In this document: positions 1-64,000 of the stretch, piece by piece
Layout of the letters: each line of letters begins with the position of its first letter
Position numbering within the stretch: position 1 is the stretch's first letter
Assembly: GCA_021773135.1 (NCBI GenBank)
Contig: JAJFKP010000038.1
Span: 1-64,000, forward strand
Length of the DNA: 64,000 nucleotides
Direction of reading: 5' to 3'
From: Woeseiaceae bacterium
GTDB lineage: Bacteria; Pseudomonadota; Gammaproteobacteria; Steroidobacterales; Woeseiaceae
Made by a program: the position numbers and the translations under genes
Notes under the pieces: model-generated
What the model saw: the letters and a program-made list of their open reading frames with translations, nothing else
Databases searched by the model: none
Told to the model about the DNA's origin: nothing

Positions 1-38
1 TCTGGCGAATCCCCGCTTTTGTAGCGAAGGACCGGGCG

Positions 39-1871
39 TTGCCGGGCGATGTGCTGACCAGCAGCCTGCCGCGGCTCCCTGTAAGTATTGAAACGCTGAA
101 ATCTTTAATAAGCAGTGACGATCGCCTGCAACTGGCGCGCGATGTCGACAGCCTTTGTAACAACAAAGTCGAATTGCTCGGGCAGCACTGGCCCGACGGA
201 GCGTCGTGCGACTGGTCCCTAGATCCGGTTTCAGGCCAACACTGGCCGTGGCACCGCTACACGTTCAACATTCCGCGCCGGATAGGGCAGGGCGTCGGTG
301 ATGTGAAGTTTGTGTGGGAGCTTTCCCGGTTGCAGCATCTACAGGTTTTGGCGCTTGGTGCTCGCCTGCTGGATCGCCAAGATGCCCGTAATCAATGCTT
401 GCAGCAGCTGGAGAACTGGCTGGACGACAACCCCCCGTACACGGGCCTGGGATACGCCTGCGGCATTGAGTTGGCATCGCGCGTGGTGTCGATGCTGTTT
501 ATTGTGACCTGCCTTGACGGTAGTACGATTCCGGCTTCTCTTGTGGAGAAGATATGGACCGCCCTGGCAGTCCACGGGCGCTGGATAGCCCGGTTCCCCT
601 CCCTGTATTCATCCGCTAACAATCACCTGGTCGCGGAAGCGGCCGCGCTGGTCGTGCTCGGAACTGTTGCGCCGCAATTGACCGAATCCGCGGACTGGAG
701 ATCGATCGGGAAACGACGCCTGGACGTAGAATGCGGTCGCCAGGTTCTTGCGGATGGCGCTGGCGCGGAGCAGTCCCCGACGTATCTCGCCTACACGCTC
801 GAGTGGCTATTGCTAACTCGCGTCGTAGGCCAGGATGAAGCCATGCCAGCGATAGATGCGGCTCTGCGCCGCGGCGCGATGTTTATTACGAGCGTTGCCG
901 ATGTGCACGGAAACGTGCCATTCTTTGGTGATTGCGATGACGGTGTCGTCCTGAGGCCAGTGCTCAGAGACGCCAATTACCTAGCTTCAATCGTAACTGG
1001 AGTGGCTGGCGTTCTGCAAAGCGATGAGATCGCGCATCCCGCATTTCGACCGGATTTGCGTGCACTGTTACTAGCCGGCAGGCCTGCGCCGGCGACTAAG
1101 GTTGCATTGCAGAGCGCAGTTTTCGAAGCTGGCGGCTACACTGTTTTAAGGTCTGGCGACGGCGCTCGTGAAACATACGTTCTGTTCGATCACGGGCCGC
1201 TCGGGTTCGCGCATACCGCAGCACACGGCCACGCTGACGCACTGGCTGTCTGGCTGCACATCGACGGGATTCCGGTGCTTGTCGATTTCGGCACGTATCG
1301 GTATAACGCCGATTCTGGATGGCGGGACTGGGCTAGAAATACGGCCGCACACAATACGATCGAGCTTGACGGAGAATCTCAGAGCGAAACAACCGGACCG
1401 TTCAACTGGGGCAGACGCGCGCAGGGTTTTTTGCTTGCCGTGAAAATTGGCACGGCGGTGCAGCGCTGCAGTGCCGGTCATAACGGCTATAAAGATCTCC
1501 TTGGCGTGATACATGAGCGCACAGTCACCCTGGATCAAAGTGACTCGATTATTATCGCAGATGTTTTATCGGGCGAAAGCACTCACGCCGTCAATTCAAG
1601 CTTCCATCTCAGCCCCGATGCAACCGCTGAGTTGTTGCCAGGAAATAAAGTGCAGATTCGCCTGCATGATGCGCTACAGCTGGAGTTAACATTTGACTGT
1701 CCGGGTCTGCAGTGCAACGTCGTGAGCCAGAACGAAGAACTCAAACCGGGCCCGGGTGCAGTCTCCCGCGCCTATAACCATTTGACTCCCGCCCAATCCA
1801 TTGTTATTTCCGGGCACATTGATCTGCCTTATCATTCCACGGTAACCATTCGGCGCACGTCCATCCGGTAA
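39..1871 (+). CDS. Heparinase II/III family polysaccharide lyase-like protein (5' end possibly outside window)
   Basis: Alginate-lyase/heparinase II-III fold protein of the kind found in exopolysaccharide loci, where it probably trims or degrades the polymer in the periplasm. The alpha/alpha toroid carries SSANNHL (about residues 191-197, N194/N195/H196) and a downstream EQSPTY. The beta-sandwich carries HGHADAL (H396/H398) followed by VDFGTYRYN and NTAAHNTIELDG. These match the usual catalytic Asn/His/Tyr layout of the family. The frame is open back to the first bases of the window. The TTG used here is only the first possible start, and the region before GDVKFVWEL is shorter than usual, so the true start may lie upstream. 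It is convergent with the GT4 gene that follows. The family is clear; the substrate is unknown. Confidence 0.85.
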   Translation: MPGDVLTSSLPRLPVSIETLKSLISSDDRLQLARDVDSLCNNKVELLGQHWPDGASCDWSLDPVSGQHWPWHRYTFNIPRRIGQGVGDVKFVWELSRLQHLQVLALGARLLDRQDARNQCLQQLENWLDDNPPYTGLGYACGIELASRVVSMLFIVTCLDGSTIPASLVEKIWTALAVHGRWIARFPSLYSSANNHLVAEAAALVVLGTVAPQLTESADWRSIGKRRLDVECGRQVLADGAGAEQSPTYLAYTLEWLLLTRVVGQDEAMPAIDAALRRGAMFITSVADVHGNVPFFGDCDDGVVLRPVLRDANYLASIVTGVAGVLQSDEIAHPAFRPDLRALLLAGRPAPATKVALQSAVFEAGGYTVLRSGDGARETYVLFDHGPLGFAHTAAHGHADALAVWLHIDGIPVLVDFGTYRYNADSGWRDWARNTAAHNTIELDGESQSETTGPFNWGRRAQGFLLAVKIGTAVQRCSAGHNGYKDLLGVIHERTVTLDQSDSIIIADVLSGESTHAVNSSFHLSPDATAELLPGNKVQIRLHDALQLELTFDCPGLQCNVVSQNEELKPGPGAVSRAYNHLTPAQSIVISGHIDLPYHSTVTIRRTSIR

Positions 1872-1947
1872 AGCTTGAGCCGGGATCTTCATTTCCTGGT
1901 GTTAGTGGACGGTGCTTGCAACCACCTTGGTTTCAGTGGTGGCGATA

Positions 1948-3060
1948 CTAATTGCTTTCTGCGACAACGCCAAGCGAATCGTCAGGCTGAACGGTTTCTC
2001 TGTAAATGCCTGCCAGTTTTGTCGCTATTGCTGAAGCAACAAATCTATTTTTTGCAAACGAATGAACGTTGCGACTTAAGCGTTGCCACGAGGTCCGATC
2101 TTTTATCAGGTTTTCTATCGCATTCGCGACATCGGCGGGATCCTGTGTCTCGGTCATCAACCCATGCTTCCCTTCGACAAAGAGGTCCTTGAGCCCACCC
2201 ACCGGCCGTGTAACCACGGGCAGTCCGAACGCCATCGCTTCAAGCACCGAAACAGGCAGGCCCTCGCCGTGGGAGGTCGGCAAGACGTAGATGTGTGCGT
2301 TATTAAACTCTTTGACTTTGGACGCACCGCGTACGTATCCGGCAAAGCGTACGCGGTCGCCCAGCGTCTTGTTCGCATAACTGCGAAACTCTGCGGCATT
2401 CGGTCCGTCGCCAGCGACAACCAGCTGCACGTTGCGGCCCCGCTTAGCAAGTACAGAGACCGCGTCAATGGTCTGCAGCACACCTTTTTCGATTTCAAGT
2501 CGGGCCAGAAAGAGTATCTGGCAGTCTTGGGTCACATCCGCATTTGCCAATTTTGATTCAAGATCAAAATCCGCGATCAGATCGTCGCTGACGGCGGTGG
2601 TCTCGCGGTATATTGGGGCCGTAACACCCCATTTGCGGAGCTTGGCTTCGAAGTCGGACGCCAGCACAATGAACGCGTCCGCTTTGCCGTAGGTCCTTTT
2701 GAAGAAACCGAGCCAGCGCTCTTCTACCTGCTCCGCGAAACCATCTGACCAGCCGTGGAAAAAGACGACCAGCGGAAGGCCGCGGGATGTGGCCTGACGC
2801 GCCAGCAGCCCGTCACGAAAGAAACTCTTGTAATGCATTGAGGGATTGATATGCACGAGGTCGTAGGCGCTGCGACGGATTCTACGCCGAAAAGCCAGTT
2901 GATCGGCCAGCGGGTGCAGGAAGCGCCCCTTGGTCGATCCAATTTCCAGCAGGTCATGTTCGACGCCGTTCCCGGTGAAGTGTTTCGTAACACTGCCAAG
3001 ATAGACTGCGACGCCGCCCTGGTCATGTCGGTCGGGTCCGGTTACCAGCGCCCTCAGCAT
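1948..3060 (-). CDS. Glycosyltransferase family 4 (GT-B fold)
   Basis: Retaining GT4-type glycosyltransferase, expected to add one sugar to a lipid-linked repeat unit at the cytoplasmic face. The N-terminal half has the acceptor-side glycine-rich start LVTGPDRHDQGGVAVYLG. The C-terminal half has LEIEKGVLQTIDAV, VVAGDGP and the nucleotide-sugar signature GEGLPVSVLEAMAFGLPVV with the E-x7-E spacing. The frame extends 15 codons upstream to 3105, but the start at 3060 (MLRALVTG) fits the family N-terminus better. It is divergent from the large membrane protein at 3402. The family is certain; the donor and acceptor cannot be told from sequence. Confidence 0.9.
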   Translation of the reverse strand: MLRALVTGPDRHDQGGVAVYLGSVTKHFTGNGVEHDLLEIGSTKGRFLHPLADQLAFRRRIRRSAYDLVHINPSMHYKSFFRDGLLARQATSRGLPLVVFFHGWSDGFAEQVEERWLGFFKRTYGKADAFIVLASDFEAKLRKWGVTAPIYRETTAVSDDLIADFDLESKLANADVTQDCQILFLARLEIEKGVLQTIDAVSVLAKRGRNVQLVVAGDGPNAAEFRSYANKTLGDRVRFAGYVRGASKVKEFNNAHIYVLPTSHGEGLPVSVLEAMAFGLPVVTRPVGGLKDLFVEGKHGLMTETQDPADVANAIENLIKDRTSWQRLSRNVHSFAKNRFVASAIATKLAGIYRETVQPDDSLGVVAESN

Positions 3061-3401
3061 TGCGTTGCGCTGCTCATCGGGCCGCGTCGGCAGTGCGTTT
3101 CCCACGAGTATCTGGGTAGCCAGGTCGGCGTTACTGGACTATTGGGCATTCGGGTCTTCCGCAGGACATCGGCCGCAGGGCTCGGGATTACTGGCATCTT
3201 TGAATTATGTTTCGCAGCGAAAAAGTCTCGCTGGAGAAGCATGATATCAAGCCGAGACAGGCCTCGTTACGGTACATGGCTGATGTTCGAGTCACGGCAC
3301 AAAAACCGACGAGACATGCGTCACATTTTGCCTGGTTGACTCGGCCGTATCGGTCACCGGTCCAATTGGCGATAATGCACCGGGGTAAGGGAGCGCCTGG
3401 A
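3061..3401. other. Intergenic region between divergent EPS genes
   Basis: About 340 bases between the GT4 start on the minus strand and the membrane protein start on the plus strand. Both genes have in-frame upstream extensions (to 3105 and 3207) that do not look like family N-termini. The region should hold the divergent promoters. I could not pick out a convincing -35/-10 pair. A purine-rich stretch (aagggag, about 3387-3393) is a good ribosome binding site for the plus-strand gene. Confidence 0.4.
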
Positions 3402-6089
3402 ATGCAGAGCGGGAAAGCGACGCAAATCATAATTGCAGCGATTGTTTCGGTTATTGCCGGACTGGGCCTTGGTCCGTTGGTTGCCTATGGTGTCGCGGAG
3501 TTGCTTGATGCAGGGACGCCTTCTGTGGCCACTACAAATATTTCGGTCCTGAGCTTTACCATTGCAATATTCCTGCTTGGTCGTGCGGTGCAGACCGGCA
3601 AAGTTGGGCCGTCGCTGGCGTGGCTTCGGCACCCGCAAATGCGCCTGCTCACACTTGGCTCGATTGCGCTGGCTGGTGCCGCATTGTTTGTCGCAAACAT
3701 CGATAGCGCCAATACGTCCGCGTGGCGCGGAGCGGCCCGCGTGACTGTCGATACTGGCTCCAGCGTTTCGCGGCTACGGGAATTTGGGAGGCAGTTTGCC
3801 CGTATAAGTGTCGCAGAATCATCGGATATCACGACGCGAATCGGCGAAATTGCGGTTGGCTGGAACATCTGGACTGCGGGCGGTCGGGCAGACCTGCTCG
3901 TGCGTAAAAATGCTTCCGCAACGGCCGCAGAAGACCCTTGTGCAGACAGAGAGGTCCTCAACATCGTCGCCATTGGCTCTGGCCAGACATACAGCAGCAC
4001 GGAACTGCAACCGAAAAACGTTTGCGGCCAATGGCAGCTCCTGCAAGTCGAGCTGCCCAGGGGCGCAACTGCACTGCAATTCAACCTGAATCGTTACAAC
4101 ACGACTGGTGATGCTTCAGTCGATATCATGCTTGCGGCTGTGCGTCCAAATCTTTCTTTTTTCTGGACAGCAGCGACAGTGATAGCAGTCGGCCTGGTGC
4201 TGACGATTGTCGGTTTACTTTCATTGAATCTGCGTGCAACGGACGGCAGCTCCTCCGCCAGGGCGGCGGTCGCCACGAAAAGCGGGTCTGGTCGCAACCT
4301 TTGCACCATTGCCGCGGTAATCCTGTTCGGACTTGTCAGCAATTCGTTCTTTCACTGGTACGTTTCGCAGGAAAAGACGATTTACACGTGGGACTATTCC
4401 GGCTACTGGATGTCTTCTCGAAACGTAAGTGATTTTTTGCGTGGGGCCGAACGGAAGACCATTACCCAACAAAAAGAAATGGCGCGCCAGCAGGATGTTC
4501 AATTGGATTCCCGTGAGCCCGGCACGACTATGCCGGATCCAGGCGCGATTGCAGCACTGCTGCGCAGCATTCGCTTCGCAGAATACAACGTGTCGTCGAA
4601 TATCCCGGTTGCTGCCGTCATGGCAGTATTTGGCGGTTCAAGAATGGTCTACGAGCTGTCATTGTTGAACATCTACGCGCTGTCTGCCGTCTTTATGCTT
4701 ATTGTCGCCGTCCGTGCCTGTGGCCGGGATGCGGCGCGCCAATGGCCCAGCTGGTGGCCGTTCCTGCCCGTCATTGTGGTGATTTGTTGCGTGCCGTTCT
4801 GGGTTCCTGTCCTGCGTGGCTATATGGGCATTAGTGTTGCTGCAATCAACCTGGCTGTGTTCTGGCTTTATTTCAGAGAGCCTGTCCGGGAAATCCGTAC
4901 GGGTTCCCTGGCACTAATTGGCCTGTTGCTGCTTCTGGGCGTCATCCTGCAGCGATGGAATGCGTACTGGGTGGTCGGATTCTTCGTGATGGCCGCGGCG
5001 GACGGAATCTGGCAGCTGATTAGCGGTCGTCGCTTTAATTTTCTGGCATTCCTGCGAGCGATGCGGGCGCCAATCGTCAGTGGGTTTACAGCGTTTTTCC
5101 TGTTTGCCGTCGTTGCCTGGCCAAAGATTGTACGCACCGTAACAACGGACTATGCCGACCTGTATTCGGCATTTCAGGAAGACGATAGTTTGCTTGACGC
5201 GCTGCTTCGCCAGGTCGATGCGTTCGGAATGGGTATTTTCACACTGCTCATCCTTTCTTTTCTGTATCTCGTCGTGAAGTCGGCAACTAGTAGAGTTGCC
5301 GTTTTACTGGGACTGCAGATTGCCTGCGGCTTCTTTCTTTTCACGAGTACGCAGACCATGGGGCCGCATCAGTATTTCATCCTGTTGCCTGGATTGCTGA
5401 TTTTGCTGGCCCTGGCACTCGCCAGCGCACTAGCGAGTGCGAACAAGCCGACCGTCGTATTGGGCGCCGGCGCGACAGCGCTGGTCCTCGCGTTTGGAAT
5501 TGCCTCTGGGAAAGCTGTTTTCGTGCCTGCGGCAGAAGTGGATGGCGTGCCGGCGAGGCATGCGCTGTTGTCGCAAAGCTATCGGCCACCGCTGGTCAGC
5601 AATGACGTCCAGGAATTTGCGCGACTGGCACGTCATATAGATGTTGTCATGCAAGATGCGCCCGCTGAACTAGGCATATACGTGTTATCCGGTTCAGAGA
5701 TCTTAAATGCGAATCACCTGAAAACGCTGACGGCCTCAACCGGTGCGCCTTTCAACTCCGTAGATCGGGTTCTTCCGAGCGCCGTCGTCGACAAGCGTGA
5801 CGGATTTCCGCGTGAGATCTTCGAGGCACATATCGTTATATCCAGTGACCCGGTGCAGCTCAACCGCCGGCCGGCTGACCACCAGGTGATCCGTGTTCCG
5901 GCAGCTCAGCTCTTTGATGGCACCGGCATAGGCGCGGCGTTCGAACGTTTACCCGATCGTTTCCAACTCGATGGCGGAGTCGATGCCGTTTTATTCCGGC
6001 GCACGCGACCTAACACCACGCGGGAAATTGCCTTGCTGAGCGCGGCACTGAAGGCGTTCTACCCAGACAGGCCGTACGTGTACCAATAG
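3402..6089 (+). CDS. Large polytopic membrane protein of the polysaccharide locus
   Basis: An 895-residue integral membrane protein. I see an N-terminal hydrophobic hairpin (AAIVSVIAGLGLGPLVAYG, then a second segment) and a soluble beta-rich stretch of about 170 residues. A cluster of about ten hydrophobic helices follows, then a C-terminal soluble domain of about 200 residues. The layout resembles GT-C-type membrane glycosyltransferases or polymerases, and the location in an EPS cluster agrees, but no decisive motif is visible. The open frame starts at 3207. ATG 3402 is preferred because an aagggag ribosome site precedes it by 8 bases and it directly starts the first membrane segment. A Wzy-like polymerase or sugar transferase is possible; function unproven. 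Confidence 0.75.
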   Translation: MQSGKATQIIIAAIVSVIAGLGLGPLVAYGVAELLDAGTPSVATTNISVLSFTIAIFLLGRAVQTGKVGPSLAWLRHPQMRLLTLGSIALAGAALFVANIDSANTSAWRGAARVTVDTGSSVSRLREFGRQFARISVAESSDITTRIGEIAVGWNIWTAGGRADLLVRKNASATAAEDPCADREVLNIVAIGSGQTYSSTELQPKNVCGQWQLLQVELPRGATALQFNLNRYNTTGDASVDIMLAAVRPNLSFFWTAATVIAVGLVLTIVGLLSLNLRATDGSSSARAAVATKSGSGRNLCTIAAVILFGLVSNSFFHWYVSQEKTIYTWDYSGYWMSSRNVSDFLRGAERKTITQQKEMARQQDVQLDSREPGTTMPDPGAIAALLRSIRFAEYNVSSNIPVAAVMAVFGGSRMVYELSLLNIYALSAVFMLIVAVRACGRDAARQWPSWWPFLPVIVVICCVPFWVPVLRGYMGISVAAINLAVFWLYFREPVREIRTGSLALIGLLLLLGVILQRWNAYWVVGFFVMAAADGIWQLISGRRFNFLAFLRAMRAPIVSGFTAFFLFAVVAWPKIVRTVTTDYADLYSAFQEDDSLLDALLRQVDAFGMGIFTLLILSFLYLVVKSATSRVAVLLGLQIACGFFLFTSTQTMGPHQYFILLPGLLILLALALASALASANKPTVVLGAGATALVLAFGIASGKAVFVPAAEVDGVPARHALLSQSYRPPLVSNDVQEFARLARHIDVVMQDAPAELGIYVLSGSEILNANHLKTLTASTGAPFNSVDRVLPSAVVDKRDGFPREIFEAHIVISSDPVQLNRRPADHQVIRVPAAQLFDGTGIGAAFERLPDRFQLDGGVDAVLFRRTRPNTTREIALLSAALKAFYPDRPYVYQ

Positions 6090-6117
6090 CAGCCGACGCA
6101 ACGGGAGTTTAACCCCG

Positions 6118-7017
6118 CTAATAGCCGAATATAGCTTTCGCACGATAGTGCGATAGATCGATTGCGCGTGCGGTCAGCGGATGAATCGACGACTGCCATC
6201 GCTCAAGTGAGCTGGTCTCAATACCCTCGCCAACAACGCCGGTCGATTTTTCATAGGAAGATCCATAGCGTTTCGGTGCCAACATATCCGGATTGAACTC
6301 GATCTCGAGGAAGTCGCAGATGCTGCGAATCTGCGTTTCCGGATCGCCGACGACGTCCTCATAGCGTACTAACCGGTAGTTAGGCAATTTCTGCAATCGT
6401 TTATGCAGCATTGCTGTCCACGTGATCTGAATGTTGATATGTACGAACTGTCGAAAGCGCATGAACGAACGGCTGACCCAACTTGAGTCATCCGCAATGT
6501 ATTTTTTCGCCTGAGACGCATACACCGCTTTTGGGTTTCGCGTCGTGTGCAGCAACAGGCAGTCGGGATACCACTCAAGTAATCTGTCCGTGAAAGAATA
6601 ATGGGTTGGAAATTTCGCGCCAATTCGGGGTCTGTCGCGCATCTCAGCATGTACGACGAGTATCGCGTGCAAAATGTTGCGCAGAGTCAGTGGTCGGCTG
6701 GCGAGCTCACGGCGCAGCATGTCCCTGTCCAGCAAGCGCTCGGCCTCCGACCAAAACCAGCTGTCGGTGACTCCTGCGTACAGCATGTCAACCAATTTAT
6801 CCAGTGCATCGGGCGCACCCAAATCGCCGACATGTTTGCGAATATTGCTCGCTACACTGCGGCGAATCCACGGCAAATTAAAAAAGTGCATCTCGTCCGT
6901 AAGATCGATTTCCGGGCTGTTGCTGAGAATCGTCTTCAACATCGTGGAGCCGGTTCGCGATCCCCCGATGATAAATACCGGCCGACCGGTGTGAGTTGGT
7001 TCTGGCATGTTGTTCAT
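6118..7017 (-). CDS. Sulfotransferase family protein (PAPS-dependent)
   Basis: Cytosolic-type sulfotransferase expected to move sulfate from PAPS to a sugar or other acceptor. The 5'-phosphosulfate loop GGSRTGSTMLKT lies at the N-terminus. An HTTRNPKAVYASQ segment gives the 3'-phosphate site with its conserved Arg and Ser. YRLVRYEDVVGDPE is the typical late motif. The frame is open to 7116. I prefer the start at 7017, or the ATG at 7008, because they place the P-loop about 15-20 residues from the N-terminus as in relatives. Its place between a membrane protein and an acetyltransferase of the EPS locus suggests sulfation of the exopolymer, which is inference. Confidence 0.88.
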   Translation of the reverse strand: MNNMPEPTHTGRPVFIIGGSRTGSTMLKTILSNSPEIDLTDEMHFFNLPWIRRSVASNIRKHVGDLGAPDALDKLVDMLYAGVTDSWFWSEAERLLDRDMLRRELASRPLTLRNILHAILVVHAEMRDRPRIGAKFPTHYSFTDRLLEWYPDCLLLHTTRNPKAVYASQAKKYIADDSSWVSRSFMRFRQFVHINIQITWTAMLHKRLQKLPNYRLVRYEDVVGDPETQIRSICDFLEIEFNPDMLAPKRYGSSYEKSTGVVGEGIETSSLERWQSSIHPLTARAIDLSHYRAKAIFGY

Positions 7018-7286
7018 ACTTCGCGGAACCCATTCACCGCAGCAGGGTACTGAAACGATGCTGGATTCTATATGGTTGTAACTGAGCCTTCTACAATGTG
7101 GTGCGAAAACACTCAAATCCGCTGCAAGGAAATTCTGTGCGCAATTTGGCAGAGATCGTGTACCTGCTCCGGTTATAATGCATGGCAGGGTATTGCTCGG
7201 ATTGGGCTATACCGGAAACCGGCTGGATGGCCAATCGATCCACGCAGCATCACACTGGTCAATGCCAGACTGGCACCAATTCACCT

Positions 7287-8414
7287 ATGAATTCACAAGG
7301 CTCCGCAACCTGGCAGGTCATAACGGACGAAGCTGGCCTGCTGGATATTCGTGAGGACTGGAATCAGCTGTTCGCGGCGAACCCGCGGCACCGGCCATTC
7401 CAGTCGTGGAGTTGGGTTTCGGCGTGGCTGAAACACCTCGCCGGCGAATATGAACTCCACACGCTTTGTTTGCGCGACACCGACAATCAGCTGCAGATTT
7501 TGCTGCCAATGATAAGGTCGCGCGGCAACGGGCTCTACAGATCGCCCCGACTGTGTTTAATGTGCGGATACGGTCCGGAATGTTCTGACCATATCGGAGC
7601 GCTGCGTCTCCCTGCACTTGACCCAAGAGTCTCTGAGCTAATTGTTCAGGGTCTGGCAGAAAGCTTGAATAGTAGTGATCGTATCGAGCTGGGAAACCTC
7701 GAGAATCTTGGCGGATTTTCACTGCAACTGGCGCCGGCTTTTCAGCAGCTTGGACGAGTCGTATCAATAAATGAATCTGCGCTATGTCCGGCTGCTGCGC
7801 TGCCGGACACCTGGGAAGATTACCTGCAATCGCTAAGCAGCAATTTCAGGTCGCAGGTGCGGCGCTTTCACAAGCGTGTCGAAAAAACCGAGAATACTAA
7901 GTTCAGGTCGCTTGCAGCAGAGGAAGCCGAAATGTTTGCTGAGGCGTTGATCCGGCTGAACCGTAGTCGGATGGGTCACAAAGGCCAGACGTCGAGCCTT
8001 GAGAATCCCGCACTGCGAGAGTTCCTGGTCGATGTCATACCTGGAATGGCACAAGCCGGACTCGCGTTGATGGATGTGGTGGAGATGGATGAGAAAATCG
8101 TCGGTGCGGCGCTCAACCTGGTGCATGGTAATTCGGCTTATTTCTACATGGGCGGCTTTGACGATTCGGCCAAGAGTTTGCGACCTGGCACGGCCCTGTT
8201 CGCGCGCGTAATTGAGCGTGCTATCGAAGACGGCTATACGAGTTACGACTTCCTGCGCGGAGCTGAGTCCTACAAGTACAAATGGGGCGCGACAGATGTT
8301 CACAATTATCACCTGACTGTTTATCCGGAGGGCGCTATTCGTGGTCAGCTTGCATACGGACTAGACAACCTGAAATATCGTGCGCGGACCTTCGTTCGCG
8401 GCATGCGCAAATAG
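7287..8414 (+). CDS. CelD/BcsL-type GNAT acetyltransferase (FemAB-like)
   Basis: A 375-residue protein of the Acetyltransf_6 (CelD/FemAB-like) group common in polysaccharide and exosortase-linked loci. The N-terminus WNQLFAANPRHRPFQSWSW is the characteristic entry motif. The C-terminal GNAT domain has the stretch ending in SYDFLRGAESYKYKWGA, typical of this family. It probably transfers an acyl or aminoacyl group to a sugar or peptide. An upstream in-frame start exists at 7182, but the alignment with relatives begins at ATG 7287. It is divergent from the sulfotransferase. The family call is firm; the acceptor is unknown. Confidence 0.85.
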   Translation: MNSQGSATWQVITDEAGLLDIREDWNQLFAANPRHRPFQSWSWVSAWLKHLAGEYELHTLCLRDTDNQLQILLPMIRSRGNGLYRSPRLCLMCGYGPECSDHIGALRLPALDPRVSELIVQGLAESLNSSDRIELGNLENLGGFSLQLAPAFQQLGRVVSINESALCPAAALPDTWEDYLQSLSSNFRSQVRRFHKRVEKTENTKFRSLAAEEAEMFAEALIRLNRSRMGHKGQTSSLENPALREFLVDVIPGMAQAGLALMDVVEMDEKIVGAALNLVHGNSAYFYMGGFDDSAKSLRPGTALFARVIERAIEDGYTSYDFLRGAESYKYKWGATDVHNYHLTVYPEGAIRGQLAYGLDNLKYRARTFVRGMRK

Positions 8415-8625
8415 GGCGCATCCTGTATCGGTCGTACAGACAACCGAATTGTGACCTGGGTTGCAGCTACACGCGTCTTTAATTGTACATAATCACTGGA
8501 CTACTCATGGGCGTATTGGGTCCGGCATCAGGTTTTGTGCCGGTTGCTGGTTAATTGCGGGACAGTGAACGTTGTGGTGATGATTCTGGGTCGACAGCAG
8601 AAATGTGGGGACAAGGGTGCCGGGC

Positions 8626-10203
8626 ATGCCGCAGCGAATTGAACTATTGACAATTTTGCCGTTTCCCGGATATCCCGAATGGCAATTCCGGCTCGTCGAC
8701 AGGGTGCGTCAACTGGACTACGTTTCATCGACAGTCTTCGGCCTCGGCGATGACCGGAACGTCGTCAATGTTCGCCCAGACTTCTACAGCTACTGGCAAA
8801 AAATCGATGCCAGATTGTTTGCCGTTGATTCAGAAGCGGCCGGACAGCGTGGCTACGAAGAGTTGGCCAGCGACACGTCGGGCGGTCGAACCGCATGTCA
8901 ACAGGTCTTTCGCAAACTGGATAACCTCGCCGATGCAGTGGAAGGTGATGCTTACGATGTGATCCTCTGGTTACTGCCGGGCTTTCCGCCACGGCAACTG
9001 TTGGCGAAAGCTCGCCTGGGCGTATGGTCGTTGTCGAGCGTGAAAAACGACGGTCTCGGCTTCTGGGAACTTGTTGACGGCCTGCCAATGGTGACCTGCG
9101 AATTGTTCAGCTCCGATTCGAATCCGGCACGACACCGTCTGCTGGGTCGTACGTTTGCCAAAACCAACCACCTGTCGCTGACCAAGACACTGCGACACGT
9201 TCGAGCCGTCGACGAAACGCTTGTGATATCCAAGTTGAACGACATTTCCCAGGGAGAGGCATCGACAGTTCGATTAGCACCGGCTGAGAAACGTCTAACT
9301 GAAAAAATTGGCCGACCGGGCCCAATCGGATTACTCGCAGCTTTAAGTAAGCTTTATGGCCGTTATGCCAAAAACGTCCTGACGCGGCAGTTTCATGGCA
9401 ATCAGTGGCAACTTGCATACCGGTTCGGTGGAGAGCGTCTATCGCAGGACGGTCTGACGCGCCTGGCGCCCGATGAGGTCGGTGATTTTTGGGCAGATCC
9501 GTTTGTGGTTCGGCGTGACGACCGCACCATGGTTTTTTTCGAAGAGTGGGAGAGTTCGAAATCCAAAGGGCGTATAGTTGCCATGGAAATCGAGCCGGAT
9601 GGCAGTGCCGGGCAAATCCAGCCGGTGCTCGAGTGCGATTTCCATTTGTCATACCCGTTCCTCTTTGAGCATGATGGCGAGCTCTACATGATTCCCGAAA
9701 GCGCTGATGCGGGACGCGTGGAGGCGTTCAAATGCGTTGAATTTCCACATCGTTGGGAGCCGCACGCGGTGCTGCTGGACAACATCCGGGCCTTCGATGC
9801 GACGCTCGTGCATCACGATGATCGATGGTGGATGTTCGCAAGCGTGCAGCACAACGGTAACTCGACCTGCGACGAACTGTGGCTGTTCCACGCAACTGGC
9901 CCGTTTGACGAATGGACACCGCATCCGGCGAATCCGATCAGCCTGGATCTGCGGCTGGCGCGTCCGGCGGGAGCCTTATACATTAATGACGGTGAGCTTT
10001 ATCGACCCGCTCAGGATTGCTCGGAGCGCTATGGCTACGCCATTTCAATACAGCGCGTGCTGCAGCTTGACCTTGAGCGCTACAGGGAAGAAACAGTCGA
10101 TCAGATAATGCCGGATTGGGCTGACGACATCCGTGGCACACACACAATCAACCAGGCGCATGGCCTTACTGTGTATGACTGCTACGCGCGTCGTCGCCGC
10201 TAA
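8626..10203 (+). CDS. GINT1-like beta-propeller protein, EPS locus
   Basis: The C-terminal half (about residues 280-520) looks like the five-bladed propeller of the GINT1 N-terminal/GH43-like group. It has DFWADPFVV, a repeated pattern of FFEEW and YPFLFEHDGELYMIPES, DNIRAFDATLVHHDDRWWMF and ARPAGALYINDGELYRPAQD. Related proteins occur in bacterial glycan loci and are thought to act on or transfer sugars. The N-terminal half (ELLTILPFPGYPEWQFRLVD and on) is not recognised with confidence; it could be a formyltransferase-like or Rossmann domain. ATG 8626 is preferred over GTG 8605 because caaggg lies about 9 bases before it. It is convergent with the BY-kinase gene. Confidence 0.7.
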   Translation: MPQRIELLTILPFPGYPEWQFRLVDRVRQLDYVSSTVFGLGDDRNVVNVRPDFYSYWQKIDARLFAVDSEAAGQRGYEELASDTSGGRTACQQVFRKLDNLADAVEGDAYDVILWLLPGFPPRQLLAKARLGVWSLSSVKNDGLGFWELVDGLPMVTCELFSSDSNPARHRLLGRTFAKTNHLSLTKTLRHVRAVDETLVISKLNDISQGEASTVRLAPAEKRLTEKIGRPGPIGLLAALSKLYGRYAKNVLTRQFHGNQWQLAYRFGGERLSQDGLTRLAPDEVGDFWADPFVVRRDDRTMVFFEEWESSKSKGRIVAMEIEPDGSAGQIQPVLECDFHLSYPFLFEHDGELYMIPESADAGRVEAFKCVEFPHRWEPHAVLLDNIRAFDATLVHHDDRWWMFASVQHNGNSTCDELWLFHATGPFDEWTPHPANPISLDLRLARPAGALYINDGELYRPAQDCSERYGYAISIQRVLQLDLERYREETVDQIMPDWADDIRGTHTINQAHGLTVYDCYARRRR

Positions 10204-10222
10204 CCGTGTGCCTGCTGGACAA

Positions 10223-11077
10223 TCAGCCGTAGTAGTCGTAATAACCTGATGACGGTGATTTCTCACGCGACTGGTTGAGAATCGTGCCAATGATATTGAC
10301 GCCCTGCAGCAATTCATTGGCTTCAGCAAGATGCTCGCGTCGGCACTTTCCTTCCGCGACGACCAGGAGGAGGGCATCCATCAACGGGGCAAAGGCTAAT
10401 ACATCGTCCCCGGCCAATGCCGGCGGCAGGTCAAAAATGGTAATGGTCTTCGGTCCGAGGTTGCGTAGTTGCTGCACGAGAGACCCGAGTTCCGGAGACG
10501 ACAATACCTCGGACGAATCACGATAGGTTGTCTGATTCGTCATTATCGCCAGCCTGCTTTCGCCTGGACGAACCAGAATCTGATCAAGTGCTGTTGTGCC
10601 GCTCAGGAAGTCCGACAAATCCCGATTGGGTTCGATGCCCAGATAGGTGTGCAACGATGGCCGGCGCAGGTCCAGATCGACGAGAACCACGTGATGGTTG
10701 ACGTCCTGGGCCAGGCTGTAAGCCAAGTTTATCGCCGTTACCGTCTTGCCTTCGCCAGGGCCGGTGCCGGAAACGCCGATTACATTCCATTCCGAAGCAC
10801 GTAGCCGTTGCAGGATACGCGTTCGCAATACCTTGTATACGGCTCTCTGCGGCGAATCAGCCTGAGCAGCAACGATACGGTTCTTTTCCAGCGATTCCTC
10901 ATCCGGATTGATGCTGGGGAGTCGAGCGAAGTTGATTAGTCCTTCATCGGCGTCGAATCCACCTGTATGGCCGTTGGCAACTGTTACGGTATTTCCCTGG
11001 TGCTGCTCCCGTTTCAAGGCGCGTTTTTGCGCCTCAAGTTTGCTGGCCTTTGCAAGTTCCTTTGCTATTCGTCCCAT
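10223..11077 (-). CDS. CpsD/CapB-type bacterial tyrosine kinase (BY-kinase)
   Basis: Cytoplasmic BY-kinase controlling polysaccharide chain length and export. Walker A is GTGPGEGKTVTAINLA, Walker A' is VLVDLDLRRPSL, and Walker B is ITIFDLPPALAGDD. The protein ends in a short tyrosine cluster, SSGYYDYYG, the usual autophosphorylation tail. The basic N-terminal 35 residues may contact the partner co-polymerase. The kinase is separate from the membrane co-polymerase (next gene, 30 bases upstream), as in Gram-positive CpsC/CpsD and exosortase-linked systems and unlike the fused Wzc of enterics. It is probably co-transcribed with the two genes upstream. Confidence 0.93.
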   Translation of the reverse strand: MGRIAKELAKASKLEAQKRALKREQHQGNTVTVANGHTGGFDADEGLINFARLPSINPDEESLEKNRIVAAQADSPQRAVYKVLRTRILQRLRASEWNVIGVSGTGPGEGKTVTAINLAYSLAQDVNHHVVLVDLDLRRPSLHTYLGIEPNRDLSDFLSGTTALDQILVRPGESRLAIMTNQTTYRDSSEVLSSPELGSLVQQLRNLGPKTITIFDLPPALAGDDVLAFAPLMDALLLVVAEGKCRREHLAEANELLQGVNIIGTILNQSREKSPSSGYYDYYG

Positions 11078-11107
11078 AGTCTTTTCAATCCTACGATCAA
11101 CCGTTCC

Positions 11108-12790
11108 CTAAAATATCTGAATGAATATCATATACATGATCACTGCTGCGACACCCAGCGCCGACGACGACCAGATCATCGTCCTCTTCTGCCGCTCCGC
11201 ATCATTCTCGAGCACCGGAATGATAGCAATGGGCGGCATATCCACAATGTTGCGCAGATCTCTTGAGCCGCGAACCGTTGGATCAAGACTCTCGGAAAAT
11301 ACAACGGCTCCGAAAGCGCAGCCAACGGCGAAGATGATGCCTAGAATAATGATGGCAAGTCGATTCGGAAACGCGGCTGATTGTGGTTCGCCCGGCATAC
11401 GTTGCAGAACATATCGCTCGCCTTTTTCCGAAACTTCGAGCTGTTGTGCCCGCTGTGCGTCGGTCTGTTTTCGTATGACTTCGTTATACTCTGCGACCGC
11501 CTGATTATATTCACGGTCAAGGGCGAGATACTCGCGCTCCACCTGCGGCGACTGGACCAGCAGCGACTCGTACTCACTGATTCTGGCCTCCAGTTCCCGT
11601 GATTTCTGTTGCGCCGCGCGAATCTGCGCATCCGCACCCCGAATTTGCGCGAGGATGCTCATATAGGCCGGATTGTCGGGTTGTAAGGTTGTACGCTGTT
11701 GCGGAGCCGCTGAAATTGCTGACAATCGTTGCTGTAAAAAATTAATCTTATTGCGCAGACTCCGCACGTCAGGGTGGGTCTCTGAATACCGTTGCTGTGC
11801 TGCCGCGTAAGCGCGTTGAGCGACATCAAGCTCCTGGCGTATCGTGTCGATTTCGCCGTCGTTGCTGCCGCCGCTCAATAAATCGATCTCGCGCAGGGTA
11901 CGTACGATATCGGGATGTTCAGGTCCATACTTTGACGAGAGCTCGACGTACTGTTGCTGTAACAACTTGAGGCGATCTGTGCCAGTGAGCATTGTCTCAC
12001 CCGACGCGGTGAATATTGGCGCATTCGGACTTTCCCTTGAAAGGTCAGTCTCAAGAATCTGCCGTCTTTCTCGCAAACCCCGAATTTCGCGATTCACATC
12101 ATCCAGGTCACGTTCCGCACGATCGAGCATTTGTGCATTGATGTTCGATGACTCCGGCAGAGCGCCCGCATTTCGTTCCTTAAATTCAGCTAGCCTCGCT
12201 TCAGCATCGCTGATCTTGAGGGCAAGTCGATCTGCGTCACGACGGAAAAAATCCAGCGTTTCTTCAACAGACTGGTTGCGGCTACGCCGATTCTCTTCGA
12301 GAAACCGATCCGCCAGGCGTTCCGCAACCCGCACGGCTTTGGCTGGTGTCTCTCCATAATAGGACAGGTCGAATGCGATGGTTTCACCCTGATCCTTGAC
12401 CGCGATGTCCTCGCGAGCCTGAATGGTAATTACCTCGACGTCGCGTCGAAACTGGCTGGCGGCGGCATTGATTGATCTTTCAGCAATCAAATCCTGGTAG
12501 AGGCCGAACTCATTGATCCATGCTTCGACATTCTCGGCGGCCAGCACCTGGTTGCGAATACGATCGATTCTTAAATCTGTGTCGTAGTTGGCCACGGTTG
12601 TCTGGACCATGTTTTCCGGAATTTCCGGCCTTTCGATTGCAATCGTAGCGGTTGATCGATACTGATCTTCCAGCAACAGCGTGCCGAATACCGTAGCGAC
12701 AGCAACCGTCGAAAACACAATAAACATGCTCGACCGGCGTCGTCGCAACAGTGCGAAATAGGCCTGCAGCCCTGAACGTTCTACATCCAC
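11108..12790 (-). CDS. Wzz/GNVR chain-length determinant (polysaccharide co-polymerase)
   Basis: Inner-membrane co-polymerase that sets chain length and links the kinase to the outer-membrane exporter. A Wzz domain with the first membrane helix (MFIVFSTVAVATVFGTLLL) is at the N-terminus. A long periplasmic coiled coil rich in Glu/Arg/Gln follows at roughly residues 170-430, and a second helix (LAIIILGIIFAVGCAFGAVV) comes next. An extra C-terminal helix (SALGVAAVIMYMIFIQIF) follows. The two-helix tail matches the exosortase-associated subtype. It lies between the kinase and the export protein on the same strand. Confidence 0.92.
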   Translation of the reverse strand: MDVERSGLQAYFALLRRRRSSMFIVFSTVAVATVFGTLLLEDQYRSTATIAIERPEIPENMVQTTVANYDTDLRIDRIRNQVLAAENVEAWINEFGLYQDLIAERSINAAASQFRRDVEVITIQAREDIAVKDQGETIAFDLSYYGETPAKAVRVAERLADRFLEENRRSRNQSVEETLDFFRRDADRLALKISDAEARLAEFKERNAGALPESSNINAQMLDRAERDLDDVNREIRGLRERRQILETDLSRESPNAPIFTASGETMLTGTDRLKLLQQQYVELSSKYGPEHPDIVRTLREIDLLSGGSNDGEIDTIRQELDVAQRAYAAAQQRYSETHPDVRSLRNKINFLQQRLSAISAAPQQRTTLQPDNPAYMSILAQIRGADAQIRAAQQKSRELEARISEYESLLVQSPQVEREYLALDREYNQAVAEYNEVIRKQTDAQRAQQLEVSEKGERYVLQRMPGEPQSAAFPNRLAIIILGIIFAVGCAFGAVVFSESLDPTVRGSRDLRNIVDMPPIAIIPVLENDAERQKRTMIWSSSALGVAAVIMYMIFIQIF

Positions 12791-12836
12791 GATATTCCCT
12801 TCGTTTTAGCCAAATTCCATTGATTAGAGTTGTTAT

Positions 12837-13475
12837 TCATGGCACCAGGACAACGTCCCCGACTTCCAGAAGAATATTCTGCGACAGGTTCTGACCCTTT
12901 ATAATATCGCTGTAGCGGAATTCCCTGATGGTCTGAACTCCGTCACGCCGACGCAGAATCCTGATGTTATTGAGCTGCGCGAAAGGCGTTGTCCCGCCCG
13001 CAATGCTGAGCGCCTGCATGACGTCTACTCGAGGATTCATAACAAACTCACCTGGATTCTTGACCTGACCGATAACAAATATCTTATTTCCACGTATCTC
13101 CGCTACCGTGACCGTCACAACCAGGTTTGGGATGTACGTCGCAAGTCGGCTTTCAAGCTCCGCCCGTATGTCTCCCACCGTACGACCTTCGGCAATAATA
13201 TCGCCACTTAGCGGAAACGAAAATGCACCGTCCGGGCGAATTAGCACTGTGCGTTGCAGATCGAGTTCCTTCCAGACAGAAACTTCGAGAAGATCGCCCG
13301 GATTGATCAGGTATTCAGTTCGGTCCGGTCCGCCCTGCTGGGCAAACACCTGCGGGGCGCTTACGAACAGCGCAATCATGAGCAGTGGTGCTACCCAGTC
13401 TACGCAGGAACCGTTTAACCAATTCCCACCCAATTGCTGGCGAGCTCTCAACTTAAGAAGTTCGATGTATTTCAA
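12837..13475 (-). CDS. Polysaccharide export protein (Wza/OMA type)
   Basis: Outer-membrane auxiliary export protein. An N-terminal hydrophobic signal (VAPLLMIALFVSAPQVFAQ) precedes the Poly_export domain, EYLINPGDLLEVSVWKE through the PDGAFSFPLSG turn. A SLBB domain follows (GNKIFVIGQVKNPGEF, then VMQALSIAGG). At 212 residues it is the short, single-SLBB type that lacks the C-terminal amphipathic helix of Wza, so it may form a periplasmic ring only. It is first of three minus-strand genes (export, co-polymerase, kinase) and probably heads their operon. Confidence 0.92.
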   Translation of the reverse strand: MKYIELLKLRARQQLGGNWLNGSCVDWVAPLLMIALFVSAPQVFAQQGGPDRTEYLINPGDLLEVSVWKELDLQRTVLIRPDGAFSFPLSGDIIAEGRTVGDIRAELESRLATYIPNLVVTVTVAEIRGNKIFVIGQVKNPGEFVMNPRVDVMQALSIAGGTTPFAQLNNIRILRRRDGVQTIREFRYSDIIKGQNLSQNILLEVGDVVLVP

Positions 13476-13941
13476 GTTCCAACCCTTCGTTATTTATATA
13501 AAAAGTATTCGAATACTAGCAAAATACTCGACTACTTCGCCGCGTAGCGTGAATACAGGCACGATGTCAGGTGCGTCAGACGTAGTTTAAGTCGAACAGA
13601 TTCTTGCGAACATGTGACCAATTCTAACGGTTTTTTTGACATAATCGGACCAGCGGAAAACTAAGTTAGTACATCCGTTGTGTCTCGATCATTCAGTCAT
13701 TCACATTTTGTCTTCTTATTTTCCGCGGAGTTCCGCTCATTTGCTGATTCGGCTTCAAGTTTCGTATAGTGTGGCTACGAACTAAAATATCGATATCAAG
13801 GAGTGTTTATAGAATGATTTAACCCGGGAAGGGTAGGCGGTTTTCGCCTTTCCACGATGTGCTCACTTCCTGCGGCAAAATCGATTCCTTTCACAGTTTC
13901 TTGTTCTGCGGGCTAATTTACCACGTGAACGATCGAGGGCT
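13476..13941. other. Intergenic region between divergent EPS export and sugar-transferase genes
   Basis: 466 bases without a recognisable gene. It must carry the promoter of the export operon on the minus strand and that of the WecA-like gene on the plus strand. It contains a dyad at 13761-13781 and a strong aaggag site (13798-13803) followed by ATG ATT TAA at 13814, a two-codon frame. Directly after that comes a small GC stem (aggcg...cgcct, about 13836-13850) without a U tract. No known riboswitch signature was recognised. Confidence 0.4.
13761..13781. promoter_or_regulatory. Candidate operator: inverted repeat TTCGTA-N9-TACGAA
   Basis: A perfect 6-base inverted repeat with a 9-base centre. 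With a one-base bulge the arms extend to AGT(T)TCGTA and TACGAACT. A 21-base dyad in the promoter region of divergent EPS genes fits a dimeric regulator site. No regulator gene lies next to it, so the protein is unknown. Confidence 0.3.
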
Positions 13942-15264
13942 GTGACATACGTCACATTCTTCGTCTTCACATTCCGCGATAATTGCATTGCGGCAAATAA
14001 TAAAAATTCTAAAGGGTTGGACATAATCTTGTTGTTGGCGAGTTTCATAGGGTCTGTAATCGCATTCGGTTTCACGAGCATCCTCATTTTGTGGTTGTTC
14101 TCGATGGCTAAAGCCGTTGGATTAGTAGACGTTCCGCACGGTCGTAAGACCCATGAAGGAGAGATTCCGCTGGTCGGCGGTCTGTCCATTTACATTGCTG
14201 CGTTTGCTGCGACCATCATTACCGGATTCATAATGTCGGACGGTTCTGTCCTTCAGGAAAACAGCGGCTTCTTTCTCGCCGGCATGCTGCTGCTGCTGGT
14301 CGGCGTCGTCGACGACTACATCGAGCTTCGTCCCGTTGCAAAGCTGGTCGCACAGACCGGTGCAGCATTGATCATGATATTTGGCTCCGGCGTCGTGCTG
14401 CGTGATGTTGGCAGTCTCGGTAACAGCGGTGAATTGCTTTCCACGGGCGTATTCGCAATTCCCTTTACGATCTTCGCGACGATTGGAGTCATCAATGCCC
14501 TCAATATGTGCGACGGACTTGATGGGCTTGCGGGCAGTCTTGCACTGATCAGTTTGGGTGGATTCATTGCTGCATCTTTGCTTTTTGGTGGCGGCCAGGA
14601 TATCGGACTTCTGAGCATACTGGCCGCTGCTGTAACCGGTTTCCTGGTGTTTAACTTTCGTTTTCCGGGGCGACGCTCAGCCATCGTGTTTCTGGGCGAT
14701 TCCGGCAGTATGTTCCTGGGTTTTGCTGCCTGCTGGTTTGCGATCAAGTTCTCGCAGGGCGAAAGCAGGGTAATACCACCATCGATGGCGCTGTGGTTTC
14801 TGATTGTGCCGCTTTTCGATGCTGTTTCAATGACCACACGTAGAATTCTTAAGAAGAGACCACCTTTCGGTGCAGACAAAGAACATCTGCACCATATTTT
14901 CCTGCTGGCGGGGTTCACAGTGCAGGAAACTGTTTTGATCATGGCGGCAATATCAATTGTCGGCGCAGCCGTCGGCATCGGTGGAACCTATTACGGCGTG
15001 CCGGAGTACGTCATGGTCGGCTCGTTTCTCGGCCTCGGGCTGATGTACTTGTGGATGATTGTCCGTTCCTGGACCGTGATGCGATTTCTCAAGAAGTCGA
15101 TCAACAGGCGCACCAGCGTCGTCGACCGACGGGTCAACGGCGAGCGTCGCACCAGTTCCGTCACATATCTTGGTCCGGAAAGAAGATCAGGCGTTGACCG
15201 GCGTGGCGACCCTCGTCGCAATGATGACGTTAATACCTATGAAGAGTTAAGCAAGACTGGCTAG
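13942..15264 (+). CDS. WecA/MraY-type undecaprenyl-phosphate sugar-1-phosphate transferase
   Basis: Polyprenyl-phosphate HexNAc-1-phosphate transferase that starts the lipid-linked glycan at the inner membrane. Recognised motifs in order are VPHGRKTHEGEIPLVGG, VDDYIELRP, NALNMCDGLDGLAGS, FLGDSGSMFLGF and the HLHHIFLLAG loop. These give the catalytic Asp residues and the His motif of the WecA branch. About eleven hydrophobic segments are visible. The C-terminal 60 residues are soluble and very basic (RRTSVVDRRVNGERRTS), which is longer than E. coli WecA. The start is uncertain: GTG 13942 is used, and TTG 14017 just before the first helix is an alternative. Confidence 0.88.
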   Translation: MTYVTFFVFTFRDNCIAANNKNSKGLDIILLLASFIGSVIAFGFTSILILWLFSMAKAVGLVDVPHGRKTHEGEIPLVGGLSIYIAAFAATIITGFIMSDGSVLQENSGFFLAGMLLLLVGVVDDYIELRPVAKLVAQTGAALIMIFGSGVVLRDVGSLGNSGELLSTGVFAIPFTIFATIGVINALNMCDGLDGLAGSLALISLGGFIAASLLFGGGQDIGLLSILAAAVTGFLVFNFRFPGRRSAIVFLGDSGSMFLGFAACWFAIKFSQGESRVIPPSMALWFLIVPLFDAVSMTTRRILKKRPPFGADKEHLHHIFLLAGFTVQETVLIMAAISIVGAAVGIGGTYYGVPEYVMVGSFLGLGLMYLWMIVRSWTVMRFLKKSINRRTSVVDRRVNGERRTSSVTYLGPERRSGVDRRGDPRRNDDVNTYEELSKTG

Positions 15265-15282
15265 CTTGCAGTTGCAAAACGA

Positions 15283-15948
15283 CTAGGGTTTTGCGGCCGG
15301 TCGAAAGAACTCAAATCCGATATCCCTGACAGGCCGGCTGCGAAACGGAAACAACATCCCGAACCACGCCAGGTACCCGGCATATCCAATTGCCAGCGAT
15401 CCCATGTGTTTGCCCATCTCCAGGCTTGCATAGTTAGTCACGCCCACGAAACCGACTCGGTACTCATAGCCATGTTTCCGCATCTCGTTATCTGAAAACA
15501 GATGTACTGAGGGGCTGATTCGGCGGCCGCGGTAGGCGGCTCGGGTAAATGATTTGTACGAATAGTTGTAAGGCTTTCTGATTCTGACCCAAACGTTGTC
15601 GGCGTCCGGCGCAGAATCGATAGAACGCCACATATATGACACGAGCTTCGTGCCATCGAACGCGCCGTAAGCGAGGTCACCGCGCGCGATGGCGTCGGCG
15701 ACGAAATCGGGATGCATATCGAGCTCAGGATCTTTGCTGAACTCCAGTAACTCCTCGGGTTCGACCAAGCGAAAAACCAGGTCTGCGTTTCCCTGAGGAT
15801 GAGTTGGCGCATCAGGAATTTTACGGCACCGCACAACATATAAATGGATTCCCAGGTGGCGGGCACTTGCTTTCACACACAAATTTGTAATTGCTCGTCG
15901 CAGTCCCCAGCGATCGGCATTTTTTCGCAGGTTTCGGAGCCTGCTCAT
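15283..15948 (-). CDS. GNAT-like acetyltransferase
   Basis: A 221-residue protein with a weak GNAT pattern: a central strand LAYGAFDGTKLVSYMW, then RAAYRGRRISPSVHLFSDNEMRKHGY. The latter looks like the acetyl-CoA loop R-x-x-x-x-R/G with the following helix. VGVTNYASLEMGKHMG corresponds to the late N-xx-S motif. It is convergent with the WecA-like gene, with 18 bases between their stop codons. It probably modifies a sugar or amino group in the same pathway. The substrate cannot be inferred. Confidence 0.7.
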   Translation of the reverse strand: MSRLRNLRKNADRWGLRRAITNLCVKASARHLGIHLYVVRCRKIPDAPTHPQGNADLVFRLVEPEELLEFSKDPELDMHPDFVADAIARGDLAYGAFDGTKLVSYMWRSIDSAPDADNVWVRIRKPYNYSYKSFTRAAYRGRRISPSVHLFSDNEMRKHGYEYRVGFVGVTNYASLEMGKHMGSLAIGYAGYLAWFGMLFPFRSRPVRDIGFEFFRPAAKP

Positions 15949-16073
15949 TCTTGAGAATCTGTCTGCATAAAAGCAACTTCAGGTTGATTAATACGAACTC
16001 AAATATACAAGTGACCTGGGAGCGGCGCACCTACAATCGACTTTTCAGGAATGTTTCAACGTGGCCAGGAGGC

Positions 16074-17270
16074 TCACGTGGCCGATTTTTCCGGTCTACC
16101 GGGCACGAGTCGAAGAAACCGCCCTATTTGCACGATAGTCGGCCGCGGGTCGCGCCAGTCCCACGTGATATGCACTGATGACGAAAGTGCCGAATACAAT
16201 ATTTTTAAAATCCACATTCCTGCGCTTCTGGCATCCACTTCCCCGTCGCTTGCCGCACGCTTCAAACCGATGAGATCGCCAGTGATCCATGCATACCGCC
16301 TGCCGCTCTCACAGGGATAATTGGTGACGGTGCAGGCCTCCATTTCGCCATTCGCGGACTCCAGCATCAATCTCGGCAGATCCAGTCCGGTGTGATAAAT
16401 GAGTGCGAATCCGGCGCCAAGGCGTGGATTATGTTCGAGGAAAGAGACCCTTTGCGTATTGCGATCAATTAGAAATTGCATGCAGCCAACGCCCGAGTAA
16501 TTGAGGTGCTCGACAATCGTCTGGCAATACCCGACCAGTTCGGGGTTTGGCTTTACCGTCAGGCCCGCTACGGACAGGCCGGTGTCATCAATGCGGTCGG
16601 TTCTCAGTGCTTGGGATTGACCCAGTACGTTTACCCGCCCGTGCTCGGCGAAAAAATACAGATTGTGACGTTCGCCGTGAACGTACTCCTGCACAATCAT
16701 TGGCTTGTTATGCCGTGGCCACTCCTGCATATCTTGCCGAAGACTATCAATATTGGCGCAGATAATAGCCTTCAGTCCAAGCAGTAGATGCTCTGAATCG
16801 ACCAGTTTTACAACACAGGGGAAACCGATTGATTCTGCAGCGGCCAGTAACGACGCACGTTCCGAAGCGATAGCATAGCGAGCTTGCGGAATGCCCAGCT
16901 CATCGACTAATGAAGACATTGTCGGTTTGTCCAGGCAGTTTTCGACAATATCCGGATTGCACATGAGTAAATTTACGCGCTGCGAAAATTCGGCGAAATG
17001 ATGCACAAAAAATCGAAGTTCTTTTTCCCCAACAGGTATCAAGGATGTAATGTCCGCACGCTCGTGCAGGAAGTCAGATAAGGCAGAAGCGAATTCGCCT
17101 GCTTCCAACGCGGGGTCGGGGTGGTGCCAGGTTTCGTCAACGTACTTTGAATGATTGCAGGTCTCAGCATCGCCATGCATACCTAGAACAATGTGCTGTC
17201 CAGCACGTGCTAAAGACCGGATAACGGTCAGCGTTTGGCGATAGGTTCCAATGATCAACGTTGAGTTCAT
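16074..17270 (-). CDS. ATP-grasp ligase-like protein
   Basis: A carboxylate-amine/thiol ligase of the ATP-grasp superfamily. The N-terminal Rossmann-like part (STLIIGTYRQTLTVIRSLAR) resembles carbamoyl-phosphate-synthetase-like preATP-grasp domains. The ATP-grasp part has FPCVVKLVDSEH (ATP-binding Lys), IVQEYVHGERHNLYFF and a metal-binding FLEHNPRLGAGF (E and N). Such enzymes in glycan loci often add an amino acid to a sugar acid, but this is inference. It is divergent from the small Fn3-like gene, which separates it from a second ATP-grasp gene at 18092. Confidence 0.82.
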   Translation of the reverse strand: MNSTLIIGTYRQTLTVIRSLARAGQHIVLGMHGDAETCNHSKYVDETWHHPDPALEAGEFASALSDFLHERADITSLIPVGEKELRFFVHHFAEFSQRVNLLMCNPDIVENCLDKPTMSSLVDELGIPQARYAIASERASLLAAAESIGFPCVVKLVDSEHLLLGLKAIICANIDSLRQDMQEWPRHNKPMIVQEYVHGERHNLYFFAEHGRVNVLGQSQALRTDRIDDTGLSVAGLTVKPNPELVGYCQTIVEHLNYSGVGCMQFLIDRNTQRVSFLEHNPRLGAGFALIYHTGLDLPRLMLESANGEMEACTVTNYPCESGRRYAWITGDLIGLKRAASDGEVDARSAGMWILKILYSALSSSVHITWDWRDPRPTIVQIGRFLRLVPGRPEKSAT

Positions 17271-17488
17271 GCGACGACCTTAAATGCTGCGCACTATTCT
17301 ACGTTGACAAGTTATTGCCGGTGTAGTTTTTCTTTTCCGCCGGCGGCATCGCTTCGTATGACACAGGGTATGCGTGTCCCGCGCGCTCGTTTATGGAAAA
17401 TTGGGCGGCTGGCGTGCAATCAATTGGAGTATCATTGTGACCTGCAACTGGATCCGATTGAAAACCCGCATGTAAGAAGGGCAAGGTC

Positions 17489-17863
17489 GTGAATCGAAAT
17501 CTGAAAATATTCAAAGGAACGGTGGCCGGACTGATCCTGTTACTCCTGGTCTGGCTGACGATCACGCACGTCGTTATCGATCCTGAAAAAGGCATCATGA
17601 CCCGGGGAGACCTGGAGTTGACCTGGCAGATGCCTACAGAAAACGCCGACAGCAGTCCCCTGACCGATTTAGCGGGATACACGATCTATTGTTGGAATGC
17701 AGAAGGTCACAGGACAGAGACGATCGTCATTGATGATCCGGGTCAGACCAGTATTGAGCTCGAACGTCTGTGGCCCGGTACATACCAATGTGCAATGTCC
17801 GCGGTTCGGTCCGATGGAAGCCAGAGCGCGCTATCTAACGTCGTTACACGATCCATCCCCTGA
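17489..17863 (+). CDS. Small membrane-anchored Fn3-like protein
   Basis: A 124-residue protein with an N-terminal hydrophobic anchor (GTVAGLILLLLVWLTITHVVI) and a single periplasmic beta-sandwich of about 90 residues. The pattern DLELTWQMPTEN, DLAGYTIYCW and WPGTYQCAMSAVRSDGSQS is that of a fibronectin type III domain. The GTG start is preceded by aagaagggcaagg. It lies between two divergently arranged ATP-grasp genes of the EPS locus. No known family member was recognised. It may be a carbohydrate-binding or scaffold subunit (inference). Confidence 0.7.
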   Translation: MNRNLKIFKGTVAGLILLLLVWLTITHVVIDPEKGIMTRGDLELTWQMPTENADSSPLTDLAGYTIYCWNAEGHRTETIVIDDPGQTSIELERLWPGTYQCAMSAVRSDGSQSALSNVVTRSIP

Positions 17864-18091
17864 GCATAGAACCCACCCTCGGCACCTCAGCTTTCTGAGA
17901 AGTCTTCAGGCCATTCGGCCCGATGGTTTTACTTAACTCCGGACAGAGATCCGCTTTTCGTTTGAGACCTGGACCACATTGCTCGCCGGGTGATTCGGCA
18001 CTCTTTCATTTCAGGGGCATCTGTAAGATCAATCAGCAGGGGCAAGTGCGCATGGAAGGTCCGTCTGCACTGAAACATTGAATTGGAAGCA

Positions 18092-19396
18092 ATGAAAAAA
18101 ACAACAGCCTTTATCATCAGCCACGAGCCGGATGCGACCCGCACCAAAGAAAATCAGGCGACGAGCATCATCGCTCTGACTCTGACGCGAGCGCTCGGCC
18201 GTGCGGGTGTCAAGGTTGTCCGCGTTCATCCAAATCAATTCGATGACAGCCTGTATTCTCGTTACAGCCATATAACCGAGATTTGCCCGAATTTGTATGA
18301 ATCCGAATCCGATCTTGTGGCGTTTCTGAATGACCTGGGAGAGCGCTACCCGGGGACTAAAGTACTGGTACCGGCATCTGATGACTGCTCCCTGTTTCTC
18401 GCCAGGCATGCCAATGTGCTGGAAAACGACTTCGTGCTGTTGAATCCTGCTCCAACAACAATGGAGAGCATCAAGGATAAACGGCGGCAATACGAACTGG
18501 CGACAAAAGTTGGCGTGCCTATTCCGGAAACCTACTTTCCGGAGAGCAGGCAAGAGGTTGCACAAATTGCGGCGCAGCTCACCGATTATCCGTACATCAT
18601 TAAGCCCCTGGAGGCGCAAAAGTGGCGGCTCAAAGAGTACGCCGCAGTTGCCAGTGGAAATAAAGCGATAATCGTTCATTCTCGAACAGAATTGATAAAT
18701 GAGTACGATCGAATATCGTCAGCAGATGGCAACCTGATGATCCAGGAGATCATTACCGGCGAAGACGAAAACCTGATTACGTTCCTGGCCTATTGTTCGG
18801 ATGATTACAAGCCTCTGGCGCATTGTATTAGAAGCAAGCTGCGGCAGTCGCCGGTCGATTTCGGCTACTGCACTTCGACCGTCACCTGTCACAACGATGT
18901 AGTTGAGCGATACGCCAAGCGACTGGTCAATCAGTGTGGGTATGTTGGCATTGTCGGCATCGAGTTCAAGTTCGATCCAAAACAGAACGACTATAAACTC
19001 ATCGAGATAAACAGTCGCCCGGTGAATACCACGGGTATTTCTATGGCATGCGGTGTCAATCTTCCCGTTATCGCATACCGTGATGCCATTGGCGAATCAC
19101 AGACGCCCATATTTGATTGGGAAGATGGTGTCATCTGGATGCGACTGCCACAGGACATCGCAGCAGGTCTCGAACTGCGACGTCGAGGACGCTTGACCGT
19201 TGCCCAGTGGTTCCGCTCGATACGCGGTAAACGTGTGCACGCGCTGCTTGCTTTAGATGATCTAGCTCCGTTCACCAGCTTTTACGCGCGCTATTGCAGG
19301 CGACAATTGGGAAAACTTACCCCGGTGAGACAGGGCGCCAGGTATCTTCGTGGCCCGCGTCGCCTGTTGCAACGGGTCAGCGCCTGGATGTTTTGA
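18092..19396 (+). CDS. Second ATP-grasp ligase-like protein
   Basis: A 434-residue ATP-grasp enzyme. The preATP-grasp part includes VLVPASDDCSLFLARHANVL. The ATP-grasp core has KDKRRQYELATKVGVPIPETYFP, YPYIIKPLEAQKWRL (ATP Lys), NLMIQEIITGEDENLITF and the metal site YVGIVGIEFKFD followed by LIEINSRPVNTTG (E and N). This is the architecture of the D-aspartate/biotin-carboxylase-like ligases found in capsule loci. An in-frame TTG lies 9 bases upstream, but ATG 18092 gives the natural N-terminus MKKTTAFIISHEPD. The next gene, prpF-like, starts 9 bases after its stop and is probably co-transcribed. Confidence 0.85.
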   Translation: MKKTTAFIISHEPDATRTKENQATSIIALTLTRALGRAGVKVVRVHPNQFDDSLYSRYSHITEICPNLYESESDLVAFLNDLGERYPGTKVLVPASDDCSLFLARHANVLENDFVLLNPAPTTMESIKDKRRQYELATKVGVPIPETYFPESRQEVAQIAAQLTDYPYIIKPLEAQKWRLKEYAAVASGNKAIIVHSRTELINEYDRISSADGNLMIQEIITGEDENLITFLAYCSDDYKPLAHCIRSKLRQSPVDFGYCTSTVTCHNDVVERYAKRLVNQCGYVGIVGIEFKFDPKQNDYKLIEINSRPVNTTGISMACGVNLPVIAYRDAIGESQTPIFDWEDGVIWMRLPQDIAAGLELRRRGRLTVAQWFRSIRGKRVHALLALDDLAPFTSFYARYCRRQLGKLTPVRQGARYLRGPRRLLQRVSAWMF

Positions 19397-19405
19397 CAGT
19401 CGACG

Positions 19406-20608
19406 ATGGTTGCCAAAAGACAAATCGTTCATGCCAGTCGATCGGGTTCGCCTTTGTCGGACGGGATACCAATCCCTTGTGTGGTCATGCGTGGTGGTAC
19501 GAGTCGTGGCCTGTTTTTTCACGAACGTGATTTGCCGCGAAACCTCCGACTGAGAGACAGCATTATAATGGGTGCCGTTGGCGCACCTGATCCACGCCAG
19601 GTCGATGGGCTCGGCGGTGCCGATATGCTACTAAGCAAGATAGCCATCGTTTCGCGCGCGTCCGACGATGGCGTCGATATCGAATGCGAATTCGCGAATA
19701 TCGCTCCTGGCAAGGATCGCCCCACGTTCGGCACCAATTGCGGCAACCTGATCGCCGCAGTCGCATTGTTTGCCCTTGATGAGGGTTTGGTGTCGGCGTC
19801 GCGCAGGTTCGCTGTAATTCGGATCAGGAACAAGAACTCCGGTAATCTGATTGACGCCCGCATCGGCTGCCTGGCCGGCGAGTCCGGCGTCAAGACCAGC
19901 ACATCAGGCATGTCGAATTCCGGTGTATGTGTTGATCTGGATTTCCTGGAACCGGTTGGTACGGTTAGCAAAGTTTTATTACCAACCGGCAGTGCCCGCG
20001 ATACCTTTGTCTTGGGTGACGGCCGTTCAGTCGACGTTACAGTCGTTGACGCTGGAGCGTTGTATGTATTTGCCCGTGCTGCCGATCTCGGCCTGACAGC
20101 AACCGAATCGGCACAGCAGTTGAACGCCGATCCAGCGGCGCTCGTGACACTGGAACATCTCCGCGGGATGGTGGCGCATAGCATCGGTCTTGTAGGCTCG
20201 GTATCGGATGCAACCCGCCTTACGCCGGACGTGCCAAAACTGGCGTTCGTAGGTCCGCCGCAGGATTACCGATGCAGCGATAACTCAGCACAAGTCGAAT
20301 CTGGTGATGTCGACCTGGTAGGCCGCATAGTCTCGTCACAGAATTATCACCGGGCGTATGCTGTAACCGGTGCAATCGCCACTGCCGCTGCTGCCGTGGT
20401 GCAGGGCTCAGTCGTCAATGATATTTATGGCAGGGAGGCGACTGCAGGGGTTCACGACATTCGCATAGGACACCCGTCGGGAACGGTAACCTGTGCAATT
20501 GAGTGCCGTAACCTGGATAACAGACTCAACATTCAGCGCGCAGGCCTGATGCGCACGGCGCGCCGTATCATGCAGGGCACCGTAGTCGTGCCCAACCACT
20601 GTTTCTAA
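19406..20608 (+). CDS. PrpF family isomerase (methylaconitate/oxalomesaconate-type)
   Basis: PrpF proteins are cofactor-free cis-trans isomerases or tautomerases with two diaminopimelate-epimerase-like halves. CVVMRGGTSRGLFFH at the N-terminus is the family signature. Next come GAPDPRQVDGLGGADMLLSK and GTNCGNLIAAVALFALDEG in the first half, and the second half ends with IGHPSGTV. The length of 400 residues is normal. No prpB/prpC/acnD (2-methylcitrate) genes are near. It follows the ATP-grasp gene by 9 bases, so it may have been recruited to make an unusual dicarboxylic acid for the polymer, which is speculation. Confidence 0.85.
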   Translation: MVAKRQIVHASRSGSPLSDGIPIPCVVMRGGTSRGLFFHERDLPRNLRLRDSIIMGAVGAPDPRQVDGLGGADMLLSKIAIVSRASDDGVDIECEFANIAPGKDRPTFGTNCGNLIAAVALFALDEGLVSASRRFAVIRIRNKNSGNLIDARIGCLAGESGVKTSTSGMSNSGVCVDLDFLEPVGTVSKVLLPTGSARDTFVLGDGRSVDVTVVDAGALYVFARAADLGLTATESAQQLNADPAALVTLEHLRGMVAHSIGLVGSVSDATRLTPDVPKLAFVGPPQDYRCSDNSAQVESGDVDLVGRIVSSQNYHRAYAVTGAIATAAAAVVQGSVVNDIYGREATAGVHDIRIGHPSGTVTCAIECRNLDNRLNIQRAGLMRTARRIMQGTVVVPNHCF

Positions 20609-20703
20609 TTCGGTCGCGGCAAACGCGCTGGTGTTTTCCCAATAAGTTGGCGGGCCCAGGACATCCATGTGTTCGACAGATGAGCTCTCGTATATTTGCC
20701 TGG

Positions 20704-21741
20704 CTAAGGGCGACGCGGCGTTCGATCAATGTATTCCTGCATACGGCCCTCGTTATAAAGCTGTCTGAAAAATGCGTCGGGATCGCATTCAAAGGGAAAA
20801 ATCACTGCGTCAGGCTGGCGTGTCCAGACTCTCCTGCGAATCGACGGACGTGAGTAATTATCGGGATCGACCAGCGTCACGACGACAGTCAACCGATTCC
20901 CGTCGTCTCCGAGACTATAACGCTCAATAATTTTGGCGTTCTCCGATATGGGTTCGCCGTTGAAGTCCCTGATTGTCTGCGACAACAGCGTGGTTTCTAT
21001 GACCAGTTCACCGTTCTCGATTGCGCCGGTTGAATACCCCATTGCCGAGTTTGGATAAAAATCAGGATCTTTGCGATCGTCCGTAAATACACGGCGCAGG
21101 AGGTTGAATGCCTCGTACAGAAACACAAGCTTGTCGTCGTCAACCACTATTTCAAATGGAAAAGACCAGGTAATTGCTGAGTACAAGCCAGGTGAGATAC
21201 AGCGTTTCTGCGGCTCGTCCATTCTCGCATCGTATCCTGCGTGCCATTCCCGTGCCGCCGGCGTCATTTCGGTCGTCCATTTGCGAAAATCCAATCCCCG
21301 AAGCGGCGCCCAAATGCCGCCGACCTGTGACATATCGGTGATCGGCGTTTGCGGTGGCTGTTCTGCGAAGGGTTGTGCAGACCAGCTCGAGCCATCTTCG
21401 CCAAACTCGGCGGCGGTTTCAACGACATCGATAGAATGCATGATGCCGGACATCAATCCGTCTTCGAGATTTCCTGTTAGTCGTCGTTGAAACAGGTAGC
21501 CCTGCCTGTCGCGAGAATCGATAAAAAGCTCAATTGAGTCGCCGTTGATAGTGACCGGCGCCGGGCCGCCTTCGACCCATGCAAACCAGCGGTCATCTTT
21601 CCGCGTGATCTCGAGCAAGCCAACCAATGGCTCTGCGGGAATCTGCACATTCAGCAGCCACGCGCCCTCGAAATCGGTGTCTTGTGCCTGCGCGATGGAT
21701 GCCAGGCATGCAAGCACTAAAGCAGCAGCGAGTCTCCGCAT
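20704..21741 (-). CDS. Exported protein of unknown function, coupled to DUF6152 gene
   Basis: A signal peptide (MRRLAAALVLACLASIAQA, cleaved before QDTD) leads a 325-residue mature protein rich in beta-structure, with no catalytic motif I recognise. The first part (FEGAWLLNVQIPAEPLVGLLE) looks like a lipocalin-like barrel start. Its ATG overlaps the stop of the upstream DUF6152 gene (ATGA), so the two are translationally coupled and probably act together. The pairing occurs in environmental gammaproteobacteria, from memory of such loci. No function is claimed. Confidence 0.75.
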   Translation of the reverse strand: MRRLAAALVLACLASIAQAQDTDFEGAWLLNVQIPAEPLVGLLEITRKDDRWFAWVEGGPAPVTINGDSIELFIDSRDRQGYLFQRRLTGNLEDGLMSGIMHSIDVVETAAEFGEDGSSWSAQPFAEQPPQTPITDMSQVGGIWAPLRGLDFRKWTTEMTPAAREWHAGYDARMDEPQKRCISPGLYSAITWSFPFEIVVDDDKLVFLYEAFNLLRRVFTDDRKDPDFYPNSAMGYSTGAIENGELVIETTLLSQTIRDFNGEPISENAKIIERYSLGDDGNRLTVVVTLVDPDNYSRPSIRRRVWTRQPDAVIFPFECDPDAFFRQLYNEGRMQEYIDRTPRRP

Positions 21742-22142
21742 CAGTTCTTGATATCGTAAGCGACGGATCGGGATGTCAGAACACGTCCGTCGGGCAAAGT
21801 TACATCAATAATTGACATGATTGTCTTGTTCGTATGCCCGATGTGGCCATACATTTTTATGCGGTCCCCGACCTTGATCGTATCCTTCATCCAGCCCTGA
21901 CGTACCAACTTGGTCGGCGTCAGGCCGCGCGTGTCCCAGAGAACCTGTTTGCCATCTCCATCGGTGACGTTGACGTAGTAGCGCACGTGCGGACTCCTGA
22001 ACCAGACTTCCGTGACAATCCCTTCTATAGTCATCGGTGCGTTGCGGTCGAACTCCGCAGCGTAGGAGTGATGTGCGATAACATGGTTGGCGAAGCCTGT
22101 AGCGCTCAAAAAAAGAACGGCGGCCGCAATCTTGGCGTTCAT
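21741..22142 (-). CDS. DUF6152 family exported protein
   Basis: A 133-residue protein with a signal peptide (AAAVLFLSATGFANHVIA) and the characteristic mature start HHSYAAEFD. MTIEGIVTEVWFRSPHVRYYV then follows as an OB-like barrel. Start at 22142 is chosen because the upstream extension to 22202 would bury the signal peptide. The last base of its stop is shared with the start of the next exported protein. It runs in the same direction as the glrR gene, which ends 60 bases upstream. Function unknown; periplasmic location expected. Confidence 0.82.
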   Translation of the reverse strand: MNAKIAAAVLFLSATGFANHVIAHHSYAAEFDRNAPMTIEGIVTEVWFRSPHVRYYVNVTDGDGKQVLWDTRGLTPTKLVRQGWMKDTIKVGDRIKMYGHIGHTNKTIMSIIDVTLPDGRVLTSRSVAYDIKN

Positions 22143-22202
22143 AGATCGGTTTCTCTCGCTTGCAAATTGGACCACGAGATTATAGCCCGTAATGGCAGCC
22201 AA

Positions 22203-23555
22203 TTACCGGGTCTTGAATGAATCCGGATTCAGGTCGTGACGAGCGAGCAGCTTATAGAAATCAGTCCGATTCCGTTTCGCAAGTCGAGCAGCCTGGCTGA
22301 CATTGCCGACCGTAATCTGCAGGATCTGGGACAGGTAATTGCGCGTAAATTCATCGCGTGCATCGGTAAATGACGCCAGTTTTCCAGCGTGTTCGCCAAG
22401 CGATGATTGCACCAGTTCGCCACTAATAACCGGCGAGCGGGACAGTGCGACATTCTGCCTGACAATATTATAAAGCTGGCGAATGTTGCCCGGCCATTCT
22501 GCAGTAACGAGTAGTTCGACTGCTTCCGGAGCGTACACCTTCCTTTCCTGACCGGCTTCGGACGCGATCTGTTGCAGGAAATGCGAAACAAGCAGGGGAA
22601 TATCTTCGCGACGCTCGTCCAGCAGGGGCAGACCGATATTCACCACATTCAATCGATAATACAGGTCCTCCCGGAATCCTCCGTCACGCATCATGGCTGG
22701 CAAATCTCTGTGCGTCGCAGATATGACGCGTACGTCAACCTGTATTGCATCAGTGCTTCCAACCGGACGAACCTGGTGTTCCTGCAAAACGCGCAGCAAC
22801 TTCACCTGCAGGCGCATTGGCATATCGCCGATTTCGTCGAGCAGCAGCGTGCCGCCCTCTGCCGCCTGGAACAGGCCTTCATGATTACGGGTAGCGCCCG
22901 TAAACGCGCCCTTCAAGTGACCGAACAATTCCGATTCGAGCAGGTTTTCCGCCATTGCGCTGCAATTGATAGCAACAAACGGTTTGTCTCTTCGCGGGCT
23001 TGCGCGATGGATCGCTCGGGCGAGTAATTCCTTGCCGGTGCCGCTTTGCCCGGTAATGAGAACCCGCGCGTCCGTTGCGGCGACCATCTTCGATTGCGCC
23101 AGTATTTCCTTCAATTTCTGATTGCGCGTGATGATCTCTGTCGCCCAGTCATCATCGACTTCCGCAGAGCCGGAAACTTTCATGGCACGCTCGACAGTTT
23201 CCATGAGCTCATCTTTGTCGATGGGCTTCGTCAGAAAACCAAATGCGCCGCTCTGAGTTGCAGTGACAGCATCCGGAATCGTTCCATGCGCCGTGATAAT
23301 GACGACCCGAAGCCCTGGCGACTTGATCTGCAGTTCGTTTAGCAAACCTATACCGTCCATCTTGTCCATCTTCAGGTCGGTAACGACGAGGTCAGGTCGA
23401 AATCGATGCAAAACGGCGAGCGCCTTGTGTGCGCTCTCCACCGCCTCAACTTCGTAGTCTTCCGCGCGCAGGCGAATGCTTAGCAGACGCAAGAGACCGG
23501 GGTCGTCATCGACCAACAGGATCTTGCCTTTTGATTCAGGGTGGTTACTTGCCAT
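22203..23555 (-). CDS. glrR: GlrR/QseF-like sigma-54-dependent response regulator
   Basis: NtrC-type activator of RpoN promoters. A receiver domain with phospho-acceptor D60 (VVTDLKM) and K110 is followed by the AAA+ domain with Walker A GQSGTGKE (169-176). The sigma-54 contact loop GAFTGA lies at 215-220, and Walker B is LLLDEIGD. The Fis-type C-terminal helix-turn-helix GNVSQAARLAKRNRTDFYKLL is very close to E. coli GlrR. Its position after a QseG-like and a GlrK-like gene repeats the enteric glrK-qseG-glrR order. In enterics it controls the glmY small RNA and envelope genes. No GlmY-like element was recognised here. Confidence 0.92.
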   Translation of the reverse strand: MASNHPESKGKILLVDDDPGLLRLLSIRLRAEDYEVEAVESAHKALAVLHRFRPDLVVTDLKMDKMDGIGLLNELQIKSPGLRVVIITAHGTIPDAVTATQSGAFGFLTKPIDKDELMETVERAMKVSGSAEVDDDWATEIITRNQKLKEILAQSKMVAATDARVLITGQSGTGKELLARAIHRASPRRDKPFVAINCSAMAENLLESELFGHLKGAFTGATRNHEGLFQAAEGGTLLLDEIGDMPMRLQVKLLRVLQEHQVRPVGSTDAIQVDVRVISATHRDLPAMMRDGGFREDLYYRLNVVNIGLPLLDERREDIPLLVSHFLQQIASEAGQERKVYAPEAVELLVTAEWPGNIRQLYNIVRQNVALSRSPVISGELVQSSLGEHAGKLASFTDARDEFTRNYLSQILQITVGNVSQAARLAKRNRTDFYKLLARHDLNPDSFKTR

Positions 23556-23661
23556 AGTCTTAAGCAGGTTCGCTGCGCATTAATAGATAGTTTGTCGACA
23601 GTTTACAACGGGAGGGCCGGAGTTGGTTAGTGCTCGAGCAACGCCACTGTACAGCAACGGT

Positions 23662-24291
23662 TTAGCGGGGATCAGTTTCGTCAGCCTGTTCGCGGATCGA
23701 CCTCTCTATAGAAGTTATCGCTTCCAACTTTGATTCTGCATCTGCAAGCGATTCGCGGAGCTGCCGATTTTCGGCCTCAATAATCGCAATTCGGCGCGCA
23801 ACTGCTTCTTCTTCGGACGAGGCTGCTCTTGTGTTTTCACTGCGCAAGCGGCGCGCTTCGTTGTTAACCACAATTCGCGATTCCACTGCATTCAGAAAAA
23901 TAGTTGCGAGAGCAATTTCTGAATTTGTCATCAGTTCCGTTTGTGCCAGCAGCTCTCGCAGCATGCCCTGCGCCTGCACACTGTCTTCTTCTGCGTGCCC
24001 CGGCGTCGCCAATACCAGCGCGTAGCGGAGCCGGCTGGAAGTGCCAGGCGTCAGTTGGGCGGCGGCCTGTGCGTCGGCGAATATTTCCGCCTGCGTAGCC
24101 GGGTCCCCGCCGGTCAGCGAGTACAACTCTGTCAGATAGGTGTTGGCTTCAGGTGCACCCAAAATGACGGTGTCGTCTGCTACCGCCGTTTGCCGGCCCT
24201 TGAGCCAGTTTGCCGTCATCTCGCATCCGGACACCAGCACCGCCAGAACCCCGACTGCGAGCATGCGTTGATTTCGTAAAACTCTATGCAT
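23662..24291 (-). CDS. qseG: QseG-like outer-membrane lipoprotein of the GlrK/GlrR locus
   Basis: A 209-residue lipoprotein. The lipobox is VLVSGC near residue 22 after MHRVLRNQRMLAVGVLA. A helical middle part and a C-terminal coiled coil (EEEAVARRIAIIEAENRQLRESL) follow. In E. coli the equivalent lipoprotein sits between kinase and regulator and binds the kinase in the envelope. The start at 24291 overlaps the kinase gene by 8 bases, which argues for translational coupling. An in-frame extension to 24366 lacks a signal sequence start. Sequence similarity alone would not identify it; position plus lipobox plus coiled coil do. Confidence 0.78.
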   Translation of the reverse strand: MHRVLRNQRMLAVGVLAVLVSGCEMTANWLKGRQTAVADDTVILGAPEANTYLTELYSLTGGDPATQAEIFADAQAAAQLTPGTSSRLRYALVLATPGHAEEDSVQAQGMLRELLAQTELMTNSEIALATIFLNAVESRIVVNNEARRLRSENTRAASSEEEAVARRIAIIEAENRQLRESLADAESKLEAITSIERSIREQADETDPR

Positions 24292-25750
24292 TTGCCGCGA
24301 TCCTTTGATTCGCTGCCTCCCGCTTCTGCGGGATGTGAATCTGGAAGTGGGCACCCGAAAATTCATCCGAATTCACCAATTCTACTGATCCATCATGTGC
24401 CTGTATGCACTCGAGAACGACTGAAAGTCCAATCCCGGTGCCGGCTATATGACCACCTTGTTCCTGGTTGCCCTGGAAAAACGCTTCAAATATCCGCGGA
24501 GTCTCATGTTGCGGAATTCCAGGCCCGGTGTCCGCGAACTCCAGCACAAAACTAACGGGTGTCGATTTCGCACGTATTGTAACAATGCCGCCTGTGGGCG
24601 TGAATTTCACCGCGTTGGAGAGCAGATTGTCGAGCACGGTGCGCAGTTTGTCCCGATCTGCCGTTACGACAATATCCTCGACATCCAGCTTGAGCTGTAT
24701 TTGCGCGGCCTTGAGCGCAAGACGCTGCGCTTTGGCAACCGAAATAACCAGCGCGCGAAGCGGAAAATCCGATAGCGTCAGAACCTCGTTCTTCGATTGC
24801 CAGGCGCTAAAACTCAGGAGGTTCTCAATAAGTTGCTGCAGCTTCAGCCCGTTCAGGCGCAGGATATCGGTGACTTCTCGTTGCGGTTGTTCCAACTCGC
24901 CGACGGTGCCGTCAAGCAATAATTCGGTACCTTCACGAATATTGGCCAGTGGCGTCTTCAATTCATGCGACATGTGCCTGAGAAAACGGTTCTTTTCCTC
25001 TGCCAATTCCAGCAAGCGCAGCCTGAGCCACTCCAGCTGGCGGCCGAGCCGTTCGAGGTCGCTCGGACCCTTGACCTCGATCGGCCTGGAGAATCCGCTC
25101 TTGCCAAGCTGAGCGATCGCCCGGTCTATCTGCCGGATAGGCTTGGCGACCAGCAGGGTGAAGAACAACACCAGAATGAGTGTTCCAGGGACCAGCGCCG
25201 CAGTTTGCCAGGCGGACACCTGCTGTGCCCGACGGGTACTGTCCTGAAGTCGATTTAATTCGAGTTCAATGTGGTTGCTCAGTGTTAACGACAGGCGCGT
25301 AACCCGTTGTCTAAGTGTCGCGAATTCGGCGACCACCGCTTCACCTGCCTCGTCGGTAAATTCTGTATCGGACAGATTGGCTACGATGCGCCGGGCCGAA
25401 ACAAGAATGGAGCGCGCGAAAGAATCGGCGTTCGCTTTTTCCGCCAGCGGCGACATCTTTTCGATGCGCTGTTCCAGTCCTTCCGCGTCCTGCTGCAGGA
25501 GGTTCAGGCTGTCCTCATTTCTCAAAACGAGGTATTGACGTGCGACGCGTTCAAGCGAATCGACCTGCTGCGATAGCAGGCGATTGTCTTCCGCTGCCGT
25601 GATGCCGGTGACCACAAGCTGTTCACTTTGCTCGGCAAGACGGTCCAGGTTGACCAGCGCCCAGACTATTGCAATCAACAAGGGTAGTGCCACCAGTCCG
25701 AAACCGACGAGAATCAGACCGTTAAGTGACTGTGGGCGCGGGAAAGCCAT
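24284..25750 (-). CDS. glrK: GlrK/QseE-like sensor histidine kinase
   Basis: Membrane histidine kinase. TM1 (LILVGFGLVALPLLIAIVWALV) is followed by a helical periplasmic sensor of about 140 residues and TM2 (TAALVPGTLILVLFFTLLV). A HAMP segment (KPIRQIDRAIAQLG) and HisKA come next, with H262 in HMSHELKTPLANIREG. The HATPase domain has DNLLSNAVKF, FADTGPGIP, FFQGNQ and GTGIGLSVV. It is first of the kinase-lipoprotein-regulator set. Only 30 bases separate it from the galE stop, so it may also be transcribed from upstream of galE. Envelope or surface stress is the likely signal, by analogy. Confidence 0.9.
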   Translation of the reverse strand: MAFPRPQSLNGLILVGFGLVALPLLIAIVWALVNLDRLAEQSEQLVVTGITAAEDNRLLSQQVDSLERVARQYLVLRNEDSLNLLQQDAEGLEQRIEKMSPLAEKANADSFARSILVSARRIVANLSDTEFTDEAGEAVVAEFATLRQRVTRLSLTLSNHIELELNRLQDSTRRAQQVSAWQTAALVPGTLILVLFFTLLVAKPIRQIDRAIAQLGKSGFSRPIEVKGPSDLERLGRQLEWLRLRLLELAEEKNRFLRHMSHELKTPLANIREGTELLLDGTVGELEQPQREVTDILRLNGLKLQQLIENLLSFSAWQSKNEVLTLSDFPLRALVISVAKAQRLALKAAQIQLKLDVEDIVVTADRDKLRTVLDNLLSNAVKFTPTGGIVTIRAKSTPVSFVLEFADTGPGIPQHETPRIFEAFFQGNQEQGGHIAGTGIGLSVVLECIQAHDGSVELVNSDEFSGAHFQIHIPQKREAANQRIAANA

Positions 25751-25780
25751 GTCTTTTAGTGTAGCACTCGGGAACTATGG

Positions 25781-26809
25781 TCAACCTGCATTTGCTTGGG
25801 ATTCCGACCAATATGCCTGCGGATCGCGTGCTGCGATTTTCTTCTCCCAGGCGAGAGCGGTCTCAACAATCGTATCGAGGTTGTCATATCTGGGCGCCCA
25901 GCCCAAAACGTCGCGTACACGATCTGCGACGGCAATCAATGCCGGCGGATCCCCGGCACGCCGCGGCTCGTCGTTGACCGTGAGCGTCGCGCCGTTCGCC
26001 TTTTCTACTGCACGGAGCACCTCGCGTACGCTGTAGCCGTGTCCGTACCCACAGTTGAGAATCGTCGAATCCCCGCCAGTACGCAGGTACCTCAGGGCAT
26101 CGAGATGAGCACTCGCAAGATCATCCACGTGAATGTAGTCGCGCAGACCGGTGCCATCAGGGGTCGGGTAGTCTGTGCCGTAGACGGAGACGTGGGAGCG
26201 TTTTCCAACGGCCGCTTCGCAGGCCACTTTAACCAGCAAGGTTGCTTTGGGTGTGGATTGTCCGATAGTACCGCTCGGCTCACAGCCTGCCACGTTGAAG
26301 TAGCGCAGGACAACATAGGAAGGACCACCGGCAAGCGCCAGATCCCGCAGCATCCATTCAGTCATTAGTTTAGACGTGCCGTAAGGATTAATAGGGCAGG
26401 TCGGCGACGTTTCCGCTGCCAGGCCGTCTTCCGGTATGCCGTAGACGGCGGCCGTGGAGGAAAACACGACGTTCTTAACGCCATGGCGATGACTAACCTC
26501 AAGCAGGGTGCGACTACTGGCGGTGTTATTTCCGTAGTACTTAAGTGGATCCGCAACAGATTCTGGCACAATGGTGTGTGCCGCGAAGTGCATTACGGTA
26601 TCGATTTCATGTGCTGCGAATAGTTTTTCCAGTAGCTCCCTGTCACCCGTGTCACCGACGACGAGCTCGCCGCTGGTGACGGCGGCCTCGAAGCCTGTGG
26701 AGAGGTTGTCGAGTACAAGCACCGATTCTCCGATCGCGCCGAGTTGTCGCACGACATGGCTGCCAATATAGCCGGCGCCGCCGGTGACCAGAATTCTTGC
26801 GTTTTTCAT
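25781..26809 (-). CDS. galE: UDP-glucose 4-epimerase
   Basis: Short-chain dehydrogenase-type epimerase interconverting UDP-glucose and UDP-galactose, supplying the nearby glycan locus. It has the NAD-binding loop VTGGAGYIGSHVVRQLG, FAAHTIVPESVADPLKYY, and SSTAAVYG. The catalytic Tyr-x3-Lys is in NPYGTSKLMTEW, and the GalE signature RDYIHVDDLASAHLDAL is present. The frame extends to 26833, but the start MKNARILVTGG at 26809 fits all relatives. The length of 342 residues is normal. Confidence 0.93.
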   Translation of the reverse strand: MKNARILVTGGAGYIGSHVVRQLGAIGESVLVLDNLSTGFEAAVTSGELVVGDTGDRELLEKLFAAHEIDTVMHFAAHTIVPESVADPLKYYGNNTASSRTLLEVSHRHGVKNVVFSSTAAVYGIPEDGLAAETSPTCPINPYGTSKLMTEWMLRDLALAGGPSYVVLRYFNVAGCEPSGTIGQSTPKATLLVKVACEAAVGKRSHVSVYGTDYPTPDGTGLRDYIHVDDLASAHLDALRYLRTGGDSTILNCGYGHGYSVREVLRAVEKANGATLTVNDEPRRAGDPPALIAVADRVRDVLGWAPRYDNLDTIVETALAWEKKIAARDPQAYWSESQANAG

Positions 26810-27022
26810 AAAGCTGCCAATAACCCTGAACAAAAGCGCGATTGCGCATTCTAAGTTTCATGATTCTACCAATACTACTCGGCGTATCAGGACTTGTGTC
26901 GCACTAACTGCTTGAAAAAGCAGGAAGTGTCGCCAAAAAAGGACGATCTACGTCCTGTTTTCGAGTCGAATTGCTGGATATGATCTCTCAATCCGCAGGA
27001 AGGCGGGTCACCCAATCGGAGA

Positions 27023-28810
27023 TTGAAGTTGAGCACGAAGGGAATCATTAACCACAAAACGTCGTTGGCTGCTCTTGCCGCTCTGGTCCTGCTCTCTGCC
27101 TGTGGCGGCAGCAGCAGCGGAATCAGCACGGCGCCGCCCCCGCCAGGACCACCTCCGCCACCGCCGCCGCCGCCAGCGGCGACGGTAAACGTCTCCGGCG
27201 CATTGACCTACGAGTTCCCGCAACGAAATACCAGCTGTAGAGGCATCAATCTGGACAACCCTGTGCTGCGGCCAATTCGCGGGGCGACCGTGCAGCTCCT
27301 GGATGCAGCCGGTACAAACGTCGTGAATTCTCAGACGTCCGGTGCAGGTGGCGTTTATTCTTTCGATGTTGCTTCCTCGACTGATTTTATCCTGCGCGTC
27401 CGGGCCGAGCTGCAGGCGTCGAACTGGGACGTGGAGGTCCGCAACAACGTGGATGCATCCGCAAGCCCACCGCCGTTGGCGCAACGGCCGATTTATACAA
27501 TGGACCTGGCCTTTAACAGCGGTGTCGCCAGTGTGACTGATCTGGACCTGATCGCTACGACCGGTTGGGATGGAAACAGTTACGCCGCGACACGAGTTGC
27601 GGCGCCGTTCGCTATCCTCGACGCGATCTATTCCGCAATGCAATTCGTCCTCGCGGAAGATAGCAATGCCGTTTTTCCGCCGCTGGACGCATTCTGGAGC
27701 CCCGACAATCAGGCGGCGAGTCCAACTGACATTGATGCCGGTGATCTGCCCACCTCATTCTATGATGGCAATAACTCCCTTTTCCTGCTGGGCGACGCTG
27801 CAACAGATCCAGACGAGTTTGACGATCACATCGTGGTTCATGAATGGGGCCACTACTTCGAAGATAATTTTTCGCGATCGGACAGCATAGGTGGCAGCCA
27901 CGGTCTTGGCGACTCGCTCGACATGCGAACCGCTTTCGGCGAAGGCTGGGCATCGGCGTTGGCAGGGATGGCGCTGAATGACCCCATCTACTGCGATACC
28001 CGCAGCGCAACCGCCGGAGGTGGATTCAGTGCAGAAACGACCACAGGTGGCGTAGACGGGTGGTTTAACGAGTTCACGATCATAAGATTTATTTATGATC
28101 TTTGGGACACTGACAACGACGCCGCCGACAACGATACATCAAGCATAGGGTTTGGTCCGATTTACCAGGTCATGACCGGGCCGCAAGCGACCACCGCGGC
28201 GTTTACCAGCGTCTTCACATTCGCAACCTACCTGAAGCTGCACGGCACCGGGCAGAACAGCTTCATTGATGGATTGCTGACCGACGGCGGCATCAATCCG
28301 ACCGCTATCGATATTTGGGGGTCGACCGAGACCAATGACGCCTCAGCACTCCCTCCTGGCAATCCTGACGTCCTCGATGTTTATACGCCTTTGACGCTGG
28401 GTGCGGCGCCCGTCAGTATCTGCGTGAACAGTCAGTTCGACAATGGCCGGGATGGCAACAAACTTTCCCAGCATCGCTATCTTACGCTGAACGTACCGAT
28501 GAGCCAGCAGGTAACGTTCACGGTAGCGGCCAATCCCGCGCCCTCGCAGCCCTCAGCCGGATTCGATTGCACCGCGGACGATAACGATCCCGAAAACAAT
28601 GAACACAGTGACCCTGACATCCTGGTTTATCGCGATGGCCAACTGTTCGTAATCGGCTTTGGGTGCACACCGAATAGCGAAGTCACGACCAGTGGTGGCC
28701 AGCTTGCCGCTGGCGATTATGTAGTTGACCTCAACGAATTTCGGCACGAGGATGATGATTCTCCGGGCAACTTTCCGGAGCAGGTGTGCTTCGACGTATC
28801 GGCAAACTAG
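27023..28810 (+). CDS. HEXXH metalloprotease-like lipoprotein with polyproline linker
   Basis: Lipoprotein signal with lipobox LLSACG (about residue 27), then PPPPGPPPPPPPPP and a carboxypeptidase-regulatory-like beta domain (AATVNVSGALTYEF to about 200). The catalytic part has VVHEWGHYFED (H273, E274, H277) and a downstream FGEGWAS with E307. This HEXXH plus GEGW layout resembles the gluzincins, especially the M36/fungalysin type. A C-terminal beta domain of about 130 residues resembles a bacterial pre-peptidase C-terminal domain. The start is TTG (27023 or 27029), since no ATG or GTG fits. It probably acts as a surface-anchored protease. The exact peptidase family needs a profile search. 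Confidence 0.75.
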   Translation: MKLSTKGIINHKTSLAALAALVLLSACGGSSSGISTAPPPPGPPPPPPPPPAATVNVSGALTYEFPQRNTSCRGINLDNPVLRPIRGATVQLLDAAGTNVVNSQTSGAGGVYSFDVASSTDFILRVRAELQASNWDVEVRNNVDASASPPPLAQRPIYTMDLAFNSGVASVTDLDLIATTGWDGNSYAATRVAAPFAILDAIYSAMQFVLAEDSNAVFPPLDAFWSPDNQAASPTDIDAGDLPTSFYDGNNSLFLLGDAATDPDEFDDHIVVHEWGHYFEDNFSRSDSIGGSHGLGDSLDMRTAFGEGWASALAGMALNDPIYCDTRSATAGGGFSAETTTGGVDGWFNEFTIIRFIYDLWDTDNDAADNDTSSIGFGPIYQVMTGPQATTAAFTSVFTFATYLKLHGTGQNSFIDGLLTDGGINPTAIDIWGSTETNDASALPPGNPDVLDVYTPLTLGAAPVSICVNSQFDNGRDGNKLSQHRYLTLNVPMSQQVTFTVAANPAPSQPSAGFDCTADDNDPENNEHSDPDILVYRDGQLFVIGFGCTPNSEVTTSGGQLAAGDYVVDLNEFRHEDDDSPGNFPEQVCFDVSAN

Positions 28811-28840
28811 AATATTGACCTATCAAACCTGGAATCAAGC

Positions 28841-29413
28841 ATGAAAATCATACTCAAAACCGTCATTTTAGTTCTTGCGATGTCCGGAATTGCTGGCTGC
28901 AGTGATGGCGGTTCATCCGGGGCGGTAAGCAAAGATTCTGCCAGTGACCCGGTTGGCAAGCCCGGGCCCGGGACAGGTGCATTCAGTAACGCGTCGCCCG
29001 GCAAACCGGGCGCCGCGGTCGAAATAAGCTACGAGGTTGTTGGCACTGCATTTGTCGGCGTGCCGGTCGCTGTCAATTTAAAGTTTGCTGCCGCGGGTGG
29101 CCCACTCGACGTGAAATTCAGCATCAATGATACGAGTGCAGTCCTGTTTCAGGATGGGCAGGTTGAGCAATTGCAGATCGTGGATCCAGGCGACGGCAGC
29201 GTGCATCAGATTACGGTCGTCCCGCAGCGCGAAGGACGCGTATACGTCAATGTGTCTGTCGAAGTGCCGGCAGACTTCGGGACGATGATTCGCTCCATCG
29301 CTATCCCGATAAACGTCGGTTCAGCCGTGAAGGAAATAACGATCAATGGTGAACTGCAACAAGGTCCGAACAATGAGACCGTTATCTCGATGCCGGCACA
29401 GGAATCCAACTAG
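28841..29413 (+). CDS. Small lipoprotein of unknown function
   Basis: A 190-residue lipoprotein: MKIILKTVILVLAMSGIAGC has a perfect lipobox with Cys20. A low-complexity Ser/Gly/Pro linker then leads into a beta-sandwich of about 130 residues (AFVGVPVAVNLKF and later EGRVYVNVSVEVP) resembling an Ig-like or CARDB-like fold. It begins 30 bases after the metalloprotease-like lipoprotein and is probably co-transcribed. It could be a partner, inhibitor or substrate of that protease (inference). It is followed by a candidate terminator. Confidence 0.75.
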   Translation: MKIILKTVILVLAMSGIAGCSDGGSSGAVSKDSASDPVGKPGPGTGAFSNASPGKPGAAVEISYEVVGTAFVGVPVAVNLKFAAAGGPLDVKFSINDTSAVLFQDGQVEQLQIVDPGDGSVHQITVVPQREGRVYVNVSVEVPADFGTMIRSIAIPINVGSAVKEITINGELQQGPNNETVISMPAQESN

Positions 29414-29427
29414 GCAAGCCTACTGAC

Positions 29428-29453
29428 GCCCGGGCGGCGACCCCGGCTTTTTG
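29428..29453 (+). terminator. Candidate rho-independent terminator after lipoprotein gene
   Basis: A GCCCGGG / CCCCGGC stem with one mismatch and a six-base loop is followed by TTTTT. It lies 15 bases after the stop of the lipoprotein gene and in the right direction to end the 27023-29413 transcript. Confidence 0.55.
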
Positions 29454-29543
29454 AACGGTTGTCCTGCATGGCAGGAACAAGCGGCCGCCAAAATCGCAGC
29501 GGCCGGCGACATTTCCATTATGTAAATCAATTTCTGTCAAATC

Positions 29544-29559
29544 TGGTTCGCGTATTGCG
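29544..29559 (+). promoter_or_regulatory. Possible sigma-54 -24/-12 promoter
   Basis: TGG at 29544 and TTGC at 29555 have the exact GG-to-GC spacing of RpoN promoters (TGG-N8-TTGC). The inner bases (ttcgcgta) differ from consensus CAC, so this is weak. It points at the GGDEF/EAL gene 245 bases downstream. An RpoN activator (GlrR) is encoded nearby. Confidence 0.2.
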
Positions 29560-29595
29560 CCAGGCCGGTTGCAAAATGTCGCCAGCTTTATTTTC

Positions 29596-29609
29596 GGGAA
29601 AATTTTCCC
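29596..29609. repeat. Perfect 14-base palindrome
   Basis: gggaaaattttccc is self-complementary over all 14 bases and sits in the AT-rich promoter region of the GGDEF/EAL gene. It could be an operator. No poly-T of the right spacing makes it a clear terminator. Confidence 0.35.
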
Positions 29610-29801
29610 AATTTATTTTTCAATATTAGAGCCACTTCACAGACGTTTTAGGCGGATGCGCATAATCTTTGCGGCAGACTGCTGCAAATGTGCCGAAATG
29701 CCATCGAATAGTGGTCAAGCCCAGTAAAACCGTACGCAAACTGAACACGCAACAAACGGAATTATGCGGCAAGGAAATTACGGCAATTTATCGGGGTAGC
29801 A

Positions 29802-32800
29802 ATGCATCGCGATCTGAGAAAGCAGATTACTGAGGCAACGGCGAAATCGGGCATCAACAAGCTTGACTTCATCGACCTGCTCAAATTGATCGACCAGCAT
29901 TATGACAAAATGGAGGCGACGATCTCCCAGTCCCTCAGCACCCAGACACTTTCCGTCTCGACGACTCCCATCGAATTCATTTTTGATAGCGTCACCGAAG
30001 CACTTTTGTCCGTAAGCGAAGAGGGCACGATTCGCAATTGCAACAAAGTATGTTCGCGTTATTTCGGGCTGGACAAGGACGCGCTGATTGGCTCGTCCAT
30101 CGTATCTATCCTGCCGGATTCGCAGGGCAAGACCTTGGCGGACTTCCTGCAACCGTTCCAATCCGATATCGAGGCTACTACCGCCGATTTCACGGGTGGC
30201 GAAGTGGTCGCTGCACGCTACGATGGCAGCGTATTTGATGCTGAGATTAATTCCAGCAGTCTTTTCGTTGACGATGAACGAGTATTTGTTATCAGCCTGC
30301 GCGATATTACGGGCCGGAAGAAGGCGGAAAAATCACTGAAAGAAAATGAGGAGCGTTATCGGGCGCTCGTCGAGAATGCGCCAGAAGCAATCGTCGTACT
30401 GGATGTAGACAGCAACCGTTTTGTGGATGCAAATGAAATTGCCTGTGAATTATTCAACCTGTCGCGTAAAAGATTGTTGAGTATCGGACCCAAAGCGATC
30501 AGTCCGACGATGCAGCCCGATGGATCACCCTCATTCGGCGTTAATCGTGGCTACATTAAACGAGCGCTTGCGGGTGAGCACCCTGTCTTCGAATGGACCC
30601 ACAAGAATTTTCATGGGGTCGAGTTTCCCTGCGAGGTTCGATTCAGTCAGCTGCCGTCACAGGATCGACAATTGATTCGCGTCAGCATTTCCGACATCGC
30701 TGAACGCAAGCGCAACGAGGAATTTACCTACGCCCAGAACAAGATTCTTGAAATGGTTGCCACCAATGCGCCCTGTGATCGCGCGCTGCGGTCGATCTGT
30801 CGCTGTATCGAGAAAATTGGCACCGGCTTGTCGGTTGCGGTCATGCGATTGGATGTGAAAAGCCAGACGCTATCGGTCGAGCAGGCACCAAACCTGCCGG
30901 ACCCGCTGAAACTTGCACTGGATTTTGTTTCGGTCAATGAAAACGGTGCCGCATGCGGGGCAGCAGTATTCGCCAACTCGCAAAAAATTGTGGAGGACAT
31001 CAAATCTGACGAGGCGTGGAAAGGCATCCAGTCGCTAGCCTCAAAGTTTGGCTTCAACGCAGCGTGGTCTTTTCCGTTGCACGGGCAAAAAGACAGGATA
31101 ATCGGCACGCTTGATCTCTACCTGGAGGAGTCAAGGCAACCGTCCACTGATGAGCTCGACAAGATTGGCCAAATGGTGAGATTGGCCGGGTTGGCCATCA
31201 AGAAACAAATCGATGAGGAAAAACTTAAGTCGAGCGAATCGCGCTATCGCGGGCTTTTCGAAAGCGTCGTAGATGGTGTTTACATCGCGTCGCGAGATGG
31301 TGACATTATTACTGTCAACCCGGCACTAGTGGAAATGCTCGGATATGACAGCGTCGAGGACCTGAAACAAGCGGGTCGAACAACGGTCCTGTACGTTAAC
31401 CCAATCGATCGAGAAAGGGTTTTTGCCCGGCTTGAGGCGCAGGGCGTGGTTAAAAACTTCGAGTACCGACTGCGACGGAAAGATGGTCGTGAAATTGTCG
31501 TTCTCGAAAATTCCCGCGCAATCTACGACGATGAAAACCAGGTTATTGCACATGAAGGTACGATCACCGATATAACGGAGAGAAAGGTTGCGGAAACGCG
31601 GGTTTTCGAAGAAAAGGAACGCGCCCAGGTAACGCTGCAATCAATTGGCGATGGCGTAATAACCACCGACGCTGATGGCAATGTTGATTACATCAATCCC
31701 GTCGCACAGGACCTCACCGGCTGGGACATGCGCAGCGCGCGCAATGAGTCGATTGAATCATTGATGACACTCATCAACGAGCATACGCGCGCTACCGTTG
31801 ACAACCCGGTTTCCCGGTGCCTGAAAGAAGGTCGTGTCGTTACGCTGGCGGAGAACTCGGTTCTAATCAACAAAGATGGCAATGAGGTGCCAATTCAGGA
31901 TTCAGCTGCGCCTATCCGCGATCGAATTGGAAACATCGTTGGTGCCGTGATGGTGTTTCATGACGTTAGCAAAGAGTCACGCCTGTTTCGTAAATTGTCC
32001 TACCAGGCATCTCACGACACGCTCACAGGCCTGATTAATCGGCGCGAGTTTGAGAATCGGCTGGTTGCAGCGCTCGATGATACACATGAAAACCCGGAAC
32101 ACTCCCACGCGCTCCTGTATCTCGATCTCGACCAGTTCAAGGTTGTTAACGATACGTTCGGCCATACTGCCGGTGATGAGCTACTTACACAGATAGCCGA
32201 ACTAGTGCAGAGCAACATCCGCTCGACGGATATCCTGGCACGACTTGGTGGAGATGAATTCGGAATTCTGCTGGAACGCTGTAATGAAGAACGTGCCATG
32301 GAAGTTGCAGAAGCGATTCGATGCGCCGTCGAAGATCACCGATTTCACTGGAAAGATGCATTCACGAGTGCGCGTTGCTCGATCGGCATCGTAATGGTTT
32401 CCAGGGAGTGCGACGATGTCGCCAGTATCATGAGTTTTGCTGACGTTGCTTGTTACTCCGCAAAGGATATGGGTCGTAACCAGATTCATTTATATCAGGA
32501 TAGCGACGCATCAACGCGACATGAAGAAATGAAATGGGTGTCGCGAATTACGAGTGCCGTTGAGGAAAATCGACTCGAACTGTTTTTCCAGCCTATCGTG
32601 GGAATTGGCAAGGAGAACGGTCATGCACGTGGTCACTATGAACTGTTGCTGCGAATGCGGGATGAGAAGGGTGAACTGGTTGGCCCCGATCAGTTTATTC
32701 CTGCTGCAGAGCGCTACAACCTGATGTCCACGCTCGATCGCTGGGTCATCCGCCAGGCGCTATCGCAGCTTGCAGATCGACGTTCGGGGTCCAATCGAGC

Positions 32801-33320
32801 TCATTTCACGCTGGCAATCAATCTGTCAGGAACGTCTCTGAGCGAAGACCGATTCCTCGGGTTCGTGATCGAAGAACTAGAGAAACAGAACCTGCCCGAG
32901 GGTGCGATATGTTTCGAAATCACTGAAACGGCGGCAATATCGAACCTGTCGCGAGTTATCCATTTTATGCAGGCGTTGAAGAAACTCGGTTGCAAGTTTT
33001 CCCTGGACGATTTCGGCAGTGGCCTCTCTTCATTTACCTATTTAAAAAATCTCCCTGTTGATTACCTTAAAATCGATGGCCAGTTTATTCAAAACGTTGC
33101 CGAGGACAGAGTCGACGAAAGCATGGTCAGAGCGATCAATCAGGTGGGGCAGGCGATGGGGATCGAAACCATCGCAGAACGCGTAGAGACGAAGGAAGTC
33201 CTTGATAAGCTTAGTGAATTGGGAGTCGCCTATGCGCAAGGCTACTACATCGCCAGACCGACGTCGGTCGAGACCTTCGAACCCTGGGCAAAGCCGGTGG
33301 CGTCATCGCGGCGAGCGTGA
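29802..33320 (+). CDS. PAS-PAS-GAF-PAS-PAS-GGDEF-EAL c-di-GMP enzyme
   Basis: A 1172-residue cytoplasmic signal protein without membrane segments. PAS domains lie at about 62-175 and 185-305, a GAF domain at about 325-470, and PAS domains at about 482-600 and 610-725. The GGDEF domain has an intact GGDEF at 816-820 and inhibitory site R807-x-x-D810. The EAL domain spans about 910-1160. The EAL signature is replaced by ELL (E947 in YELLLR), while INLSG, FEITETAAI, DDFGSG and YLKIDG keep the other catalytic positions. Both activities therefore look possible. It probably integrates several small-molecule or redox cues into c-di-GMP level, which may tune the EPS locus (inference). Confidence 0.93.
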   Translation: MHRDLRKQITEATAKSGINKLDFIDLLKLIDQHYDKMEATISQSLSTQTLSVSTTPIEFIFDSVTEALLSVSEEGTIRNCNKVCSRYFGLDKDALIGSSIVSILPDSQGKTLADFLQPFQSDIEATTADFTGGEVVAARYDGSVFDAEINSSSLFVDDERVFVISLRDITGRKKAEKSLKENEERYRALVENAPEAIVVLDVDSNRFVDANEIACELFNLSRKRLLSIGPKAISPTMQPDGSPSFGVNRGYIKRALAGEHPVFEWTHKNFHGVEFPCEVRFSQLPSQDRQLIRVSISDIAERKRNEEFTYAQNKILEMVATNAPCDRALRSICRCIEKIGTGLSVAVMRLDVKSQTLSVEQAPNLPDPLKLALDFVSVNENGAACGAAVFANSQKIVEDIKSDEAWKGIQSLASKFGFNAAWSFPLHGQKDRIIGTLDLYLEESRQPSTDELDKIGQMVRLAGLAIKKQIDEEKLKSSESRYRGLFESVVDGVYIASRDGDIITVNPALVEMLGYDSVEDLKQAGRTTVLYVNPIDRERVFARLEAQGVVKNFEYRLRRKDGREIVVLENSRAIYDDENQVIAHEGTITDITERKVAETRVFEEKERAQVTLQSIGDGVITTDADGNVDYINPVAQDLTGWDMRSARNESIESLMTLINEHTRATVDNPVSRCLKEGRVVTLAENSVLINKDGNEVPIQDSAAPIRDRIGNIVGAVMVFHDVSKESRLFRKLSYQASHDTLTGLINRREFENRLVAALDDTHENPEHSHALLYLDLDQFKVVNDTFGHTAGDELLTQIAELVQSNIRSTDILARLGGDEFGILLERCNEERAMEVAEAIRCAVEDHRFHWKDAFTSARCSIGIVMVSRECDDVASIMSFADVACYSAKDMGRNQIHLYQDSDASTRHEEMKWVSRITSAVEENRLELFFQPIVGIGKENGHARGHYELLLRMRDEKGELVGPDQFIPAAERYNLMSTLDRWVIRQALSQLADRRSGSNRAHFTLAINLSGTSLSEDRFLGFVIEELEKQNLPEGAICFEITETAAISNLSRVIHFMQALKKLGCKFSLDDFGSGLSSFTYLKNLPVDYLKIDGQFIQNVAEDRVDESMVRAINQVGQAMGIETIAERVETKEVLDKLSELGVAYAQGYYIARPTSVETFEPWAKPVASSRRA

Positions 33321-33410
33321 TCGATCAGGGTTCAACAATCCTTGTCCTGATCGCCGCAATGCCGGCTGTTGGGGTACACTTCCAGCGTAATAACAATTGC
33401 CAGATAAATT

Positions 33411-34244
33411 ATGCCCACAGAAGGCACTGACAACCGGTCAGCACCAGATGCGTTGCTGAACAAGAACGAGCCGCTGCCGTTCGTTACCCGCAACCCCGAT
33501 TCCACGCGCCCCATTTTGCTGGTCTGCGACCACGCGAGCAGGCTGTTTCCGAAATCGCTGGGTACGATGGGACTGGATCCGGGTGCCAGGCGCTGTCATC
33601 TCGCCTGGGACATTGGCGCCGGTGCATTAACGGAACATCTGGCCGAGAGCCTTGGAACGACAGCGGTTCTGTGCCAATACTCCCGTCTTGTAATCGACTG
33701 CAATCGGCAGTTGATGGATCCGGGCGCTTTTCTGGAGTTTGGCGATGGCGTTGTAATTCCCGGCAATCGTAATATTCAACAAGCAGATAAAGATCGCCGA
33801 GCGGAGGAAATCTACTGGCCCTACCATAACGGTATCCAGCATCAGCTGCAGCGCTTTGACGGGCTTGGCATTCAGCCAATCTTTGTTGCGATACATAGTT
33901 TCACGCCCGTAATGAACGGCAATTACCGACCATGTGAAATCGGGATTTTGTGGGATACTGATCGCGTAACGGCCGAGGTTTTTATTCACGATTTCCGGGA
34001 TGCGGGTTACGTTGTGGGTGACAACGAACCCTACTCAGGGAAAGCGCCTCAGGATTTCACGATTGATCATCACGCTGAAGCTGCCAATCTCTCGCATGTT
34101 GGCATCGAGATCAGGCAAGACCTGATTCATCACGGCTATGGCATTGAGAAAGTTGCTGAAACATTACACAAGATTCTTGAAAACTTGCCGGCGCGGATTG
34201 CGCCAATAAATATTGAGCCACAGAATCCCGGTCAAATAGCCTGA
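33411..34244 (+). CDS. N-formylglutamate amidohydrolase family protein
   Basis: A zinc hydrolase of the FGase (HutG2-like) family, which removes formyl or acyl groups from glutamate-like substrates. LLVCDHASRLFPKSLG gives the first metal His region. HLAWDIGAGALTEHLAESL, SRLVIDCNRQL and FVAIHSFTPVMNG follow as in the family. The length of 277 residues is typical. No hut genes are nearby. It is followed 24 bases later by a YbdK-type ligase, a recurrent pairing suggesting a shared gamma-glutamyl or amidated substrate rather than histidine breakdown. Confidence 0.88.
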   Translation: MPTEGTDNRSAPDALLNKNEPLPFVTRNPDSTRPILLVCDHASRLFPKSLGTMGLDPGARRCHLAWDIGAGALTEHLAESLGTTAVLCQYSRLVIDCNRQLMDPGAFLEFGDGVVIPGNRNIQQADKDRRAEEIYWPYHNGIQHQLQRFDGLGIQPIFVAIHSFTPVMNGNYRPCEIGILWDTDRVTAEVFIHDFRDAGYVVGDNEPYSGKAPQDFTIDHHAEAANLSHVGIEIRQDLIHHGYGIEKVAETLHKILENLPARIAPINIEPQNPGQIA

Positions 34245-34268
34245 CAGGAACATGGAAGGGCGTTTATC

Positions 34269-35405
34269 GTGCTAGTGAAAGAACCGAAATTTACGCTTGG
34301 TGTCGAAGAAGAATACCTACTGGTTGACAAGGAAACGCGCGAACTGGTGGTGGATCCACCTGAATCTTTGCTCAGCGAATGTGAGGAGCAGTTAGGCGGG
34401 CAGGTCACAACCGAATTGCTGCGCTCACAAATCGAGGTAGGCACAAAAGTCTGCAGTAACGTGAAGGAAGCGCGCGAGGACCTCGCCAAACTGCGAGGTT
34501 GCATCGTGTCCGTTGCGGACAGGCACGGAATCGCGCCCATCGCTGCATCGACCCATCCGTTCAGTCACTGGAGCGATCAAAAACACACGCCAAAAGACCG
34601 CTACGAATCTCTGACAGCCGAAATGCAGGGGGCAGCGCGTCGCCTCGTGATTTGTGGCATGCATGTCCACGTTGGCATTGAGGACGATTCGCTGCGGATC
34701 GACCTGATGAACCAGGCAGCGTATTTCCTGCCACACTTGCTGGCACTATCCTGCTCATCACCGTTCTGGAACGGCCGCGACACCGGGCTCAAGAGTTATC
34801 GATTGACGATTTTCGATGCTTTGCCGCGCACGGGTTTGCCCGAAAAATTCCAGAGTTACAACGAGTATGAAAGGCATGTTGATATTCTGGTCAATGCTGG
34901 CGTCATTCAGGATTCGACTAAGATCTGGTGGGACATGCGGCCCAGTGGCAGGTTTCCGACACTTGAGTCTCGTATTATGGATGTGTGTACGCGCCTCGAC
35001 GACACGATCTCCCTTACGGCACTGCTCGTTTGTATCATGCGCATGCTCTACCGCCTGCGAACGAAGAATCAGCGCTGGCGGACCTATACGCCCATGTTGG
35101 TCAACGAAAACAGATGGCGGGCGATGCGCTACAGTTTCGACGAGGGTCTCATTGATTTCGCGAAGGGTTCAATTATTCCATTTGGTCAATTGCTCGACGA
35201 GATTCTTGAATTGACCTATGAAGATGCTCGCGAACTAGATTGTGAAACGGAAGTCGCGTCGGTACGGGATATATTAAGCCGTGGAACCAGTGCGCATCGA
35301 CAACTGAAAGTACATGAACTGTCGCTGGCCGCCGGCAAAGATCAGCAGAGCGCGCTGCGGGCCGTGGTGGATACCCTAATCAGCGATACCCGCGACGGAA
35401 TCTGA
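34269..35405 (+). CDS. YbdK-type carboxylate-amine ligase (GCS2 family)
   Basis: ATP-dependent ligase of the glutamate-cysteine ligase type 2 family. It has FTLGVEEEYLLVDKETREL at the N-terminus (metal-binding Glu cluster), TELLRSQIEVGTKVC, and GMHVHVGI. Further along are RLTIFDALPRTGLP, MRPSGRFPTLESRIMDVC and NRWRAMRYSFDEG. The length of 378 residues matches YbdK. YbdK has weak glutamate-cysteine ligase activity in vitro, and the true substrate is generally unknown. GTG start. It is probably co-transcribed with the amidohydrolase upstream. Confidence 0.9.
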   Translation: MLVKEPKFTLGVEEEYLLVDKETRELVVDPPESLLSECEEQLGGQVTTELLRSQIEVGTKVCSNVKEAREDLAKLRGCIVSVADRHGIAPIAASTHPFSHWSDQKHTPKDRYESLTAEMQGAARRLVICGMHVHVGIEDDSLRIDLMNQAAYFLPHLLALSCSSPFWNGRDTGLKSYRLTIFDALPRTGLPEKFQSYNEYERHVDILVNAGVIQDSTKIWWDMRPSGRFPTLESRIMDVCTRLDDTISLTALLVCIMRMLYRLRTKNQRWRTYTPMLVNENRWRAMRYSFDEGLIDFAKGSIIPFGQLLDEILELTYEDARELDCETEVASVRDILSRGTSAHRQLKVHELSLAAGKDQQSALRAVVDTLISDTRDGI

Positions 35406-35568
35406 CTTGGCCTCGATCTGCTGCGTTTCCGCCGGTTGCTTCCTAAAAGCGTGATTTAGAACGCAAAAATCGTGGTTGGAATGCGCTATCTGTCGCATCA
35501 ATATCAGGCGGTCGTCGCTACTATGTGACAATGACCGCAACTAACACCTACCGCTTCGTATTGCCGCG

Positions 35569-37491
35569 ATGACTGGCCAGCTCACTGCCATTTTGCCGGC
35601 CGTATTTGCGTTTGCTGCGGTCGTCTATCTCTGGCTGGCGGTCAGAGTTGCGCGTGTATCAAGGGAAGCATCCAATAATTCAATTGCCTATTTTCTGTTT
35701 CTTATAGGGATGATGGTGGCAGGCAGCGCGTTTTCCTATAATACCAGTGACCAGAATTTGTTTGGCATCGGGCGAACCCTGACATTTTTTAGTGCAGGTT
35801 TTAGTCCGGTCGTTTTTTACTATATCTATCGCGAATTTACCGTTGGTAAGGCACATGGATTTGTGCTCGCGATGTTGTCGGTCATACCTGTCGTATCGAC
35901 CGGACTGGCAATGACCAACCCAATTCATCATCTCATCTGGACGGTTGTTGAGATTGACGGACAAGTCGGGTTTTCCGACGCCAGCAGTCATACCTGGTAT
36001 GCGCGTATTCATGCACCGTTTGCCTATGGGCTGTTTGGGTTCTCGATTATTGCGATGGCTGGCAGGTTGTCTACTATCGCTCGTGCGCACCGTCGGAAGC
36101 TGCTTCTACTAATCGTTTGTGCAATATTTCCCCTCGCTGTCAGCGTTGCGAGCACTGTATTCAAGATTGGTCCGGCGAATTTTCCGTTTACTTCCCTGAC
36201 GCTGGTATTGTTGCTGCCTTTATACGGCTGGGCGAGCGTGGCGCTGCGTGTCTATGAGTTCAGTCCGCTTGCATACCAGACGATGTTTGATCATGTGCGG
36301 GATCCGATTATCGTGCTGGACAAATCGCAGCGCATCATTAGCGCAAACAGCCCGGCGCAGGTACTGCTGAAAGCTGATGAAAACGAGCTGCTCGGCCAAA
36401 AGTTGTGGGAAGACCTCCCGGAGGCCCAGGCAATCCTCGATCACAGCAGGGATCGGGAGCTGACACAGACACTGCGTCTGCACGCAGATAAATATTACGA
36501 ACTGAACAGTACGCCACTCAAGGGCCCGTCAGGACAACACCAGGGTACGGTGGTTGTCTGCCGTGACGTAACGGAGAGAAAGCGTGTGCTGCGAGCGCTG
36601 GCGGATAGTGAGCACCTTATCCGATCACTTGTTGAACATTCTTCCAACGGAATCCTGCGCTTTGGACGTGAATCCGATGCCGATGGTGAACGGTTTCGCT
36701 GTATTTTTTCGAATCGTGCCGCCGAGCGATATTTGCAAAGCGACGGAGGAACGTCGGTTGGTATGCCTTTGGAGAAACTTGCACTGCTGGAGCCAGGAAG
36801 GCTGCAGGAGCATTTTTGTGAAGGCGAGCAAAAAAGGTCGAGCACCAGCTATGAAGTTCAGGTGCAGGTTGACGAGGACGAGATCTGGCTGCGAGTAGTT
36901 GGCGAGCCGGTGGGGTCAGATTTCTCAGTCACCTTGATTGATATCACGCAGCGAAAGCATAATGAATCCAAGATTCTCGCCGATGCGCTGCGTGATCCAT
37001 TAACCGGCATATTGAACCGGCGGGGCTTCGAAGAGCGCGCTGCCGAGTCAATTGCTGCCCATGAGACTGGGGCAGTTCTGTATCTTGATCTCAATCACTT
37101 CAAGTCAATTAACGATCGCTTTGGGCACCAGGCGGGCGATGCCCTGCTTAAAGCATTCGGACATCGACTCGAGTTTTGCCTGCGCCCCGAGGACATACTT
37201 GCGCGCCTGGGCGGTGACGAGTTCGCTATTGTATTGCCTGGTGTTTCGGTAGAAGACGCAATACATGTTGCGGAACGATTGGTCGACACCGCTTTTGAAG
37301 CCTACATAATTCAGGGGCAGGAGATTGAATGTTCTGCGAGTGTAGGAATTGCGCTGATGCCACAACACGGTGACGATTTGTGGCATCTCCTAAGCGTTGC
37401 CGATCAGGCGATGTATAAATCCAAAAACATCAGTAAAGAAGATGCAGCGAATGACAAGGCCGCCTACGTTGCTGCATCGATTGCGTCCTGA
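35569..37491 (+). CDS. 7TM-PAS-PAS-GGDEF diguanylate cyclase
   Basis: A membrane diguanylate cyclase. Seven hydrophobic helices fill residues 1-225 in the pattern of the histidine-kinase N-terminal 7TM sensor. A PAS domain at about 235-340 (HVRDPIIVLDKSQRI to VCRDVTERKR) and a second PAS-like segment to about 460 follow. The GGDEF domain has intact GGDEF at 548-552 and inhibitory site R539-x-x-D542. There is no EAL domain, so it should only make c-di-GMP. It is the second c-di-GMP enzyme within 8 kb. Confidence 0.92.
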   Translation: MTGQLTAILPAVFAFAAVVYLWLAVRVARVSREASNNSIAYFLFLIGMMVAGSAFSYNTSDQNLFGIGRTLTFFSAGFSPVVFYYIYREFTVGKAHGFVLAMLSVIPVVSTGLAMTNPIHHLIWTVVEIDGQVGFSDASSHTWYARIHAPFAYGLFGFSIIAMAGRLSTIARAHRRKLLLLIVCAIFPLAVSVASTVFKIGPANFPFTSLTLVLLLPLYGWASVALRVYEFSPLAYQTMFDHVRDPIIVLDKSQRIISANSPAQVLLKADENELLGQKLWEDLPEAQAILDHSRDRELTQTLRLHADKYYELNSTPLKGPSGQHQGTVVVCRDVTERKRVLRALADSEHLIRSLVEHSSNGILRFGRESDADGERFRCIFSNRAAERYLQSDGGTSVGMPLEKLALLEPGRLQEHFCEGEQKRSSTSYEVQVQVDEDEIWLRVVGEPVGSDFSVTLIDITQRKHNESKILADALRDPLTGILNRRGFEERAAESIAAHETGAVLYLDLNHFKSINDRFGHQAGDALLKAFGHRLEFCLRPEDILARLGGDEFAIVLPGVSVEDAIHVAERLVDTAFEAYIIQGQEIECSASVGIALMPQHGDDLWHLLSVADQAMYKSKNISKEDAANDKAAYVAASIAS

Positions 37492-37546
37492 ACATGCGCG
37501 GAATTATTCGTCAGGCAGGCGCCAATTGACTGATCCTACGCGTAGG

Positions 37547-38923
37547 TTAATAAGCGTTGATTATACGCAGCTCAACGACCGTTGGATCAGCGGTATCAAG
37601 AACTACAGCGTCCAGTACGCCGCCGTTCTGCAGGGTCACAGCCAGCGGTGCTGATATCGGAATCTGTGAGCCCGACGAGGCGGCGAGCATGTCAAATGTA
37701 CCGCCATCGGGGCCGACAAACCCGGTATCCAGCAGGAACGGAAGGTTGAAAAACAGCGGCGTTGAATCCGCGTCAATTGTGTTGCCCGGTTCGACCAGGT
37801 AAATATCCACAGGGCCTGCATTGACTGAAAAACTGGTCAGTCTGATCTGCGGAAACGTGGATACCGGTCGTGCGTTATCATTCAGTTCTCTCAGGACGGG
37901 ATTGGCCGGATCGCCGGCGAGGGCAATGGTTTTGCTTGCGTTCGCACCCAATGTGATGTCCTGCTCCACTATCAGTGCGCCCACGTTGCCGGCTGCCGTT
38001 ATAGAAGTAGGCACCGGAAAAACCAGCGTGCCGAAATAATCCGAGAGCTCTCCGAATGCGATGTTGGGAAACACCGCGGTAGCAAAATCGTTGTTGACAA
38101 AACCGTCAATGTTCGCGGTACCGGATGCCGCATGCAGCAGGCGTAAACGTGACGGACTGTTGACGTCCGGCAATGCTAATGACGTGCCATCTGCGGTTAT
38201 CAGTGCCGCGCCAATGTTCGCCGTAAGACTTGGGTCCGGATCGAACAGTCCGACACTGATCCGGGTTGTCGCCGTCGCTGAAATATCGCCGGATTGATGC
38301 AGGATTATTCCCGGGTTGTCTTTTGGCGTGACAATCAATTCGAATACGCCGTCCGAAAATTCCTGATAGGGGATCCGTTCACCGACTGTCAATGAGCCCA
38401 CCGCTGCGCCGATGACCGGCGTCGTGCCTGTCGCAGCGAAATAGACATCAACCTCGCCTACACTTGCAGCGAGGTGATAAAAGTCCGCTTCGAAGACGGT
38501 ATCTGCTTCGCTGAACTCCCGCTGCGGATCTTCCCAGACGGTAGTCGTCGGACTGGTAACTGAGCCGGACAAGATTATCGTGTAGTCAGTGTCTGCGCGA
38601 ACGTCGATTGTCTGAGATGCTATTCGAGTGAGCTCCGGGCCCGACGTCAGGAAACCATCAAAATTGAACTTGTACGTTAAGTCGTCGTACTCCGCGAAGC
38701 CGGCCGCTTCCTTGAAAAAGACCGTATCTATCGACCGTTCCTCAATCAGGAAATTGAGTTCAGGCGTATCCGGAATCGAATTGATACCTCTGATTCTGCC
38801 TTTTCCTGTCGCCTCGACACGCGCGGTTTCAGAACAACCGAGCAGGGCAACCAGTGCGAGAACCATCACAGGTTTCGCAAGCGAAGGATACTGTGTGTTT
38901 CGAGTGCTGCAATGAATATTCAA
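37547..38923 (-). CDS. DUF4397 repeat lipoprotein
   Basis: Secreted lipoprotein built of two to three DUF4397-like beta repeats (for example SRLRLLHAASGTANIDGFVN and IRLTSFSVNAGPVDIYLVE). The start is taken as TTG 38923 because aggaag lies 8 bases before it. That start gives a signal peptide ending in the lipobox VALLGC. The open frame reaches 39115 without a signal-like N-terminus. It lies downstream of the aldehyde dehydrogenase with a 73-base gap. Surface or adhesive role assumed from family only. Confidence 0.8.
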   Translation of the reverse strand: MNIHCSTRNTQYPSLAKPVMVLALVALLGCSETARVEATGKGRIRGINSIPDTPELNFLIEERSIDTVFFKEAAGFAEYDDLTYKFNFDGFLTSGPELTRIASQTIDVRADTDYTIILSGSVTSPTTTVWEDPQREFSEADTVFEADFYHLAASVGEVDVYFAATGTTPVIGAAVGSLTVGERIPYQEFSDGVFELIVTPKDNPGIILHQSGDISATATTRISVGLFDPDPSLTANIGAALITADGTSLALPDVNSPSRLRLLHAASGTANIDGFVNNDFATAVFPNIAFGELSDYFGTLVFPVPTSITAAGNVGALIVEQDITLGANASKTIALAGDPANPVLRELNDNARPVSTFPQIRLTSFSVNAGPVDIYLVEPGNTIDADSTPLFFNLPFLLDTGFVGPDGGTFDMLAASSGSQIPISAPLAVTLQNGGVLDAVVLDTADPTVVELRIINAY

Positions 38924-38996
38924 TTTCTCAGCTTCCTGCCATTGCGATTCGCGAAAATACCGCAAGTTTCGCCAAGCGTTCAATATTCGGGTCTGC

Positions 38997-40430
38997 TTAC
39001 CCGGCGTCACGATAGCCATAGACGGATTTGACCTCCAAAAACTCTTCGACGCCATGCGGGCCCCACTCGCGACCGTTGCCAGATTGCTTGTAACCTCCAA
39101 AAGGCGCCTGGTCATCCAATGACGCGTTGTTTATATGCACCATGCCAGCTTCCAGGCGGGCGGCAATAGCGCGTGCGTGCTCGAGGTTCTTCGACGATAC
39201 GTAGCCTGAAAGCCCGTAAGGTGTGTCATTTGCGATTCTTACGGCCTCGTCTTCGCTGTCATACGGGATTATCGACAGAACCGGCCCGAAGATTTCTTCT
39301 CGCGCGATTGTCATATCGTTACTTACGTCTGAGAACACGGTCGGTTGCACATAAAACCCCTTTTCCAGACCTGCGGGTCGTCCAGTACCGCCTGCCACAA
39401 GCGTGGCGCCCTCGTCGATTCCCGCCTGAATCAATCCCTGGATCTTGTTCCACTGAGCTTCGGAAACAACGGGGCCGATTCGCGTTCCGTCGGCCTGCGG
39501 GTCGCCGGGTGTCGTCGAAGCGGCCCTTTTCGCGGCGATTGCGGCGGCAGCAGCAAGCTTCTCGCGGGGTACGAGCATACGTGTCGGTGCGTTGCACGAC
39601 TGCCCGGTATTCTCGAAACAATTGCTCGCGCCGCGAGCTACCTCCCGCTCAAAGTCTGCGTCATCTAGAATGATATTGGCGGACTTGCCGCCTAGTTCTT
39701 GCGCAACACGCTTGACTGTCGGTGCGGCCGTCTGTGCGACCGAGACTCCCGCACGCGTCGAACCGGTAAATGACACCATTGCGACGTCAGGATGTCCGCT
39801 TAATGCAACACCGACGTGCGGGCCGTCACCATTGATCAGGTTGAAAACGCCTGCCGGTACGCCCGCTGCATCCATAATCTCGGCGAATATCATGGCGTCA
39901 AACGGCGCGATTTCGCTTGGCTTCAGGACCATCGTGCAACCGGCTGCCAGGGCAGGTGCCACTTTTACGGCGATCTGGTTGATCGGCCAGTTCCATGGCG
40001 TAATGAGAGCGCAGACGCCAATCGGCTCTTTTACGATCTGTGTAGTGCCATGTTGCGTTTCGAATTCCATCTCTTTCAATGTATCGATGGTTGACTGGAT
40101 ATGCTGCGGGCCGCTGGCAGCCTGTGCATATTTAGCGAGCTTCCAGGGTGCCCCCATCTCTTCCATGATCGCGGTGGCGACCTCATCGTGACGCTTTGCA
40201 AACTCCACCAGGATTCGTTCCAGCAATGCGATCCGCTCTTCGCGGCTGGTGGCAGCGAAAGCCGGGCCAGCCCGTTTTGCAGCAGCGACTGCCTTATCGA
40301 CATCAGCAGCTGAGCCCAGGCTGATGCGGCCACAGACTTCCTCGGTAGCGGGGTTTATTACCGGGTATGGGTTGGGCGTTACCGGGTCGACCCACTGGCC
40401 ATCGATATAAAACTGCAGCATGTCACGCAT
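38997..40430 (-). CDS. NAD(P)-dependent aldehyde dehydrogenase
   Basis: A 477-residue ALDH superfamily enzyme oxidising an aldehyde to an acid. NAD-site residues are seen in ITPWNWPINQI and VLKPSEIAPF, with FTGSTRAG further on. The general base is in QELGGKSANII, the catalytic Cys in NTGQSCNAPTRM, and EEIFGPVLSI and NNASLDDQAPFGGYKQSGNG follow. Start 40430 has aggaaa 6 bases upstream; an in-frame extension to 40598 would overlap the divergent gene. The substrate is unknown. The divergent FAD-linked hydroxyacid oxidase may use its product (inference). Confidence 0.93.
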   Translation of the reverse strand: MRDMLQFYIDGQWVDPVTPNPYPVINPATEEVCGRISLGSAADVDKAVAAAKRAGPAFAATSREERIALLERILVEFAKRHDEVATAIMEEMGAPWKLAKYAQAASGPQHIQSTIDTLKEMEFETQHGTTQIVKEPIGVCALITPWNWPINQIAVKVAPALAAGCTMVLKPSEIAPFDAMIFAEIMDAAGVPAGVFNLINGDGPHVGVALSGHPDVAMVSFTGSTRAGVSVAQTAAPTVKRVAQELGGKSANIILDDADFEREVARGASNCFENTGQSCNAPTRMLVPREKLAAAAAIAAKRAASTTPGDPQADGTRIGPVVSEAQWNKIQGLIQAGIDEGATLVAGGTGRPAGLEKGFYVQPTVFSDVSNDMTIAREEIFGPVLSIIPYDSEDEAVRIANDTPYGLSGYVSSKNLEHARAIAARLEAGMVHINNASLDDQAPFGGYKQSGNGREWGPHGVEEFLEVKSVYGYRDAG

Positions 40431-40557
40431 GGTATTTTTCCTGAAATGTCTGTGGCTGAAGCGACCGCGAATGATATCGCAATCGGACCCGAATCGTGGC
40501 AAAAAAAAGCGTCTATTGCATGGCGGCGCGGCGCATTGACCGATAGCATAGGCATCT

Positions 40558-41937
40558 ATGCCCGATATCCTGGAGTCTCTTGCGCAAATTGTCGGCACCG
40601 CCGATGTTTTGACCGGTGACGATCGGTTTAATCGTCGCTCTGAATGGGAGACCCATCAGCCCTGCCGTGCGCGTGCGATCGTACGCCCAACAACAACTCA
40701 GCATGTCTCCGAAATCATGCGCACGTGTCACGCCTTCGGGCAGACGGTGGTGCCGTATGGGGGATTGACCAACCTGGTTCAGGGATGCGCAACGACGCCT
40801 GCTGACATTGCTTTGTCGTTCCAAAAGATGAACCAGATCGAAGAAGTCGATAGTACAGATCATACAATGACGGCACAGGCCGGCGTCACCATGCAGCAGG
40901 CGCAAGAGCGTGCCGAAATGGAGGACCTGTTTTTCCCTGTGGATATCGGGGCGCGTGGATCCTGTATGGTCGGTGGCAACGTGTCCACAAACGCCGGCGG
41001 TACAAAGGTAATCCGCCACGGCATGATGCGCGATTCAGTGCTGGGCCTTGAAGTTGTTCTTGCCGACGGCACGATACTCGATTCCATGAATCGATTTCTG
41101 AAAAATAATTCCGGATTTGACCTTAAGCAACTTTTTATCGGTACCGAAGGTGTGTTGGGTCTGATTACACGCATCGTGTTTCGACTGGATGTCCTGCCCA
41201 AATCTCACAATGTCGCGTTCCTGGCCTGCAGCGACTATGCACAAGTCGTCAGTGTGTTCAAACGAGCGAAACAGGCCCTCGGCGGAGGACTGTGCGGATT
41301 CGAGGTAATGTGGGACAACTTTGTACATCAGGTTGTAGAACCGATCGGCTCGCTGCGTGCACCGGTTGCGCCCGAGTATCCTTTCTACATCATCGTCGAA
41401 TCGATGGGCAGCCAACCGCACACTGACGACGCGGCATTTGAGGCTGCCATGTTCGAACTGATGGAAAGCGACCTCGTTGCCGACGGCATGCTCGCGAAAT
41501 CGGCTGGCGAACGCGCGGACATCTGGTCAATTCGTCATGAAGTCGAATGGGTGGTCAGCGAAGCGTTCGTGTTTGACGTCAGCCTGCCAATCGCAGCCGC
41601 GAATGAGTACGTAAATATTATCACCAGGCGCGTACAGGCAGACATTGTCGATGCGAGGATTGCCGCGTTCGGGCACCTGGGGGATAACAATATTCACATC
41701 TCTGTCCTCACCAGCGACCGTTCTGCGCAAAATTCAGAATGCGCACAAAAGCATATTTACGAGTCGCTCTTGCCCTACAAAGGCGCAATTTCCGCAGAGC
41801 ACGGTATTGGACTCGAAAAACGTCAGTGGCTATCCATTAGCAGGACTGCTGCGGAAATCGAGCTGATGAAAACGCTCAAGCGGACGCTCGATCCCGGCAA
41901 CATACTCAATCCTGGCAAGGTCATCGATGCCGCCTGA
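40558..41937 (+). CDS. FAD-linked oxidase / D-2-hydroxyacid dehydrogenase (GlcD-like)
   Basis: A 459-residue PCMH-type flavoprotein. The FAD domain has VRPTTTQHVSEIMRTCH, VVPYGGLTNLVQG and GARGSCMVGGNVSTNAGG, then IGTEGVLGLITR. The C-terminal FAD-oxidase domain has FGHLGDNNIHISV (substrate/metal His) and SAEHGIGLEKRQWL, ending in LDPGNILNPGKV. This is the D-lactate/D-2-hydroxyglutarate/glycolate dehydrogenase family. The substrate is not resolved. It is divergent from the aldehyde dehydrogenase, with 127 bases between starts, so shared regulation is possible. Confidence 0.92.
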   Translation: MPDILESLAQIVGTADVLTGDDRFNRRSEWETHQPCRARAIVRPTTTQHVSEIMRTCHAFGQTVVPYGGLTNLVQGCATTPADIALSFQKMNQIEEVDSTDHTMTAQAGVTMQQAQERAEMEDLFFPVDIGARGSCMVGGNVSTNAGGTKVIRHGMMRDSVLGLEVVLADGTILDSMNRFLKNNSGFDLKQLFIGTEGVLGLITRIVFRLDVLPKSHNVAFLACSDYAQVVSVFKRAKQALGGGLCGFEVMWDNFVHQVVEPIGSLRAPVAPEYPFYIIVESMGSQPHTDDAAFEAAMFELMESDLVADGMLAKSAGERADIWSIRHEVEWVVSEAFVFDVSLPIAAANEYVNIITRRVQADIVDARIAAFGHLGDNNIHISVLTSDRSAQNSECAQKHIYESLLPYKGAISAEHGIGLEKRQWLSISRTAAEIELMKTLKRTLDPGNILNPGKVIDAA

Positions 41938-41971
41938 CACCATGCTCAATGCATAGGCCAGGCGGTCATGC

Positions 41972-44050
41972 TCAGAAGTCGTAACGAATACCGATCTGGA
42001 GAGACCGGCCCGGCAAAGGAAACGTTTCCTTAAGCGGGGAAGTATGCTGACGCGCATCTTCATCGGTCAGATTCTTGGCCCGCATGAACAAAAATACGTC
42101 TGGCTCCGTCCACAAATACGAGACCTCGGCGCTGACCAGGGTGTAGGCATCTGTCGGCAACTCATTCGGCGCTGTGCGGTCCTGCTTGCGGTGATAGCGG
42201 GCTTCCACGGCAGCCTCGAATCGATCCGTCGTGAAGTGCAGACCCGCGCCGTAGCGTAGCGGCGGAATGCGAGGCAAATCGGCGTTTGCCTGCCGATCCT
42301 CGCCTCTCACGAAATCTGCAAACACGCGTGTATGCAGATGGCCGCTGCCGGTTTCGAGCAGTTCGATGCGCGCTTCGGCCTCGAACCCCGCCAGGCGCGC
42401 CTCAGTCTGTTGATATTCGAATACCTGCAGGTCATTTTCTATTGTGTCCGTGGGTGACAGCAGGATGTAATCATCGATATCGTTCAGGAACAGCGCCAGC
42501 TCCCACTCGACTAAATCGTTGTCTCCGCGCAACGCGATATCGATGTTGGAAGACAGCTCTTTTTCCAGCACGCCGTTGCCGAGTACGACAGAGCCGCGTT
42601 CAATTCTGTCGACGGCAACGTGTGCGCCATCCGCATACAGCTCCGTCGAGTTCGGATGTCGCTGTGTCAGCGCATAGTTCACCGCAAGGCTATTGTCTCC
42701 ATTTATGAGCCAAATCAAGCCGGCAGAAGCACCGAAAGCGTTGTCAGAATAGGGGGTTAACTGGGATCGCGTAGCGAGGGTCTGGCGTTCGGCTCGCGCA
42801 CTTGCCTGAAAGACCCAAACATCGTTGATTGACCATTCTTCGAATGCAAACAGACTGGTTTGCTCGGTGGTTGACTGTGGCACAAAGGCTTCGTCACCCA
42901 TCGCATCGAAATCGAGCTTCTTGAACTGCACGCCCAAAGCGCCATCGAGAGGGCCGACCTGGCCATGCCGCCACTCCGCGCGCGCATCAGTTCCCTTGGC
43001 GTCAAAAATCGTGCCGATTTCTTCGCCCTCGAGCTCGACGTGGGTGTAGTCGTTTCGCGCCAGCCTGAATCTCAGCTGCGATGTTTCGCCGAATTCGTAC
43101 TCGCCTTTCACATCGAACCTGGTCTGTTCAAGGTCAATACGGACAGCTTCCTCTTCGTCAGTATCTCCTGCTTCATGGCCGTGGCCGGGCACGCCATAGT
43201 TGCTGTTGTGTTCGCTTAATGCGAAACCTATATAGCCAGCCGCATGATTGAACGTGATCGCGGCAGCACCACCATCAGTTTCACTATCCGTGTTGGTAAC
43301 AGTGCCAAAGTCCTCATCCAGTGCGACGCCGCCATTCTCGGCAAGTTCCAGCGAACGCAAGGCAGCTGATTCCACGAATCCCGGTATTTCGACATCATCG
43401 GTTGTACGTCGAAAGTAGTCGAAGTGTCCGGCAACAGAGTCTGTGCCGAAGGTAATCTGGCCCGCTCCTGACGCTGAGCCGGTTGCCGAATCAGTGCCAA
43501 GAGCAAGGGTTCCTGTCATTGGTGTGGAAAGCGGCGTATCGGTAATGCGCCGATCAATCACGTTGACCAGGCCACCGGCAGCACCACTTCCGTAGAGCAA
43601 AGTGGCCGGGCCGCGCACTATTTCGATTCGTTCTGCCAGCGCGCTGTCCACGCTGACTGCATGGTCTTCGCTTAGCGCAGACGCATCGAGTGAATCCAGT
43701 GCGTTCGACAGAACTCGAACCCGTTCGCCGAACTGGCCCCGGATCACCGGTCTCGATGATACCGGCCCGAAATAACTGGAGCTTACACCCAGTTCCTGTG
43801 AAATTGTTTCGCCGAGACTGGCGGACTGCTTCTTCGTCAGGTTATCTCCACCGACGATTCCCGTCGGTTGTGCCAGTTGTTCGACCGTACGATCGAGCGC
43901 CGCACCCTGAACAATAATTTCATCGATCTCGTGTTCTTCGTACTCTTGAGTTTCCGCTTGCGCGAAAGCGACCAGCGGTATTCCGGCAACAACGAGCGGT
44001 GCCAGCATGGCTGGGCCAGTTCGTTCCCTCATTAATTTTATACAGAACAT
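41972..44050 (-). CDS. TonB-dependent receptor, ZnuD-like
   Basis: Outer-membrane TonB receptor. A signal peptide is followed by a TonB box-like EIDEIIVQGAALD, a plug domain (VRGPATLLYGSGAAGGLVNV) and a 22-strand barrel ending in IGIRYDF with terminal Phe. HPNSTELYADGAHVAVDRIE and the His/acid loop GVPGHGHEAGDTDEEE resemble zinc receptors of the ZnuD group, so zinc uptake is likely. The start at 44050 has aggaagagg upstream, and the frame extends to 44122. It is preceded on the same strand by a small His/Cys protein, which may belong to the same unit. No clear Zur box was seen. Confidence 0.85.
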   Translation of the reverse strand: MFCIKLMRERTGPAMLAPLVVAGIPLVAFAQAETQEYEEHEIDEIIVQGAALDRTVEQLAQPTGIVGGDNLTKKQSASLGETISQELGVSSSYFGPVSSRPVIRGQFGERVRVLSNALDSLDASALSEDHAVSVDSALAERIEIVRGPATLLYGSGAAGGLVNVIDRRITDTPLSTPMTGTLALGTDSATGSASGAGQITFGTDSVAGHFDYFRRTTDDVEIPGFVESAALRSLELAENGGVALDEDFGTVTNTDSETDGGAAAITFNHAAGYIGFALSEHNSNYGVPGHGHEAGDTDEEEAVRIDLEQTRFDVKGEYEFGETSQLRFRLARNDYTHVELEGEEIGTIFDAKGTDARAEWRHGQVGPLDGALGVQFKKLDFDAMGDEAFVPQSTTEQTSLFAFEEWSINDVWVFQASARAERQTLATRSQLTPYSDNAFGASAGLIWLINGDNSLAVNYALTQRHPNSTELYADGAHVAVDRIERGSVVLGNGVLEKELSSNIDIALRGDNDLVEWELALFLNDIDDYILLSPTDTIENDLQVFEYQQTEARLAGFEAEARIELLETGSGHLHTRVFADFVRGEDRQANADLPRIPPLRYGAGLHFTTDRFEAAVEARYHRKQDRTAPNELPTDAYTLVSAEVSYLWTEPDVFLFMRAKNLTDEDARQHTSPLKETFPLPGRSLQIGIRYDF

Positions 44051-44140
44051 GTTTTCCTCTTCCTTAGAAATACCCGGAGCCAATCGAATGTATTGGTCGA
44101 TTGGCGGAGCGGCGTTAGCCACTCAAGTTTTGTTGAGGTA

Positions 44141-44449
44141 TCAGGAGAGGGGAGGTGCGCGAGCGCGATAGTCGGCCAGGCAATTGATACTGATTTCCAA
44201 AGCCTGGAATTCGGCAACGGATATGCAGATATCAATAGCTGCAATTTCAACATCTTGACTTGCTGGCGCATCGTCAGCTCTGTCCTGCTGTACGCAAATC
44301 CGACAGGATTTGGCGATGTCATCCGCGCTATGTTCAAACTGGTGGCTTGCAATTGAGATCTGCAGACAAAGCAACGCGAGCAGGCCGATCATCGCGAGCG
44401 AACGCTCTCGAATTAATCGGTCGTATTTGGCGTGCAGTGTCCCGGTCAT
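44141..44449 (-). CDS. Small membrane protein with His/Cys motifs upstream of TonB receptor
   Basis: A 102-residue protein with one hydrophobic helix (AMIGLLALLCLQISIAS) directly followed by HQFEHSADDIAKSCRICVQQDRADD. The His/Cys/acid composition suggests metal binding. Similar small proteins occur next to zinc-type TonB receptors, so the two genes may form a metal-uptake unit. The start is uncertain: ATG 44449 is used, and the frame extends to 44491. No named family was recognised. Confidence 0.6.
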   Translation of the reverse strand: MTGTLHAKYDRLIRERSLAMIGLLALLCLQISIASHQFEHSADDIAKSCRICVQQDRADDAPASQDVEIAAIDICISVAEFQALEISINCLADYRARAPPLS

Positions 44450-44661
44450 GGGAACGAATATAGCGCAGGAGCCAATAATATCGCCAGCCATATTTTGCGA
44501 CGCATTGCCCGGCTGCTATCGCTAATCGGCTCTATGTGGTGACTTTTTTGATATTCGTGCATACGAGCAGGGCAGGTAGTGGTTAGTGCGGATATTGATT
44601 TGTGGTCAGTCGCGCTCTAATCTGGTCTCGATAGCCGCTAATCCCTCCCGGTGGGCCGACA

Positions 44662-44991
44662 ATGACAGCTTCCTCCTCTTCAAAGGAAATTCGCCAGAAC
44701 TTGCTGGCCAAAAAAGAAGAGCTGAACCAGAGGTTGGACCGAATCAACGCCAATGTTCGGCGGCCGCTGGACAGTGACTCCAAGGAACGGGCAAAGGAGC
44801 TGGAAGATCGCGAGGTCGTGGATGCACTTGGCAACGAAGCGCGCGAGGAGTTGCAGAAGATTTCCGCGGCACTTGAACGCCTCGAATCCGGCCATTTTGG
44901 TGTTTGCATTTCCTGCGGAACCGCCATTGACCAAAACCGCCTCGCCGCACATCCTTACGCCGAACAGTGCATCGACTGTGCATTAGGTTAG
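44662..44991 (+). CDS. DksA/TraR-type C4 zinc finger protein
   Basis: A 109-residue protein: an N-terminal helical hairpin (KEIRQNLLAKKEELNQRLDRI to EEL) and a C-terminal zinc finger, GVCISCGTAI then YAEQCIDCAL, with four Cys. It is shorter than DksA and matches the TraR/YbiI-like group. Acidic residues near the hairpin tip (LEDREVVDALG) could reach the RNA polymerase secondary channel. Its stop codon overlaps the end of the convergent P-type ATPase gene by 4 bases. A degraded relative seems to lie at 50435. Confidence 0.88.
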   Translation: MTASSSSKEIRQNLLAKKEELNQRLDRINANVRRPLDSDSKERAKELEDREVVDALGNEAREELQKISAALERLESGHFGVCISCGTAIDQNRLAAHPYAEQCIDCALG

Positions 44992-47753
44992 GATCCGGCC
45001 TGGGTCAAATCTCGCCCCGTAACATGATTTACGAGTGGCGCGACAAAGATTGGGATCAGACTCATCGGCAATATCAGCAGCCATCCGTCGATCCCTGGAC
45101 TTGACAGTTTCATCAGTGCACTTACTGCCGGCACGTAAATAGCAGCAAGGATCAGCGCGAGGCAAATTACGATTGCAATCCATATCCAAACGTTCCTCGT
45201 GATTTCGTTTGAAAATATTTGGCGCATGTTGTCTCGCATATTAAAGACGTGCCACAGTTGCGCCAGGGCCAGAGTACAAAAAGATACGGTAACTGCTTCT
45301 TCGATACGAAAATTTAATATGAAGAAGGCAATCGCCATTGCGGCCAGGACAGTCGCGGAGATTATCGTCCCGTGCAACCCGATACGCAGCCAGTGTGTGC
45401 GTGTAAGAAGCGGCTCGTCCGCGGGGCGTGGTTTGTATGTCATCAGGGACGGAGGACCCTCACCCACACCGAGTGCCAGGGCTGGGAAAACATCCGTGAC
45501 CAGATTAAGGAACAGGATTTGCAATGGCAGGAGTGGCAATGGAGCTCCTGCAATCGTTGCCAGGCTGACGATCAGCACTTCACTGATATTGCAGGACAGT
45601 AGGTAGACGACAAACTTGCGGATATTGTCGTAAATGGCCCGACCCTGGGCGACGGCGTCGACAATAGTGCGGAATTCATCATCACGGAGCACCATATGTG
45701 CGGCCTCCTTGGCGACAGCAGTGCCACGAACTCCCATCGCGATACCGATATCCGCTTTTTTAAGTGCGGGCGCATCATTGACACCATCACCCGTCATCGC
45801 AACGATATAGCCCTGCTGCTGGTAAAAATCTATCAGCTGTAACTTCTGTTCCGGGGTCGCACGGGAAATGACACGCGCCTGCAGTAGGTGCCCTCGCTGC
45901 GGTTGTGCGAGGAGCTCGTCGAGCGCGTCGCCATTGATGCATGTTGCCGAATCAGCGTCGCTATCGGCAATACCAACTTCACTGGCTATTTTTTTGGCCG
46001 TTGCCTGATGATCGCCGGTCACCATAACAACTGATATACCCGCATCGCGACAACTATCAATCGCTTCCCTTACACCCTCGCGGGCCGGGTCCTGCATGCC
46101 AGTGACGCCGAGCAGGACAAGATCGAGATAGGGATCCTCGTCTTTATCGTTACTCGTTTTGGTTGCGACTGCCAGGGTGCGCAATCCTCGTTCTCCGAGT
46201 TCGCTTGCCCGATCAAGCCAGTCTTGTTTGTCTCGCTCGCCGAGCGGCGTATTTCCGCCGACTGTACGCGCGCTGCGGCAAATGGGAACAACGGCTTCGG
46301 GCGCCCCTTTCACGGCAAATAGGATGTCGTCACCCTGCCGGTGCAGGGTCGCCATTAAATTGGATTGCGGATCGAACGAGAATTCCCTGGTTTCAGGGTA
46401 GCGTTTTAACAATTCTTGCCGGCGGATGCCTCGCCAGGATGCTGCCACGAGCAGTGCAAGCTCCGTCGGGTCGCCGACCAGGATAGCTTCACCATTTGAC
46501 TTTTCCTGTATAGAACCGTTGTTGCACAGCACTGCATTCACCAGTAGTTCGTCAATACTTGCAATGGTGTCGGCCGCGGGCTTGTGCTGCGCTTCGCCGA
46601 GCTCGCCTGAGGTCATCACTCCGCTCCCATTTATTGCGACCTCCGCGTTCGTTAAACGAATACCGGTAACAGTCATCCGGTTTTCTGTGAGGGTGCCGGT
46701 CTTGTCCGTAAGTATGATGTTGGTCGCGCCGAGTGTTTCAACTGCAGAGAGCCGCGAGATCAGGGCATTTTGTTTCGACATTCGCCACATGCCACGTGCG
46801 AGAGCGATAGTCGCAACAATCGGAAGACCCTCCGGTATTGCAGCCACTGCTAGTGCGATTGCAACTTCGATGGCCAGGAATGTCTCTCTGCCGGCAAGGA
46901 TTCCGGCAACGGCGATGAGGACAGCAATTACTGCCACGACGCCTGCAAGTCTCTCGCCGAGTTTGTCGAGCCGCCTTTCAAGTGGCGTTCGCTGCGACCC
47001 CGCATCCAACACAAGCTCGGAGATTCGACCAAGTTCTGTTTCGCGACCGATGCTGACAATGACTCCTTTACCGGAGCCACGTGTGATGGCCGTGCCTTTG
47101 AAAACCATGTTCGAACGCTCCATGACGGGCGTATCGGCCAATAGTGCTTTCGTGTCCTTGGCGACCGGCAGTGACTCACCGGTAAGCATTGATTCGTCGG
47201 CCTGAAGTTTGGCGGTTTCTATGAGACGTACATCGGCGGTTACGATGTCGCCACCGTCAAGAATGACGATATCACCTGGCACGAGCTGGTCGGCCGGGTG
47301 CGGTTTCACGACGCCATCACGCATTATCACAGTGTCGACACGGCCCAGTTCCCTGAGCGCTTCCATAGAGCGTGTTGCGCGCCATTCGGTCATGAAACCG
47401 ATCGTTCCGTTTATCGCAATTACCGCAAAGATTGCCATCCCTTCAGTGGCTTCAGATAGGAGGATAGCGAGGACCCCGGCGGCAGCAAGGAGCAGGATCA
47501 CGAAGCTCCGAAATTGGTCAGCCGCAATCGCCAACAGATGCCGTGATTTTGCTGACCGCAAAGTATTCGGGCCGAACAGGCGTCGCCTGTCGGCGACGGC
47601 CGTGGCATCGAGGCCGAGCGCCGGGTCGACAGATAGATCGGCCAAAGTTTTGGCTGCAGACTTACTCCAGGGAGTGTCGGAGCCGACTACGCCTGTCTTA
47701 CTATATTCCATTGTAATCTTGCGCTCTCGCTTCCGATCGCCGGTTCCTGTCAT
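44988..47753 (-). CDS. Ca-type cation-transporting P-type ATPase (P2)
   Basis: A 921-residue P-type ATPase. It has an N-terminal cation-ATPase domain, actuator loop TGESLPV, and PEGLP in helix M4, typical of calcium (P2A) pumps. The phosphorylated D350 is in DKTGTLTENRM. A KGAPE nucleotide site and the hinge GDGVNDAPALKKADIG follow, and the C-terminal half has six helices. The start at 47753 overlaps the upstream LOG gene stop as ATGA; ATG 47711 is an alternative. Calcium or manganese export is likely but unproven. It belongs to a stress-type cluster with LOG and beta-CASP genes. Confidence 0.92.
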   Translation of the reverse strand: MTGTGDRKRERKITMEYSKTGVVGSDTPWSKSAAKTLADLSVDPALGLDATAVADRRRLFGPNTLRSAKSRHLLAIAADQFRSFVILLLAAAGVLAILLSEATEGMAIFAVIAINGTIGFMTEWRATRSMEALRELGRVDTVIMRDGVVKPHPADQLVPGDIVILDGGDIVTADVRLIETAKLQADESMLTGESLPVAKDTKALLADTPVMERSNMVFKGTAITRGSGKGVIVSIGRETELGRISELVLDAGSQRTPLERRLDKLGERLAGVVAVIAVLIAVAGILAGRETFLAIEVAIALAVAAIPEGLPIVATIALARGMWRMSKQNALISRLSAVETLGATNIILTDKTGTLTENRMTVTGIRLTNAEVAINGSGVMTSGELGEAQHKPAADTIASIDELLVNAVLCNNGSIQEKSNGEAILVGDPTELALLVAASWRGIRRQELLKRYPETREFSFDPQSNLMATLHRQGDDILFAVKGAPEAVVPICRSARTVGGNTPLGERDKQDWLDRASELGERGLRTLAVATKTSNDKDEDPYLDLVLLGVTGMQDPAREGVREAIDSCRDAGISVVMVTGDHQATAKKIASEVGIADSDADSATCINGDALDELLAQPQRGHLLQARVISRATPEQKLQLIDFYQQQGYIVAMTGDGVNDAPALKKADIGIAMGVRGTAVAKEAAHMVLRDDEFRTIVDAVAQGRAIYDNIRKFVVYLLSCNISEVLIVSLATIAGAPLPLLPLQILFLNLVTDVFPALALGVGEGPPSLMTYKPRPADEPLLTRTHWLRIGLHGTIISATVLAAMAIAFFILNFRIEEAVTVSFCTLALAQLWHVFNMRDNMRQIFSNEITRNVWIWIAIVICLALILAAIYVPAVSALMKLSSPGIDGWLLILPMSLIPIFVAPLVNHVTGRDLTQAGS

Positions 47754-48739
47754 CGCTCAAAGACAGGTCGTTCAACATCGCTCTGGCACAGTGTTGAACC
47801 ACTGGCTGCAAGGTGCCAGCGATTGATTTGCTCCCAGATGTCCTCCGCAGTTTCGGCGTACCAGAAGAGCTCCCGATCTTCGAAGTCGATAACGCCCTCA
47901 TCAACAAGAAAATCGGGATTGAATGCCTGTCGCCAGAATCGTTCACCGACCAGGATGACTGGTAACGGCCTGATTTTGCGGCTTTGGACAAGGTTTAGCG
48001 TTTCGAATACCTCGTCCAGGGTGCCAAAGCCGCCGGGGAAAGCAACCAGGGCGCTGGCACGAAGCAAGAAATGAAGTTTACGAATTGCGAAGTAGCGGAC
48101 GCTGAAGCAGAGGTCCTCTGAAACATACGGGTTCGGAAATTGCTCGTGCGGCAGAGTGATGTTTAGGCCTATGCTCTTTGCACCGACGTCGAATGCGCCC
48201 CGATTCGCAGCCTCCATTATTCCCGGACCACCGCCGGTCATCATGGTTACCCGGCAATCTCCGGGCCCCTGTCCCGAACCTCCAACAATTTGACCCAGCT
48301 CACGAGCGACATCGTAGTAGCGACTTTTCTTAAGAATGCGCTCGGCGATTTCGACACGCCTTTTTAGATCTGGATTGTCGGGGCTTTTCGCCAATTCACG
48401 GCGCCGACCGAGGACTTTTCGCTTCGCGGCCTCGGGTTCCGGGATCCGTGTGCCACCGAATACGACAATCGTATGCTTGATTCCCCGTGCATGCAGATGC
48501 AATTCGGGCTTTAGATAGTCCAGTTGCAGACGAGCGCCGCGAACGTCATCGCGGTCGAGAAATCCGACGTCGAGATCTGCCCGACGATAAGTATCGGAAG
48601 CAAGGAGCTGCTCGACTCGATGCAGGGCCGCGGGATCATCAATTTTTGGCTTGACCGATTGAGAGGGCAGCGGCTCCTCTCGCCGAAGCGGGTGAGGTGG
48701 GCTGGGGATATCGTCTGTGTCTTTATCGTTTTTGGTCAT
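47750..48739 (-). CDS. LOG family protein (nucleotide 5'-monophosphate phosphoribohydrolase type)
   Basis: A 329-residue LOG/TIGR00730-type protein that would cleave the base from a nucleoside monophosphate. MMTGGGPGIMEAANRGAFDVG and the signature PGGFGTLDEVFETL (PGGxGTxxE) are intact. A longer N-terminal part of about 100 residues, as in the YgdH/PpnN-like and stress-cluster LOG proteins, precedes the core. It is coupled to the P-type ATPase by a 4-base overlap and lies 18 bases after the beta-CASP gene stop, so beta-CASP, LOG and ATPase likely form one operon. Confidence 0.9.
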   Translation of the reverse strand: MTKNDKDTDDIPSPPHPLRREEPLPSQSVKPKIDDPAALHRVEQLLASDTYRRADLDVGFLDRDDVRGARLQLDYLKPELHLHARGIKHTIVVFGGTRIPEPEAAKRKVLGRRRELAKSPDNPDLKRRVEIAERILKKSRYYDVARELGQIVGGSGQGPGDCRVTMMTGGGPGIMEAANRGAFDVGAKSIGLNITLPHEQFPNPYVSEDLCFSVRYFAIRKLHFLLRASALVAFPGGFGTLDEVFETLNLVQSRKIRPLPVILVGERFWRQAFNPDFLVDEGVIDFEDRELFWYAETAEDIWEQINRWHLAASGSTLCQSDVERPVFER

Positions 48740-48757
48740 TTCAGTTGCCAGCTACCT

Positions 48758-50167
48758 TCAGATCGAAATGGTCTGCATGTGTGAAGCGATGGTAACCGTG
48801 GACTCGAACTGCGATCTCAACTTCGCCGCGAGTGCGCTCTGCGCATGCGCTTCTCCGTGCACGAGATAAACGGGAGGATGGTTTTCGAAAGCGCCGTACC
48901 AGTCGACCAGATCTGCCTGATCGCCGTGTGCGGAAAGCCCGCCAATCGTATGCACGGTCGCCCGGACTTTGTAGTTGTTGCCCCAAAGCCGAATTTCATC
49001 GGCTCCGTCGACTATTTTGCGTCCGAGCGTGCCAAATGCCTGGTAGCCGACAATCGCCAGGTGGCATTCGGGTCGCCAGATGTTGTTCTTCAGGTGATGG
49101 TGGATTCGTCCTCCGCTGCACATGCCGCTTCCGGCAATAATAATCGCACCGGACTGAATCGAGTTTATCGCCATCGACTCTTCCGTTGTCAGCGTCGAAT
49201 GAAAATTGGGCAGGTCGGGCAGGTGCGAGTCTGGCCCAAACAACTTCGCGCCATAAAGATGTCGATACTCCCCATAAGTCTCTGTGGCTTTAATGCCCAT
49301 CGGGCTGTCGAGGAATATCTGCCAGTTTTCGAGACCCCACTTGTCGAAATTTTCAGCCATCAGGTAGAGCAGATCCTGCGTTCGCCCCACGGTAAATGCC
49401 GGAATCAGCACGTTTCCTCGCCCGGCACGTGCCGTCTCGAACAGATCAGTGAGTTCCTTCATGGTCTCGTCATACGGGCGATGCAGTCGATCGCCGTACG
49501 TACTCTCGAGCAGAACTGTGTCGGCATGTCGACAGCGCGTCGGTGAGTTCATTACGGGCGCATCGCGGTAGCCAAGATCGCCGCTGAACACCAGGGACCG
49601 GCAGTGTCCTTCCTCTTTAAATGTCAGTTTCACAATTGCCGATCCCAAGATATGTCCTGCGTCGTAGAAACAGAGCGTCAATCCCGGTGCAATCGTGATG
49701 CTCTGGTCATAACCGGCGCTGCGAAACTGGGCCAGACAGTTCTCGGCATCCGCCCTGGTATACAACGGTTCCACCGGTTTCCAGCTCTCTTTGTTCTTGT
49801 TTTTGTCCTTGTTTTTTCTTCGTCTCTTGTTCTCCCACTCGGCATCCTTCTCGTTCAAATAACCTGAATCCGGCAGCATGATGCGACACAGGGCACGGGT
49901 TGCGTTCTGCGTGTAGATCGGTCCCTCGTAGCCTCGTTTGACCAGCAGTGGAACCCGACCGGAATGGTCAATGTGTGCGTGGCTTAAGACGACTGCGTCA
50001 ATATCCTCGACAGGAAATGGAAATGGGTCGGCATTTTTCTTTTCGCTCGACCGGCCGCCCTGGATCAGGCCGCATTCCAGCAATACTGTGCTGTCGCCAG
50101 CACGAACAACATACAATGAACCCGTTACCTGTTCTGTCGCACCACAAAACTGAAGCTGGAAATTCAT
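48758..50167 (-). CDS. Metallo-beta-lactamase fold hydrolase with beta-CASP and RMMBL domains
   Basis: A 469-residue MBL/beta-CASP protein, the class of RNA-processing nucleases. The metal motif is SHAHIDHSGRVPLL. The beta-CASP insert has VLIPAFTVGRTQDLLYLM and SGMCSGGRIHHHL. The RMMBL tail has the final metal His in GGLSAHGDQADLVDWY. A lysine-rich insert (ENKRRRKNKDKNKNKE) sits between domains. ATG 50167 with ggag 6 bases upstream is preferred over GTG 50173. It is first of the beta-CASP, LOG and ATPase set. An RNA exonuclease/endonuclease role is expected; the substrate is unknown. Confidence 0.9.
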   Translation of the reverse strand: MNFQLQFCGATEQVTGSLYVVRAGDSTVLLECGLIQGGRSSEKKNADPFPFPVEDIDAVVLSHAHIDHSGRVPLLVKRGYEGPIYTQNATRALCRIMLPDSGYLNEKDAEWENKRRRKNKDKNKNKESWKPVEPLYTRADAENCLAQFRSAGYDQSITIAPGLTLCFYDAGHILGSAIVKLTFKEEGHCRSLVFSGDLGYRDAPVMNSPTRCRHADTVLLESTYGDRLHRPYDETMKELTDLFETARAGRGNVLIPAFTVGRTQDLLYLMAENFDKWGLENWQIFLDSPMGIKATETYGEYRHLYGAKLFGPDSHLPDLPNFHSTLTTEESMAINSIQSGAIIIAGSGMCSGGRIHHHLKNNIWRPECHLAIVGYQAFGTLGRKIVDGADEIRLWGNNYKVRATVHTIGGLSAHGDQADLVDWYGAFENHPPVYLVHGEAHAQSALAAKLRSQFESTVTIASHMQTISI

Positions 50168-50434
50168 ACGCACTCCGATTAATTAATCCTCTATTATTAA
50201 TTCCCACAGGACAGAAGGATCTTCAATACGTACTGTTACCCGCTGTCGGCTGGATGAGCGGTACGAGCGACTGTCGGCAGATAAGCGATAACCTGTTGCA
50301 TGAAGCGCCAGAATTGCGCATGTGCGATTAGCTACATTCAGCGGTTGGCGAAAGGACTAATTGGTTATAATCAACTTCAATAAACATTTGTAACAAGTTG
50401 AAAATAATAATAAATAGCATCCAAATCGTCAGCT
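50168..50434. other. AT-rich upstream region of the beta-CASP operon
   Basis: No gene seen. The minus strand should hold the promoter of the beta-CASP, LOG and ATPase genes. An AT-rich stretch at about 50360-50420 reads ttgtta followed by gattataac on that strand, a possible but poorly spaced promoter. Confidence 0.3.
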
Positions 50435-50650
50435 GTGCAAATGGCGATTCATTTGGGCCTGAGCCCACTGCACAAGCGCATAGTCGCGTCACTCAACCCT
50501 GCCTGCACCGATCACCTGAAACAGGACCCGCCAACGGTGAGGATTGCGGATGACGACGGCATCGGATCGGTAGTTGAGCATCGCCAGCACCTGGTTGAAA
50601 TTTACGGTGGAGAGCTTGGCTGCCAGGCTAATGACAAGCCTAGGACCTGA
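50435..50650 (+). pseudogene. Degenerate DksA/TraR-like remnant
   Basis: A short frame whose end, VVEHRQHLVEIYGGELGC, lines up loosely with the DksA/TraR-type pattern before the first zinc-finger Cys (compare ALERLESGHFGVC in the gene at 44662). The bases between its stop and the ATPase remnant also resemble the end of that gene (gaacaatg versus gaacagtg, then a similar stretch). Three of the four Cys are lost. Its position and direction relative to the ATPase remnant copy the intact 44.9-45.1 kb junction. The assignment rests mainly on that context. Confidence 0.4.
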
Positions 50651-50707
50651 CGTAGCTCGAACACTTACCTGGGCTGAACAATGATTTGGCTGTTCGATAG
50701 ATCGGGA

Positions 50708-50851
50708 TCAGGTCTGAGTCAAATCTCCGGTTGCGATACGACTGACGAATGGCGCGACGAAGACCGGGCGCAGGCTAAGCGGCAGAACCGGCAGCGATCT
50801 ATCAGAACCTGTGTTTGATAGTCTCGTCAGGTCATTAATTCCTGAAAAAAT
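50708..50851 (-). pseudogene. C-terminal remnant of a second P-type ATPase
   Basis: On the minus strand this stretch reads LTRLSNTGSDRSLPVLPL, then SLRPVFVAPFVSRIATGDLTQ and a stop. It aligns over about 40 residues without gaps to the tail of the intact ATPase (LMKLSSPGIDGWLLILPM, then SLIPIFVAPLVNHVTGRDLTQ). Upstream of about 50850 the similarity ends, so nearly 900 residues are gone. It is a diverged, decayed duplicate. Confidence 0.8.
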
Positions 50852-51323
50852 GGTGGACGTATCCGTCTGGGAAGTGCTCGTCATTGTCGAGCAAAACGCC
50901 GGGGGCAGTTACCTATCGGGTGTAACTGGATGTCTGATCGCCGGCTTGCTCGAAGGCCAGTTTGATCGCCGGGAGGAGGGCGACTCTCGAGTGGCGCATA
51001 CAGTTTCGAAAGAGCGCATCGTCGCTGGCCTCTAACGACGATTCAGTCGTGTTCCGGGCTTGAATCAGGCAGCGGATTAGCACGATAACCATAATTCTGG
51101 CAGTTCACTCACCGCGAATTCTCTTTTAGGTATAATGAGTCTCGCGTGTTATCGACCAGACTGGACCAAAACCGCGCAAGGGCGCACTCCTGACGTTCAG
51201 CCACCCTACCGGTCACCGTCTAATAATATGAGGCCGTGCTGCACAATGACGAGCCCTGCAAGAAATACGAGAGCGAACTCAAGTCGTTCGTCAATCGTGA
51301 AAAATCGAAGGAGAAAACAAACC
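50852..51323. other. Intergenic remnant region before the secreted protein genes
   Basis: A 74-codon plus-strand frame ends at 51035 but has no recognisable homology and begins inside the ATPase remnant, so I do not call it a gene. The open frame of the following secreted protein also runs back to 51135. The last 20 bases hold its aaggag ribosome site (51308-51313). Nothing else was recognised. Confidence 0.35.
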
Positions 51324-51932
51324 ATGAACAAGGCAATGCTTCCGATCTGCCTGGTCGCGGCCATGTTACTGTCAGTGACAGTAGTCGCGGATGAACTAAC
51401 GCAGATCATTCAGAAGGATCTGATCGCGCTAGGTTACGATACCGGCAACATTCAGGGCGAGATGTCGACAGAAACGATCGTGGCCATCTCGAAATTCCAG
51501 GCCGAGAACAACCTGGAAGTGACTGGCGAGGCGAGCCCGCAACTTGCTGGCGTCATCAAGGCCAGGCTCAAAGCGAAGAACAATCCTGGCGCCGCATCGG
51601 CAAGTGCCCCCGCTGTGGCCGCGGCACAAACTGCCGCTCCGCAGCCCTCGAATGAGGCCGCGCTGCAGCAAGCCCAGCAAACCTGTTTGCAGGAGAAAAT
51701 AGCCGCAGCGCAGGCCTCACAGAAAAAGAAGCGCGGCTTCGGCTCCCTGATGAGAGCAGTAACGAATACGGCTGTGCGGTTTGGTGGAAGCAATGAGCTT
51801 TCGCGACAGGTGCGGGAAACCAGCTACGACATCTACAGAGTTGATGCAACGGCGGACGACTGGGAGAGAGCCGCAGAAGACCTCGGTCTGACGAACGATG
51901 ATCTCGAGGCCTGCCGTAATCCGTCTATGTAG
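51324..51932 (+). CDS. Secreted protein with peptidoglycan-binding-like domain (short paralogue)
   Basis: A 202-residue exported protein. The signal peptide is MNKAMLPICLVAAMLLSVTVVA. A domain at about 24-80 (LTQIIQKDLIALGYDTG, then GEMSTETIVAISKFQAEN) matches the PG_binding_1 helical fold. An Ala/Pro/Gln linker and a C-terminal part of about 90 residues follow, with one Cys in CLQEKI and another in the final EACRNPSM. The start is fixed by aaggag 10 bases before ATG 51324. The next gene, 48 bases downstream, carries the same domain at its C-terminus. Role unknown; cell-wall association likely. Confidence 0.75.
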   Translation: MNKAMLPICLVAAMLLSVTVVADELTQIIQKDLIALGYDTGNIQGEMSTETIVAISKFQAENNLEVTGEASPQLAGVIKARLKAKNNPGAASASAPAVAAAQTAAPQPSNEAALQQAQQTCLQEKIAAAQASQKKKRGFGSLMRAVTNTAVRFGGSNELSRQVRETSYDIYRVDATADDWERAAEDLGLTNDDLEACRNPSM

Positions 51933-51980
51933 CGCTGAAATCACAACCGGACCGTTTATCAATAAACAAAAGGATGAATA

Positions 51981-53510
51981 ATGACCCGCTCCCGCAGACA
52001 TAATCCAGACGCTCGCAAGCGCGCATTTGCAGCAGGCGTGGCCGGCAGTTTAGGCCTGTTCACCGTGGCGGTCGCGCTCGGCGACGAGGCTGTATTCGTG
52101 ACCGGCGTGAACCACGATTTGGGCGAACGACTTTTGCAGCAGGGGAACCAGCCATTCACGCTCGATGATATTTGTCGTGAAGCACCGCGGCTCGGACCGC
52201 AACTTAAACTGATGGTTGACCACATGGACCAGGCAGCGGTCGAGGCCGGCTCGCCAATTACCCTTTCCCGTATCCAGGCGATTCCCGGCGCGCCCAGTCG
52301 TTACGAGATAGAACGTGACGTCGGCGTCGCCACCGAGGAATTCTGCAATAGCCGCGAAACCGCCGGCTATTACGAACCCTTCGTTATTTCCTACACGTCC
52401 TGTCGGATGACGATGCTGACGCCGACCAACTCTATGGTCATCAACATGCCGGCCGGCGGCCAAACCGCCAGAATGTATGCCGCAGATCACACGACGAATG
52501 AGGTAACTTACGTCGACCTGAATGTTGATCTGAACGCCGTCGCTGACTATGTCGGCAGCGGCTGGGCACAGTCCATCGATATGGTGCCGCAAGGCAGCAC
52601 GGGCCAGCACATCGGTTACGACACCGAGCTTTATACATTCAACGTCAGCAGCGGACTCGGCAATGATGGGCAAGGTGGTATCAACGATGTCAGCAGTGTA
52701 ACCAGCGCCCAGAGTTTTGGCAGCATGGTGTCGGTAACGAGCGAGGGATCTGCGTGGGTTGCGCGGGATGTTCCAGGCTATGATGTCGTCAGATCGTTTT
52801 ACGAGAATTTGACGACGAGCGTACAGCTCGGTGAGAATTCGATGTTCAGCGGCATGATAAAAAACATGGTAGGCATGCTCCGGGAAGGCATGCCACTGTT
52901 CACCGAGCAGACAATGACCTCTAAGGTGATGGGGCGTGAGATGGCAGCGGGCAGCATGCGCTCGGTCGTGACAAACATCCGAGTACGGGATCTCAGTTGG
53001 TCCGAGTGTGAGCCGCTGCCTATTCCCGACAACTACAACTCGACAGACTTAAATCAGCAGATGTCCGAGGCGATGGGCAGTGGTTCAACTTCCGACGAAA
53101 TGGCAGCTGCAATGCAGGAATATGAGCAGGCCATGCAGGGCATGAGCGAAGAAGATCGGCAAAGATTTGAGCAGATGGGCATGGGCAACATGATGCAGCA
53201 AATAATGGGCGGCGCGAATCCAGGCGCTCCCGGCGCGGCCCCGGGCGCACTGGTCGAAGCCGGTGCGAATTCGGGTTCGGGCTCAAACATGCCGCCTGCG
53301 GATAAACTGCAGGGAAGCAGCATGGCAGAGACAGTGCAATTGCACCTGCAGGCACTTGGCTATGACGTAGGCGCGGTCGACGGCGAAATGTCCATGCAAA
53401 CCGTCATCGCCATCTCAACTTTCCAGGCCGAAAAGGGTCTGGAAGTTAGCGGCGAAGTTAGTCCACAGTTGCTGGGTGTCTTATCGGCGGAGGTTGATCG
53501 CCGTCGATAG
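51981..53510 (+). CDS. Exported protein with C-terminal peptidoglycan-binding-like domain (long paralogue)
   Basis: A 509-residue protein with a Tat-like or ordinary signal (RRHNPDARKRAFAAGVAGSLGLFTVAVAL). An unknown domain of about 330 residues containing Cys pairs follows, then a low-complexity Met/Gln/Glu stretch (EEDRQRFEQMGMGNMMQQIM) and a Gly/Ala/Pro linker. The C-terminal domain has LQALGYDVGAVDGEMSMQT and VIAISTFQAEKGLEVSGEV, closely similar to the N-terminal domain of the gene just upstream. The aaggatg ribosome site precedes ATG 51981. The central domain is not recognised. Confidence 0.72.
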   Translation: MTRSRRHNPDARKRAFAAGVAGSLGLFTVAVALGDEAVFVTGVNHDLGERLLQQGNQPFTLDDICREAPRLGPQLKLMVDHMDQAAVEAGSPITLSRIQAIPGAPSRYEIERDVGVATEEFCNSRETAGYYEPFVISYTSCRMTMLTPTNSMVINMPAGGQTARMYAADHTTNEVTYVDLNVDLNAVADYVGSGWAQSIDMVPQGSTGQHIGYDTELYTFNVSSGLGNDGQGGINDVSSVTSAQSFGSMVSVTSEGSAWVARDVPGYDVVRSFYENLTTSVQLGENSMFSGMIKNMVGMLREGMPLFTEQTMTSKVMGREMAAGSMRSVVTNIRVRDLSWSECEPLPIPDNYNSTDLNQQMSEAMGSGSTSDEMAAAMQEYEQAMQGMSEEDRQRFEQMGMGNMMQQIMGGANPGAPGAAPGALVEAGANSGSGSNMPPADKLQGSSMAETVQLHLQALGYDVGAVDGEMSMQTVIAISTFQAEKGLEVSGEVSPQLLGVLSAEVDRRR

Positions 53511-53527
53511 GAATTTCGTTTTTTAAC

Positions 53528-53540
53528 GGTGCCGGGCACC
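53528..53540. repeat. REP-like palindrome (left flank of RAYT)
   Basis: GGTGCCGGGCACC, a 6-base stem around one base, followed by gaattttttg. It lies 172 bases from the end of the dead transposase and is repeated in opposite orientation on the other side at 54539. Confidence 0.6.
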
Positions 53541-53711
53541 GAATTTTTTGACTATTATTGCTCGTCGCGCTCTGTTGCTCGTGCGATAACGTTTAATGCC
53601 ACGGGCGATAACCTCGGGCGCGCGACCAAAATAACGAGCAAGAGGACTCGTCGTGCAGATGCCTTTTGTGATGGCATCATGGCAAATTTGTCCTCGAGCC
53701 CTTGCCGCTAG
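53541..53711. other. Non-coding stretch inside the REP-flanked unit
   Basis: The only frame of note is a 60-codon one without homology. It probably is the decayed region between the left REP-like palindrome and the transposase end. Confidence 0.3.
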
Positions 53712-54449
53712 TCACTGTTGACCTGTGCCCAATAGTATCGCCGGATCCATGTCGTGGCTGGAGCCGTATTCAGCTATCAGTTCAGCGATGCGTTTCGCTG
53801 CATCTTCCTCTGTTTTCTTTCTCTGACTACACATCGACAGTTCGCTCGAGCCCAGGAACGCTTGTTCTTCGTAGCAAGAATTATTTTCCTGATAGGGCTG
53901 CCAGATTCGGTTCTGAAGCATGAATTCTGTAAAGCCTCCTCGCGCTACGGTTATAGAACCGGCAAAGCAGCTTGGGACGCCACGGGTCGTCAGCTACTCT
54001 ATGTTCTGCGTGCCCAAATTGCCCCTATGGCTGCTCCAGTCGAATCGTTCGGGTGAGGACACTAATCCAGCCCTCACTGGGTTTAGATGAATGTACCTCA
54101 CCAGCTCAGGCAGGTAGGCATCTTCATTGACGAGAATGGCTTTATGTCGCCACGCAAATAAATGACCGCTCCGACCGCGTTTGCGGTTAATGAATCGTGC
54201 ATAGCGAGAAGCAGACCAGCACATGAACTCGGACAATGGTCGTTCCGACACCTGCATAACGGCGTGAATATGGTTGGTCATTCAGCAGAATGCGCGAAGT
54301 CGGCGGTCGTATCGATCTAGTCATTCGGCGACTATACGATTCAATTGGTGCCGGTCATCACTGTCGAAAAAGACAGGCTCGCGAGCGTTCCCTAGTACAA
54401 TGACGTGGTAAATACCGCCGTCGATATGAATCCGTAATGGCCTTGCCAT
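53712..54449 (-). pseudogene. REP-associated tyrosine transposase (RAYT, Y1/IS200-like) with three in-frame stops
   Basis: Read on the minus strand from ATG 54449, a single frame of 245 codons without any frameshift gives MARPLRIHIDGGIYHVIVLG, a TNHIHAVMQV metal motif, and RYIHLNPVRAGLVSSPERF then WSSHR. A C-terminal EEQAFLGSSEL and AAKRIAELIAEYG region follows. This is the full RAYT architecture including the catalytic Tyr segment. The frame is broken by TGA at 54321-54323, TGA at 54282-54284 and TAG at 53994-53996. In each case a Trp is expected from the family (EWLDRY, FCWMTNH, WLTT). Flanking REP-like palindromes agree. It is dead as a normal gene. Confidence 0.82.
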
Positions 54450-54538
54450 CCCTGGCCCCCAATGTTGCTAAAATACCAAGCTATTCCGTCTCCGGAACGA
54501 CAACAAGTTTCATTACCCCGCAAAAAATTGATTAAGTC

Positions 54539-54551
54539 GGTGCCCGGCACC
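54539..54551. repeat. REP-like palindrome (right flank of RAYT, inverted)
   Basis: GGTGCCCGGCACC is the reverse complement of the left-flank element, and a run of A lies just before it where the left copy has a run of T. With the transposase between them, the two form an inverted REP pair around a RAYT. Confidence 0.6.
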
Positions 54552-54766
54552 CGATACTGCGTGACTTGTGCTATTGCGGCCCCATCGTAATCATCGCTCG
54601 AAAACTCGGCTATCAGTTGCTTGACGCTCGTATACGCAAGGACATTTCGCAGACAGCGTGTAAACCCAAGAAAATACCATAGTCGGTGAACCCCAACTTG
54701 GGTCTGCTGTAATTGTGGCGGAGCCGCGTCGTTACTGACCTAAAAAATGCTTTCGACAATGACCAC
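54552..54766. other. Region between REP/RAYT unit and arginine leader
   Basis: No gene recognised. A small perfect dyad cccaacttggg lies at 54692-54702. A 121-codon minus-strand frame crosses this region and the leader but has no homology I can see and runs against the terminator; I do not call it. Confidence 0.3.
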
Positions 54767-54797
54767 ATGGAAGCTTTCCGGAGGGCTAAGCAGTCTG

Positions 54798-54826
54798 TTG
54801 CGATGCATAACGATATGTGCAATAGT
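54798..54826 (+). promoter_or_regulatory. Possible promoter of the arginine leader transcript
   Basis: TTGCGA (54798-54803), a 17-base spacer and AATAGT (54821-54826), each four of six matches to consensus. Transcription would start near 54833, exactly at one candidate ATG of the leader peptide, giving a leaderless message. It is weak, and an upstream promoter is equally possible. Confidence 0.25.
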
Positions 54827-54832
54827 CGAACC

Positions 54833-54916
54833 ATGCGAAATAACCAGCCGACTACAACATTGAATCTGCGCCGACGCTCACGCCGACGTAGTCGCACGGC
54901 TGGGCGTAGTATCTGA
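54833..54916 (+). CDS. Arginine-rich leader peptide of the arg operon
   Basis: A short frame ending in LRRRSRRRSRTAGRSI before TGA 54914-54916. Eight of the last fifteen codons are Arg: cgc/cga/cgt at 54869, 54872, 54875, 54881, 54884, 54887, 54893 and 54905. ATG 54833 gives 27 residues; in-frame ATGs at 54815, 54803 and 54767 give longer forms, and none has a clear ribosome site. It stops 25 bases before a strong terminator and about 100 bases before the first arginine gene, which is the position of an attenuator leader. The peptide itself would have no function; ribosome stalling on its Arg codons would sense Arg-tRNA supply. Confidence 0.65.
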   Translation: MRNNQPTTTLNLRRRSRRRSRTAGRSI

Positions 54917-54969
54917 CAGACTGAATTTCCCCGATACACGAAAACCCAGCCATCAGCTGGGTTTTTTTT
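54844..54969 (+). promoter_or_regulatory. Ribosome-mediated transcription attenuator for arginine
   Basis: Four segments can pair in alternative ways. Segment 1 CCAGCCG (54844-54850) is complementary to segment 2 CGGCTGG (54897-54903). Segment 2 GGCTGGG (54898-54904) is complementary to segment 3 CCCAGCC (54945-54951). Segment 3 is also the 5' arm of the terminator (arm 4 at 54956-54961). Segment 2 lies inside the last codons of the arginine leader peptide. A ribosome finishing the leader would cover segment 2 and allow 3:4, stopping transcription. A ribosome stalled on the Arg codons would leave 2 free to form the 2:3 antiterminator. Seen: the complementarities. Inferred: the mechanism. Confidence 0.65.
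54941..54969 (+). terminator. Rho-independent terminator (attenuator) before argF'
   Basis: Ten-base perfect stem aaaacccagc / gctgggtttt with a five-base loop catca, followed by four more T. It ends 45 bases before the argF' ATG and points in the same direction, so unless it ends an unknown upstream transcript it must regulate the operon. Confidence 0.88.
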
Positions 54970-55013
54970 GCATCCCATCTGGTGGCTCTAATCAAACGGA
55001 AACGGAGCCAGCT

Positions 55014-56033
55014 ATGAGGCATTTCATAACAACCGCGGATTGGAGCAAGGATGAACTTCAATCTGTTCTCCAGGTTGCAGATCGCCTGAAACAAGACCGT
55101 AACCAGTGTCTACTTGACGGTAAAACGGTCGCATTGTTGTTTCTGAATCCGTCTCTGCGTACGCGAGCTTCCTTTCAGATCGGCGCGCACCAATTAGGTG
55201 CGCAGGCAGTTGTTCTCGAGCCGGGCAACGGGGCATGGGGCATTGAATTCGACCAGGGCACGGTAATGGATGGCACCGCTGAGGAACATATCAGTGAGGT
55301 TGCCGCTGTGTTATCGCGATATTGCGACATGATATGTATGCGCGCATTCCCAATGTTCCAGGACTGGAGCTACGACCGCACTGACCCCTGGATTACGGCG
55401 CTTGTTCGACATGCGAGCGTCCCCGTGATCAATATGGAAACGATCGTCCACCCGTGCCAGGAGCTGGCGCTCATGCAAACCCTCAGGGAGAAACTGGGGG
55501 AACCGGCCGGTAGGAACCTGACCGTGACATGGACCTGGCACCCGAAACCCCTTAACACAGCAGTAGCGAACTCGGTCATTATGATCGCAACTAAATTTGG
55601 CATGAATGTGCGGCTGCTGATTCCGAATTCGGATTACCTGCTGGATGAATCATTCATGGCTGCTGCCCGCAACAACGCCGCTGACGCAGACGGGTCGTTC
55701 GAAGTAACACATGATATTGACGCTGGATACGCTGGTGCGGATGTCGTATACGCTAAGAGCTGGGGACCTATTACTTTTTATGGTGATGCCGATGGCGCCT
55801 CAAACCTCTCGGAGAAGTACAAACATTTTATCGTCGACGAAGATAAAATGAGCAAATCGAACAATGCTTTGTTCAGTCACTGTCTGCCGCTACGGAGAAA
55901 CATCAAAGCGACCGACGGCGTCATGGACTCGGAATTCTGCGTCGCCATCGATGAAGCCGAAAACCGGTTGCACGTACAAAAGGCAATGATGCTGCATTTG
56001 CTTGGCGTTAATGCCTCCGAAGTCCGGTCATGA
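55014..56033 (+). CDS. argF': N-acetylornithine carbamoyltransferase
   Basis: AOTCase carbamoylates N-acetylornithine to N-acetylcitrulline, replacing the usual ornithine carbamoyltransferase step. The carbamoyl-phosphate loop FLNPSLRTRASF (S47-R51) is present, as are ETIVHPCQELALMQT and the AOTCase-type TWTWHPKPLNTAV. The end HCLPLRRNIKATDGVMDS contains the family's Lys that becomes carboxylated, and EAENRLHVQKAMM follows. ggag lies 6 bases before ATG. It is first gene of the arginine operon, behind the attenuator; its last bases overlap argG (ATGA). The use of acetylated intermediates agrees with the deacetylase located third. Confidence 0.93.
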   Translation: MRHFITTADWSKDELQSVLQVADRLKQDRNQCLLDGKTVALLFLNPSLRTRASFQIGAHQLGAQAVVLEPGNGAWGIEFDQGTVMDGTAEEHISEVAAVLSRYCDMICMRAFPMFQDWSYDRTDPWITALVRHASVPVINMETIVHPCQELALMQTLREKLGEPAGRNLTVTWTWHPKPLNTAVANSVIMIATKFGMNVRLLIPNSDYLLDESFMAAARNNAADADGSFEVTHDIDAGYAGADVVYAKSWGPITFYGDADGASNLSEKYKHFIVDEDKMSKSNNALFSHCLPLRRNIKATDGVMDSEFCVAIDEAENRLHVQKAMMLHLLGVNASEVRS

Positions 56034-57250
56034 TCGCGCCAGCGAAAACGGTGGTTCTTGCGTTCTCCGGTGGCCTCGATACCAGTTACTGTCTCTACGA
56101 TCTGAAAAAACGTGGCTACCGGGTGCACACCGTATTCGTTGATACGGGTGGAATTGACGAGACTGAGATCCAGGCGATTGCAGATCGCGCGATACAACTC
56201 GGCAGTGACCACCATCACGAACTGCATGTCGCTACCGAACTCTGGGAAGAGTTTGTGCAGCCACTGACCTGGTGCCATGGACGAGTAAACGACGAATACC
56301 CGTTACTCTGCTCCGATCGCTACGTGATTGTCCGCAAATGCCTGCAGTTGGCGGACGAGCTCGAAACGAACTGTTTCGCCCACGGCTGTACCGCAATGGG
56401 CAACGACCAGCTGCGCTTCGATCAGACTGTACGCAGTCTGGGGGAATACGAGATTCTCGCGCCTATCCGCGATCTGCAGGCTAAGACGACGCTCGTCCGT
56501 GACTACGAGATACAGGTTCTTGAAGATGCTGGTTTCGCAGTTCCCGCGGCGAATCAAAAGTACTCGATTAATCAGAATCTGCTGGGCGTGACAATTTCCG
56601 GGTCAGAGATTGACGCATTTGACATCCCGGGGCCAGGTGCTACGGCACTCTGCGAGCCTAGGCAGAACTGGCCGGTCGAGCCACTGACATTGATCATAGG
56701 CTTTGAACATGGTGTCGCGGTGACGCTAAACGGCCGCGAGATGACGGGCCCGGAATTACTGGCTGAATTAAATTCATCATGTGGCGCTTACGGCGTCGGA
56801 CGGCATGTGTACACAGGCGATGTCACGATTGGGCTCAAGGGAAGAATTGTATTCGAATGTCCTGGAATTGATGCATTGCTGGTTGCACATCAGGCATTGG
56901 AAGACGCGGTAAATACGCGTTGGCAAAATCAGTTTCGACACGTCGTCGCCAAACGCTGGACCGAACTGGTTTACACGGGATTCTTTTACGAACCGCATAA
57001 ATTCGACCTGGAAGCGTATCTGCGCTCATCGCAGCAGCATGTCTCCGGTACTGTTACGTTGCGGACAGACGGCGGGGTCATTTTGCCCGTCGCCATTGAT
57101 TCAGCGCACATTCTGCAAGAACCTGATTCAGTCTACGCGCAATCTGCCGCCTGGACGCCTGAGGAGGCAAGCGGTTTTATCAAACTGATTGGTCAGAGTT
57201 CGACGCTATCGGCAAGGATTAACAGCCGGCGGCAGGACGATCAGGAATGA
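56030..57250 (+). CDS. argG: Argininosuccinate synthase
   Basis: A 406-residue ATP-dependent ligase joining citrulline and aspartate. The PP-loop VLAFSGGLDTSYCLYDLKKRG is at the N-terminus. ELHVATELWEEF, FAHGCTAMGNDQLRFDQTV and AANQKYSINQNLLG follow in the normal order. It starts inside the argF' stop (4-base overlap) and itself overlaps the deacetylase gene by 4 bases, so translation is coupled. This branch of ArgG is shorter and distinct from E. coli ArgG and matches the Xanthomonas-type operons. Confidence 0.93.
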   Translation: MIAPAKTVVLAFSGGLDTSYCLYDLKKRGYRVHTVFVDTGGIDETEIQAIADRAIQLGSDHHHELHVATELWEEFVQPLTWCHGRVNDEYPLLCSDRYVIVRKCLQLADELETNCFAHGCTAMGNDQLRFDQTVRSLGEYEILAPIRDLQAKTTLVRDYEIQVLEDAGFAVPAANQKYSINQNLLGVTISGSEIDAFDIPGPGATALCEPRQNWPVEPLTLIIGFEHGVAVTLNGREMTGPELLAELNSSCGAYGVGRHVYTGDVTIGLKGRIVFECPGIDALLVAHQALEDAVNTRWQNQFRHVVAKRWTELVYTGFFYEPHKFDLEAYLRSSQQHVSGTVTLRTDGGVILPVAIDSAHILQEPDSVYAQSAAWTPEEASGFIKLIGQSSTLSARINSRRQDDQE

Positions 57251-58332
57251 TACCGACGATGATATTGAAGCATCTGGCGGCCTTGGTCGGGTGCGATACA
57301 CAGAACCCGCCGCGCGACATTGGCGCAAATCATGACATATTCAAATACATTGGCTCTGTCCTTGCTGGCAAAGACTTTTCCGTTTCAGTGGCGGATCACG
57401 GGCGGGGACGCGTCAGTTATCTTGCGAAGCGGGGCGACCCGAAAGTCCTCTTTAACGTGCATCTGGATACCGTACCAATCGGCGCAGGCTGGACGCGACC
57501 GCCGCTGAAACTAACCCTCGAAGGCTCGCGGGCTTTTGGCCGGGGTTGCTGCGATATCAAAGGTGCCGCGGCGGTGCTCCTGGCGATCGCTGAAGCTTCT
57601 GACCAGCCAATCGCGATCTTGTTTTCGACTGACGAGGAAGGGGCGGAGGGCTGCTGCGTCGACGAGTTTTCGCAGTCACTGCCGGCAGGCAGCTACCAGG
57701 TTGTTGTTGTGGCAGAGCCAACCGAGTGCAAAGCGGTCCTTGCACATCGTGGCTATCTCTCGGTGTTGGGTGAGTTTCACGGCAAGCCCGGGCATAGCTC
57801 TACACCACGAACATTAATCGACAATGCTAATCACCAGGCTGCCTTATGGGCCTGCAACGCGATTCAATACGCGGCGAGCGAGGCCGCACTAGGGCGCGGC
57901 TTGTGTTTCAACATAGGGTCCATGTCGGGTGGGACGTCAAGCAATGTCATCGCTGCAAAGTCGAACGTTCATTGGAGCGCACGATTGCCTCCTGGCGGTG
58001 ATACGTCCGTCGCGTTATCGGCAATTTGCAATGCAACTGACGCATCGAAAACGGCCAGCTGGAATGCTCGCTTTGAAGGTCCGCCGCTGCCTGCGGATGC
58101 AAGTGCCGTGACACCCACTCAGGATTTCTGTGACCGCCACAGCCTGGAGATCGGAACGCCGGTGGATTACTGGACAGAGGCTTCGTTATTTTCTGCGGCC
58201 GGCCATCCAGCAATGGTTCTTGGACCCGGGAATATAGAACAGGCGCACGTCGCGGATGAATGGGTGAACATCAAGCAGCTAATGCGCGCCGCAAGGATTT
58301 ATGACGGGTTGCTGAAGGAGACTCATCAATGA
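57247..58332 (+). CDS. argE: Acetylornithine/acetylcitrulline deacetylase (M20 family)
   Basis: A 361-residue M20 metallopeptidase-family deacetylase. It has VLFNVHLDTVPIGAGW (first metal His/Asp), GRGCCDIKGAAAVLLAIA (bridging Asp), and FSTDEEGAEGCCVDEF (catalytic Glu pair). A dimerisation domain with HRGYLSVLGEFHGKPGHSS and a final metal His in GPGNIEQAHVADEWV follow. In this pathway the substrate is most likely N-acetylcitrulline. It overlaps its neighbours by 4 bases on each side. Confidence 0.92.
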   Translation: MIPTMILKHLAALVGCDTQNPPRDIGANHDIFKYIGSVLAGKDFSVSVADHGRGRVSYLAKRGDPKVLFNVHLDTVPIGAGWTRPPLKLTLEGSRAFGRGCCDIKGAAAVLLAIAEASDQPIAILFSTDEEGAEGCCVDEFSQSLPAGSYQVVVVAEPTECKAVLAHRGYLSVLGEFHGKPGHSSTPRTLIDNANHQAALWACNAIQYAASEAALGRGLCFNIGSMSGGTSSNVIAAKSNVHWSARLPPGGDTSVALSAICNATDASKTASWNARFEGPPLPADASAVTPTQDFCDRHSLEIGTPVDYWTEASLFSAAGHPAMVLGPGNIEQAHVADEWVNIKQLMRAARIYDGLLKETHQ

Positions 58333-59660
58333 GTGAAATTCGAAATGTTATCGTCGAACTTCTCGGTCAGTTCAGTGCCAACCGCGAGGCTCAGGACTAC
58401 CTGTTGCGCTTCTCCAGCGTCGAGAACAAGCAATTCGCAGTAATCAAGGTAGGTGGTGGCGTCATAGCAAATGAGATGGAAGAACTTGCATCCGCGCTCG
58501 CGTTCCTGCGGCACGTCGGTCTGTTCCCCATCGTATTGCACGGTGCTGGCCCGCAATTGAATGCAGCATTGGAAGCCAAGGGCATTGAACCAAGATTTGT
58601 TGACAATCTCCGCTATACGGACAGCGAAATACTGGCCATCGCAAGACCGATCGTTTACGAACAGAGCCAACTCCTGGTCGAGGCGCTCGATCGGCACAAC
58701 GTTCGTTCGCGAATGATCCAGCACGGCATTTTCGAATGTGACTACCTGGATAAATCGCGGTATGGCCTGGTCGGCGACATCAAGAACGTCAACACGCAAA
58801 GCATCGATGCTGCAATTCAGGCTGGTGCACTGCCCATCGTTGGTTGCTTCGGCGAATCCACAGGAGGCCAGGTACTTAACATTAATGCCGATAGTGCCGC
58901 GACGGCTTTGGTAACGGCAATCAAGCCACACAAGACCGTCTTTTTGACACCTAGCGGAGGACTTTTGGATGGTTCCGGCCAGATTATTTCAGCGATCAAT
59001 CTCAGGTCCGACTATGCACACTTGACCAGCGCAGACTGGCTTCATTCGGGCATGAGCCTCAAGCTCGACCAAATTAAGTCGCTGCTTGACCAATTGCCGC
59101 CGACCGCATCCGTATCGATAACCTCGGCTCGGCAACTTACAAAGGAACTGTTCACGCACAAGGGATCGGGTACCTTGATCCGAAGCGGAGAAACATTCGC
59201 GGCGTGTGGGTCCCTGACAACAGAGCAAAAAGCGAAATTGCGCCAACTGCTGGAGCGGTGCTTTGGTCGAGCGTTGCGAGCGGATTATTTCGAGAGCCGT
59301 GTATTCGATCAGGTATTGTACTCGTCTTCTTTTCGCGCGGCGGCCGTTATTACGCGCGACGCTGAAAACATCCCCTATTTGGACAAATTTGCCGTTACGC
59401 CAAATGCCCAGGGCGAGGGACTCGGAACGACGCTCTGGAACCAGATAACGAGACTCTACCCGCAGATCTACTGGCGCGCCCGCCCGAAAAAGTCGATAAC
59501 GCCCTGGTATCTGAAGCAGGCGGACGCCGTTCTGCGTCGCGGTAAATGGCTTGTTTTTGCGGTCGGCTTTGAAGACATGGCCAAATTGAATGAAGCGGCC
59601 AGCGTGGCTGCCGCGCTCTCGGAAAGCTGGCAAGCCTCAGACATCGAGCGTTTTCTCTAG
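58329..59660 (+). CDS. argB: Fused acetylglutamate kinase / N-acetylglutamate synthase (NAGS-K)
   Basis: A 443-residue bifunctional enzyme covering the first two steps of arginine synthesis. The amino-acid kinase domain (about 1-290) has VIKVGGGVIANEMEELA, LHGAGPQLNAALEAKGI, and IVGCFGESTGGQVLNINAD. The C-terminal GNAT-type domain (about 300-443) has YLDKFAVTPNAQGEGLGTTLWNQ with the acetyl-CoA loop, and then WRARPKKSITPWYLKQADA. The N-terminal arm and linker match Xanthomonas NAGS-K, where arginine inhibits the enzyme. Start overlaps argE by 4 bases. No separate argA is needed. Confidence 0.93.
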   Translation: MSEIRNVIVELLGQFSANREAQDYLLRFSSVENKQFAVIKVGGGVIANEMEELASALAFLRHVGLFPIVLHGAGPQLNAALEAKGIEPRFVDNLRYTDSEILAIARPIVYEQSQLLVEALDRHNVRSRMIQHGIFECDYLDKSRYGLVGDIKNVNTQSIDAAIQAGALPIVGCFGESTGGQVLNINADSAATALVTAIKPHKTVFLTPSGGLLDGSGQIISAINLRSDYAHLTSADWLHSGMSLKLDQIKSLLDQLPPTASVSITSARQLTKELFTHKGSGTLIRSGETFAACGSLTTEQKAKLRQLLERCFGRALRADYFESRVFDQVLYSSSFRAAAVITRDAENIPYLDKFAVTPNAQGEGLGTTLWNQITRLYPQIYWRARPKKSITPWYLKQADAVLRRGKWLVFAVGFEDMAKLNEAASVAAALSESWQASDIERFL

Positions 59661-59715
59661 ATCCGGAAGTCATGATCGAGAAATGCGAGCAAACTGACAG
59701 GAAACAAATGAGCCT

Positions 59716-60663
59716 ATGAATGCAGGTATTGCCCTGATTGGTGGCCGCGGCTACGTGGGAGAAACGCTTTTGCAGCTATTGCAAACGCACCCTGGCATGG
59801 AACTGGCGTGGGTGGCATCGCGTAGCCTGGCCGGCCGCAGCATTAATTCGGTTTACCCTGATTTGCGTTCGGACATGACATTTGAGTCAGTCACCCCGCA
59901 GATGGCCTCTGAGAAGCAGGCGGACGTGGTCGTTTTAGCCCTGCCTAACGACATGGCCAGCCAGTATGTTAATCGGTTAAACCCGACGCAAAAAATCATT
60001 GATTTGAGCGCCGACTATCGGTTCGACGGGAATTGGGCCTATGGTTTACCCGAGCGAAATCGGCAGAAAATTCGCGATGCAATACGGGTGAGTAATCCGG
60101 GTTGCTATGCCACAGCAATGCAACTGGCATTAGCCCCGCTGCTCAACGACATCTGCAGGCCTCCGGTTGTTTTCGGTGTGTCGGGGTACAGTGGCGCCGG
60201 GCGATCGCCGTCTGCGCGCAATGATCCGGACAGGATCAGGAATAACCTGCAACCGTATTCGCTCAACGGACACGTGCACGAATCCGAAGTCAGTCATCAT
60301 CTTCGTCAACAGACCTACTTTCTGCCACACGTAGCCGAGTTCTTTCGCGGAATCTCGATAACGCTCTCCGTAGACCTGGTTCGAGAGACCAGCGCCAAAG
60401 AACTGCTGGATATCTTCCGCGCACATTACGCAGATGAAGCATTGATTGAAATTCTCGATGAAATTCCTGAAATTGGAAACGTCACGCAAGCGACGACGGC
60501 ACTGATCGGTGGTTTTAGCGTCGACAAAAGGGACGCACGACATGTCTGCCTGGTTGCTTGCATAGATAACCTTCTGAAAGGCGCCGCGAGCCAGGCGTTG
60601 CAGAACATGAATCTGATGCTCGGCTTTGATGAATTGGCGGGTATCGCAACCGGGACCGAATAA
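59716..60663 (+). CDS. argC: N-acetyl-gamma-glutamyl-phosphate reductase
   Basis: A 315-residue NADPH-dependent reductase for the third step. IALIGGRGYVGETLLQLLQ is the dinucleotide loop. The catalytic C130 lies in SNPGCYATAMQLAL, with substrate loop VSGYSGAGRSPSARN and later LKGAASQALQNMNLMLG. It starts 55 bases after the kinase/synthase stop, the only real gap in the operon. argH does not follow in this window, and neither does argD. Confidence 0.94.
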   Translation: MNAGIALIGGRGYVGETLLQLLQTHPGMELAWVASRSLAGRSINSVYPDLRSDMTFESVTPQMASEKQADVVVLALPNDMASQYVNRLNPTQKIIDLSADYRFDGNWAYGLPERNRQKIRDAIRVSNPGCYATAMQLALAPLLNDICRPPVVFGVSGYSGAGRSPSARNDPDRIRNNLQPYSLNGHVHESEVSHHLRQQTYFLPHVAEFFRGISITLSVDLVRETSAKELLDIFRAHYADEALIEILDEIPEIGNVTQATTALIGGFSVDKRDARHVCLVACIDNLLKGAASQALQNMNLMLGFDELAGIATGTE

Positions 60664-60849
60664 ATTCAAATCTCATGCCAGCACACTTATCCAGGTTCAG
60701 AATCAATACTGGATCAATGTGCGGGCTCAGCGCGTGGCGCGCGGAAAACGGGTTCGCAAACAGTACAATTCAAACCTTGGCCGGCGATGCAGACGTAAGG
60801 ACGTACCAATTCTAAGTTTTATTTCACTTTAGAAAAATATTATAAATTT

Positions 60850-61815
60850 ATGATAAAAAAGATAAATATTGCGCCAATGATGGATTGGACAGACCGACAT
60901 TGTCGCTTCTTTATGCGTGCGTTGAGTCCGTCGGCTGGCCTATATACGGAAATGGTGACAGCCGCGGCGCTCACACATGGTGACGCAATGAAATTGTTAA
61001 AATTTAATGTCGCTGAACATCCGGTCGCACTGCAGATCGGTGGCAGCGATCCCGTGTTGATGGCTGGTGCCGCCCGGATGGGAGCCGCAGAGGGATACGA
61101 CGAGATCAACATTAACGTTGGCTGCCCGAGCGACAGAGTGCAGAGTGGACAGTTTGGCGCCTGCCTGATGGCGAATCCAAGCCTGGTCGCCGAGTGCGTA
61201 CGGGCCATGCGTGCCGAGTGCGCCGTGCCAATTACCATCAAGACGCGCATTGGCATTGACGATTCAGACAGTTATGCGTTCCTGCGCAATTTTGTTGAGA
61301 CAACAGCAGCGGCCGGTTGCGACACTTTTGTTGTGCATGCACGAATCGCGATTCTCGAGGGCCTGAGCCCCAAGGACAATCGTCGTATTCCCCCGCTTAA
61401 TTATGAACGCGTCTACCGCCTGAAACAGGATAATCCTGAGCTCAGGATTGTGCTCAACGGAGGAATCGGATCGATCACGGAGTGTCACGAGCACCTGGCT
61501 CACGTCGACGGTGTGATGATCGGTCGACAGGCCTATCATCAGCCGTGGCTGCTGACGGAGCTCGAAAACGAATTTGGCTCTGGTCCGGTGCACAGCGATC
61601 GTCATCAGCTGGTGATTCAAATGTTGCCCTACATCAGGCATGAGCTTCAGCAGGGCACCCAGCTGAAACACATAACCCGCCACATGTTGGGCCTGTTCGC
61701 GGGCCAACCGGGTGCGCGCGCGTGGCGGCGCTATCTCAGTGAGAATTCACATGCCCCCGGAGCGGGTGTGGAAGTGCTCGAGACAGCGCTGCGTAAATTG
61801 CCTGCGGCAGCGTAA
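60850..61815 (+). CDS. dusA: tRNA-dihydrouridine synthase A
   Basis: A 321-residue FMN enzyme reducing uridine in the tRNA D-loop (positions 20/20a). IAPMMDWTDRHCRFFMRALSP and TEMVTAAALTHGD match DusA specifically. The catalytic Cys is in INVGCPSDRVQSGQFGACLMA, with later VHARIAILEGLSPKDNR (normally HARKAWLxGLSPKENR) and GGIGSI. The Lys of HARKA is replaced by Ile, a small oddity. The upstream 185 bases are AT-rich just before the start. Confidence 0.93.
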   Translation: MIKKINIAPMMDWTDRHCRFFMRALSPSAGLYTEMVTAAALTHGDAMKLLKFNVAEHPVALQIGGSDPVLMAGAARMGAAEGYDEININVGCPSDRVQSGQFGACLMANPSLVAECVRAMRAECAVPITIKTRIGIDDSDSYAFLRNFVETTAAAGCDTFVVHARIAILEGLSPKDNRRIPPLNYERVYRLKQDNPELRIVLNGGIGSITECHEHLAHVDGVMIGRQAYHQPWLLTELENEFGSGPVHSDRHQLVIQMLPYIRHELQQGTQLKHITRHMLGLFAGQPGARAWRRYLSENSHAPGAGVEVLETALRKLPAAA

Positions 61816-62056
61816 GTTATTGCAGTTAGCGGCTGCTCCAATGGCTCAAACTAAGAATGAAGGCAGCGGTTTTTGCGACGATGAGCAATTGATGACTTTC
61901 GCACTAATGATCAACTTGCTCCGACCAGCATGCGAGGGCAAAAATCGCCCGCAAATCGCGCTTTAGCTGCGATTCCTTGATCCACGAACGGTGATTGTTG
62001 TGCAACATACCGCTACAATGCGCGCTGCCTAGAAAATCTGACGAGACTCGCAAGCA

Positions 62057-62875
62057 ATGAGTGCCAAACCCGCAACCAGTCACAAAACGATGGCCGAGCA
62101 GGCTGATATCCATGACCTGTACGAAAAATCCGTACAAAATGTCGAGCACGAAGTAGAGTTCCTGCAAGCCACTTTTAAGGAATTAAGCGGTCGAACTGCG
62201 CATCTCTTTAGAGAGGATTTCTGTGGCACCGCCAGTGCTTCGTGCGAGTGGGTCAAGCAGGGAGAGGCATTTCAGGCGATCGGCGTTGACATTGAGCCGT
62301 CCGTACTTGAGTGGGGGCGTGCGCATCGCCTCAGTCGACTGTCGTCTGCGGACCAGGCGCGAGTTCGGCTGATCGAATCAGATGTAATGACAGTCGATGC
62401 CCCGCCCGTGGATATACTCGCGGCGTTTAATTTCAGCTATTTCATATTTAACACCCGCGATCAGCTACGTAGCTACTTTGAAAAGGCGTATGCAGGCCTC
62501 AAAGACGATGGCGTCTTCTTCGTCGATATGTTTGGTGGCCCGGAAGCCCAGGAAGAGACGAAGGAGAAGACCAAGCACAAAGGCTTTACCTATGTCTGGC
62601 ACCAGGCTGAATTCCACCCGGTGACCCATTATATTCGCTGCCATATCCATTTTCGTTTTCCAGACGGTTCGAAATTAAAAAAAGCATTCACCTACGAGTG
62701 GCGGCTCTGGACTGCGCCTGAAATCCGTGAAATTCTCGCCGAGGCCGGTTTCAGGAAGTCGACGCTCTACTGGGAAGGTGAGGATGAGGACGGCGACGGC
62801 AACGGCGAATTCACCCCCGATGAAAAGGGAGAGGCAGATTTGGCCTGGATAGCGTATATTGTCGCTGAAAAGTAG
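62057..62875 (+). CDS. Class I SAM-dependent methyltransferase
   Basis: A 272-residue Rossmann-fold methyltransferase. Motif I is LFREDFCGTASASCEWVKQG with the following acidic GVDIEPSVLEWG (ribose-binding Asp/Glu). IESDVMTVDAPPVDILAAFNFSYFIF is motif IV, and FVDMFGGPEAQEE follows. The LREDFCGT-type motif I defines a widespread uncharacterised bacterial subgroup. A Glu/Asp-rich loop (EGEDEDGDGNGEF) sits before the C-terminal strand. The substrate is unknown. It stands alone between dusA and the cyclase gene. Confidence 0.85.
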   Translation: MSAKPATSHKTMAEQADIHDLYEKSVQNVEHEVEFLQATFKELSGRTAHLFREDFCGTASASCEWVKQGEAFQAIGVDIEPSVLEWGRAHRLSRLSSADQARVRLIESDVMTVDAPPVDILAAFNFSYFIFNTRDQLRSYFEKAYAGLKDDGVFFVDMFGGPEAQEETKEKTKHKGFTYVWHQAEFHPVTHYIRCHIHFRFPDGSKLKKAFTYEWRLWTAPEIREILAEAGFRKSTLYWEGEDEDGDGNGEFTPDEKGEADLAWIAYIVAEK

Positions 62876-63033
62876 ATAAGAAAAACGCCATGAATTTAGT
62901 GGCTTGCCTGATAAACACATAATGTACGTTAGCAGTAGTAATTAGACATAATGTACTGATAATCAGGGTGTTAGCGCTTATAATCGCCGGTCCAGCCGGC
63001 GATTCGGCTGGGAATTCACAAGGTACATACGGG

Positions 63034-63921
63034 ATGGCCAAAGACCTGGAAGTCGCGATTCTGTTCGCCGATGTTGTCGGCAGCACCCAGCTGTATGACA
63101 AATTCGGTGACACAAAGGCCAGCGAGACCGTCGCCCGCTGCCTCGATATCATGAAAGATTCCACGCACCAGCATAGTGGCACCGTCATCAAGACCATCGG
63201 TGACGAGGTCATGTCGACGTTTCCGACTGTCGACGAGGCGATGGGTGCTGCCAGCCAAATGCAAAAACGCATTAGCCTGAGCGATGACGATATTAAAGTT
63301 TCCATTCGAATCGGTTGCCACTTCGGACCCGTCGTACAGGAACAGAACGATATTTTTGGCGCAGCTGTGCATACAGCAAATCGCATGACCTCGCAGGCCA
63401 AATCCAAACAGGTCATTATTTCCGGGACGACAGTTGATCAGATGAGCGACGAATGGCGCTCGCAAACCCGCCAAATCGATGTGGCAACCGTTCGCGGCAG
63501 AATAGACGAGGTCGCACTTTTCGAGCTGCTGTGGCAGCCGGAAGAGGCCACCAGCATGCTGCCTACGATCGACTGGGAGTCAAAGTCCAAAGGACCATCC
63601 AAACTGGTGTTGAATTTTCGTGACAAGTCCGTCGTAGTGGATGAAACACGCAAGAACATCAACATGGGCCGCGCCGACGAGAATGATCTCGTGATCAAGG
63701 GGAACCTGATTTCCCGCATTCATGCACGAGTGGAAATGCGTCGCGGCAAATTTATCCTGATCGACCAGAGTACCAACGGTACGTTTCTCGAGTCGGCACA
63801 AGGCGACGAGATATTCGTGCGCCGCGACAGTTCGGAACTGTCAGGGGAAGGCATAATCGGGCTGGGGAGAGCGGCGAAGCCGGGCACGTCACTGGCGATA
63901 CATTTTTCTTGCGAAGAGTAG
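63034..63921 (+). CDS. Class III nucleotide cyclase fused to FHA domain
   Basis: A 295-residue protein. The N-terminal adenylate/guanylate cyclase domain (about 1-170) has metal Asp residues in LFADVVGSTQLYDKFG and KTIGDEVMSTF. The latter has the Lys typical of adenine recognition, and RIGCHFGPVVQE and ANRMTSQAK follow. The C-terminal FHA domain (about 205-290) has MGRADENDLVI, SRIHARVE and STNGTFLES, the phosphothreonine-binding residues. It probably makes cAMP in response to a Ser/Thr-kinase partner. No kinase gene is in the window. ATG 63034 is used; the open frame begins at 62968 without family similarity. Confidence 0.88.
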   Translation: MAKDLEVAILFADVVGSTQLYDKFGDTKASETVARCLDIMKDSTHQHSGTVIKTIGDEVMSTFPTVDEAMGAASQMQKRISLSDDDIKVSIRIGCHFGPVVQEQNDIFGAAVHTANRMTSQAKSKQVIISGTTVDQMSDEWRSQTRQIDVATVRGRIDEVALFELLWQPEEATSMLPTIDWESKSKGPSKLVLNFRDKSVVVDETRKNINMGRADENDLVIKGNLISRIHARVEMRRGKFILIDQSTNGTFLESAQGDEIFVRRDSSELSGEGIIGLGRAAKPGTSLAIHFSCEE

Positions 63922-64000
63922 ACGATCGCGGCCAAACCAGGTTCTACAGTTCCTTAGTCAGCCAATAGGTACAGCTTTAGCCGTGGTTGAATCCGGGCAC
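63922..64000. other. End of window, no feature seen
   Basis: 79 bases after the cyclase-FHA stop; nothing recognisable. Confidence 0.3.

What the first reader, a model, noticed from the sequence alone, without database searches (positions are those of the whole stretch)
54833..54969. Arginine leader-peptide attenuator controlling an acetylated arginine pathway
Seen directly: an Arg-codon run (RRRSRRRS) at the end of a short frame and a ten-base perfect stem with T-tract 25 bases after its stop. Three mutually exclusive complementarities are also present: 54844-54850 with 54897-54903, 54898-54904 with 54945-54951, and 54945-54950 with 54956-54961. The argF' start lies 45 bases further. This reproduces the 1-2-3-4 logic of the trp and his leaders. 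Arginine genes in gammaproteobacteria are classically controlled by ArgR or by NAGS feedback, and I know of no well-studied arginine attenuator of this form in this group. The mechanism is inferred.
Basis: partly seen in the sequence, partly recalled or inferred. Interest (0 to 1): 0.88.

Follow-up and report, generated by a model that had tools for sequence, protein, structure and literature searches.

The report
Arginine attenuator of an arginine operon
A short RNA switch in front of an arginine-making operon appears to sense arginine by letting ribosomes stall on a run of arginine codons; similar switches occur before the same gene in many related bacteria that lack the usual arginine repressor, and one of them matches a published Xanthomonas small RNA of unknown function.

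Summary
Of 82 argF' loci compared, I count 68 with an Arg-codon leader, a terminator and a strand near the leader's end that can capture it; 14 without. A fixed detector finds 57 of 82, against 2 of 399 other genes, one of these two being an argF' leader itself. Leader end and terminator change together between some lineages. The ArgR repressor is absent from 16 of 16 relatives with argF' and present in 63 of 64 with other argF. In Xanthomonas-type genomes the leader is Rfam RF02242, 'sRNA Xoo5', a published transcript of unknown function starting about 2 bases before the leader ATG. Ten literature searches gave no arginine attenuator before argF'. It is a new amino-acid member of the trp/his class, probably translated from a nearly leaderless RNA. 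Against: no expression data; Xoo5's cloned 3' end stops short of the terminator; its deletion had no reported effect.

The parts
54798..54803 (+). -35-like TTGCGA of the predicted leader promoter (17-base spacer)
   Evidence: best promoter-like site ends 4-10 bases before the leader ATG in 34 of 66 loci, shuffles mean 4.2, maximum 8
54821..54826 (+). -10-like AATAGT, ends 6 bases before the leader ATG; predicts a (nearly) leaderless leader mRNA
   Evidence: the Xoo5 model starts 2 bases before the leader ATG in L101, published 5' end by RACE
54833..54916 (+). leader peptide ORF MRNNQPTTTLNLRRRSRRRSRTAGRSI*
   Evidence: Arg-codon leaders before argF' in 68 of 82 loci
54869..54895 (+). Arg codon run (7 Arg of 9 codons: RRRSRRRSR), proposed ribosome stall site
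54844..54850 (+). segment 1, can pair with 54897-54903; not conserved in relatives
54898..54904 (+). segment 2 (GGCTGGG), antiterminator strand inside the leader ORF, copy of the terminator 3' arm
54945..54951 (+). segment 3 (CCCAGCC), terminator 5' arm, shared by antiterminator and terminator
54940..54969 (+). intrinsic terminator: hairpin 54940-54966 (3' arm core 54956-54961 = segment 4) and T8 54962-54969
55014..56033 (+). argF', N-acetylornithine carbamoyltransferase
   Evidence: NF003384, 498 bits (cut-off 288)
56030..57250 (+). argG, argininosuccinate synthase
   Evidence: best NF003385, 558.7 bits (below its cut-off of 603)
57247..58332 (+). argE, acetylornithine deacetylase
   Evidence: NF006439, 355 bits (cut-off 345)
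58329..59660 (+). argB-argA, acetylglutamate kinase of the synthase-kinase fusion type
   Evidence: NF003387, 527 bits (cut-off 426)
59716..60663 (+). argC, N-acetyl-gamma-glutamyl-phosphate reductase
   Evidence: TIGR01850, 305 bits (cut-off 234)

Best explanation
54833-54969 is a ribosome-mediated transcription attenuator that makes the acetylated arginine operon respond to charged arginyl-tRNA. Transcription starts at or within a few bases of the leader ATG. When arginine is plentiful the ribosome runs to the stop codon, sits on segment 2 (54898-54904), the terminator (3:4) forms and RNA polymerase stops in the T tract. When arginine is short the ribosome stalls on the Arg codons, the first of which lies 29 bases upstream of segment 2; segment 2 then captures segment 3, the terminator cannot form and argF'GE(BA)C are transcribed. 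Shown by sequence and comparison: the parts, their conservation, the re-matched 2:3 and 3:4 pairing, and the spacing. Reported by others for the Xanthomonas homologue: a short RNA with a RACE-mapped 5' end, which the Rfam model places 2 bases before the leader ATG. Inferred: stalling, termination, read-through and the arginine response. The element is found in genomes in which no ArgR was detected.
For: 68 of 82 argF' loci carry the parts. A fixed detector finds the whole element before 57 of 82 argF' genes and 2 of 399 control genes from the same loci; one control hit is the argF' element of L015 seen from another start, the other a separate hairpin in L124. Antiterminator complementarity against dinucleotide shuffles: median p 0.02, 37 of 68 loci at p <= 0.02. 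Swap test: leaders of the ACCTGGT terminator type score 22.3 with that type and 10.0-13.5 with others; Marinicella leaders 19.9 with their own terminators and 10.3-12.0 with others. In 27 of the 32 Xanthomonas-type leaders, aligned in A1, both alternatives are fully paired: 189 of 189 cells for 2:3, 243 of 243 for 3:4 with 13 double changes. Spacing: segment 2 starts at least 14 bases past the first Arg codon in 68 of 68 and lies under a ribosome at the stop in 65 of 68. ArgR: 0 of 16 argF' genomes, 63 of 64 with other argF among the same 99 relatives; 0 of 19, 15 of these 19 being among the 16. RF02242 Xoo5 maps to this leader; its 13 over-cut-off hits in 23 genomes all lie just upstream of argF'.
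Against: No expression data under arginine limitation. 14 of 82 argF' loci lack the element, including two gammaproteobacteria (L003, L013). Segment 1:2 is not conserved. Seven loci have antiterminator p > 0.1, worst L033 (0.47) and L040 (0.31); L024 has only two Arg codons in its run. The swap test is not symmetric: the common leader types also score 18.1-18.6 with Marinicella terminators, and the two ATCCAGC leaders pair better with the CCCAGC type (18.5) than with their own (16.5). For 2:3 within the Xanthomonas-type leaders shuffles reach the observed covariation in 38 of 500. Published Xoo5 RNA is 124 nt with Northern bands of about 130 and 100 nt; a transcript ending at the terminator would be about 160 nt in L101. 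The Xoo5 deletion is said not to affect expression of flanking genes and gave no growth phenotype in rich or minimal medium. Four relatives (G021, G069, G074, G082) also exceed the NF003384 cut-off and do have ArgR; I counted them as other argF because they are only 36-39% identical to the window protein.
Confidence: 0.9

Rival explanations
1. Xoo5-type independent small RNA: the leader region is a trans-acting sRNA gene that happens to lie before argF', as published for Xanthomonas oryzae.
For: Detected on Northern blots and cloned, catalogued in Rfam as an sRNA. Its deletion is said not to affect flanking genes. The RNA could also act in trans, as reported for the trp leader RNA of Sinorhizobium.
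Against: The 13 over-cut-off RF02242 hits are directly upstream of argF' on the same strand, one per genome; of the 7 weaker hits 6 are there too and one (G467:C73) is not. Outside the Xanthomonas-type leaders the sequence differs between groups while Arg codons, terminator and complementarity recur. The core codons of the leader change at third positions only.
Confidence: 0.04
2. Nascent-peptide arrest: the leader peptide, with arginine or another ligand, stalls the ribosome by its amino-acid sequence rather than by lack of charged tRNA.
For: In 32 leaders selected by the TSRARR motif, GMTSRARR has no first- or second-base change although third bases vary, more than Arg-codon counting needs. 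Salmonella speF has an arginine-linked leader (search listings only).
Against: Other lineages share Arg codons, not this peptide. An arginine-induced arrest at these codons would switch a biosynthetic operon on in arginine excess, the wrong sign (inference).
Confidence: 0.05
3. Plain terminator and chance Arg codons: the hairpin ends upstream transcription and the operon has its own promoter downstream.
For: No promoter-like site passed the scan in 54500-55050, so the leader promoter is not obvious.
Against: Controls and covariation; a weaker promoter-like site 6 bases before the leader ATG with the same layout in many relatives; mapped 5' end of the Xanthomonas homologue.
Confidence: 0.01

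Closest known systems
Ribosome-mediated amino-acid attenuators (trp, his, leu, thr, ilv, phe leaders; list recalled)
   Same: Short ORF with runs of the cognate codon, terminator before the first gene, antiterminator that uses a strand released when the ribosome stalls.
   Different: Amino acid is arginine and the operon argF'; no conserved 1:2 hairpin; few leaders have a Shine-Dalgarno-like string (12 of 66) and many are predicted to start at the 5' end of the RNA; in Marinicella the antiterminator pairs with the terminator loop.
Rfam RF02242, sRNA Xoo5 (Liang 2011, PMC3039613)
   Same: Same locus: the model starts 2 bases before the leader ATG in L101, and the published RNA lies before PXO_00353, N-acetylornithine carbamoyltransferase.
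   Different: Described as a non-coding sRNA of unknown function; the model ends before the terminator and does not match the window.
Sinorhizobium trpL attenuator (rnTrpL / peTrpL)
   Same: Attenuator RNA whose 5' end is the leader ATG (passages of PMC7298713).
   Different: Tryptophan, another bacterial class.
ArgR repressor control of arg genes
   Same: Present in 63 of 64 relatives with other argF; that it controls their arg genes is general knowledge, not tested.
   Different: DNA-binding protein; not detected in the 16 argF' genomes compared.

Membership tests
Ribosome-mediated amino-acid attenuator | Short leader ORF with several codons of the product amino acid | tested here: met
   7 Arg in 9 codons in the window; whole element in 57 of 82 argF' loci against 2 of 399 controls, one of the 2 being an argF' leader
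Ribosome-mediated amino-acid attenuator | Intrinsic terminator between leader ORF and first gene | tested here: met
   54940-54969; a qualifying hairpin in 64 of 82 loci by the fixed rule against 25 of 399 controls; compensatory changes in 27 aligned leaders. Termination itself not measured
Ribosome-mediated amino-acid attenuator | Antiterminator that excludes the terminator | tested here: met
   by sequence and folding only
Ribosome-mediated amino-acid attenuator | Spacing: stalled ribosome leaves segment 2 free, ribosome at stop masks it | tested here: met
   68 of 68 and 65 of 68; the footprint used is recalled, not from a call
Ribosome-mediated amino-acid attenuator | Segment 1:2 pairing that forms without translation | tested here: inconclusive
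   window p = 0.045; only 5 of 68 loci at p <= 0.05
Ribosome-mediated amino-acid attenuator | Read-through rises when the amino acid is limiting | not testable with these tools
   needs RNA or reporter measurements
Rfam RF02242 (Xoo5) | Reaches the family's gathering score | tested here: not met
   window 54400-55300: only an unrelated weak match at E <= 5; no match in G000. 13 of 23 genomes given do reach it
ArgR regulon | ArgR gene present in the genome | tested here: not met
   PF01316: no match in G000

The most novel reading that the evidence does not exclude
In the Xanthomonas-type genomes the leader peptide itself is functional: GMTSRARR has no amino-acid change in the 32 leaders that carry TSRARR while third codon positions drift, so the nascent chain, the released peptide or the Xoo5 RNA may tune stalling or act in trans, in addition to Arg-codon attenuation.
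Probability: 0.25. Interest if true: 0.8.

Novelty: new member of a known kind. Interest (0 to 1): 0.68.

Why it matters
To my knowledge arginine is not on the list of amino acids that control their own biosynthetic operon by leader-peptide attenuation in proteobacteria, and ten searches gave no case before argF'. The element sits before argF' in genomes without detectable ArgR, which suggests how xanthomonads and relatives regulate arginine without the classical repressor. It gives a published orphan RNA, Xoo5, a testable function, and shows leader end and terminator re-matched in different lineages.

Tried and rejected
No Rfam family matches the window. A generic promoter/terminator scan found nothing useful here. 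Conserved 1:2 pairing was tested and not supported. Two argH-like genes and carA of the same genome showed no such leader. RNAalifold on the Xanthomonas-type leaders gave the terminator and three short helices without double changes. Horizontal gain of the operon by this genome is plausible but not shown: the window protein has a long branch and its placement beside Wenzhouxiangellaceae is weak, support 90/26. The first upstream table read minus-strand whole-genome loci in the wrong orientation; corrected.

Limits of the counts. The 68 were found from script output and inspection; the leader frame was then fixed by peptide motifs that I chose, so Arg counts of those frames are circular and not used. 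The detector missed 11 of the 68 (L001, L020, L024, L040, L041, L105, L106, L118, L121, L124, L126). Of the 14 without the element only L003 and L013 were read base by base; the others rest on script output, and L030 has a short MRRRRIG frame without a terminator found. Terminator types are my own classes. The loci are related to one another, so shuffle and Fisher values overstate independence. In a few loci (L069, L070, L114, L127) the script's leader start lies upstream of the likely one; this affects. A1 holds 27 of the 32 Xanthomonas-type leaders.

Literature: ten of ten searches. Most subscription papers are not held. The 2004 survey of proteobacterial attenuators by Vitreschak and colleagues is recalled, not seen.

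Full report
What was checked. The leader, Arg codons, terminator and three complementarities are present at the stated coordinates. The leader ORF is 54833-54916. Segment 2 (54898-54904) lies inside it, and segment 3 (54945-54951) is the 5' arm of the terminator. Folding allows a switch: with RNA up to 54954 the antiterminator is the best fold (-21.5 kcal/mol); with the 3' arm up to 54965 the terminator is the minimum-energy fold (-25.2), though the centroid is still the antiterminator. The genes are those of the acetylated arginine pathway: argF', argG, argE, argB-argA and argC by NCBIfam, argG below its curated cut-off.

Comparison. I collected argF' loci from named genome contigs and from whole genomes. 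Of the loci held, 86 are at least 50% identical to the window protein. Four were set aside (L073, L099 and L050 are duplicates; L005 starts at the gene), leaving 82. From script output and inspection, 68 of 82 carry a leader with Arg codons, a terminator and an antiterminator strand at or near the leader's end. These include the 30 loci that I hold from one family (G262's family; 57 of its 60 genomes searched have argF' over the cut-off, and the loci are the best-scoring ones). The 14 without it are L003 and L013 (gammaproteobacteria), eight alphaproteobacterial loci (L027, L028, L029, L032, L034, L035, L036, L038), and L011, L017, L021 and L030 from other phyla. One alphaproteobacterial record, L033, is counted among the 68, but its antiterminator is no better than shuffles (p 0.47).

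Chance. A fixed rule for the whole element found it before 57 of 82 argF' genes and 2 of 399 other genes of at least 200 codons in the same loci. One of the two (L015) is the argF' element of that locus, seen from another start codon; the other (L124) is a separate hairpin upstream of the leader. Scanning the window gave this element and one weaker match on the other strand.

Covariation. I sorted the terminators into five types (40, 17, 5, 4 and 2 loci). Leaders of the ACCTGGT type score 22.3 with their own type and 10.0-13.5 with others. Marinicella leaders, which pair with their terminator's loop (CCAAAGA), score 19.9 with their own type and 10.3-12.0 with others. The converse is weaker: leaders of the other types except ACCTGGT also score 17.5-18.6 with Marinicella terminators. 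The two common types, CCCAGC and CCCGGC, tolerate each other (16.1-18.1) and the two ATCCAGC leaders fit the CCCAGC type better than their own. In 27 Xanthomonas-type leaders the antiterminator is paired in 189 of 189 cells, with one double change, and shuffles reach its score in 38 of 500. The terminator is paired in 243 of 243 cells with 13 double changes; 0 of 500 shuffles reach its covariation score. Per-locus shuffles give p <= 0.02 in 37 of 68 and p > 0.1 in L033, L040, L047, L051, L052, L124 and L127.

Geometry. From the first Arg codon to segment 2 is 20-47 bases (68 of 68 at least 14), and segment 2 overlaps the footprint of a ribosome at the stop codon in 65 of 68; the exceptions are three Kangiella loci, where segment 2 ends 21 bases before the stop. 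The footprint is recalled, not from a call.

The transcript start. In 34 of 66 loci the best promoter-like site ends 4-10 bases before the leader ATG, most with a TTGC and a 17-base spacer; in 30 shuffles of each region the mean is 4.2 and the maximum 8 of 66. 12 of 66 leaders have a Shine-Dalgarno-like string, 8 of them because of a GAGGAT at the -10 place, while 46 of 68 argF' genes have one. In the window the site is 54798-54826, ending 6 bases before the ATG. This predicts a leaderless or nearly leaderless leader mRNA, as reported for trpL of Sinorhizobium.

Xoo5. The Rfam family RF02242, 'Xanthomonadaceae sRNA Xoo5', matches the leader in L101 (144 bits) and L069 (126 bits); in L101 the model starts 2 bases before the leader ATG. 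In the 23 genomes given to, 19 have a match and 13 exceed the cut-off; these 13 lie just upstream of argF' on its strand (positions). Of the 7 weaker matches, 6 lie there too and one (G467:C73) elsewhere. The window does not match. Of Liang and colleagues (PMC3039613) I saw the abstract, matching passages and part 3 of 7 of the main section. They list sRNA-Xoo5 between PXO_00354 and PXO_00353, 5' end by RACE, 3' end by clone, 124 nt (the length of the Rfam model), Northern bands of about 130 and 100 nt, two bands in early growth and only the short one later, and count it among those unchanged in the hfq mutant. They list PXO_00353 as N-acetylornithine carbamoyltransferase and PXO_00352 as argininosuccinate synthase. 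The words arginine, leader and argF were not found in their main text; they note in general that clones from 5' untranslated regions may attenuate transcription. They deleted the sRNAs except Xoo8, state that flanking genes were not affected, and saw no change in growth, virulence or extracellular enzymes. That statement, taken literally, speaks against attenuation; how it was checked I did not see. A transcript ending at the terminator would be about 160 nt in L101, so the cloned 3' end lies short of the hairpin; processing or truncated cloning could explain it.

ArgR. Among 99 relatives, ArgR (PF01316) is found in 63. Split by carbamoyltransferase: 0 of 16 with argF', 63 of 64 with other argF only, 0 of 19 with neither (Fisher p 6e-16 for the first two groups, ignoring relatedness). 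Four of the 64 (G021, G069, G074, G082) exceed the NF003384 cut-off at 319-353 bits and have ArgR; they are 36-39% identical to the window protein and I did not test what they make. ArgR is absent from 19 of 19 argF' genomes, 15 of which are among the 16. In 23 genomes reached through loci, 2 have ArgR, both Phycisphaerales without the attenuator. Seven of the eight alphaproteobacterial genomes without the attenuator were in that set and none has ArgR, so loss of ArgR does not by itself imply the attenuator.

Peptide conservation. In 32 leaders with the TSRARR motif (the 30 above, L072 and L006), GMTSRARR is invariant in amino acids while third positions vary at G, T, R, A, R and R. TSRARR was my selection rule, so the informative part is the flanking G and M and the silent third-base changes. 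This supports translation and hints at a peptide-level constraint.

Literature. Ten searches and passages of seven papers gave no arginine attenuator before argF'. In Naville and Gautheret 2010 the word arginine does not occur in the main text. Passages of the Xanthomonas NAGS-K paper describe feedback inhibition and the operon, and the stem 'attenuat' does not occur. Known arginine-related leaders differ: rbfL of Staphylococcus (passages; acts on translation of rbf), speF of Salmonella (listings only), carA of Pseudomonas (passages; attenuation proposed, pyrimidine control).

Verdict. A real, conserved element with the anatomy of an arginine attenuator: new as a specificity as far as I could search, known in kind, with a published transcript from its Xanthomonas homologue. 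The arginine response itself is untested.

Noticed in passing
genome G000 and its genus (g1): Of the 11 other genomes of the genus (71-95% complete) only G006 has an argG match (partial) and a full-length carbamoyltransferase match stronger than 1e-20, so most look like arginine auxotrophs while G000 has the whole argF' operon.
   Followed up: partly
L069-L072, L101-L127, L006: Leader peptide GMTSRARR is invariant in the 32 leaders with the TSRARR motif, with silent third-base changes.
   Followed up: partly
L009, L016, L018, L025: In Marinicella the leader end GCTCTTTGGCT (L016, L018, L025; one base different in L009) pairs with the terminator's loop and inner arm, a different antiterminator layout.
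   Followed up: partly
L128, L129 (G000 contigs C20 and C9): Two argH-like genes over the curated cut-off lie outside the window, neither with an Arg leader by the detector.
   Followed up: partly
53994-54281 (-): Fragment similar to REP-associated tyrosine transposase (49.5 bits, below the cut-off of 80) upstream of the leader.
   Followed up: no
L009, L016, L018, L025, L020, L022, L031: A run of three or more Val codons directly precedes the Arg run in Marinicella and several Lysobacterales-labelled leaders; meaning unknown.
   Followed up: no
PMC3039613, Table 4: Deletion of another sRNA, Xoo1 (upstream of thiC), lowered the argF' and argG proteins 1.7- and 3.25-fold in Xanthomonas oryzae.
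   Followed up: no
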